DNA of 34,884 nt, from positions 1 through 34,884 of the forward strand of contig JAKSMS010000019.1 in the NCBI GenBank assembly GCA_024400415.1. Reading direction: 5' to 3'. A program made the position numbers and the translations under genes. The notes beneath the pieces were generated by a model that was not told the origin of the DNA, searched no databases, and saw nothing but the letters and a program-made list of their open reading frames with translations. Source of the stretch: Bacteroidales bacterium (GTDB lineage: Bacteria > Bacteroidota > Bacteroidia > Bacteroidales > P3). This document shows, one piece after another, positions 1-34,884 of the stretch (the stretch's first letter is position 1; each line of letters starts with the position of its first letter).

Positions 1-242
1 GCGGCTCCTGCCGCCTAATTGTTAACTATTTTCTACCGAACCATTGATATTACAGTAACGGAGAAAAGTGTGATTTAGTGCACGGATGGCGGAATGGATT
101 GTCGCATGGACGCTTCTTTAGGTACAAAACAATGTGTATGTTACTATTCTGTAATCACTTTTTCTTTCTTACTGACGCCATCTCATCGCTAACTTTTCGC
201 AAACGCCTTTCTAAATTTGTATCTGCAAGATGGCAATTCCGA
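1..242. other. Intergenic region at window edge, no gene seen
   Basis: No credible coding region is visible. Bases 1-14 can fold into a short hairpin (GCGGC, 4-nt loop, GCCGC) that may be the truncated edge of a terminator belonging to a gene outside the window. A -7-like box (TAAATTTG, 212-219) faces right, into the 3' end of the convergent gene, but has no matching -33 element. No clear terminator is seen for the minus-strand gene that stops at 243. Confidence 0.3.
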
Positions 243-2663
243 TTATCGGATTAGGGTTACGGTGCCTTTGATCACATGCCAAGCCTCGCTCATCACCGCC
301 CCGCGGTAGCGCGCCAGCCAAACGTAGGATCCTTCGGGCAGCGGATGCCCGCCATAGGTGCCATCCCAGCCCTCGGTGAGTCCGTTGAAGGTGCAGAGAT
401 GCTGCCCCTGACGGTTGAAGATGGCCACCTCTAGTTCCAAAACGCCTTCCGACTTGATGCTGAACACTCCGTTCTCACCTTGTCCTGGCAGTATGGCGTT
501 GGGCGCCCAGATGCGGCAGCCGTCGCGCTTGATGACCTTCGTTGCCGAGTCCTGGCAGCCCAATTCGTTGGCCACCACGAGGGTCACCTCGGCTCTGCCT
601 TGATCGGACGGCAGATAGAGGTCTACGCTAGGCTCGCTGCCCACCCATTGATGGTTGTACCACCAACCTCTTTCTATGGCGCCTTCGCTCACGTCAGTAG
701 CCGTGATAGGCTTTGCGGATTCCACCACTAGGCTGTCGGACAATTCCATTGCCGCCGTCGGCTTGGGCAACAACGAGAGGTTGAGGCGCACTATGCTGTC
801 GCAGCCGTTGGAGAGGCGGTAGGTTTGGGTGTAGGCGCCCGGGAGGGTGAGCGTCCGCCCTTCCCAATTGAGCACCTCGCCTTGGCAGATGCTGGTATCC
901 GACTCTGACTCTGAGGTCAAAAGGGTGAAGTTGATGGTGAGCAAGCTGTCGCAGCCTACGCTGTTGGTCAGCACGAACTGGTGGGTACAGCTGCTGTCGA
1001 AGCGGAACCCGTGGATCTCTTCACGTGCGCAGGAGGCGATATCCAATTCATGCGACGAGGATTGGATCGGGACTATAGTCACCCACTTCTCTACTCCATA
1101 GGCGGCGCCGGTATCGTCGGCAAAGTAAGCCCTGCAGCCGATGTCCACCGTATAGTCGGGCATCTGCATCGTATAGAAATTGCCTGCCTGGCGCCAAATG
1201 CCGTCGGTATTCCACATCAGCGAATCGATGCCCACCATCGACTCCGGCTCTACTCGCACCGGACTGCCCTCGCAGACGCGCATAGTATCGTGATAGATTA
1301 TGCCATTAACCGACATGTTCAGATTGTACCTAAACTGATTCATGGGCAGCTGGGTGAGGAATCGCCCATAATTGAGCGTGCCGGTCAGGAACACCGATAC
1401 TCTGGCACCGTCGGGCACATGGAGCGTATGCTCGCCGATGCTTACTGGTATCTGCCCATAGAAATGGGCATTGGACCCGGCACCTTCATATTGGAACGCT
1501 CCGCCCAAAGCCTGCCCGTCGAGCCACAAATGGCCGTTCACGCCCAACAGATCGCCCGTCACCAGCAGATAGTTGGAAGGATTGGACAGGGCGCCCAATG
1601 TGCGGAACTTATAATCGCAGCCCCCCACTCGGCCAAAGGGCAGCACCATAGTCATGGCGGGATCGCCCAACACGGGATTGCGAAGCGCCAACTGGCCCAT
1701 GGTGACAATAGCCACCTCTACAGAGCCGTTCCGAACCTGTATGGCGCGATAGTTGGCAAACCTAGAACTGTCCATTGGGAACTCAACATACCTATATGGG
1801 GCTAACTGGATTGGATTATTCGTATCGCCACGAGCTATCACCGTGCTGCCAGAGCCCATGTCTCTCACTAGGCAGATGTATTCATCGTGAGGCATTCTTG
1901 GCAGCATATATTCATAATCGCCCACCGGCAGCGGCGGGAGCAGCTGGGTGAAGAGCTCGTCATTGGCTTGGGCCACGACTTCCACCATGCGGCTGCCAAC
2001 GAATACCGCAACTTTCTTTCCGTTGCGCACCACGATCCTAGAGCCGTTAACGAATCCTATGCGACTGGCTATGCCCACCACCTGACCTCGGTGGAGCGTC
2101 ATGGATACGGGAGTAGATGAGGGGCTCTGGCCAAGGTTCATGCTGGGGTAATAGTCCACCAGGGCCGAATCCTCGGCGGCCAGGATGCGGACCTCGCCGC
2201 CGCGATAGCAGACACCTACATATTCCGACCCTAAGGCCGAGGTCGGCCAAATGGTGGCGACATCCTGAATCTGCGGACGATAGCTGTCGTCGGCAAAGGC
2301 CAGCACAGGCCTATCGGTTGAGAGGTGCATGCCTACGCTTTGCACAACAGGGAAATCATCATAAGGGGCATCGTCAAACATGTTGCCCATGTGGGTAGAA
2401 ATCGAAAGGGGTATCCGAATCGTGTCTGTTTCACCAGGCTGGATGTTGATGTTGCGATAATAATTGGCAGAAGGATTTTCTAGCACTCCCTGACAGCCTT
2501 GTGGAGCCACAATGACCAGACATCCGTTGGCGCCATTCACGTTTTCGCTCATGAAAGTAAACCAAAAATCGGTGCCCATGGCAGGATTGTTCTCTTGCGC
2601 AGCAGCGCCACTCCCTGATAGAAGGAGCAGAAAAAACAGCACAATAAGACCAGCATTCCTCAT
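243..2663 (-). CDS. Secreted IgGFc-binding-like protein with T9SS type B (CHU_C) C-terminal sorting domain
   Basis: A large exported protein of about 806 residues. The open frame extends to a TTG at 2684, but the ATG at 2663 begins directly with a signal peptide (MRNAGLIVLFFLLLLSGSG, cleavage near AAAQ), so I chose it. Roughly the first half, from the GTDFWFTF motif onward, resembles the IgGFc-binding N-terminal domain common in Bacteroidota surface proteins. The middle has short Cys-containing segments (SC-REEIHGFRFDSSC, TSICQGEVLNW) like those of adhesin stalks. The last ~80 residues (IWAPNAILPG, then VAIFNRQGQHL, EGWDGTYGG, LPEGSYVW) are a gliding-motility-type C-terminal domain, the signal for type IX secretion. 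By family knowledge it is exported across the outer membrane and attached or released there; the ligand is unknown. It has its own promoter. Confidence 0.85.
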   Translation of the reverse strand: MRNAGLIVLFFLLLLSGSGAAAQENNPAMGTDFWFTFMSENVNGANGCLVIVAPQGCQGVLENPSANYYRNINIQPGETDTIRIPLSISTHMGNMFDDAPYDDFPVVQSVGMHLSTDRPVLAFADDSYRPQIQDVATIWPTSALGSEYVGVCYRGGEVRILAAEDSALVDYYPSMNLGQSPSSTPVSMTLHRGQVVGIASRIGFVNGSRIVVRNGKKVAVFVGSRMVEVVAQANDELFTQLLPPLPVGDYEYMLPRMPHDEYICLVRDMGSGSTVIARGDTNNPIQLAPYRYVEFPMDSSRFANYRAIQVRNGSVEVAIVTMGQLALRNPVLGDPAMTMVLPFGRVGGCDYKFRTLGALSNPSNYLLVTGDLLGVNGHLWLDGQALGGAFQYEGAGSNAHFYGQIPVSIGEHTLHVPDGARVSVFLTGTLNYGRFLTQLPMNQFRYNLNMSVNGIIYHDTMRVCEGSPVRVEPESMVGIDSLMWNTDGIWRQAGNFYTMQMPDYTVDIGCRAYFADDTGAAYGVEKWVTIVPIQSSSHELDIASCAREEIHGFRFDSSCTHQFVLTNSVGCDSLLTINFTLLTSESESDTSICQGEVLNWEGRTLTLPGAYTQTYRLSNGCDSIVRLNLSLLPKPTAAMELSDSLVVESAKPITATDVSEGAIERGWWYNHQWVGSEPSVDLYLPSDQGRAEVTLVVANELGCQDSATKVIKRDGCRIWAPNAILPGQGENGVFSIKSEGVLELEVAIFNRQGQHLCTFNGLTEGWDGTYGGHPLPEGSYVWLARYRGAVMSEAWHVIKGTVTLIR

Positions 2664-2716
2664 AACCAATTCATTTACTACCAATTATAATATCCAATAA
2701 AATATATAGACTATTG

Positions 2717-2747
2717 CAAATATACATTTTTTTTCAAAACCAACAAA
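2717..2747 (-). promoter_or_regulatory. Bacteroidota promoter for the T9SS cargo gene
   Basis: On the minus strand a TTTG (2744-2747) is followed after 19 nt by TATATTTG (2717-2724), matching the Bacteroidota sigma-ABfr consensus TTTG-N19/20-TAnnTTTG. The start site would lie near 2710, giving a leader of about 47 nt before the ATG at 2663. Confidence 0.75.
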
Positions 2748-2764
2748 ATTCCCACACAGCCCCC

Positions 2765-2807
2765 AAAAAAAATTGCCATTTTTGCCACTGGCAATTTTGG
2801 CAATTTT
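2765..2807 (-). terminator. Rho-independent terminator of the gamma-CA/GNAT/TIGR04076 unit
   Basis: Two 18-nt arms (2769-2786 and 2790-2807) pair at 16 of 18 positions around a 3-nt loop, and on the minus strand the hairpin runs into a T-tract (the A-run starting at 2765). The right arm is part of a 9-bp direct repeat (GGCAATTTT twice, then GGCATTTT). It sits just after the stop codon of the gene at 2825-3127 and before the promoter of the next minus-strand gene. Confidence 0.8.
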
Positions 2808-2824
2808 GGCATTTTGAGCAGACT

Positions 2825-3127
2825 CTATTCTTCTGTTTCTAGATAGAAACTGACGGGTCGGAAGCCGTCGTTGCAGCTGATCATGGCGCTATGGGGATTC
2901 TGCATCCATCCGTCGAAGAAGTTGCCCTCGCCGCGCGAGAGCGCCTCAACGAATTCGCGCATCGACTTCCAGGCCTCGGGACACAGGCCTTCGGGACAGT
3001 GCCCGTTGCGGCTTACCCAGGTCTGGCCTTCATGCACGTCGCAGGCGTGCTCTATCGGATTCTCGTAGCGTGCCATCAGGTCGGTGTGCTGAACCTTTCG
3101 GATGGCGGTTATCTTTACATCTTTCAT
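2825..3127 (-). CDS. TIGR04076 family protein
   Basis: A 100-residue protein typical in length for the TIGR04076 family, whose function is not known. Recognisable conserved blocks are YENPIEHACDVHEGQ, PEGLCPEAW, GNFFDGWM and the near-C-terminal SCNDGFRPVSF. Cysteines occur in the CDVHEGQ, CPEGLC and SCNDG blocks and could bind metal, but that is inference. There is no signal peptide or membrane segment, so it is cytoplasmic. It is the last gene of a three-gene minus-strand unit, 7 nt after the GNAT gene and immediately before a strong terminator. Confidence 0.85.
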   Translation of the reverse strand: MKDVKITAIRKVQHTDLMARYENPIEHACDVHEGQTWVSRNGHCPEGLCPEAWKSMREFVEALSRGEGNFFDGWMQNPHSAMISCNDGFRPVSFYLETEE

Positions 3128-3134
3128 AATGTGG

Positions 3135-3593
3135 TTATTTGTTATAGCGTTCCATCATCAGCCATTGGGTGTTGCGCTCGCCAGGCTCGCGGTCGAACTC
3201 GCGAAATCCCAGGCGCTCGTACATGCGTACCACTTCAGGCTCCAGTTCCGAAGCATAGAGCCATGCCCTTTGGTGAGGCATCAGCTCCATCAGGCGCAGC
3301 ATCAGCCGCGTGCCGTGGCCCTGCCGCTTGTGGTCGGGGTGCACCATCAGGCGGCTGAGGTAGAGCGTGTCCTTGTCTTCCATGCATCCGCGTATGGAGC
3401 CTATGATGGTGCCGTCGGAGAGCGACAGCTTGATGGTGGTATTTTTGCGAAACTCATCCATAGCACTTTCGAGACCCTCTACCATAGGGAAGGCATCAAG
3501 CCAGTCGAGCTCGATGGCTCGCGGCCTGAAGGCCTCGCGCTGCAGCCTCAGCAGAGCGGGCACATCCTCTATGGCAGCCAAGGAGATGGTCAT
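3135..3593 (-). CDS. GNAT family N-acetyltransferase
   Basis: A 152-residue single-domain acetyltransferase of the GNAT superfamily, which transfers an acetyl group from acetyl-CoA to an amine. The acetyl-CoA pyrophosphate loop is visible as motif A, LSRLMVHPDHKRQGHGTRLM, with the R/QxxGxG/A signature RQGHGT around residue 91. The C-terminal part (EPEVVRMYERLGFREFDRE) matches motif B (xxMYxxLGF). The substrate cannot be told. Its ATG overlaps the stop codon of the upstream gamma-carbonic anhydrase gene by 4 nt (ATGA, 3590-3593), indicating translational coupling. Confidence 0.9.
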   Translation of the reverse strand: MTISLAAIEDVPALLRLQREAFRPRAIELDWLDAFPMVEGLESAMDEFRKNTTIKLSLSDGTIIGSIRGCMEDKDTLYLSRLMVHPDHKRQGHGTRLMLRLMELMPHQRAWLYASELEPEVVRMYERLGFREFDREPGERNTQWLMMERYNK

Positions 3594-4114
3594 GGAGTCA
3601 TATCATTATATATAGCGGCCAGGTGGGCATATTCGGCCACGCCCTTGTCGATAGTGCGCTCTACGGCCTCGGGCGACACTTTCTTGATGAACTTGGCCGG
3701 CACTCCGCCCCACAGTTCGTAGGGGCCGATGACGGTCTTTCCCAGCACGAGGGCGTGGGCTGCCACCATGGCTCCGTCGCCCACCACGGCCCCGTCGAGG
3801 ATCGTAGCGCCCATGCCGATGAGCACGTGATTGCCGATAGTGCAGCCGTGCACGGTGGCGTTGTGGCCTATGATGACATCGCTGCCTATCTCCACGTTGC
3901 CGTCAGAGGTGTGGGATACGTGCACTACGGTGCAGTCCTGCACGCTCACGCGGTCGCCAATGCGGATGGAGTTCTCGTCGCCGCGCAGCACGGCGCTGTA
4001 CCAGATAGAGCATTCGCGGCCCACTTTGACGTCGCCTACGAGGGCGGCAGTCTCGGCCACGAAGGTGCCTTCGCCGATTTGGGGCTCTTTGCCGTTGAAT
4101 GGATGGATGATCAT
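3590..4114 (-). CDS. Gamma-carbonic anhydrase family protein (left-handed beta-helix)
   Basis: A 174-residue hexapeptide-repeat protein of the YrdA/PaaY/gamma-carbonic-anhydrase group. Repeats with I/V/L at every sixth position run through nearly the whole chain (ETAALVGDVKVG, SIRIGDRVSVQD, NVEIGSDVIIGH, VHGCTIGNHVLIGMGA). The histidines expected as zinc ligands are present (VVHVSH and the IGHNATVHGC block). The C-terminal WGGVPAKFIKKVS is typical of the family. These trimeric proteins hydrate CO2 or bind metal; many homologues have weak or untested activity, so I leave the symbol empty. It leads the three-gene unit with the GNAT and TIGR04076 genes. I do not see a clear promoter in front of it. 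Confidence 0.9.
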   Translation of the reverse strand: MIIHPFNGKEPQIGEGTFVAETAALVGDVKVGRECSIWYSAVLRGDENSIRIGDRVSVQDCTVVHVSHTSDGNVEIGSDVIIGHNATVHGCTIGNHVLIGMGATILDGAVVGDGAMVAAHALVLGKTVIGPYELWGGVPAKFIKKVSPEAVERTIDKGVAEYAHLAAIYNDMTP

Positions 4115-4138
4115 GTACGTCTGATGTAATCTTTACGC

Positions 4139-4167
4139 CAAAAGCAGCCCAAAGAGAGCTGCTTTTG
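4139..4167 (-). terminator. Hairpin terminator after the secreted repeat-protein gene
   Basis: CAAAAGCAGC (4139-4148) and GCTGCTTTTG (4158-4167) form a perfect 10-bp stem with a 9-nt loop. Because the stem ends in A/T pairs it can act on either strand; from its position, 24 nt after the stop codon at 4191, it most likely ends the minus-strand unit 7992-4191. Confidence 0.7.
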
Positions 4168-4190
4168 AGTATGGTTTCAAGTGTGGTCTA

Positions 4191-5024
4191 TCAATCAGCA
4201 GGGAAGGCGATTTCACGCTCAATCACCTGATAGGGGGTGCCGTTGCGGTAGATGGTCTGGCGCACCCAGTTGTCGTCCTCATCGTATTCATAGATGTAGG
4301 AGTGCTTCCAGTTGAGGTGCTCGTCGTAGTTGAAGCTGCTCACCTCGATGGCGTTGTTGTGGTCATCGTAGTAGTAGGTGGTGAGGGCCACGAGGAACTC
4401 GTCGGCATCGTAGAAACGCCACTCGATACGGTTGCCATTGTTGTCGTACTTATAGAGGTAGCGCTGCTGCAGGTCGCCGTTGCGGTCGTAGAACTCGAGC
4501 TCGGTGTTGTTGCCCTGGTTGTCGTATTTGTAGAGGCGCTTTTCGGTCATCACGTTGTTGTTGTCGAAGCTCTGCTCCTCTACGATACGGTTGTTCTCAT
4601 AGCGTGAAGTCTCGCGCTTGAACATCTTGTCCATGCCCACAAACACGGTACGCTCGATGCGGTTGCCGTTCTTGTCGTTGAGGTAGGCAGTACGGGCAGT
4701 AAGGGTATTGCTGCGGTCATACTCGTTCCAGCCGAGGGCATAGCCGTTCACGTCGAAATAGTAGGAGAACCAGGTATAGGCACCGGCCTTGCGACGATAC
4801 TTGTCGGCAAAGTTGCCACGCTTGTCGAAGGTGATGGAGTCTACATTCACCAGCTGGCGGCCACCCTTGGCACCGTGCACGTCATAGGTATATTCGATCA
4901 CATAGAGTGCGTTGCCGTTGATGCCCATCTCCTGACGGGAGTTCTTTGGCTTTCTGGGATTGGCTGCGATGGCGCTTCCTACTACGGTAAGCATCAGCAC
5001 GAGGGCGATAAGTCTTGTCTTCAT
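4191..5024 (-). CDS. Secreted protein with RHS/YD-like repeats, unknown function
   Basis: A 277-residue protein counted from the ATG at 5024; the frame extends to an upstream TTG at 5036, but the ATG begins the signal peptide MKTRLIALVLMLTVVGSAIA directly. After cleavage the chain is built of degenerate repeats of about 20 residues with the pattern (Y)xYDxxGNxxExxFYD (for example LYKYDNQGNNTELEFYDRN and LYKYDNNGNRIEWRFYDAD), reminiscent of RHS/YD repeats or the beta-strand repeats of MORN-like Bacteroidota proteins. No catalytic motif or anchor is seen, so it is probably periplasmic or secreted. It follows cstA by 53 nt on the same strand and is followed by a terminator. No function is assigned. 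Confidence 0.8.
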   Translation of the reverse strand: MKTRLIALVLMLTVVGSAIAANPRKPKNSRQEMGINGNALYVIEYTYDVHGAKGGRQLVNVDSITFDKRGNFADKYRRKAGAYTWFSYYFDVNGYALGWNEYDRSNTLTARTAYLNDKNGNRIERTVFVGMDKMFKRETSRYENNRIVEEQSFDNNNVMTEKRLYKYDNQGNNTELEFYDRNGDLQQRYLYKYDNNGNRIEWRFYDADEFLVALTTYYYDDHNNAIEVSSFNYDEHLNWKHSYIYEYDEDDNWVRQTIYRNGTPYQVIEREIAFPAD

Positions 5025-5077
5025 ATTCTTATTCAAAATGACGATAATTTCAGTTTTAATTCTTAATAACGCGTGAA

Positions 5078-6523
5078 TTATTGTTCTATTGTGTCGACTG
5101 CAGATTTTTTCTTCTTCACAAGGAAAAGCACCAGCAGCGAGAGGGTGGCCAACGCTCCTACGCCATAGCCTATCTCTCTAGGAATGAATGCTCCCAAGCC
5201 GCCATCCTCAGCCACGAAGATGAACGACACGGTGACCATCGTCATGAAGAGCGCCGGCACCAAGGTGAGCACATAGCACTTCTTTCGGCGAACAAGATAC
5301 ACGGTTATGGCCCAAAGGGTTACCATAGCCAGCACTTGGTTGCACCAGGCAAAGTAGCGCCAGATGATGGCAAAGCCGTGCTGGTTGGTAAGGCTGAACA
5401 CCAGGCCTCCGGCCACTACCACAAAGAGCGGGATGGCTATCTTGAGGCGGTTGGCGATAGGCTTCTGGTCGGAATGGAATATCTCGGCCACGATGAGTCG
5501 GGCCGAGCGCATGGCGGTATCGCCGCTAGTGACGGCGGCGCTGATGACGCCGAGGATGGTGATCACGGCCACCACCTGCGGGAACCACTTCTGGGCAATG
5601 ATGCCCACCATGGCCGCTCCGCTCTCAGAGCACTGCTCGGGCAGATACTTGTAGAAATAGGCGGCCGCTGCAGCCCACACCAGGGCCACCACGCCTTCGG
5701 TCACCATGGCTCCGTAGAAGATGGGGCGCGCCTGGCGCTCATTGACCATGCAGCGCGCCATCAGAGGCGACTGCGTGGCATGGAATCCGCTGATAGCGCC
5801 GCAGGCGATGCTGATAAACATCATGGGGAATATAGGGTTGCTCTCGGCTCTAGGATGGGCATTAGCAAGGCCCTCCCACAGCTCGGGAATCTCAGGACGA
5901 TACACCGCAAAGGCCACCACCAAAGCCACCGCCATGGCAATGAGCAGTATGCCGAAGAGGGGATAGATCTTGCCAATCACCTTGTCGATAGGCAGCAAGG
6001 TGGCCAGCAGATAATAGCCCAAGATGATGACAATCCACACAAAGTGGTCCATATTGGGAGTAAACTGGCTGGTAAGCAGGTCGGCAGGGGTGCTCACAAA
6101 CACCACGCCCACCAAGATGAGCAGCACTATCATGAAGTAGCGCATCACCTGGCGAATGCCGTTGCCCAGATACATGCCGTGCACCTCGGGCAGGCTGCAG
6201 CCCTCGTGGCGCAGCGAGATATAGCCCGACACAAAGTCGTGAACCGCACCGGCAAAGATGGTGCCAAACACAATCCACAAGAAGCTCGACGTGCCGAACT
6301 GGGCACCCATGATGGCGCCGCAGATAGGCCCAACGCCGGCAATGTTGAGAAACTGGATGAGGAACACGCGCCACGGCTTCATGGGCACATAGTCCACGCC
6401 GTCGGCCATCGTGGTGGCCGGAGTAGCGCGCTTGGGGTCTACGCCCAGCATGCGCTCTATCAGCTTGGAATAGACCGCATAGCCGAGCACCAGCAGCAGT
6501 AGCGATATGATGAAGGTAATCAT
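5078..6523 (-). CDS. cstA: Carbon starvation protein CstA family transporter
   Basis: A 481-residue polytopic membrane protein of the CstA family (E. coli CstA and BtsT import pyruvate or peptides). Family blocks seen are FLIQFLNIAGVGPICGAIMGAQ (around residue 56), IFAGAVHDFVSGYISLRHEG (around 90) and GFHATQSPLMARCM in the middle, plus about 12 hydrophobic segments. At ~480 residues it belongs to the short form common in anaerobes; the E. coli proteins are about 700 residues. The C-terminus ends in a lysine cluster (VKKKKS), as expected on the cytoplasmic side. It starts 19 nt after the beta-CASP gene and is probably co-transcribed with it. The exact substrate is inference. Confidence 0.93.
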   Translation of the reverse strand: MITFIISLLLLVLGYAVYSKLIERMLGVDPKRATPATTMADGVDYVPMKPWRVFLIQFLNIAGVGPICGAIMGAQFGTSSFLWIVFGTIFAGAVHDFVSGYISLRHEGCSLPEVHGMYLGNGIRQVMRYFMIVLLILVGVVFVSTPADLLTSQFTPNMDHFVWIVIILGYYLLATLLPIDKVIGKIYPLFGILLIAMAVALVVAFAVYRPEIPELWEGLANAHPRAESNPIFPMMFISIACGAISGFHATQSPLMARCMVNERQARPIFYGAMVTEGVVALVWAAAAAYFYKYLPEQCSESGAAMVGIIAQKWFPQVVAVITILGVISAAVTSGDTAMRSARLIVAEIFHSDQKPIANRLKIAIPLFVVVAGGLVFSLTNQHGFAIIWRYFAWCNQVLAMVTLWAITVYLVRRKKCYVLTLVPALFMTMVTVSFIFVAEDGGLGAFIPREIGYGVGALATLSLLVLFLVKKKKSAVDTIEQ

Positions 6524-6542
6524 GCGATAGGTTTAGAAACTG

Positions 6543-7952
6543 TTATAGTTCGTAGCTAGAGAGGCGCTCAGGAATCTCGATATTCTTATAGCCGGCCTCC
6601 ACGAGATGGTCGCGGAAATGCTCTTGGGTTTCGGCCTCGCCGTGCACCACAAAGATCTTCTTCAGCTTAGCGGCCTTCTGGCAGCCGATGTAGGAGATCA
6701 TCTCCTTGTAGTCGCCGTGGCCCGAATACGACTCTATGCGGCGAAGGTCGCAGCGAACGTTGTGCACATGGCCAAAGATAGACACCTGCTTGTCGCCACG
6801 CATAATCTTAGCGCCCAACGTCTTAGGCTCGCAATAGCCCACGCAGAGGATCGTAGTCTTGGGATTCTCGATATTGTTGGCAATATGGTGCTTCACGCGG
6901 CCGGCCTCCATCATGCCCGAAGCCGAGATGATGATGCAGGTCTTGTTGCGCTCGTTGAGCGCCTTGCTGGCCTCCACGCTCTGGATGAACTGCAGGCGGT
7001 CGAATCCGAAGGGGTCCTTGTTGGGGTCCTCGTTCTGCGCATAGTCGAGAATCTTGTCGTTGAAGCACTCAGAATGAAGCTTCATGATTTCGGTAGCATT
7101 GACGCTGAGCGGACTGTCCACAAACACATCGATATCAGGCAGCAGCCCCTTGTTTCTCAAGCGGTCGAAGGCATAGATAATCTCCTGAGCGCGGCCCACG
7201 GCAAACGAAGGGATGATGAGCTTGCCCTTCTTCTTGGTGCAGGTGTCGAGCACAGCCATCAGCAGGTCCTGCTCAGCCGTGTCGAGGGTGTCGTGCAGGC
7301 GGTCGCCATAGGTAGACTCCATGATGAGGTAGTCCACCTGGGGGAACGGCTCGGGGTCTTTGAGAATCTCCTTGTCGTAGCGGCCGATGTCGCCGGTGAA
7401 GCCCAGCTTGATCTTGCGACGGCCGTCCTTGATTTCGAGATACACGCAGGCGCTTCCCAGAATATGGCCGGCGTCGAAGAATTCCACCGTCACCTCGCCT
7501 TCGATGTTGAACTGCTTGTGGTAAGGCACGCTGATAAAGCAGCTCATGCAAGCCTTGGCATCGTCCTCGGTATAGATAGGCTCCACAGGGTCGAGGCCCT
7601 CCTTCTTGCGCTTCTTGTTGAACTGCTGCACATCGCCCTCCTGTATGCGGCCGGCATCAGCCAGCATCACGGCACAGAGGTCGCGCGTGGCAGGGGTGCA
7701 GAGCACCGTGCCGTTGAAGCCCAGCTTATGAATATAGGGAATAAGGCCCGAATGGTCGATATGGGCGTGGGAAAGTATCAGGTAGTCAATCTCCTTGGGA
7801 TCAAAACCCAAATCTCGATTCATGCCGTCGGTCTCCAGCCCCTTGCCCTGGTACATACCGCAGTCGAGCAGAATCTTTATTCCGTTCTTAGTGGTTATCA
7901 GATGTTTGCTGCCAGTAACTTCACGAGCGGCACCTAAGAATTCCAGTTTCAT
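6543..7952 (-). CDS. MBL-fold beta-CASP RNA-processing exonuclease-like protein
   Basis: A 469-residue metallo-beta-lactamase/beta-CASP protein of the YSH1/CPSF73-like prokaryotic group. The metal-site motifs are all present: HAHIDHSG (motif 2), AGHILGSA (motif 3), TGDIGR (motif 4), then the beta-CASP insert with SFAVGRAQEI and SASGMMEAGRVKHH, and the C-terminal RMMBL part with FGHVHNVRC, YSGHGDYKEM and VVHGEAE. Family members cut RNA using two zinc ions; the RNA target here is unknown. The protein is cytoplasmic and of usual length. It is the first gene of a unit with cstA and the repeat protein, and has a good promoter about 30 nt upstream. Confidence 0.92.
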   Translation of the reverse strand: MKLEFLGAAREVTGSKHLITTKNGIKILLDCGMYQGKGLETDGMNRDLGFDPKEIDYLILSHAHIDHSGLIPYIHKLGFNGTVLCTPATRDLCAVMLADAGRIQEGDVQQFNKKRKKEGLDPVEPIYTEDDAKACMSCFISVPYHKQFNIEGEVTVEFFDAGHILGSACVYLEIKDGRRKIKLGFTGDIGRYDKEILKDPEPFPQVDYLIMESTYGDRLHDTLDTAEQDLLMAVLDTCTKKKGKLIIPSFAVGRAQEIIYAFDRLRNKGLLPDIDVFVDSPLSVNATEIMKLHSECFNDKILDYAQNEDPNKDPFGFDRLQFIQSVEASKALNERNKTCIIISASGMMEAGRVKHHIANNIENPKTTILCVGYCEPKTLGAKIMRGDKQVSIFGHVHNVRCDLRRIESYSGHGDYKEMISYIGCQKAAKLKKIFVVHGEAETQEHFRDHLVEAGYKNIEIPERLSSYEL

Positions 7953-7984
7953 ATTTCAACAACAATTAATATGTTTAGAATTTG

Positions 7985-8016
7985 CAAAAATACAACTTTT
8001 TGCCATATCTGCCAAA
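7985..8016 (-). promoter_or_regulatory. Bacteroidota promoter for the beta-CASP/cstA unit
   Basis: On the minus strand TTTG (8013-8016) and TATTTTTG (7985-7992) are separated by 20 nt, close to the Bacteroidota consensus. The start site would be near 7978, leaving a leader of about 26 nt before the ATG at 7952. Confidence 0.7.
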
Positions 8017-8144
8017 TTTTTCATCAACTAAGTTGCCGCAGCCCCGCCAATCGCCCCTCCGACAGCATCATTCCAAGCCATTCCCCAACATCACTCCTCC
8101 CCTTCGCAAGCAGCACAATCCAAGCCACTTACAACGCCCTATCT

Positions 8145-8275
8145 GGTACCAAACTGGCGCATATGTGCTATATATGTGCTATATATGTGCTATATTTCTA
8201 CTATCCTATAGCATAGGACATATATAGCACATATATAGCACATATATAGCACAAATGAACCAGATAATATTGAGA
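8145..8275. repeat. Palindromic element of tandem 11-bp units, copy 1
   Basis: Each arm holds about three head-to-tail copies of the 11-mer GTGCTATATAT; the left arm (8160-8195) and right arm (8222-8257) are reverse complements over 36 bp with one mismatch. The loop contains a smaller stem TCCTAT-AGC-ATAGGA (8204-8218). A near-identical element occurs at 22609-22740 in the same orientation, with shared flanks (right flank CCAGATAATA). It lies between divergent promoters and carries no gene. The rest of the 547-nt gene-free stretch 7953-8499 holds the two promoters, the yidC leader and otherwise nothing I recognise. Confidence 0.85.
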
Positions 8276-8415
8276 TGGAGCTGAGATAGACTGCCGGTTG
8301 ACGGCGGGCAGAATCTTGGCAATGGGAGGAGGAAATACGGCTTGGCAGAAGGAGCGTTCGGCATGAAATTTTCGACCTTTGCAAAAAAAATCCCTTACTA
8401 TATAAAAATAAGTTG

Positions 8416-8423
8416 TAACTTTG
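8416..8423 (+). promoter_or_regulatory. -7 box of the yidC promoter
   Basis: TAACTTTG matches the Bacteroidota -7 consensus TAnnTTTG. No good TTTG is found 19-20 nt upstream, so the -33 element is weak or absent. The start site would be near 8428-8430, giving a 70-nt leader before the ATG at 8500. Confidence 0.55.
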
Positions 8424-8499
8424 CAATTTCGAACGCATGGGCGGATATCAGCCCTAAGCATTGATTAATAAAAAGTTAATATCGAAACTGAACTAATAT

Positions 8500-10512
8500 A
8501 TGAATAAGCAATCTATCATCGGACTCGTACTGATCTTTGGAATTTTCGTCGGCTACATGTGGTGGGTAGCCCCTTCGGCAGAAGAAATTGCCGCTCGTCG
8601 CACCCAGGATTCTCTGGCCTACGTGGCACAAATGGAGGAGCAGCAGCGCCTCGACTCGATAGCCACCGCCGAGAAGATTCAAGCCGCCGTGCAGGACAGC
8701 CTCGCCAAGGTGGCTCCCAGGCAGTTTGCAGCAGCCTCTGAGGAGGCCAAGCAGACGGCTCAGAGAGACAAATTCAAGCAGTTTTCCGCCAGCGCCGAGG
8801 GCGACACCCTGGCCATCGTGATGCAGAACGAGAAGATGACCGTGGAGCTGAGCACCTTGGGCGCACAGATTGAGCGCGTGGTGCTGGCCGACTATACGAC
8901 CTTCAACGGCAACGAGCTGGAGCTCATCACCCGCTCTGGCGACAACATGGACCTGACCTTCAGCGTGGAAGGCCGCGAGATCCACACCAAGGACCTCGTG
9001 TTTGCCCCTTACATGAACGGCAAGCCCCTCGCCAACTGCGACACCATCAAGGTGACCGACAACGACTCCGCAACCCTCTGCCTGCGCGCCTACACCGAGG
9101 CCACCGAAGAGCATGAGGCCGGATATCTGGAATTTGCCTACACCATGCGCGACAACTACGACCTGGGATACACCATGAGCTTCCACGGCCTGAGCGACAT
9201 AGTGAGGGCCAACGGCGACATGTACCTCTTCTGGAAGAACGCCATGAACCGCCAGGAAAAGGTAGACCTCAGCAGCAAGGGCAGCCGCAACCCCAACAAG
9301 GACGCTGAGCGCTACTACTCAAGCATCTACTACAAGCCTATCAACGACGACGTGGACAACCTGCGCGAAGGCACCGATGGCGACAAGCAGATCAACACCG
9401 GCCTCAACTGGATTGCCTATAAGCAGCAGTTCTTCAGCGCCATCCTCATCAACGACAAGGGCTTCATGAACGCCGAGATGGAGGTGAAGACCGACCGCGA
9501 GGACACGTCGGCAACCTATCTGTGCGACATGTCTTCGGCCCTGGGCATCGACTATACCGGCGAGAACGACTTTGCCTGCGACATGCACTTCTACCTGGGA
9601 CCAAACAAATATCGCGACCTGCGCGACATGGACCAGGGATTCGAGCGCATGCTGCCTCTGGGCTGGGGATTCTTCCTCATCCAGTGGGTATGCCGCTTTG
9701 CAGTAATCCCTGTGTTCAACTTCCTGGAGCAGTTCAACTGGAACTACGGTATCATCGTCATCATCCTCACCATACTGCTCAAGCTGGTGCTCTTCCCACT
9801 CACCTTCAAGAGCTACAAGAGCTCGGCCGTGATGCGCATACTGAAGCCTGAGATGGACGCCCTCAACAAGAAGTACCCCAACCAGGACCAGATGATGCAG
9901 AAGAGCCAGGAGCAGCAGCGCCTCTACAAGCGCGCCGGCATCAGCCCAATGGCAGGCTGCCTGCCTATGCTGCTGCAGCTGCCTATCCTCTACGCCATGT
10001 TCCGCTTCTTCCCTGCCTCTATAGAGCTGCGCCAGAAGGGATTCCTTTGGGCCGACGACCTCTCCACCTACGACTCAATCCTTGATTTCGGATTCAACAT
10101 TCCACTCTATGGCGACCACTTCTCGCTGTTCTGCTTCCTGATGTTCGCCATGCAGTTCTTCTACACCTGGTACACCATGAAGAGCCAGGCCGGCCAGGCC
10201 AGCATGCCAGGCATGAAGTTTATGATGTACTTTATGCCATTCATGATGCTGTTCATGTTCAACAGCATGAGTGCCGCCCTCAACCTCTACTACCTGCTCT
10301 CGCTGACCATCACCATGATCCAGATGATGCTCATCCGCAAGTTCACTAGTGAGAAGAAGATTCGCGCACGCATGGCTGCCTACGATGCCGACATGGGCAA
10401 GAAGGGCAAGAAGGGACCACAGAAGAAATCCAAGTTCCAGCAGCGCCTTGAGGAACTGCAGAAGCAGGCCGAGGAGATGCAGAAACAGCAGCAGCGCCAG
10501 CAGCGCCGTTAA
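8500..10512 (+). CDS. yidC: Membrane protein insertase YidC
   Basis: YidC/Oxa1-family insertase, 670 residues, the usual size for the Gram-negative form. It inserts and folds inner-membrane proteins, alone or with SecYEG. An N-terminal anchor (residues ~7-24, IIGLVLIFGIFVGYMWWVA) is followed by a long periplasmic domain to about residue 380. The conserved insertase core begins near LGWGFFLIQW and includes NYGIIVIILTILLKLVLFPLT, the cytoplasmic hairpin KPEMDALNKKYPN with QQRLYKRAGISPMAGCLPMLLQLPI, and further helices to about residue 625. The tail is strongly basic and Gln-rich (KKGKKGPQKK, then QQQQRQQRR), as expected for ribosome contact. nhaD follows after 41 nt. Confidence 0.98.
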   Translation: MNKQSIIGLVLIFGIFVGYMWWVAPSAEEIAARRTQDSLAYVAQMEEQQRLDSIATAEKIQAAVQDSLAKVAPRQFAAASEEAKQTAQRDKFKQFSASAEGDTLAIVMQNEKMTVELSTLGAQIERVVLADYTTFNGNELELITRSGDNMDLTFSVEGREIHTKDLVFAPYMNGKPLANCDTIKVTDNDSATLCLRAYTEATEEHEAGYLEFAYTMRDNYDLGYTMSFHGLSDIVRANGDMYLFWKNAMNRQEKVDLSSKGSRNPNKDAERYYSSIYYKPINDDVDNLREGTDGDKQINTGLNWIAYKQQFFSAILINDKGFMNAEMEVKTDREDTSATYLCDMSSALGIDYTGENDFACDMHFYLGPNKYRDLRDMDQGFERMLPLGWGFFLIQWVCRFAVIPVFNFLEQFNWNYGIIVIILTILLKLVLFPLTFKSYKSSAVMRILKPEMDALNKKYPNQDQMMQKSQEQQRLYKRAGISPMAGCLPMLLQLPILYAMFRFFPASIELRQKGFLWADDLSTYDSILDFGFNIPLYGDHFSLFCFLMFAMQFFYTWYTMKSQAGQASMPGMKFMMYFMPFMMLFMFNSMSAALNLYYLLSLTITMIQMMLIRKFTSEKKIRARMAAYDADMGKKGKKGPQKKSKFQQRLEELQKQAEEMQKQQQRQQRR

Positions 10513-10553
10513 TATTGAATAATAGATAAACAATATTAAAATAGTATTAAAAA

Positions 10554-11990
10554 ATGATTGTAGCAATTATCGTTACCTTTATCGTGGGATATGCCTGCAT
10601 CGCGCTGGAGCACCCACTTAAAGTCAACAAGACCGCATCGGCCCTCCTGCTGGGAGTAGCAGTATGGGTGATGTACGCAATGTCAATGAACGTGTTTGGT
10701 CCTGAACTCGGCATTACCGGAGCAGAAGGCTGGCACGAGCACATCAAGGACACCCTCCTCGAGAGCCTTGGCGAAACTGCCGAGACCGTGTTCTTCCTGC
10801 TGGGCGCTATGACTATCGTGTCGCTGGTGGACAACTACCAGGGATTCGGCATCATCACCGACCGCATCAAGACCACCAACCGCAAGAAGCTGCTCTGGAT
10901 CATCTGCATCCTGACCTTCTTCCTGTCGGCCCTGCTCGACAACATGACCACCGCCATCGTAATGTGCGCCCTCCTGCGCAAGCTTATTGCCGACAAGAAG
11001 GAGCGCTGGCTGTTTGCCGGCATGGTGATCCTCTCTGCCAACGCTGGCGGCGCATGGAGCCCTATCGGAGACGTTACCACCATCATGCTGTGGATCGGCG
11101 GCCAAGTGACCACTATCAACATTATGGTGAAGACCATCGTTGCCTCACTCGTGAGCATGGTTGTTCCCGTATTTATCCTCTCCCTCACCCTCAAGGGCGA
11201 CATCGTACGTCCAGAGGTTAGCGAGAACGAAGAAGACAAGATTCCTGCCAACTGGAGCCTCATCGTGCTCATCCTCGGCATCAGCGGCCTTATCTTCGTG
11301 CCTATCTTCAAGACCATCACCCATCTGCCTCCATACTTGGGCATGCTCTTCAGCCTCGGCGTACTGTGGGTAGTTACCGAAATCGGCAGCCGCAAGCAGC
11401 ACCTTGCCAAGGGTGGCGAAGGCAAGCCTATGCCAACCGTAATGAGCACCTTGGAGCATGTAGATACCCCTAGCGTACTCTTCTTCCTCGGCATCCTGAT
11501 GGCAGTAGCAGCCCTCAACGCAGCTGGCGTTCTCGCCGGTCTGGCTGGCGGCCTCGACAGCGCCTTCAACAACCCAGGACAGAACTTTGCCGGCGTGGCA
11601 GGCTTCTTCCTGATCGATATCATCATCGGTATCCTCTCCTCTATCATCGACAATGTGCCACTCGTAGCAGCCACCATGAAGATGTATCCTATCTCTGGCG
11701 CCGACGTAATGTTCGCATCCGACCACGCCTTCTGGGAGTGCCTCGCTTACTGCGCCGGTACTGGCGGAAGCCTCCTCATCATCGGTTCTGCCGCTGGCGT
11801 TGCTATCATGGGCATGGAGAAGATAGACTTCATCTGGTACCTCAAGAAGATCTCCTGGCTGGCCCTCGTCGGCTACCTCGCCGGAGCTGTGGTATACATC
11901 CTGATGTACACCTTCATTTTCGAACCTGCTGAGGCATCTGCTGTTGCCGAATCAGCCATGTTGATTCCCAATATAGTACCGATAGCTTAA
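10554..11990 (+). CDS. nhaD: NhaD-type sodium/proton antiporter
   Basis: A 478-residue polytopic protein of the NhaD (IT superfamily) family, which expels Na+ (or Li+) in exchange for protons across the inner membrane. Conserved blocks include ALLDNMTTAIVM near residue 125, SANAGGAWSPIGDVTTIMLW near 160 and SSIIDNVPLVAA near 363, with charged residues inside membrane segments. About 12 hydrophobic segments are visible. The start is the ATG right after an A-rich leader. It lies 41 nt after yidC and may share its transcript; a perfect hairpin follows 18 nt after the stop codon. Confidence 0.93.
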   Translation: MIVAIIVTFIVGYACIALEHPLKVNKTASALLLGVAVWVMYAMSMNVFGPELGITGAEGWHEHIKDTLLESLGETAETVFFLLGAMTIVSLVDNYQGFGIITDRIKTTNRKKLLWIICILTFFLSALLDNMTTAIVMCALLRKLIADKKERWLFAGMVILSANAGGAWSPIGDVTTIMLWIGGQVTTINIMVKTIVASLVSMVVPVFILSLTLKGDIVRPEVSENEEDKIPANWSLIVLILGISGLIFVPIFKTITHLPPYLGMLFSLGVLWVVTEIGSRKQHLAKGGEGKPMPTVMSTLEHVDTPSVLFFLGILMAVAALNAAGVLAGLAGGLDSAFNNPGQNFAGVAGFFLIDIIIGILSSIIDNVPLVAATMKMYPISGADVMFASDHAFWECLAYCAGTGGSLLIIGSAAGVAIMGMEKIDFIWYLKKISWLALVGYLAGAVVYILMYTFIFEPAEASAVAESAMLIPNIVPIA

Positions 11991-12008
11991 CCAAAAAGAA
12001 CATTAATA

Positions 12009-12035
12009 ATAGGCACGTAGCAATTACGTGCCTAT
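12009..12035 (+). terminator. Hairpin after nhaD, possible terminator
   Basis: ATAGGCACGTA (12009-12019) and TACGTGCCTAT (12025-12035) form a perfect 11-bp stem with a 5-nt loop. It is followed by a T/A-rich stretch rather than a clean T-run, so it may terminate weakly or only attenuate transcription into the next gene, 18 nt downstream. Confidence 0.5.
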
Positions 12036-12053
12036 ATTACTATTAAGAAGTAT

Positions 12054-13337
12054 ATGTCTGACGTGACATCTAACAAGAAGCGCAACTACTGGAAGCTGGC
12101 CTTCAACATCATCGTCTACGCCTTTGCATTGGCCGGATTCGGCATCATCGGCGCTTGGGCATTCTATCAACTAGGCTTCACCAAAAACGGCGGAGCCGTG
12201 GATGAGAACTACCGCTACCTGATGTCGGTGGAGGAAATGGAGAACCTGCAAGACTCCACCCTCTCCTATGAACAGATTCAGGCTAAGACCATCGACCAGT
12301 ATGCCAAGCTGGCCGCCTTTGGCAAATTCTATCCAACCAACGCCAACCTCATCATGAAAGCCATGCAGAAATGCAACGACCCTATGCTGGCCGACCGCAT
12401 GATTGCCGCCGCCTCGCTCTATGCTGGCAACAACGAAGAGTACTCTCAGCTCAGCAAAGAGATTGACGCCCTGCTGAGCAAGCACTCGCAGCAGCAGAAC
12501 GGCAACATCATCCCTTGGATGAACGGCGTGGAATGGGAGGCATTGAAGGAGGCCATCGTGAAAGACAGCGCCCTCATCAACGAGGCCGGACGCCTGACTG
12601 GCGTAGAGCCTCGACTGATAGCCGGCTGCCTCATCGGCGAGCAGATCCGCCTATTCAACTCCAAACGCGAGATGTTCAAGAAGTACCTCGGACCAGTGAA
12701 GGTGCTGTCGGTTCAGTCGCAGTTCTCCTATGGCGTGAACGGCATCAAGGAATTCACCGCCATAGCCGTGGAGAACAACCTCAAAGACCGCAACTCAGAA
12801 TACTACATGGGCCCCAACTACGAACACCTGCTAGACTTCAAGACCGAAAACCACTCCACCGAGCGCTACAACCGTCTTGTGGACTACCGCAACCACCTCT
12901 ATTCATACCTGTACACCGGATGTATCATCCATCAGACCATGATGCAGTGGAAGCGCGCAGGCCATGACATCAGCAATCGTCCCGACATCCTCTTCACCCT
13001 GTTCAACGTAGGATTCTCACAATCGAAGCCTAAGGCCGACCCCGTATGCGGCGGCAGCCACATCACTGTGGATGGCAACATCTACACCTTCGGCGCTATC
13101 GGATTCGACTTCTACTACAGCGGCGAACTGGTTGACGCATTCCCATACTGGAGCAAACGATTTATCTCTAGCGAAGAACGCGACCAGCTCTCGGCCGACC
13201 AGATAGCCGACATCCAGAACCACATGAGCAATTGTGCTCGTCCAGAAAAGGGTCTAGAGTACAAACAGCAGGATCAACCCGAACAACCCACCTCCGGTCA
13301 TATTACTACCGATGATGGATTTGTATACAACCTATAA
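12054..13337 (+). CDS. Membrane-anchored lysozyme-like (DUF1402-like) protein, putative transglycosylase
   Basis: A 427-residue protein with one N-terminal membrane helix (residues ~16-38) and a large periplasmic part. The centre (GVEPRLIAGCLIGEQIRLFNS, then SQFSYGVNGIKEFTAIAVE) has the layout of lysozyme-like/transglycosylase folds and resembles DUF1402: a candidate catalytic Glu196 inside an IGEQ helix, then a Ser/Gly-Tyr/Gly segment. A second block (LFNVGFSQSKPKADPVCGGSHI, then YTFGAIGFDFYYSGEL) follows, also DUF1402-like. Peptidoglycan cleavage is inference from this resemblance; the family is poorly characterised. The C-terminus is a short low-complexity tail rich in Gln and Pro. It ends the yidC-nhaD stretch and is followed by a strong terminator. 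Confidence 0.65.
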   Translation: MSDVTSNKKRNYWKLAFNIIVYAFALAGFGIIGAWAFYQLGFTKNGGAVDENYRYLMSVEEMENLQDSTLSYEQIQAKTIDQYAKLAAFGKFYPTNANLIMKAMQKCNDPMLADRMIAAASLYAGNNEEYSQLSKEIDALLSKHSQQQNGNIIPWMNGVEWEALKEAIVKDSALINEAGRLTGVEPRLIAGCLIGEQIRLFNSKREMFKKYLGPVKVLSVQSQFSYGVNGIKEFTAIAVENNLKDRNSEYYMGPNYEHLLDFKTENHSTERYNRLVDYRNHLYSYLYTGCIIHQTMMQWKRAGHDISNRPDILFTLFNVGFSQSKPKADPVCGGSHITVDGNIYTFGAIGFDFYYSGELVDAFPYWSKRFISSEERDQLSADQIADIQNHMSNCARPEKGLEYKQQDQPEQPTSGHITTDDGFVYNL

Positions 13338-13367
13338 TAGCCAACCGAAACACTCGTAAATAGAGTT

Positions 13368-13394
13368 AGGCAGCCCAATCGGCTGCCTTTTTTT
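13368..13394 (+). terminator. Rho-independent terminator
   Basis: AGGCAGCC (13368-13375), a 5-nt loop and GGCTGCCT (13381-13388) followed by a T-run to 13394. It stands 30 nt after the stop codon of the lysozyme-like gene and insulates it from the ABC module. Confidence 0.93.
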
Positions 13395-13424
13395 ATGGGG
13401 GAAAGCAACTTTTTTTCAAAAAAA

Positions 13425-13456
13425 TTTGGTCAGTTTTAAAAAGTGTATTACCTTTG
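13425..13456 (+). promoter_or_regulatory. Bacteroidota promoter of the ABC/GntR operon
   Basis: TTTG (13425-13428), 20 nt, TACCTTTG (13449-13456) matches the consensus well. The start site would be near 13462, inside the candidate operator, giving a leader of about 175 nt before the ABC gene. Confidence 0.75.
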
Positions 13457-13481
13457 CAGTGTCTTGGTAAGCTAATACACT
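13442..13481 (+). promoter_or_regulatory. Candidate YtrA-type GntR operator
   Basis: AGTGTATTA (13442-13450) and TAATACACT (13473-13481) are perfect inverted repeats across the -7 box and start site. Inside lies a second half-site AGTGTC (13458-13463), 12 nt from TACACT (13476-13481). From memory, the B. subtilis YtrA box is AGTGTA-N13-TACACT, so half-site sequence and spacing are very close. The regulator encoded at 15307-15645 is of the same subfamily, so autoregulation is likely but inferred. Confidence 0.65.
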
Positions 13482-13533
13482 AGTAGAACACAAACAGAAG
13501 TAATTCATAATCAACTAAAAGAACCTATACACC

Positions 13534-13590
13534 ATGAGAAAAATCTTCTTCACAATACCGACCAGGATCATCTTCATGGCAGTAATATGA
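13534..13590 (+). CDS. Possible 18-residue leader peptide
   Basis: A short frame in the operon leader encodes MRKIFFTIPTRIIFMAVI and stops 48 nt before the ABC gene. It has a positive start and hydrophobic remainder like the beginning of a membrane protein. It could be a leader peptide, a small membrane peptide, the remnant of a decayed gene, or chance; no clear ribosome-binding site is seen. Confidence 0.25.
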   Translation: MRKIFFTIPTRIIFMAVI

Positions 13591-13638
13591 GAAAAAAAAG
13601 AAAGAAAAATCACAATCTAGAGAATAAAAAAAAGTAAT

Positions 13639-14475
13639 ATGATACAGATCAACAACCTCGATTTCGGATACCACAAGACACCGGTATTCCAAAACATCAG
13701 CCTCAAATTCCAACCTGGCAATATTTACGGACTCCTGGGCGAAAACGGTGTGGGCAAGACCACCCTTTTCAAGCTCATCTGCGGACTGCTGAAACCTCAG
13801 CAGGGCACATGCACTATCGACGACCTCAATTCGTTCGAGCGTCAGCCACAGATGCTGCAGGACGTTTGCCTTCTTACCGACGAATTTGAAGTGCCATCAG
13901 CTCGCAAGATGAGCCCGGCCAAGTATTTCAATTCTATCCTACCGTTCTACCCTAAGGCAGATGTGAATAACTTTCTCAGCCTGATGGTAGAACTGGAAGT
14001 AGACCCCAACCGCAATTTCAGGGAAATGAGTTTTGGCCAGCAGAAGAAGTCGATGATTGCCATCTCCATGGCGCTCAACACCCGCTACCTACTCCTCGAC
14101 GAACCCACCAACGGACTCGACATTCCCAGCAAGAGCGGATTCCGTTCGATCCTGTCGAAGAGAATCAATGAAGACACCACCATCATCATCTCTACCCATC
14201 AGGTAAAAGACGTGGAAAACCTCATCGACCCTATTATTATCCTCACCCAAGATGCCGTGCTACTCAATGCCACCACCCAGCGCATCACCGAGAAACTAAC
14301 CTTCAGCTATGACTCAAGTGCAAAACTCGAAGCACTCTTCTCGGAGCAGCGTCCAGGCGGATGCCTCAACGTGTGCATCAACACCGACGGCAGCGAGAGC
14401 GAAGTGGACATCGAAGCCCTCTTCAATACCGTATTGCGCAACAGCAGCAAAATCAAATCACTTTTTAATGAATAA
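13639..14475 (+). CDS. ABC transporter ATP-binding protein (YtrB-like)
   Basis: A 278-residue ABC ATPase. Walker A is GLLGENGVGKTT (residues ~32-43), the signature motif is the variant MSFGQQKK in place of LSGGQ, Walker B with catalytic Glu is YLLLDEPTNGLD, and the H-loop is IISTHQ. The C-terminal ~60 residues are not part of the core fold. The partner permease starts 18 nt downstream, followed by a GntR regulator, the arrangement of the ytr-type exporters that respond to cell-wall stress in Firmicutes and are widespread in Bacteroidota. Substrate unknown. The promoter carries a matching operator. Confidence 0.93.
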   Translation: MIQINNLDFGYHKTPVFQNISLKFQPGNIYGLLGENGVGKTTLFKLICGLLKPQQGTCTIDDLNSFERQPQMLQDVCLLTDEFEVPSARKMSPAKYFNSILPFYPKADVNNFLSLMVELEVDPNRNFREMSFGQQKKSMIAISMALNTRYLLLDEPTNGLDIPSKSGFRSILSKRINEDTTIIISTHQVKDVENLIDPIIILTQDAVLLNATTQRITEKLTFSYDSSAKLEALFSEQRPGGCLNVCINTDGSESEVDIEALFNTVLRNSSKIKSLFNE

Positions 14476-14493
14476 TCACAGGAGGAACAAATC

Positions 14494-15300
14494 ATGAGTA
14501 ATACATTCGACTTTAACCGCTTCGGCAGACTCGTAAAATACGACTTCAACAATATGCTCCACACTGGATTGCAATTCATGCTCATGGGAGCAGAAGGCAT
14601 TGCCGGATTATGGATTCTCAGCATTGTCTTTGGTACTGCGCTGCCTGTGGCCTTAAGATTTTTCACCATCTGTGCGCTCACCTACCTGGCGCTTATCATG
14701 AACACCTCATTCCTCTACGGCAAGGTGAACCTGCCCAAGCGCGGCATCCCCTTTGCCATGCTGCCAGCCAGCAAGTGCGAAAAATACTGGAGCATGATGC
14801 TCTACACGCTGATTGTGGTTCCCGTATGCTGCTTTGCTGGCGGATTCGTGATTGACACGCTGCTCGCCCTGCTGCCGATTGGAGGCTTCGAACATACTAT
14901 CTGGCATGATACGCCCTCCTTAGACGGAATATTCGACATGGATAATGCCGAAGTCTCAGGCGCATTGGCAACCTTCATTCTGGTCTTCATCAGCAGCTTC
15001 CTCAACAACCATGCGCAGTTCTTCTTTACCAACACCATCTTCAATCGCCATAAGATATTGCTTACCTTCTTGGTATTGTGGGGAATCGGGGTAACCATCT
15101 CAATCATTGGAACCCCTATCATGATGTGGTTGGGTATCAACAACGACAACTGGCTTAACAAGTGGTTCTTCGACATGGCGTCCTCAAATCCAGACCAAGC
15201 GCTAAATCTGGTATTTGCCATCGGTATCGGCATCAACCTGGCGATGGCCCTCGGACTCTACACTTGGAGCTATTTCCGCATCAAGAAGGCCAAATACTAA
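14494..15300 (+). CDS. ABC transporter permease, ABC-2-like
   Basis: A 268-residue inner-membrane protein with about six hydrophobic segments (for example residues ~29-56, 59-76, 105-130, 155-172, 188-215 and 234-258). It lacks a recognisable signature beyond general ABC-2 permease character. Assignment as the membrane subunit rests on its place directly behind the ATPase gene and before the GntR gene. The start follows a good purine-rich site (AGGAGG, 14481-14486), one of the few Shine-Dalgarno-like sequences in this window. Confidence 0.8.
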   Translation: MSNTFDFNRFGRLVKYDFNNMLHTGLQFMLMGAEGIAGLWILSIVFGTALPVALRFFTICALTYLALIMNTSFLYGKVNLPKRGIPFAMLPASKCEKYWSMMLYTLIVVPVCCFAGGFVIDTLLALLPIGGFEHTIWHDTPSLDGIFDMDNAEVSGALATFILVFISSFLNNHAQFFFTNTIFNRHKILLTFLVLWGIGVTISIIGTPIMMWLGINNDNWLNKWFFDMASSNPDQALNLVFAIGIGINLAMALGLYTWSYFRIKKAKY

Positions 15301-15306
15301 ACCGAC

Positions 15307-15645
15307 ATGGAATTCAAGAAGCAAAAATCCATCTTCCACCAGATAGCCGACACGCTGTGCCAGCGCATCCTGGATGGCGAATGGCCTGAATGCGAACGAT
15401 TCCCAAGCATCCGTGAGGTGGCTGGCGAGATGGGGGTAAACCCAAACACGGTGATGCGAAGCTACGACAGCCTGCAGAACCTCGAGATCATCTTCAACCG
15501 GCGTGGCGTGGGGTACTTTGTGGCCGACAATGCCAAGGAAAAGATCCTCGACATGCAGCGCAGAGAGTTCCTCGAAGAAGAACTGCCGGCCATCGCTGCC
15601 AAAATCAAGATGCTAGGTCTCGACCCAAAAACGTTGTTTGACTAA
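15307..15645 (+). CDS. GntR family transcriptional regulator, YtrA subfamily
   Basis: A 112-residue regulator with an N-terminal winged helix (residues ~10-75: FHQIADTLCQRILDGEWPECERFPSIREVA and the recognition helix NPNTVMRSYDSLQNL, wing RRGVGYFV) and only a short C-terminal helix pair. Such brevity is typical of YtrA-type GntR proteins, which have no large effector domain. It lies 6 nt after the permease gene and 13 nt before the DUF2807 gene. A matching palindrome sits at the operon promoter (13442-13481), suggesting repression of its own operon; the inducing signal is unknown. Confidence 0.93.
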   Translation: MEFKKQKSIFHQIADTLCQRILDGEWPECERFPSIREVAGEMGVNPNTVMRSYDSLQNLEIIFNRRGVGYFVADNAKEKILDMQRREFLEEELPAIAAKIKMLGLDPKTLFD

Positions 15646-15658
15646 AGATTATTGAATC

Positions 15659-16438
15659 ATGAAAAGAAAAATCATTATTATCACAGCCATCTTCAGCCTC
15701 ATGTTGGGAACGTCATGCATTCACATCAACAAGAATGTGAACTCAGACATTATCCAGTATAGCGGATACGATACCGTCATACCTGTCGATGTGGACGACT
15801 ATACAGGCATAGAGGCAAACAAATTATTCGCTGTAGTGATGAGCGATACTGTCAAGAGCCCTTATCTCGTAATCGATACGGCATTGATGAACCACTTCAC
15901 AATTAATTGTAATAATAAAACCCTCAAGGTAAAACTTTTGGCCAATGCCAGTGTTTCATCCAGTTTCGAGGACACTGACGAATTAGATTCATTCAACCTA
16001 ACTGGTGCTCGGTATCCAACCTTGTACCTCCCATTCAACAGCAAATTGATGCACATTCAGACCAGTGGTGCCGCAAAGTTCGAATGCGACGTACCGATTA
16101 CGATGCCAGAACTCGAAATTCAGGCTGGTGGTGCCAGCAACATCAATATTACGGTGGATGTCGAAAAGTTAGAAGGGGATGTTTCGGGCGCCAGCATAGT
16201 CTACGTCAAAGGTAAAGCCGATCTGTTGATTGCTCGTTGCCATGGGGCAGGTAATATAGGTGGCGAAATCATCTGCAAAGAAGGGGACATCTGCTGCTCT
16301 GGAGCATCCGTGGCAGAAGGCATCGAATGCACTACCAAAATGAAGGCCGAAACCAGTGGTGCAAGCGAGATTACCTACAGTGGAAACTGCAGCTCTGAAG
16401 AACATGCAAGTGGGGTATCCTCAATCAACCATATTTAG
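15659..16438 (+). CDS. DUF2807 (head GIN domain) lipoprotein
   Basis: A 259-residue lipoprotein: signal MKRKIIIITAIFSLMLGTSC with lipobox LGTSC (Cys20). The mature part matches the head-GIN/DUF2807 architecture: a beta-helical body with repeated turns and many small residues, including SGAAKFECDV, AGGASNINITVDVEKLEGDVSGAS and AETSGASEITYSG. DUF2807 proteins are envelope-facing and often sit beside GntR- or PspC-linked stress modules; their biochemical role is unknown. It is the last gene of the ABC/GntR operon, 13 nt after the regulator gene, and is followed by a terminator, so it probably responds to the same signal. Confidence 0.88.
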   Translation: MKRKIIIITAIFSLMLGTSCIHINKNVNSDIIQYSGYDTVIPVDVDDYTGIEANKLFAVVMSDTVKSPYLVIDTALMNHFTINCNNKTLKVKLLANASVSSSFEDTDELDSFNLTGARYPTLYLPFNSKLMHIQTSGAAKFECDVPITMPELEIQAGGASNINITVDVEKLEGDVSGASIVYVKGKADLLIARCHGAGNIGGEIICKEGDICCSGASVAEGIECTTKMKAETSGASEITYSGNCSSEEHASGVSSINHI

Positions 16439-16479
16439 GCCGTCGTTCAAGAAACCGATACCTGAACATATTCATACAC

Positions 16480-16509
16480 AGACCAAGGGGTACGCTTCTT
16501 GGTCTTTTT
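16480..16509 (+). terminator. Rho-independent terminator of the ABC/GntR operon
   Basis: AGACCAAG (16480-16487) pairs with CTTGGTCT (16498-16505) around a 10-nt loop and is followed by TTTT to 16509, 42 nt after the DUF2807 stop codon. Confidence 0.85.
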
Positions 16510-16588
16510 CGTTAAAGTTTTTTATGAATAACGGGAATAATATATTGTGATAAGAGTCGTTATCAAAGATTGAAAAACAAGGATATTC

Positions 16589-18892
16589 ATGAAAAGGTTA
16601 CTCACCCTAATTATACTCGCCGCATTTGTGGCAGCATCATCAGTCGCTCAAGACACCACCAAGAGCCGTCCCACGGTAGGTATCGCTCTCGGTGGCGGAG
16701 GGGCCAAGGGAGCCGCCCACATCGGAGTGCTGCGCTACTTGGAAGAAATCGGCATTCCCATCGACTACGTCACAGGCACCAGCATCGGTTCCATTATCGG
16801 AGGATTCTACTCACTAGGATACAGTCCCGACGAACTTCAAGCACTCATTTCAGGCATGGACTGGTCGTGGTATATGAGCAATGTTACCGAGCGCCAATAC
16901 CTCTCGCTTGGAGGCCGACGGGCTCAAGACACCTACCTGATGAGTATCCCGTTCAATACGGGCAGCCTCAAGCAGAACATAGGCGACAATTTTCTATCCT
17001 CGCTGCCTAGCGGCTTTATCAGCGGCAACCGCATCACCAACCTATTCAACTCCCTCAGCGTAGGCTATATCGACTCTATCGACTTCCGCAACCTGCCCAT
17101 CCCCTTTGCCTGCGTCACTACCGACATCCGCAGCGGAGACTCCGTAGTATTCCGTAGCGGCCACCTGCCTCAAGCCATCCGTTCCAGCATGGCCATACCT
17201 GGCGTATTCTCGCCTGTCCACTACGATTCAATGGTGCTCTGCGATGGCGGACTGATAGACAACCTTCCCGTAGAGCTCTGCCGCAATATGGGAGCCGATA
17301 TCGTCATCGGCATCGACGTTTCCGACCCGCTGGTAACAGACAACCAGCAATTACGATCCCTACCCCAACTGCTGATGCAATATACAGGCATCGCCATGAA
17401 GACCGACGTCGTGAAGCTCAAGCCGCTATGCGACCTTTATATGCATCCAGACATTTCGGGATATAGCACCTTAAGTTTCTACAGTGAGGCTATAGACTCG
17501 CTTATCGAGAGAGGCTACCGCATTGCCAAACAGCACCACGACGAACTAATGGCCATAAAACAGCAGGTAGACCCTAACGGCCAATATCAGAAACACCTCA
17601 ACGCTCCTAAGGCCAAAAACTTTGGCAGCGACACCATCACCATTTCTAACATCTACTACCACGGAATCCCAAAAGACAAAGAACGTTGGCTGAGAATCAA
17701 AGACGGCATCTATGAGGAGCAGCATATCACCCGGATGCAGATCGAAGCGTGCATCAGCCAGATGGAAGGATCTGGATTCTATACCGACATCACCTACTTC
17801 ATCACCATCACCGATACCTCACAACGCTATCCTCGAGCCGATATCCACATCCATCTGAAAGAGGCTCAGCCCCACAATTTCTCCCTAGGCCTGCGCATCG
17901 ACTCCGAGGAGAGCGCCGCTGTGCTACTGCACTTTGGATTCAACCAATTCAAGCCCGACGGAGGGCACCTCATCCTCGATGGTCGAATCAACCACAACCC
18001 TCGCATTGCTGCCACTGCTGGCTATAGCAGCAAAGGCGGCTTCGGTGCCGACTTATCATACAGCTACCACAACAGCCACTTCAACCTCGGCCAAAACTTC
18101 TCCCGCAACTACTCCCTACAGACCGTAGGACACAGCAACATTGCCATCACCTTCAATAGTTCCAAAAACATCAACAGCCTTTGGTCGTATGGCCTAGAGG
18201 AGGACGTAGTGACCATCGATTCCAACATCAACCTCAGCGAGCACTTCTACAACGACCTCGACGAGATATTCACTTCGCCAGGCCACACGGGCCTATTTGT
18301 GAAATACAGCCACGACAGCTTCAACGACGGCTACTTCCCTACCAAAGGCGGATCAACTACATTTGAAGGACATTGGCGCATCTCCAACGACGGAGTCAAT
18401 GGCGTGATAAATAGCGAGAACAGATACCTCGGATTTGGAGACATTCAGCTTCACTTCCAAAAGGTGCTGCCCTTGGGCAATAGGGTCTGCCTGATACCCA
18501 TGATGTTCAACCGCATCCTTATAGGAAGCCACAAGACGCTATACAACAACCTTGTTGGCGGAGTGCAGCGCGGACAGTTTATGGACCAGCAAATGCCATT
18601 TATCGGACTCAGTATGCCACAGCAAGTGGGAGACCTCGCCCACATACTCCGCGCCGACCTCCGTATCAACCTCGTTGGCAGCCACTACCTCACACTGATG
18701 GGCAACTATATGGCCGCAGCAAACGACATCAACAGCTATTTCCAGAACAATAGCGCATTCCATCAAGTGGCTGGATTCGGAATCAGATACAGCTACAGGC
18801 TCCCAACAGGAGGACCCATATCGCTCGACATCAACTACAATACCCTCACCGAACGAGTAGGGTTCTATTTCAACTTCGGATGCATGTTCTAA
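16589..18892 (+). CDS. Patatin-like phospholipase with C-terminal outer-membrane barrel (type Vd-like)
   Basis: A 767-residue protein with signal peptide (MKRLLTLIILAAFVAASSVAQ). The patatin domain spans about residues 28-230: oxyanion loop GGGGAKG (35-41), nucleophile elbow GTSIGS with Ser65, SSMAIPGVFSPV and the catalytic Asp219 in DGGL. A POTRA-like linker (about 345-425, ITISNIYYHGI to HIHLKEAQ) leads into a region of alternating strands ending with phenylalanine (FNFGCMF), as in BamA-type barrels. The layout matches PlpD and related type Vd systems, where the barrel brings the lipase to the surface. Terminal Phe and length are normal. No clean promoter is seen in the 79 nt after the preceding terminator. 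Confidence 0.9.
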   Translation: MKRLLTLIILAAFVAASSVAQDTTKSRPTVGIALGGGGAKGAAHIGVLRYLEEIGIPIDYVTGTSIGSIIGGFYSLGYSPDELQALISGMDWSWYMSNVTERQYLSLGGRRAQDTYLMSIPFNTGSLKQNIGDNFLSSLPSGFISGNRITNLFNSLSVGYIDSIDFRNLPIPFACVTTDIRSGDSVVFRSGHLPQAIRSSMAIPGVFSPVHYDSMVLCDGGLIDNLPVELCRNMGADIVIGIDVSDPLVTDNQQLRSLPQLLMQYTGIAMKTDVVKLKPLCDLYMHPDISGYSTLSFYSEAIDSLIERGYRIAKQHHDELMAIKQQVDPNGQYQKHLNAPKAKNFGSDTITISNIYYHGIPKDKERWLRIKDGIYEEQHITRMQIEACISQMEGSGFYTDITYFITITDTSQRYPRADIHIHLKEAQPHNFSLGLRIDSEESAAVLLHFGFNQFKPDGGHLILDGRINHNPRIAATAGYSSKGGFGADLSYSYHNSHFNLGQNFSRNYSLQTVGHSNIAITFNSSKNINSLWSYGLEEDVVTIDSNINLSEHFYNDLDEIFTSPGHTGLFVKYSHDSFNDGYFPTKGGSTTFEGHWRISNDGVNGVINSENRYLGFGDIQLHFQKVLPLGNRVCLIPMMFNRILIGSHKTLYNNLVGGVQRGQFMDQQMPFIGLSMPQQVGDLAHILRADLRINLVGSHYLTLMGNYMAAANDINSYFQNNSAFHQVAGFGIRYSYRLPTGGPISLDINYNTLTERVGFYFNFGCMF

Positions 18893-19010
18893 TAAAAACA
18901 CACGTTGCTGCAATAATAATGCCACATCTGCGTTAAATAATAATCAATAAGCGGATTTCTCTCCGCAGTAAAGCAAAACCGAAAACAAAAATAAAGACTA
19001 AACCAATAGA
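18893..19010. other. Intergenic spacer with a small hairpin
   Basis: Bases 18951-18966 can form a 5-bp stem (GCGGA/TCCGC) with a 6-nt loop. There is no T-run and no TAnnTTTG box. How the polysaccharide genes downstream are transcribed is therefore not evident; read-through from the patatin gene is possible. Confidence 0.3.
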
Positions 19011-19880
19011 ATGGAACAGACCTTTGGAAACAATTACGACCTGGGCAATACCAGTCGCTTTATCCGTAAATGGTGGAAACTCATTACCATCGTCTTCATT
19101 GTAGCAGCTATTGCATCGCTCCTTATCTCGCTGCTCATCACCCCACGCTATAAATCTAGCGCCGTATTGTTTCCAACCGACTCCAACCGCGGATCTAAAG
19201 CCATTTTGGCCGACCGATATAGTCTCGACTTCATGGACTACGGCATCGAACGCGACTGCGAATACGCTATCCAAATTATGACTTCACAGTCGATGGTCAA
19301 CGACGTTTGCGCCAAGTTCAACCTCATGGAGCACTACGGAATACCAACCGACGACTCCGAAAAGTTCCACAAGCTCTACAGCATGTATCGCGACAACGTG
19401 ACCGTGAAGCGTACCGACTACCTCGGCATCGAAATCAGCGTGCTCGATGTTGACCCTCAATGGGCTGCCGACATTGCCAACTACATTGCAGCCAACTACG
19501 ACACCATCTCTAGCCGCATCCAGTTGCAGCGCGCCACCGATGCTCACAACATCATGAGCGGAGTATGCGAGGGCATACAGAACGACATCTATGCACTCGA
19601 AGACTCCCTCCGCGCCCACCCTCAATACGCCAACAGCATCCAGCAGCTGATCTCCTACAAGGCTAAAGAACTGGCAGAAGTACAAACCCGTACCACCCAG
19701 ACCGAGGTTGACCTTCAATACGATTTCAGCTACAAGTTCATGCTCGACCAAGCTCAGCCAGCAGACAAAAAGGCATATCCCAAACGCGCCCTCATCACCT
19801 TGCTTGGCGCCTTTGGAGCCATGGCAGTCTGCATCCTCACGCTGCTACTCGTCGATCGTCGTCGCAAAGAAGAAGAATAG
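19011..19880 (+). CDS. Polysaccharide co-polymerase (Wzz/chain-length determinant family)
   Basis: A 289-residue protein with the Wzz layout: N-terminal membrane helix (residues ~24-46, after FIRKWWK), periplasmic helical domain, and second membrane helix (~263-282) ending in a basic RRRKEEE tail. The N-terminal helix is followed by TPRYKSSAVLFP, the proline/beta segment typical of Wzz proteins. No tyrosine-kinase domain is attached. Family members set the chain length of O-antigen, capsule or exopolysaccharide made by Wzy. The Wzy-like polymerase gene follows after 6 nt, which supports the role. No glycosyltransferases lie in the window. Confidence 0.85.
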   Translation: MEQTFGNNYDLGNTSRFIRKWWKLITIVFIVAAIASLLISLLITPRYKSSAVLFPTDSNRGSKAILADRYSLDFMDYGIERDCEYAIQIMTSQSMVNDVCAKFNLMEHYGIPTDDSEKFHKLYSMYRDNVTVKRTDYLGIEISVLDVDPQWAADIANYIAANYDTISSRIQLQRATDAHNIMSGVCEGIQNDIYALEDSLRAHPQYANSIQQLISYKAKELAEVQTRTTQTEVDLQYDFSYKFMLDQAQPADKKAYPKRALITLLGAFGAMAVCILTLLLVDRRRKEEE

Positions 19881-19886
19881 TCCATC

Positions 19887-21350
19887 ATGCTGCCACGACT
19901 ACAGGACTTCTACCACAAATACCGATCAGCCATCATAGCGCTGACCGTCACCCTGTTATTCATGGTGGCCAACTCTCTTCTTGTCGTTCACGACAAGTTC
20001 TACCTCTTTGCCCTACCCCTCTTCGGACTCATTCTGCTACTCTTCATACTCAAGTTCGAGACCGGACTCCTCTCCATAGCCCTACTCACCCCTTGGGCCG
20101 TCAACTACGCCATAGCCCCCGGAATGGAGCTTTCTATGCCTGTTGAGCCCATGATGATCCTCTTCACGGGCATGTTCTTCTTCCGAGTTCTGGCCTCTCG
20201 CAGCTACGACACCCGCATCCTGCGGCATCCTGTCACTATCCTCGTACTGCTTTCACTCGTATGGTGGGTAATCACCGCCAGCACCTCCCGCATCCCGCTG
20301 GTATCTTTCAAATATCTGCTAGCAAGGCTTTGGTTCCTAATCCCATTCTTCTTTGCCGGCGCCCAAATCTTTCAAAACGAGAAGCGAATCCGACAATTCT
20401 TCTGGTGCTACGCCATTTCGCTCATCGCCATCATCCTGATATCCACCATCAAGACCCTAGGCAACTTCTCCGACCTGCAAACGCTTCATCGCGTCATGAA
20501 GCCCTTCTACAACGACCACACCGCCTACGGATGCGTCATAGCGCTCTTCACTCCTGCTGCATTCTATTTCATTTTCAGCCGCAACAGCAAAGGATGGTCG
20601 CGCATACTCTGGATAGCCCTATTCGGAGTACTTATGATCGGACTATTCTTCAGTTACTGCCGTGCAGCGTGGATCAGCGTGGTAGCCGCCATCGGCGTCT
20701 ATTTTGCCATTCGCATGGGCATGAAGATCAAATGGATGGTTATCTTGGCCGGACTCTTTGTTGGCGTATTCTTTGCGTACCAAAGCGACGTGCTCTACAA
20801 ACTATCCAAAAACAAGCAAGACTCCTCCTACGACCTGTCCGGCCAGCTGCAATCTATCAGCAATATTTCAACCGACGCCAGCAACCTTGAGCGCCTCAAC
20901 CGCTGGGCAGCAGCCATGCGCATCTTCAAAGAAAACCCCATATTGGGCTGCGGACCTGGAACCTACCAATTCGTCTACGGAAGCTATCAGCGAAGCTACC
21001 AGCTCTCAACCATCAGCACCAACGCCGGCGACTTGGGCAACGCCCACAGCGAATACATTGGCCCCATGACCGAACAAGGCATCCCCGGCGTACTCTTCGT
21101 ATTGGCCATATTCTGCACCACATTCGCAACAGGAGTGCGCATCTATCGCACGTCGCCCAACAAGACCATCGCCAATATGGCGCTGGCATTCACCCTATGC
21201 CTGCTCACCTACTACATCCACGGAGTCTTCAACAACTTCCTCGACACCGACAAGCTCTCCGTGCCATTTTGGGCATTTACGGCCATGATAGTGGCACTCG
21301 ACATCAAAAACCGCGAGCTGCTATCCTCTACTCCAAAAGACCAGCACTGA
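19887..21350 (+). CDS. O-antigen ligase/polymerase (Wzy/WaaL-like)
   Basis: A 487-residue inner-membrane protein with about 11 predicted membrane segments and the Wzy_C (PF04932) layout: a large periplasmic loop after the central helices containing NLERLNRWAAAMRIFKENPILGCGPGTYQF and, further on, NAHSEYIGPMTEQGIPGVLF. The Arg/His residues in this loop (R in LNRW, H in AHSE) are those usually needed for ligase or polymerase activity. It joins or transfers lipid-linked glycan repeats. Ligase versus polymerase cannot be decided from sequence; coupling with a co-polymerase gene 6 nt upstream favours polymerase. The 90 nt downstream, before the convergent ompA gene, contain only weak inverted repeats. 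Confidence 0.85.
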   Translation: MLPRLQDFYHKYRSAIIALTVTLLFMVANSLLVVHDKFYLFALPLFGLILLLFILKFETGLLSIALLTPWAVNYAIAPGMELSMPVEPMMILFTGMFFFRVLASRSYDTRILRHPVTILVLLSLVWWVITASTSRIPLVSFKYLLARLWFLIPFFFAGAQIFQNEKRIRQFFWCYAISLIAIILISTIKTLGNFSDLQTLHRVMKPFYNDHTAYGCVIALFTPAAFYFIFSRNSKGWSRILWIALFGVLMIGLFFSYCRAAWISVVAAIGVYFAIRMGMKIKWMVILAGLFVGVFFAYQSDVLYKLSKNKQDSSYDLSGQLQSISNISTDASNLERLNRWAAAMRIFKENPILGCGPGTYQFVYGSYQRSYQLSTISTNAGDLGNAHSEYIGPMTEQGIPGVLFVLAIFCTTFATGVRIYRTSPNKTIANMALAFTLCLLTYYIHGVFNNFLDTDKLSVPFWAFTAMIVALDIKNRELLSSTPKDQH

Positions 21351-21440
21351 CATTTCCAGTCCCACATCGACACCAGCAAATAAAAGAAGGACCCCAAACA
21401 TTTGAGGCCCTACATTCTATTGTATTGCAGTACCTATACG

Positions 21441-22451
21441 TTATTTAACTGCATTGAGCAGCTTGCCAAGGTCTGGCGTGAGGATAATCTCTGTACGACG
21501 GTTCTGAGCCTTACCCTCGGCAGTTGAATTATCGGCCTTTGGCGCAAACTCGCCATGGCCGGCAGCCTCGATGCGGGCAGGGTCGATCTTCTTGCCATAC
21601 TGCAGCAGCATCTTAACTATCGAGGTGGCACGCATCACGCTGAGGTCCCAGTTGTCCTTAACTGCTGTAGTGCCCTTGTAGGCCACATTATCCGTATGGC
21701 CCTCAACCATGATCTTCAGGTCGGGGTTCTCCTCAAGCACCTTTGCCAGGCCCTTGATGGCCTCTTGGCCTTCTTTGGAAACCGTCCAACTTGCCGATGG
21801 GAACATCAGCTTGCTCTCCATCGACACATATACCTTGCCTTCGCGAGTTTCCACATTCATGCCTTTGTCCTTAAATCCAACCAAGGCGTTGGTCACAGCA
21901 TTCCTCACTTGGTCCAGTTCCTTCTCCTTGGCTGCCAGTTCGGCCTTAGCCTTCTTTTCAGCTGCCTGCAGTTCCGACTGGCGCTTTGCCAGTTCGTCGG
22001 CCTGCATCTGAAGGGTTGTCTGCCTATTCAGGAAGTCGCTCTCCCTGTTACGGAAAGCCGCCTCCTTCTCATTCAGCTCTTTGGTGCGGGCGGCCAGCAG
22101 GTTCTGGGCCTTGTTGAGGTCGCGGGTCTTACCGGTAAGCTCCTGCACATAGTTCTCCATCGTGGTGTCGAACTGATGCTGCTTCTTCTCAAGGGCGGTC
22201 TTCAGGCTGTCGATCGTAGCCTCATGGGCCATACGCAGATTGTTGAGATCTGTAATGTCGGTGTTAAGGGACTGATTCTGACGCTGAAGCTCGGCATTCT
22301 CGTCCTTCATCTCCGAAAGTTCCTGCTTGGTCATATTCCACTCCTTCTTCATGTGGTTGTTAGCCGACTCAAGGGCCTCATACTTGCCCAAAGTTACACA
22401 AGAGGAAGTCAGCACAGCGGCCGCAGAAGCCATCAAAAATATTTTTTTCAT
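21441..22451 (-). CDS. OmpA family lipoprotein with coiled coil
   Basis: A 336-residue lipoprotein: signal MKKIFLMASAAAVLTSSC with lipobox ending at Cys18. Residues ~25-190 are a long coiled coil rich in Lys, Glu and Leu. Residues ~210-330 form an OmpA C-terminal domain that binds peptidoglycan: EGHTDNVAYKG, then NWDLSVMRATSIVKML (the NxxLSxxRAxxV signature with Asp and Arg for diaminopimelate) and the terminal GKAQNRRTEIILTP. It probably tethers the outer membrane to the cell wall across the periplasm; the coiled coil would give length. Single gene, minus strand. No consensus TAnnTTTG promoter is evident upstream. Confidence 0.92.
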   Translation of the reverse strand: MKKIFLMASAAAVLTSSCVTLGKYEALESANNHMKKEWNMTKQELSEMKDENAELQRQNQSLNTDITDLNNLRMAHEATIDSLKTALEKKQHQFDTTMENYVQELTGKTRDLNKAQNLLAARTKELNEKEAAFRNRESDFLNRQTTLQMQADELAKRQSELQAAEKKAKAELAAKEKELDQVRNAVTNALVGFKDKGMNVETREGKVYVSMESKLMFPSASWTVSKEGQEAIKGLAKVLEENPDLKIMVEGHTDNVAYKGTTAVKDNWDLSVMRATSIVKMLLQYGKKIDPARIEAAGHGEFAPKADNSTAEGKAQNRRTEIILTPDLGKLLNAVK

Positions 22452-22608
22452 GATATTTCGCTTTGAATGTTATACTATATTTGATTAACGACGATACCTC
22501 GAAAATATTGCATGACGCCCTCCAAGTTATTTCTCCGTGGCCAATCACCAACATCGCCCAGCCCATCTCCACCTGCCAGATGAACCATCTTTCATCTGCC
22601 TCTTTTCT

Positions 22609-22740
22609 GGACATAAAATGGTTCATATGTGCTATATATGTGCTATATATGTGCTATATTTGTACTATGCTATAGAGATAGCAGATATATAGCACATATA
22701 TAGCACAAATATAGCACATATGCGCCAGATAATACTGATT
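22609..22740. repeat. Palindromic element of tandem 11-bp units, copy 2
   Basis: Same organisation and orientation as the element at 8145-8275: arms 22624-22659 and 22687-22722 pair over 36 bp with one mismatch, each carrying about three GTGCTATATAT units. The loop stem is TGCTAT-AGAG-ATAGCA (22668-22683). Relative to copy 1 it has a 1-nt longer inner loop. It lies in the 564-nt gene-free interval (22452-23015) between the divergent ompA-like and clc genes. Apart from this element and the clc promoter I recognise nothing in that interval. Confidence 0.85.
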
Positions 22741-22996
22741 TAGAACGTCTTTAGAATTATTCTTCTGGAGAGTTATTTCTGACCTCGCTGGGTAGCAACG
22801 GAATAATAAGGAAGCGGCTCTTCCGGACCAGTACACGACTATGCCCGAAAAAAGCACACATCGGGGAGCGTAAATGACAGCATCGAGGACCATAAATATC
22901 TGCATCGAGCCCTTCGATGGGCCGCTACAACATGCAGCATTACAGGCAAATGAAAATTTTTATACGATTATGGCGGCTTCTCTCAAAAAAAAATCG

Positions 22997-23004
22997 TAAC
23001 TTTG
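22997..23004 (+). promoter_or_regulatory. -7 box of the clc promoter, adjacent to the start codon
   Basis: TAACTTTG matches TAnnTTTG. No TTTG lies at the usual distance upstream. The ATG at 23016 begins only 11 nt after the box, so the transcript would have a leader of roughly 4-7 nt. Confidence 0.55.
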
Positions 23005-23015
23005 CAGTTTGGAAT

Positions 23016-24812
23016 ATGAAAGACACTAGCGCCCTTAATAGACTGCACAACTGGCGAATCAGCCACATATCGGAGTACGGAATGACTCTGATACTGAGCG
23101 TCGTGGTAGGCCTTGGATCAGGCCTGGCCGCCGTATTGCTCAAGAATCTGGTGCACACTATTAACGGATGGCTGCTAGGATTCAGCCTGCCTCTTTCCTT
23201 TGGCGGCAACGGACTCATGCTCGTCTACCCCATCGTAGGCATCTGCCTCACGGTGCTCTTCGTGAAGTATGTGGTGGGCGGCGACATCGGCCACGGAGTG
23301 CCGGAGGTGCTGCTTTCCATATCTCGGCATCAAGGCGTGCTGCCACCCAAAAACACATGGGCTTCGCTGATGGCCTCTACCATCACCGTGGCATTCGGCG
23401 GCAGCGTAGGACTCGAGGCGCCCATTGCCTCCACGGGAAGCGCCATCGGTTCCAATATCGGCAGAATATTCCACATGGGGCCAAAGAATGTGAAGCTGCT
23501 GCTAGGCTGTGGCGCAGCAGGCGCCGTGGCCGGTATCTTCAAGGCGCCCATCGCCGGACTGATGTTTGTGGTGGAAATCCTCATGTTCGACTTCACCAAA
23601 ACCGCCGCAATACCCCTCCTATTCTCGGCGCTCACCTCCACGCTGGTGGCCCATTTCGCCATGGGACCTGATGTCCAGTTCGCCTTCGTAGTCAACGACA
23701 CGTTCAGCCTCAGCCAAATACCATTCTATCTGCTGCTTGGAGTTGTGTGCGCATTCGTATCCATCTATTTCCTACGCACCAGCGACTTCGTGGAGGACCT
23801 CCTTCACAGGATAAAGAATTCCGCGCTGAAAGTGCTGATTGGCGGCGCAGCGCTTGGATTGATGATATTCCTGTTCCCAGCCCTTTTCGGCGAGGGATAC
23901 GGCAGCCTCACCAAGCTCATGGCCGGACACGGCAGCACGCTGATGGAGAACACCATATTCTCCCAAATGCCCATCATGGAGAGTCCTTGGATGGGCGTCA
24001 TCTTCTTGTCTGCCATCGTGTTGCTGAAGGTGATCGCAACATCCACCACTATCGGCTCGGGAGGCGTGGGCGGCACATTTGGTCCCTCGCTCATCATTGG
24101 AGGCATGACAGGATACGCCTTGGCCCTATTCTGCAACAACCTCGGACTCCCCGCCCAGAGCACGGCCAACTTCGCCTTGGTAGGCATGGCCGCCGTAATG
24201 ACGGGAGTGATGCACGCACCGCTGATGGCCACATTCCTCATAGCCGAAATCACGGGAGGATACGAGCTGCTGGTGCCGCTGCTGATAGCCGCAGCCACCA
24301 CCACGCTTATCATAAACCCCTTTGAAAAGCATTCAATCTACGCCAGAAAACTAGCCCTGCACGGCGACCTTCTGACCCACGACATCGACTCCAGCGCATG
24401 GCAGCTCATCAACATGAGAGAGCTGATACAGACCAACTTCGTGATAGTGCGCGTAGGAGACAGACTGCGCGACCTCATCGAAGCCATCAAAAACTCAAAA
24501 CGCAACGTATTCCCAGTGCTGACCAACGACGACAAGTTCGTAGGCGTAATCCACCTCGACAGCGTCCGCCACATCATCTTCCGACCCGAGAAATACGACG
24601 AACACGAAGTCACCCAGCTGATGACGCCCATCTCAGAAGGCGACATAGTCCACATTAGCGACTCTCCGGAATCGGTAGTGGCCAAGTTCCAAGGCAGCAA
24701 CCGATACAATCTGATCGTGCTCGACGACGACGAGACCTATCTCGGCATACTCTCCAAGGCCGACTGCCTCACCGCCTACAGGCAATTCGTGGCCGAAGCG
24801 AGCGAAGAATAG
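23016..24812 (+). CDS. ClC chloride channel/antiporter with CBS domains
   Basis: A 598-residue ClC family transporter from the ATG at 23016; the frame stays open to 22917, but an upstream start would lie in front of the promoter and would add a segment unlike the family. About ten intramembrane helices carry ClC signatures: GGDIGHGVPEV (GSGIP-like region), FGGSVGLEAPIASTGSAIGS (GxxxGxEGP-like filter), GAAGAVAGIFKAPIAGL and TIGSGGVGGTFGPSLIIGG. The first filter loop reads GHGVP rather than GSGIP. Two CBS-type regions follow (about residues 470-595: RLRDLIEAIKNSKRNVFPVL and HISDSPESVVAKFQ, ending in LGILSKADCLTAYR), which bind nucleotides in homologues. It moves chloride or another anion. Confidence 0.92.
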   Translation: MKDTSALNRLHNWRISHISEYGMTLILSVVVGLGSGLAAVLLKNLVHTINGWLLGFSLPLSFGGNGLMLVYPIVGICLTVLFVKYVVGGDIGHGVPEVLLSISRHQGVLPPKNTWASLMASTITVAFGGSVGLEAPIASTGSAIGSNIGRIFHMGPKNVKLLLGCGAAGAVAGIFKAPIAGLMFVVEILMFDFTKTAAIPLLFSALTSTLVAHFAMGPDVQFAFVVNDTFSLSQIPFYLLLGVVCAFVSIYFLRTSDFVEDLLHRIKNSALKVLIGGAALGLMIFLFPALFGEGYGSLTKLMAGHGSTLMENTIFSQMPIMESPWMGVIFLSAIVLLKVIATSTTIGSGGVGGTFGPSLIIGGMTGYALALFCNNLGLPAQSTANFALVGMAAVMTGVMHAPLMATFLIAEITGGYELLVPLLIAAATTTLIINPFEKHSIYARKLALHGDLLTHDIDSSAWQLINMRELIQTNFVIVRVGDRLRDLIEAIKNSKRNVFPVLTNDDKFVGVIHLDSVRHIIFRPEKYDEHEVTQLMTPISEGDIVHISDSPESVVAKFQGSNRYNLIVLDDDETYLGILSKADCLTAYRQFVAEASEE

Positions 24813-24820
24813 CAAAAACT

Positions 24821-24851
24821 TTTCTCAGTTTCAATTTTTTTCGTATCTTTG
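24821..24851 (+). promoter_or_regulatory. Bacteroidota promoter of the nine-gene envelope operon
   Basis: TTTC (24821-24824), 19 nt, TATCTTTG (24844-24851): a full -7 box and a partial -33 match. The start site would be near 24857, giving a leader of about 69 nt before the ATG at 24926. It begins only 9 nt after the clc stop codon. Confidence 0.65.
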
Positions 24852-24925
24852 TATGATGCGCGCCCGACCGGCGAGCACCATAAATTGTTTATTGTCAGAA
24901 ATATAAATATAATTAAGATATAAAA

Positions 24926-26419
24926 ATGCAGGCAAAAAGATTGATATTCGGACTCTCCGCCACCGTAATGATGGCCATTTCTAGCATGGGATGCGCTATG
25001 GCCCAGGACATAAAGGAGGCCTCCACCGACACTTTGATGAAGCATGTTCAAGCACTCTCATCTGAGCGCTACCAAGGCCGCCAGGCAGGCACCGAATCCT
25101 ACTTCGACGCAGCCGAATACGTCATCAACGAGTTGTCAAACTACGGCGTCAAGCCATACAAGGGCGAATGGGCCCAGCTGTTCCAAATCGAATGCAACGA
25201 GGTGGAGTCGGCATCGCTCTACACCCACTCCATGCGTGACAACGCCACCGAGAAATACGTGCTGGGCAGCGACTTCGTATGCGCCGCCTCGACAGGAAGC
25301 GGCTACACCAACAGTCCGGCAGCATTCTGCGGCTACGGCATCGACCACGAAAGCTTCAACGAATACAAAGCCATGGACGTGAAAGGCAAAGTGGTCATCG
25401 TGATGAGCGGCGTGCCCAACTTCCTGGCAGCCGACATTGCCGAAAGCTACAGCACCATCCGCGACAAAGCCCGCGTAGCCCGCCAGCATGGCGCCCACTC
25501 CCTGATCGTGGTGAACATGAGCGAGACTTGCGGTCCCGACGAGGTACAGCTGCGCCTATTCAACGGCGAGGGCGAGCACTTCGACAAGTTCCCCATCCTG
25601 ATGGTAACCCGCAACTGCGGAAGCGCCCTGCTCAACGGAGAACCTCGCTCATTTGAAGAATGCCTCTCCAACCTGCAGAGCGAGCATAAGATGCAGTCCT
25701 TCCTCATGGACAAGAATATCGAAATCAACGTCAACGCCCACTATAACGCCAAGGCCGTCACGGCCAATGTGGTAGGCGTGCTGCCCGGATTTGAGAAGCC
25801 GATGAGCAACGAATACATCGTTGTTGGCGCCCACCTCGACCACTCTGGCGCACAGGGAACCACCTGCATGTTCCCAGGTGCCGACGACAATGCCTCCGGC
25901 GTTGCCGCAGTGCTCGAAACCGCACGACTGCTCTCGCTTCAGCAGATCGAGCCTGCCAAGCGCAGCGTCATGTTTGTATTCTTTTCCGGCGGAGAGCTCC
26001 AGTCGCTGGGATCCCGCATCTTTGTATCCAACATCAAGCCCCTCAATGCCATCGAGGCATTCATCAACGCAGAATGCATCGGCACGGGCGACAGCATCGC
26101 CGTGCTGGGCAACAAGCGATTCCCTGCCCTCTATGGCATTGCCGACAGCATAGACCAGGCCACCACCAAGATGATGGTACACGGATTTGAGACAGCTCCT
26201 CGCGGAGATGCCGCAGCCTTTGCCCACATAGGAATACCCTCGCTGGTGTTCAGCACCCTCAACGGCAACAAGCATGTCCACACCCCTAGCGACATCGCCG
26301 AGGATATCGACCGCAACATGCTCACCAAGTGCGCCACACTTATGTTCCAGACCGTTTACGAGCTCACATGGGGCGACTACCAAGGACGCTCCCGCAGATC
26401 GAAAGCTTACAAATTCTAA
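24926..26419 (+). CDS. M28 family peptidase-like protein, catalytic-base Glu replaced by Gly
   Basis: A 497-residue exported protein (signal to about AMAQ, residue 27; the MGC at 21-23 is a weak lipobox). The PA-like region is at about residues 130-240. The M28 zinc site is recognisable: HLD (His303, Asp305), ADDNASG (Asp320/321), Glu383 in NAECIG and His452 in HTPSD. Where active M28 enzymes have FxGEExGLxGS, this protein reads FSGGELQSLGS: Glu357, the zinc ligand, is kept, but the preceding residue, normally the catalytic base, is Gly356. The third ligand is Glu rather than the usual Asp. It may be an inactive homologue, or use another base. First gene of the envelope operon, 33 nt before the GldF-GldG gene. 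Confidence 0.87.
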   Translation: MQAKRLIFGLSATVMMAISSMGCAMAQDIKEASTDTLMKHVQALSSERYQGRQAGTESYFDAAEYVINELSNYGVKPYKGEWAQLFQIECNEVESASLYTHSMRDNATEKYVLGSDFVCAASTGSGYTNSPAAFCGYGIDHESFNEYKAMDVKGKVVIVMSGVPNFLAADIAESYSTIRDKARVARQHGAHSLIVVNMSETCGPDEVQLRLFNGEGEHFDKFPILMVTRNCGSALLNGEPRSFEECLSNLQSEHKMQSFLMDKNIEINVNAHYNAKAVTANVVGVLPGFEKPMSNEYIVVGAHLDHSGAQGTTCMFPGADDNASGVAAVLETARLLSLQQIEPAKRSVMFVFFSGGELQSLGSRIFVSNIKPLNAIEAFINAECIGTGDSIAVLGNKRFPALYGIADSIDQATTKMMVHGFETAPRGDAAAFAHIGIPSLVFSTLNGNKHVHTPSDIAEDIDRNMLTKCATLMFQTVYELTWGDYQGRSRRSKAYKF

Positions 26420-26452
26420 CCCAATAACCCTTTTCAAAAACTAACGGACACC

Positions 26453-28954
26453 ATGTTCACCCTTTACAAAAAAGAACTGGCCAATTTCTTTTCATCGCTG
26501 ATCGGATACATCACCATCATCGTATTCCTTGTAGTCAACGGACTGATGATCTGGGTGCTGCGATCAAGCTTCAACATCCTCGACTACGGATATGCCGACA
26601 TGGAGGGCTTCTTCCTCGTGTCGCCATTCCTCTACTGGTTCCTCATCCCCGCCATCACCATGAGGATGATTGCCGAAGAAAAGAAAAACGGCACCATCGA
26701 ATTCCTGCTCACCAAACCGCTCAAGGACATGACCATCATCTGGTCTAAGTTCCTTGCTGGCTGCACACTAGTGCTACTCTCATTGCTGCCCACCATCATC
26801 TACTACATTACCGTAGTGATTTTGGGCGACCCCGTGGGCAACATCGACTCAGGAAGCGTGATGGGATCCTACATAGGACTCTTGCTTCTCGGAACCGCAT
26901 TTGTTGCCATCGGCCTCTTTTCCAGTTCGATTACCAACAATCAGATCGTAGCCTTCATCATTGCCGCCGTATTCTCGGCCTTTTTCTACCTCGGATTTGA
27001 ATCCGTCTACAACATGAACATCTTGGGCAAGGCCGGACTCTTCGTCAAAGGTCTAGGCATGATGGACCACTACGAGTCGATGAGCCGCGGCGTGATAGAT
27101 ACCCGCGACTTCATCTACTTCTGCAGCGTCATCGCCCTATTCCTCATGATGACCCGCATCGTGCTCCAGAGCCGCAAATGGCATGGCTGGCACAAAAAGA
27201 AGAACCTGATGCGCAGCAATTGGCTCGAATTCGTTGCAGCCCTGTTCATCATCGTGTTCGTCAACGCCATCGGCCGCTATGTATTCACCCGCCTCGACCT
27301 CACTGCCGAGCACCGCTACTCACTCTCCGATTCCACCAAGAAGATGATCAAGGACGTTGACGAGACCATGCTCTTCCGCGTATACCTCGAAGGAGAGAAC
27401 CTTCCCGCCGACTTCAAGCGCCTGCAGAACGAAACCAAAGAGATGCTCAACCAATTCAGAGCCTACAACAAACATATCGAATACGAGTTTGTAGACCCCA
27501 ACGACTTCCCTGATACCCCTGAAGGCAACAAGGAGAAGCAGACCTTCTGGCAGAACCTCTATAAGAGCGGCATCCAGCCCCAGCAGGCCGTAGAAGAGGG
27601 CAGCGGCAACTCCATCACCCAGCTGGTGATCTGGCCCGCCGCCACCCTTATCTACAAGGGCGAAGAGACTACCACATCCCTACTCCAGCCTCTGATGGAC
27701 GAGGCCATGGGCATGTCGCGCGCAAGCCAGGTCAACAATGCCATCAACGACCTCGAATACCAGCTCTCTAATGCCATCCACCGCCTCTCTAAAGGACAGA
27801 AGCCCCGCATCGGCTTTGCCACAGGCCATGGCGAGATTGACCGAGGCAACATCTACAACATGCAGATGGCCCTCGCCGAAGACTGCGTGATCGAGAACGT
27901 AGAGATTGACAGCAACGTGAACTGCTTGGTGACCACCATGCTTACCGCAGACTCCACCTACCAAAGGATGAATAAGTTCGACGTATTGGTAATCGCCAAG
28001 CCGAGAACGACATTCAGCGATAAGTCCCTCTATATCATCGACCAGTTTGTGATGTATGGCGGACGCATACTCTGGCTTATCGACCCCCTCGACGCCGACA
28101 TGGACAGTCTGCAAAACGCACCTCAATTCATGGCTACGCGCTATCCGCTCAACCTCGACGAGATGCTCTTCACCTATGGCGTCAGAGTGAACTCCGACCT
28201 GATTATGGATATCCGCAGCCGCCAAATACCTATGGCTGTAGGCAATATTGGAGGCAGACCTCAGTACCGATTCTTCCCATGGTTCTATTTCCCTGAGATC
28301 GTAGCCAAAGGCACCAACCCCATCGTGAAGAACCTCAACCCGCTCAAGACCGAGTTCGTCAGCAGTATCGACCTTATCGACAACGGAATCCAAAAGACCA
28401 TTCTGCTGAGCACCTCGGAATATACCCGAGTGAAGAATGCGCCTGCCATGATCGACCTAGGCGAATGCAACCAAGAGCCAGACCAGCGCCTCTACAACCG
28501 CAGCAACCTGCCCGTAGCCGTACTGCTCGAAGGCAAATTCCAGTCTATGTGGCGCAGCCGACTCACCCCTGCATGGACCTCTAGAAAAGAAATCGGATAC
28601 AGATCAGAAAGCGATTCTACCAAGATGATCGTAATCTCTGATGGCGACATGATAAAGAACCAGTACAATTACGAAACCGGCATGGGCAAGCCTCTCGGCT
28701 TCGACCAGTATACCGGCGTGATGTACTCCAACAAAGACTTCCTCCTCAACTGCATCAACTACCTTGTAGGCGACGAGGCCATGATCTCTACCAGATCTCG
28801 CAGCGTCGAGATTCGCAAGCTCGACACCATGAAGATTGAAAATCACCGCCTGGCCTACCAGCTCCTCAACATCTTGCTACCCGGCCTCTTGGTAATCGTA
28901 GCAGGTATAGCCATTTTCTTTATTCGTAGAAATCGTTTCAAAAGCAAACACTGA
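26453..28954 (+). CDS. GldF-GldG fusion: ABC permease plus auxiliary domain
   Basis: An 833-residue protein joining two families usually encoded separately. Residues 1-~240 are a GldF-type ABC-2 permease with six membrane helices (AEEKKNGTIEFLLTKPL and GVIDTRDFIYF are typical). Residues ~255-833 are GldG: a membrane helix (~260-278), FTRLDLTAEHRYSLSDSTKKMI, the ABC_transp_aux core, and a C-terminal helix (~806-826) with a basic end. GldAFG is required for gliding in Flavobacterium; in non-gliding Bacteroidales the homologues have unknown transport roles. The ATPase GldA is not adjacent. DUF4340 follows after 15 nt, its normal partner. Confidence 0.92.
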   Translation: MFTLYKKELANFFSSLIGYITIIVFLVVNGLMIWVLRSSFNILDYGYADMEGFFLVSPFLYWFLIPAITMRMIAEEKKNGTIEFLLTKPLKDMTIIWSKFLAGCTLVLLSLLPTIIYYITVVILGDPVGNIDSGSVMGSYIGLLLLGTAFVAIGLFSSSITNNQIVAFIIAAVFSAFFYLGFESVYNMNILGKAGLFVKGLGMMDHYESMSRGVIDTRDFIYFCSVIALFLMMTRIVLQSRKWHGWHKKKNLMRSNWLEFVAALFIIVFVNAIGRYVFTRLDLTAEHRYSLSDSTKKMIKDVDETMLFRVYLEGENLPADFKRLQNETKEMLNQFRAYNKHIEYEFVDPNDFPDTPEGNKEKQTFWQNLYKSGIQPQQAVEEGSGNSITQLVIWPAATLIYKGEETTTSLLQPLMDEAMGMSRASQVNNAINDLEYQLSNAIHRLSKGQKPRIGFATGHGEIDRGNIYNMQMALAEDCVIENVEIDSNVNCLVTTMLTADSTYQRMNKFDVLVIAKPRTTFSDKSLYIIDQFVMYGGRILWLIDPLDADMDSLQNAPQFMATRYPLNLDEMLFTYGVRVNSDLIMDIRSRQIPMAVGNIGGRPQYRFFPWFYFPEIVAKGTNPIVKNLNPLKTEFVSSIDLIDNGIQKTILLSTSEYTRVKNAPAMIDLGECNQEPDQRLYNRSNLPVAVLLEGKFQSMWRSRLTPAWTSRKEIGYRSESDSTKMIVISDGDMIKNQYNYETGMGKPLGFDQYTGVMYSNKDFLLNCINYLVGDEAMISTRSRSVEIRKLDTMKIENHRLAYQLLNILLPGLLVIVAGIAIFFIRRNRFKSKH

Positions 28955-28969
28955 CTCTAAAAAAACAAT

Positions 28970-30055
28970 ATGAAAAAACGCAACCTCATCATCATCCTAT
29001 CCGTGGCAGTATTAGGCGTTGCCGCGCTGATCATCACCGGACAGGGTGCTAAAAAATCGACATTCGAACAGAACTACCACATAGAGGATATATCGACCAT
29101 CACCAAAATATTCATGGCCGACAAACAGAACAACTCCGTCCTCCTGACCAAGGGTTCAGACACCAACGATACTGTCTGGATGATCGACAACCAGTACGAA
29201 GCCAACCAGTCTATGGTACAGCTGCTGCTCGAGACGCTGCACGACATGCGCATCCGTAGCCAGGTGAACAAGAGCGCCGTGCCTAACGCCATCAAGAACA
29301 TCTCGGCCAACCACGTAAAATGTGAGGTGTACCAGAGAAAGCCTCTCATCAATTGGTTCGGCGGCGCCTTGCAGCTGTTTTGGAGAGAGAAGCTGACAGC
29401 CACCTACTTTGTCGGTCATGAGACCCAAGACAATATGGGAAACTACATCTTCCGCGAAGGCGACGACGTGCCCTATATCGTTCATATCCCTGGATTCCGA
29501 GGATTCATATCTCCTCGATTCGTGACGGACGCCAACCTGCTCCGCAGCCACCGCATCGTCAACCTCAACGTGAAGCAGATCCAATCCGTAGCACTCAACA
29601 TCACCAATAGCCCCGAGGAGTCATTCCTTATCGAGCGCGCTGGCGACATGTTCTCCTTAAAGATTGGCAACAACCCCAACTACGTTACTGCTTTCGACAC
29701 CGCAAGAGTAGCCCAGATGCTCCTTTCATTCTCGAACCTAAACTTTGACGAATTCGCCAAAAATGTGCCTCAAGCCGAACTCGACACCACATTCAGCCGC
29801 AAGCCCGTCACCATCCTAACCATCACCGATACTGCAGGAACATCCTATAAGGTGGCCACCTATCAGAAATACATCAACCCTGAAGATGCATCCAAACTCG
29901 GCAGCAAAGACCTCAGCGAAGTCTTCGACCTCAACCGCATGTATGCCATCCTCAACGAGAAAGACACCGTACTCATCCAGTACTTCAGCTTCGATAATAT
30001 CCTTCAGCCTGCCAGCTACTTCATGGGCCGAGAAAAACAATACTTCACCGAATGA
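28970..30055 (+). CDS. DUF4340 domain-containing protein
   Basis: A 361-residue protein with one N-terminal anchor (residues ~5-23, LIIILSVAVLGVAALIITG) and an extracytoplasmic body. Length and position directly behind a GldG gene fit DUF4340, which is frequently encoded with Gld-type ABC exporters; I rely on that context as well as on segments such as DTVWMIDNQYEANQSMVQLLLETLHDMRI. Role unknown, presumably a periplasmic accessory of the transporter. Its stop codon overlaps the surE start (ATGA, 30052-30055), indicating coupling. Confidence 0.8.
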   Translation: MKKRNLIIILSVAVLGVAALIITGQGAKKSTFEQNYHIEDISTITKIFMADKQNNSVLLTKGSDTNDTVWMIDNQYEANQSMVQLLLETLHDMRIRSQVNKSAVPNAIKNISANHVKCEVYQRKPLINWFGGALQLFWREKLTATYFVGHETQDNMGNYIFREGDDVPYIVHIPGFRGFISPRFVTDANLLRSHRIVNLNVKQIQSVALNITNSPEESFLIERAGDMFSLKIGNNPNYVTAFDTARVAQMLLSFSNLNFDEFAKNVPQAELDTTFSRKPVTILTITDTAGTSYKVATYQKYINPEDASKLGSKDLSEVFDLNRMYAILNEKDTVLIQYFSFDNILQPASYFMGREKQYFTE

Positions 30056-30816
30056 AGCCGCTGATACTGATCACCAACGACGACGGATACTCCGCCAAGG
30101 GTATTGCCGAACTCAGCAAGATTGCTGCTGAGTTTGGCGACGTAGTGGTTATGGCTCCAGACCTCAACGCTTCGGGCAAGAGCCATTCGCTCACTACCGA
30201 CCGTCCTCTCAGGGTAACCCCTATCTCTCATAACGAAGGGGTATCGGTATTTGCCTGCAGCGGCACTCCTGTAGACTGCGTCAAATTAGCGTGCGAACAC
30301 TTCTGCTGCCGCAAGGCCGACCTCGTGCTCAGTGGAATCAACCATGGGAGCAATGCCTCTGTCAACGTGCTCTATAGCGGCACTATGGGAGCCGTCATCG
30401 AAGCCTCAAACAATGGCTATCCTGCCATAGGATTCTCCATCCTCGACCACGACCCTGATGCCGACTTCAGCCTTTGCATCCCTTATATCAGACAGATCAT
30501 CTCTACTGTCATCGAAAAGGGCCTTCCAGAAAAGGTATCGCTCAATGTCAACTTCCCTCAGGCCTCCGCAGAAGGGTATCAAGGTTTGAAGATATGCCGC
30601 GAATCCAAAGCATTATGGAGCGATAGCTTCGAGCGCCGCCAGGACCCTCATGGCGCAGACTACTACTGGCTCACCGGCAACTTCATCTGCGACGACAAAG
30701 CACCTGATACCGACCAGTATGCACTCGAGAATGGCTATGTCTCCGTGGTGCCTACCACTACCGACTTCACTGCTCATGCAGCACTCAGCACACTCACCAA
30801 ACAGTTTGAACAATGA
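30052..30816 (+). CDS. surE: 5'/3'-nucleotidase SurE
   Basis: A 254-residue SurE, usual length, a cytoplasmic metal-dependent phosphatase acting on nucleoside monophosphates. Metal-site motifs are LITNDDGYSAKGI (Asp9-Asp10 of the NDDG loop), the Ser of NASGKSHSLT and Asn of LVLSGINHGSN. GTPVDCVKLA and YSGTMGAVIEA are also family-typical. It is translationally coupled to both neighbours by 4-nt ATGA overlaps. Being next to lpxB, as in many Bacteroidota, is a conserved arrangement without a known functional reason. Confidence 0.96.
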   Translation: MKPLILITNDDGYSAKGIAELSKIAAEFGDVVVMAPDLNASGKSHSLTTDRPLRVTPISHNEGVSVFACSGTPVDCVKLACEHFCCRKADLVLSGINHGSNASVNVLYSGTMGAVIEASNNGYPAIGFSILDHDPDADFSLCIPYIRQIISTVIEKGLPEKVSLNVNFPQASAEGYQGLKICRESKALWSDSFERRQDPHGADYYWLTGNFICDDKAPDTDQYALENGYVSVVPTTTDFTAHAALSTLTKQFEQ

Positions 30817-31115
30817 GTATTCGAGATATCGCAAACCAAGACAATAAGATGGTCGGTGCTTCCGCCATACTGCTCAGCGAGCTGGGATGTGCCGCAGTAC
30901 TCTTGATAGTGCTTCTAGCATTAGGGATAGCGCCATTGGCTAACATCAATTATTGGTCGCTCATCTTCATTCCAGCGCTGTTCACCCTTCGCTACTACAT
31001 GAAGAAGAAGATCTACCTGACCACTACCAAGAGCGCCATCGTCACGCTGGCCATTACATTCATAGCCTACATGGCCCTATTCATCAAATTTGCCAATATT
31101 AATAAGGTATTATAA
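30813..31115 (+). CDS. Small three-helix membrane protein, unknown function
   Basis: A 100-residue protein that I do not recognise. Three hydrophobic stretches are visible (residues ~14-40, 45-62 and 76-93), the second followed by a strongly basic YYMKKKIYLTT turn that should lie in the cytoplasm. Its start overlaps the surE stop (ATGA, 30813-30816) and lpxB begins 6 nt after its end, so it is embedded in the operon and almost certainly translated. It might assist lipid A or envelope steps, but this is only inferred from position. Confidence 0.75.
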   Translation: MSIRDIANQDNKMVGASAILLSELGCAAVLLIVLLALGIAPLANINYWSLIFIPALFTLRYYMKKKIYLTTTKSAIVTLAITFIAYMALFIKFANINKVL

Positions 31116-31121
31116 TATATC

Positions 31122-32222
31122 ATGAGATACTACATCATAGCAGGAGAGGCTTCAGGCGACCTTCATGGCGCCAATTTGATGAGAGCCATTTGCAAGACCG
31201 ACCCCGAAGCCGAAATCCGATTCTGGGGCGGCGACGCCATGAAGCAAGTGGGCGGCACTCAGATGCGCCATATCAAAGACCTCGCCTTCATGGGCATCAT
31301 CGAAGTAGTATCCCATCTCGACACCGTGCTAGGCAACATCAAGTTCTGCAAACACGATATCGAGCTGTTCCACCCCGATGCCATCATCTATATCGACTAT
31401 CCGGGATTCAATCTCAAAATAGCCAAATGGGCTCATTCCAAAGGCTACCGCAACTACCACTACATTTCTCCTCAGATATGGGCATGGAAGCAGGGCCGGC
31501 TCAAAGCCATGCGCCGCGATCTCGACAAGCTGTTCTACATCCTACCTTTCGAAAAGGACTACTATGCCGACAATAAGCTCCCTCAAGCCGAATATGTGGG
31601 ACATCCCCTTCTCGATGCAGTCGAGAAATTCCAATCATCCTCTCCCCTAGTCGATACCGACAAGAAGATCATTGCCCTGCTGCCTGGCAGCCGCAGCCAC
31701 GAACTGAAAAAGACACTGCCCACCATGGTTCAGTTGGCCGAACGCCACCCCGAATATCAATTTGTGATTGCCGGCATGAACCTTCTCGGCGACGCATTTT
31801 ACCGTCCCTTCATCAAGGATAATATTCAAGTGGTATACGACAAGACCTATCAGCTTCTCTCCCAAAGCCACGCCGCCGTGGTATGTTCGGGCACAGCAAC
31901 CCTTGAGACGGCCCTTTTCGGAGTCCCCCAGGTTGTCTGCTATAGCGCCAACCCTTTATCTATCGCCATGGCACGCCTTCTCATTGGCAACAAAATCAAG
32001 TTCATATCCCTAGCCAACCTCATCGCCGACAAAGGGATTGTGACCGAGCTGATTCAAAACGAATTCAATCTCGGAAGACTCGAAGCCGAGTTCGCCTCTA
32101 TCTGTACCGATGACGCCCTACGCCAGAAGATCCATGAAGGCTACGCAGAAGTCCGCCAGATACTTGGCAATGGAGGAGCATCTCTTCGCGTTGCCCAAGC
32201 CATCTATCAATCCCGACACTAA
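31122..32222 (+). CDS. lpxB: Lipid-A-disaccharide synthase
   Basis: A 366-residue LpxB, a GT19 glycosyltransferase that condenses UDP-diacylglucosamine with lipid X to form the lipid A disaccharide at the inner face of the inner membrane. Diagnostic blocks are YYIIAGEASGDLHGANLM at the N-terminus, FWGGDAMKQVGG, MGIIEVVSHL, YIDYPGFNLKIAKW, YYISPQIWAWKQGR, YVGHPLLDAV, LLPGSRSHELKK and AVVCSGTATLETALFGVPQVVCY. Length is near normal. It confirms a lipid A-containing outer membrane. Confidence 0.98.
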   Translation: MRYYIIAGEASGDLHGANLMRAICKTDPEAEIRFWGGDAMKQVGGTQMRHIKDLAFMGIIEVVSHLDTVLGNIKFCKHDIELFHPDAIIYIDYPGFNLKIAKWAHSKGYRNYHYISPQIWAWKQGRLKAMRRDLDKLFYILPFEKDYYADNKLPQAEYVGHPLLDAVEKFQSSSPLVDTDKKIIALLPGSRSHELKKTLPTMVQLAERHPEYQFVIAGMNLLGDAFYRPFIKDNIQVVYDKTYQLLSQSHAAVVCSGTATLETALFGVPQVVCYSANPLSIAMARLLIGNKIKFISLANLIADKGIVTELIQNEFNLGRLEAEFASICTDDALRQKIHEGYAEVRQILGNGGASLRVAQAIYQSRH

Positions 32223-32234
32223 AAAGTTCACAAT

Positions 32235-33563
32235 TTGAAACACCAATTAATACATATTATCCTATTATTAGCCGTCACACTGCTACCCCTCTCATCTAGC
32301 GCTGATAGGGTCAAGGTGCGTCTATTTTCCAACAACACCATCAGCGTGATGTACGTATCCTTCGACCTCGGAGAATACAATCTCTATGGCGATGCGACCC
32401 TACTTAGCGAATCCCTAGGCGAAGGCAAATCCGTCGAAGTAAAGCCTGTCGGTACCGAGGTTCAGATCTCTGTGGACGGCTACAACTACGGCACCTTTCA
32501 CAACGCACGGCTCGAAGCCACCGACACGGCCTGCATCCTCTGCCTCAACCCTTCTGGAGTGAAGCAGCGCACTTACGAAGGCAACCTCGTCATATCCACA
32601 CTCAAGAGCGGCAGCCTCTTGATCGTCAACGACGTTGAATTCGAGACCTACCTGGCTGGAGTCGTTCAGAGCGAGATCTACGGCAACTACTCCGACATCT
32701 TCCGAGTACAGGCCATCATAGCCCGCACTTGGGCCATGCGCAATATCAACAAGCACAGCAAAGATGGCTATAACTTCTGCGACCACGTCCACTGCCAAGC
32801 CTACCACAACCGCTGCATACGCCCCGACATCATGCTCGGCACCATGGCTTCCAGCGGGGAGACCGTGGTAGATAGCGACGGACATCTTATCGAAACCCCG
32901 TTCCACTCCAACTCTGGCGGACAAACTGCCAATTCTGAGGATGTCTGGCGCAACGCAGTGCCTTATCTGAGATCTGTTCCCGACACCTTCAGTTTCAACA
33001 TGAAGCAGACCGACTGGACCAAGACCATCAGCCAAGACAAATGGCTCAGCTACTTCCAGAAGACGCACAAGCTCGATATCTCTAATCCTGAAATCAAAAA
33101 TGAGCTCCTCTCCTTCTCTCAAGTTGAACGCAAATCGAAAATATGCGGCATCAGCCTCACTCGAGTCCGCACCGACTTCCAACTCAAAAGCACCTTTTTC
33201 AGCGTGGAAGCCGCTAACGGCAACGTCATTCTTCACGGACACGGCTACGGCCATGGAGTAGGCCTCAGCCAAGAAGGCACCATCCGCATGGTAGGCCTCG
33301 GCATCGCTTACGACAGCATCATCCGCCACTACTACACCGGAGCCCATGTCCACCACGACGAGTCTACACCAAAGAACTATGTAGAGAATTACGTTCGCCA
33401 GATAGAGAAAATCATCGAAGAGGATAAGAATAAGAAGACTCAGGTACACTCCAAAAAGGACGATTGGCTCGGACGACTCTTCCGTGTACGCGACCGCGAA
33501 GACCGCGAGGAAGTTTACGACGAGAAGCAGAACAACGACTCCGAATGGAAATACGATTGGTAA
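32235..33563 (+). CDS. SpoIID/LytB domain-containing exported protein
   Basis: A 442-residue protein starting with TTG at 32235. The lpxB stop is in the same frame five codons upstream and no ATG lies between, while the TTG is followed at once by a signal peptide (MKHQLIHIILLLAVTLLPLSSSA), so the TTG start is well supported. Residues ~130-380 are a SpoIID/LytB domain: YLAGVVQSEIYGNYSDIFRVQAIIARTWA, THSNSGG-like PFHSNSGGQT, and GHGYGHGVGLSQEGTIRM near the end. SpoIID homologues are lytic transglycosylases on denuded glycan; LytB-type ones modulate amidases. The C-terminal ~65 residues are highly charged and probably disordered. It acts on peptidoglycan outside the inner membrane. Confidence 0.93.
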   Translation: MKHQLIHIILLLAVTLLPLSSSADRVKVRLFSNNTISVMYVSFDLGEYNLYGDATLLSESLGEGKSVEVKPVGTEVQISVDGYNYGTFHNARLEATDTACILCLNPSGVKQRTYEGNLVISTLKSGSLLIVNDVEFETYLAGVVQSEIYGNYSDIFRVQAIIARTWAMRNINKHSKDGYNFCDHVHCQAYHNRCIRPDIMLGTMASSGETVVDSDGHLIETPFHSNSGGQTANSEDVWRNAVPYLRSVPDTFSFNMKQTDWTKTISQDKWLSYFQKTHKLDISNPEIKNELLSFSQVERKSKICGISLTRVRTDFQLKSTFFSVEAANGNVILHGHGYGHGVGLSQEGTIRMVGLGIAYDSIIRHYYTGAHVHHDESTPKNYVENYVRQIEKIIEEDKNKKTQVHSKKDDWLGRLFRVRDREDREEVYDEKQNNDSEWKYDW

Positions 33564-33583
33564 ACAAATAATAACAATTCGAT

Positions 33584-34075
33584 ATGAAAAGAATAATGAC
33601 ACTTGCCATGGCGTTTATCTCCATGATGGTAATCGCCGGTTGCACCAAAGAATGCGAAGAGTGCGACATCCTGAACGACAACCATCAGCTTGAGGAATTC
33701 CTCGGCACTTACGACCTTGCCATCACCTATACCACAGAGGTCAATGGTGAAGTAGGCGAAGGCACAAGCGAACTTCACGGCACGCTCTCAATCCGTCAGC
33801 AGGAAGATCCTGAGGTAGTTGAAGTCATCGGCGTCGTAAATATCAGCGGCCAGGAAGTCACCTTCTACAGCACACTAGGATACCTCAACCAATACGGACA
33901 GCTACAACTAGAGCCCAGCACCTATATCAACCCCAACTCCGGACTCGCCGCCGATATCACTTACGAACCTATTATCAAGCAAACCCCGCTACTGTTCCGA
34001 TCCGAACTCAACGCAGTGGTTTCGGGCATGGTCGTAACCTATAATATGGAAAACACTTGCAATAAGATTGACTAA
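33584..34075 (+). CDS. Small lipoprotein with N-terminal cysteine cluster, unknown function
   Basis: A 163-residue lipoprotein, not recognised. Signal MKRIMTLAMAFISMMVIAGC has a good lipobox (VIAGC). Two more cysteines follow the lipidated one closely (CTKECEEC), an unusual cluster. The rest is a beta-rich domain with LGTYDLAITYTTEVNG, LHGTLSIRQQ and VVNISGQEVTFYST, like small lipocalin- or barrel-type Bacteroidota lipoproteins. Only 2 nt separate it from the thioredoxin-fold gene, so the two may act together, perhaps with the cysteines as a redox partner; this is inference. Confidence 0.8.
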   Translation: MKRIMTLAMAFISMMVIAGCTKECEECDILNDNHQLEEFLGTYDLAITYTTEVNGEVGEGTSELHGTLSIRQQEDPEVVEVIGVVNISGQEVTFYSTLGYLNQYGQLQLEPSTYINPNSGLAADITYEPIIKQTPLLFRSELNAVVSGMVVTYNMENTCNKID

Positions 34076-34077
34076 TT

Positions 34078-34626
34078 ATGAAAAAGATACTCCTACTCCT
34101 CAGCGCACTTATCCTTACGATATCCTGCGCAATGGCACAGAAGGGCGACTGGATCTCCATTAAGCAGGCTGCCCAACAGCAAAACACCACCAAACTGTAT
34201 GTGGTCGACTTCTACACCTCATGGTGTGGATGGTGTAAGAAAATGGATGCTGAGACTTTCAACGATCCCACGGTGAAGAAACTCCTCAACAAGTACTATA
34301 TCCCTGTCAAATTCGACGCCGAAGGCCAAGACGAATTCTCGTGGATGGGCAAGACCTATACCGGCAATCCCAGCCAGAATGGCCGCAAAACGCCCCATCA
34401 GTTCGCCTATGCAATCCTTGGACAAAAAATGGGATATCCTTCCACTGCCATCTTCTCTTCCAATAAGTCTTTGATGACAGTACTCCCAGGCTACTACAAG
34501 CCCGAAGACTTTGCCATGATCCTTTGGTACTTTGCCTCTGGAGACTGCAACAAGTACTCTTGGGAGAAATACGAGAAAATCTTCGACCACGACATTCGGC
34601 CTGCCATGCTCAAAGCATTAAAGTAG
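34078..34626 (+). CDS. Exported thioredoxin-family protein (CGWC)
   Basis: A 182-residue thioredoxin-fold protein of the thioredoxin_7 kind with signal sequence (cleavage near AMAQ, residue 21). The active site is YTSWCGWCKKMD with CGWC at about residues 46-49, followed by FNDPTVKKLLNKYYIPVKFDAEG. The cis-Pro segment is MGYPSTAIF. The C-terminal part (ILWYFASGDCNKYSWEKYEKIFD) is family-typical. It is expected in the periplasm as a thiol reductase or isomerase for envelope proteins. Last gene of the operon, directly followed by an insertion sequence. Confidence 0.9.
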   Translation: MKKILLLLSALILTISCAMAQKGDWISIKQAAQQQNTTKLYVVDFYTSWCGWCKKMDAETFNDPTVKKLLNKYYIPVKFDAEGQDEFSWMGKTYTGNPSQNGRKTPHQFAYAILGQKMGYPSTAIFSSNKSLMTVLPGYYKPEDFAMILWYFASGDCNKYSWEKYEKIFDHDIRPAMLKALK

Positions 34627-34727
34627 TCCTCTAAAAAAAGGGGAGTTCTATAAATTAAAAAACTGCTAATCATTTGTTTATGTCAATATTTTTTCATATC
34701 TTTGCAAAATAATTGAAGAGTCTTGAT
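34627..34727. mobile_element. Left part of an insertion sequence (IS5-type), right end outside the window
   Basis: Between the thioredoxin gene and the transposase start. The left terminal inverted repeat must lie here, possibly beginning at CTCTAAAAAAAGGGGAGTTC (34630-34649), but it cannot be confirmed without the other end. The promoter inside it is intact. No terminator for the upstream operon is seen, so the element may have separated the operon from its terminator. Confidence 0.5.
34673..34704 (+). promoter_or_regulatory. Promoter of the transposase gene
   Basis: TTTG (34673-34676), 20 nt, TATCTTTG (34697-34704), an excellent Bacteroidota promoter. The leader would be about 18 nt to the ATG at 34728. 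Confidence 0.75.
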
Positions 34728-34884
34728 ATGGCATACAAAAAATCATCTGAAACAGGCATGTTCGACCAGGAATTCACCCTTGAAGCACTTTCTGGAATCG
34801 GGAACCCACTATCAGCCCTCAAGGAGGTGCTGGATTTTGAGCAGTTCCGACCAATACTTGAGCCTGTGTTCGCTAAGGAGAATC
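34728..34884 (+). CDS. IS5 family transposase, N-terminal part (cut by window end)
   Basis: The 52 codons present (start MAYKKSSETGMFDQEFTLEA, then GNPLSALKEVLDFEQFRPIL) match the conserved N-terminus of IS5-type DDE transposases of Bacteroidota, with the FxxFRPxL-like motif. The frame is open to the window end. Catalytic residues lie outside the window, so intactness cannot be judged. Confidence 0.82.
   Translation, partial: MAYKKSSETGMFDQEFTLEALSGIGNPLSALKEVLDFEQFRPILEPVFAKEN

Follow-up and report, generated by a model that had tools for sequence, protein, structure and literature searches.

Dispersed two-fold arrays of helically phased 11-bp units in a Bacteroidales genome: a possible DNA-wrapping platform upstream of promoters

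The window considered here is a stretch of 34,884 nucleotides from a Bacteroidales draft genome, and it holds two copies of one intergenic element. Copy 1 lies between a minus-strand beta-CASP gene (start at 7952, with a PF10996 match in a Pfam run on four proteins of the window) and a plus-strand gene, which starts at 8500 and was labelled yidC in an earlier, sequence-only reading. That reading had placed a long palindrome between these two divergent genes, and both the position and the palindrome hold: the 36-bp arms (8160-8195 / 8222-8257) are exact as described, being reverse complements with one mismatch, and each carries the three head-to-tail units announced, of the form GTGCTATATxT. 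The extent of the element was however understated, as degenerate phased units can be followed by eye beyond the proposed limits of 8145-8275, from about 8141 to 8296. Mirror symmetry is also longer than 36 bp, reaching 55 nt on each side (8154-8208 / 8209-8263) with 87% complementarity. The 18-mer GTGCTATATATGTGCTAT, searched with up to 3 mismatches, gives 12 matches in the window versus 0.01 expected in shuffles. As a single strand, 8125-8292 folds with an energy of -40.9 kcal/mol (z = -9.45, with 0/200 shuffles as good), and at gathering scores Rfam gave no match to a known RNA in the window.

Both genes around copy 1 are preceded by candidate promoter boxes of the form TAnnTTTG, which we take to be the -7 consensus (Table 1). 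At copy 2, the start listed for the CLC channel gene is upstream of the gene's own candidate -7 box (TAACTTTG, 22997-23004, within the interval 22917-23017), and the true start is probably near 23017.

Table 1. Positions in the window of the two copies of the element, the parts of copy 1 and the candidate promoter boxes beside it.
Feature	Position	Strand	Basis or remark
Candidate -7 box TATTTTTG, beta-CASP gene promoter	7985..7992	-	216 bp from copy 1 centre
Copy 1, left outer degenerate units TATCTGGTACC and AAACTGGCGCA, 11-bp register	8141..8164	+	sequence reading; family-wide phased conservation
Copy 1, left arm, three 11-bp units GTGCTATATxT	8165..8197	+	sequence reading and motif search
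Copy 1, inner units and centre	8198..8219	no strand	sequence reading; 42/42 copies
Copy 1, inner unit CTACTAT	8198..8204		flanks centre
Copy 1, centre CCTATAGC	8205..8212		
Copy 1, inner unit ATAGGAC	8213..8219		flanks centre
Copy 1, right arm, three 11-bp units, reverse complement of left arm	8220..8252	-	
Copy 1, right outer degenerate units AAATGAACCAG, ATAATATTGAG, ATGGAGCTGAG, ATAGACTGCCG	8253..8296	-	sequence reading; phased family conservation
Candidate -7 box TAACTTTG, promoter of gene at 8500	8416..8423	+	208 bp from copy 1 centre
Copy 2 of the element	~22606..22740	no strand	between OmpA-domain gene (minus) and CLC channel gene (plus)

The two copies belong to a family of at least 48, all read in the draft genome from which the window comes (G000: 1,835,940 bases in 79 contigs, 81% complete). 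In a BLAST search, 40 of 52 candidates were scored and yielded 80 matches, most places being counted on both strands, while a 30-mer arm pattern allowing up to 3 mismatches matched 97 and 100 times in this genome and its reversed control 0 times. The sequence fetched contained 49 distinct clusters, one of them a chance match in a coding region. A local duplication of the two window copies, which the sequence-only reading had considered together with absence from related genomes, is thus ruled out by the 48 copies. The absence itself is real within the genus: with up to 2 mismatches the element was found in none of the 119 other genomes (1/120 with its own). Order-wide, with up to 3 mismatches, 2/295 genomes match, namely its own and G174, a member of another family. 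An exact 30-mer scan of genome_contigs, from which records near the source genome may be excluded, returned locus L036 as the sole match. Phages gave one 24-bp match (E 0.6), plasmids gave none, and IMG/VR had no match to two exact patterns; a phage or plasmid origin was rejected on these searches.

Analogous repeats were also sought in 376 kb from three congeners, where palindromes with 40-bp arms numbered 1, 1 and 0, all unrepeated. Only G081 and G143 had 14-mers repeated at least 4 times in these 376 kb. Contig C3 of G081 and contig C10 of G143 (L127-L138) carry high-copy repeats with AATTGCTTAAAAAGAGGACATTGACACAT, nearly identical between the two species, which are probably CRISPR arrays. 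In congeners, the gene labelled yidC has at most 62% protein identity and is too diverged for an empty-site comparison.

The element is modular. Each half usually comprises three TATATGTGCTA units aimed at the centre, then an inner unit, and then the centre. The unit is 11 bp long, about one helical turn, with GTGC alternating with TATATAT. The centre is mostly of the form xCTATAGxx, slightly asymmetric, and its length differs by a base among copies. Inner units, flank conservation and phase, flank pairing, mirrored letters and GC profile were analysed in 42/48 copies, six (L011, L021, L024, L040, L048 and L052) being left out for a variant centre or a contig edge, one of them apparently dropped by an over-strict duplicate filter. 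In 42/42 copies the inner units are non-mirror, with G starting one and C the other, in a search that permitted equal letters. Letters mirrored within a copy agree at position 10 of unit 3 in 28/42 (15.1 expected), and at position 10 of unit 1 in just 4/42 (20.9 expected), a pattern that would reflect descent in two lineages with an inner flip and some correction from arm to arm. The flanks of L014, L053 and L005 have a second short repeat in common, CAATGTTTTGCATTGCAAAACGAGGGTCT...ACACGTACATAGTT.

Beyond the arms, degenerate units hold the 11-bp register for about five turns per side, which makes a phased zone of ~200 bp. Over 84 aligned halves, conservation outside the core decays outward yet peaks every 11 bp, with A at -13 in 82/84 halves, at -24 in 79/84, at -35 in 54/84, and at -46 and -68 in 39/83 each. 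From -47 to -91 the 11-bp phase has P = 0.003 for A, 0.003 for G+C and 0.02 for TA, and is weak for TG steps (P = 0.12); from -58 to -102 it is weak for A, TA and G+C (P = 0.05-0.09). The core-adjacent unit follows a separate consensus, YTGGYKCATAT, so decay of core units is not enough to explain the outer ones. The mean GC profile shows a broad Fourier peak at 10.5-10.9 bp (46-50-bp windows), the units themselves being exactly 11 bp, and its mirror correlation is modest (r = 0.36), with a centre whose length varies by a base.

The usual marks of mobility were looked for at the ends of the element. In five stretches, the two flanks of one copy were no more alike than those of different copies (z -1.7 to 0.2). 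Over offsets 0-74 in 42 copies, no recurrent direct repeat indicative of target site duplication was found beyond the element's own ATAT, and the longest direct repeat between flanks averaged 6.05 within a copy versus 5.94 between copies. Between-copy identity drops gradually, from 11.0/22 at -29 to -7 to 5.9/22 at -62 to -40 (control 5.5); it is near background ~60 bp outside the core, and no terminal inverted repeats at sharp ends were found. Relics were scanned for with a half-element weight matrix built from 76/84 halves (leave-one-out minimum 50 bits, median 101 bits). All 93 matches of at least 8 bits are inside the 16 known copies of a 435-kb sample of the genome, with no relic or half element elsewhere in that sample or in the 376 kb of the three congeners. 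Transposase and recombinase searches in the source genome covered Y1_Tnp and PF00589. At E 0.01, Y1_Tnp (RAYT) gave 0 matches in this 81% complete genome; three PF00589 genes were found, with no convincing tandem units beside them within the fetched flank.

Neighbour orientation and promoter boxes were counted for 47 copies, with gene calls from a simple codon-score script that gets some starts wrong. Both neighbours were called for 37/47, of which 23 are divergent, 12 tandem and 2 convergent. For comparison, intergenic bases in the three congeners amount to 60.0 kb tandem, 24.8 kb convergent and 15.8 kb divergent. The sample of the source genome itself (435,187 bp; 8 contigs, all known carriers) has copies in 10/28 divergent, 5/243 tandem and 1/25 convergent gaps (Fisher P = 6e-8), and all 16 of its copies sit in gaps. 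This divergent placement arises partly because divergent gaps are longer. Among those of at least 300 bp, 10/14 are occupied, though the element itself adds to gap length. Between 60 and 700 bp from the centre, TAnnTTTG boxes point outward in 74 cases versus 17 inward, an excess due in part to the genes facing outward; 58 of the 74 outward boxes are 100-350 bp from the centre. By eye, the neighbour genes look like mixed housekeeping genes.

Copies are also widely spaced. All 13 same-contig intervals measure 10.6 to 36.1 kb, never below 10.6 kb, with copy centres taken by hand and one, at a contig end, estimated. Random placement of the same number per contig gives 6.1 intervals under 10.5 kb on average, and none with a probability of 1e-4. 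When placement is restricted to real gaps of the same classes (8 intervals), the probability of such a minimum interval is 0.002-0.006. Copies show a mild enrichment near contig ends (11/48 within 1.5 kb, P = 0.04), so some close pairs might be split by contig breaks and go unseen.

The two matches outside the source genome differ in their setting. G174 has at least 27 places with tandem GTGCT[CTG]TATAT, a count from 100 listed matches out of 125, and these unit arrays sit in AT-rich elements of ~550-640 bp with terminal inverted repeats. Both element ends were found in 4/19 loci, some loci being too short for both. In L145-L171 the ends of these MITEs read ATTATCCC[AG]ATTGTCCATTAGA / TCTAATGGACAATTTGGGATAAT, around an internal 11-bp minisatellite of 3-14 units. 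Of 18 G174 loci inspected for their neighbours, 13 could be read on both sides by eye, as 8 divergent, 4 tandem and 1 convergent. This genome has two PF00589 genes, of ~300 aa. At L036 the unit flanks a tyrosine recombinase gene on either side, with no further occurrence in the bin to which this locus belongs. There (L036:1-4075), inverted 5' ends of a porin gene (1-75, ~2236 on) flank the recombinase gene (860-1984), possibly a phase-variable porin inversion; the recombinase has two relatives in IMG/VR, at 26% identity. With an agreement of 10 letters in an 11-bp unit, a chance recurrence is possible across the source genome, G174 and L036.

Palindromes dispersed between genes are already known, as are minisatellite MITEs, and the nearest cases found are BrickBuilt and MITEPgRS/464, minisatellite MITEs of Porphyromonas gingivalis, described as species-limited and intergenic with a tandem-repeat core in ~20 copies (PMC4596501). 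They are reported with 23- or 41-nt direct repeats, a leader, a tail and IS5-type terminal repeats (PMC4596501), whereas the present element has inverted 11-bp arrays without terminal repeats, 48 copies and a preference for divergent gaps. Like REP/REPIN sequences (PMC3116915, PMC3733652) it is a short extragenic mirror repeat in many copies; unlike them, it has an internal 11-bp array and resides in a genome without a Y1_Tnp match. On that absence, in a genome 81% complete, a RAYT/REPIN identity was rejected. The parC centromere of plasmid R1 is an array of 11-bp ParR repeats for a cooperative protein, but here about fifty chromosomal copies form inverted arrays. The E. coli gyrase motif is given as 130 bp long and symmetric, with a GC period of 10.75 bp, and BIME-2 as intergenic palindromes cut by gyrase (PMC6379681). 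The element resembles this motif in its symmetric arms and in a GC content phased near the helical repeat; the motif is however degenerate and 130 bp long, while the element is near-identical among copies and phased over ~200 bp. Among the open-licence papers listed, no title or abstract opening describes an inverted phased 11-bp array at divergent promoters.

What, then, might such an element do? The reading we favour, with a probability of about 0.42, is that it is a maintained DNA-wrapping or bending platform which anchors supercoils upstream of promoters, with a putative protein partner. The sequence-only reading had listed a site for a protein bound on one helix face, and this is the best fit among its options, given an 11-bp register that extends outside the palindrome and flanks that are not matched within a copy. 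One protein assembly would wrap or bend ~200 bp from the central dyad outward, its grip weakening with distance. Among known wrappers, a gyrase-like type IIA topoisomerase would fit best; the alternative is a nucleoid protein that binds cooperatively. Such sites would hold supercoils in place as plectoneme tips, or insulate divergent promoters, at roughly one per supercoil domain. Copies probably spread by duplication as a non-autonomous MITE-like element and would now be kept by selection. Binding, wrapping and effects on transcription are what we infer here. A wrapping assembly would recognise just such features as the two-fold layout, the phased flexible steps and a periphery that fades. 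Conservation in phase beyond the palindrome counts for the platform, as do the unpaired flanks, the lack of recurrent target duplication and the gradual loss of identity, together with the absence of relics or half elements in 435 kb holding 16 copies, and the divergent-gap bias, outward boxes and spacing. The similar logic of the E. coli gyrase motif (PMC6379681) also argues for it, as do accounts that curved DNA pins plectonemes and that these localise upstream of promoters (PMC6301789). E. coli is described with 400-500 supercoiled domains (PMC3820752), taken here as ~10 kb each.

Other observations weigh against the wrapping platform. The core identity and the core letters shared by copies also fit recent mobility, and congeners lack the family, which would be odd if it served a basic function of the chromosome. 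Sequence preference is far weaker in E. coli gyrase, and this enzyme is attracted by positive supercoils, a kind not expected where promoters diverge; both points count against the reading, as does a phased zone of ~200 bp, longer than the 130-bp gyrase motif. So do the modest GC mirroring (r = 0.36), the two weak phased signals, the effects of gap length and gene orientation, the known-carrier sample and the contig breaks. These points leave room for a mobile MITE-like element that is neutral, has a minisatellite at its core and serves no host function. Its machinery would steer clear of coding DNA and of sites close to another copy (target immunity); we consider this explanation possible but less probable than the platform. 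The sequence-only reading had raised a MITE-like element, and the family is indeed dispersed, intergenic and species-limited, with core letters common to copies as by descent; its wide spacing fits target immunity, G174 has true MITEs, with terminal inverted repeats, that carry an almost identical unit, and P. gingivalis is a known host of minisatellite MITEs (PMC4596501). A neutral MITE nevertheless fits poorly with ends that show neither terminal inverted repeat, target duplication nor sharp limit, with flanks that keep the phase beyond the core, with a 435-kb sample in which no relics were found, and with a preference for divergent over convergent gaps.

The remaining explanations appear considerably weaker. 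That the copies are tyrosine recombinase sites, with the 11-bp unit as arm-type binding site, is suggested by L036, the sole exact 30-mer match in genome_contigs, where the unit borders a recombinase gene on both sides. Yet the source genome has three PF00589 genes, none with a convincing tandem unit in the fetched flank, G174 has two, and the unit could recur by chance, which makes this explanation improbable. Operator arrays for a large regulon, bound by a cooperative regulator of the ParR or MetJ type, would account for short phased units, best centrally and weaker outward, upstream of promoters, but are very unlikely given neighbours that look functionally mixed by eye and a spacing and near-identical core which a regulon leaves unexplained. 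The likelihood is equally small for a cruciform or hairpin selected to fold. This was another option of the sequence-only reading, and it is energetically possible: the fold is very stable (z = -9.45) and mirrored letters agree at position 10 of unit 3. The flanks within a copy are nonetheless unpaired, with no sign of selection for pairing, mirror agreement at position 10 of unit 1 is far below expectation, and the inner units are non-mirror in all 42 copies.

A bolder form of the wrapping platform, which we regard as rather doubtful, would make the family a chromosome-wide set of supercoil anchors written in sequence: some fifty or more two-fold wrapping sites, nearly identical to one another and placed between promoters at about one for each topological domain, where an existing wrap protein would fix plectoneme positions. 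On this view the minisatellite MITEs of the order (those of G174 and BrickBuilt) would represent further, independent forms of one helically phased device. Repeats scattered through bacterial genomes are often regarded as relics. Here, phasing over ~200 bp, a two-fold layout, placement upstream of promoters, wide spacing and the absence of detected relics suggest a maintained role in chromosome topology. The G174 element, in another family, has nearly the same 11-bp unit in the same type of gap, so that a common binding protein can be tested, and the family as a whole offers a natural test of whether DNA sequence sets the positions of supercoils.
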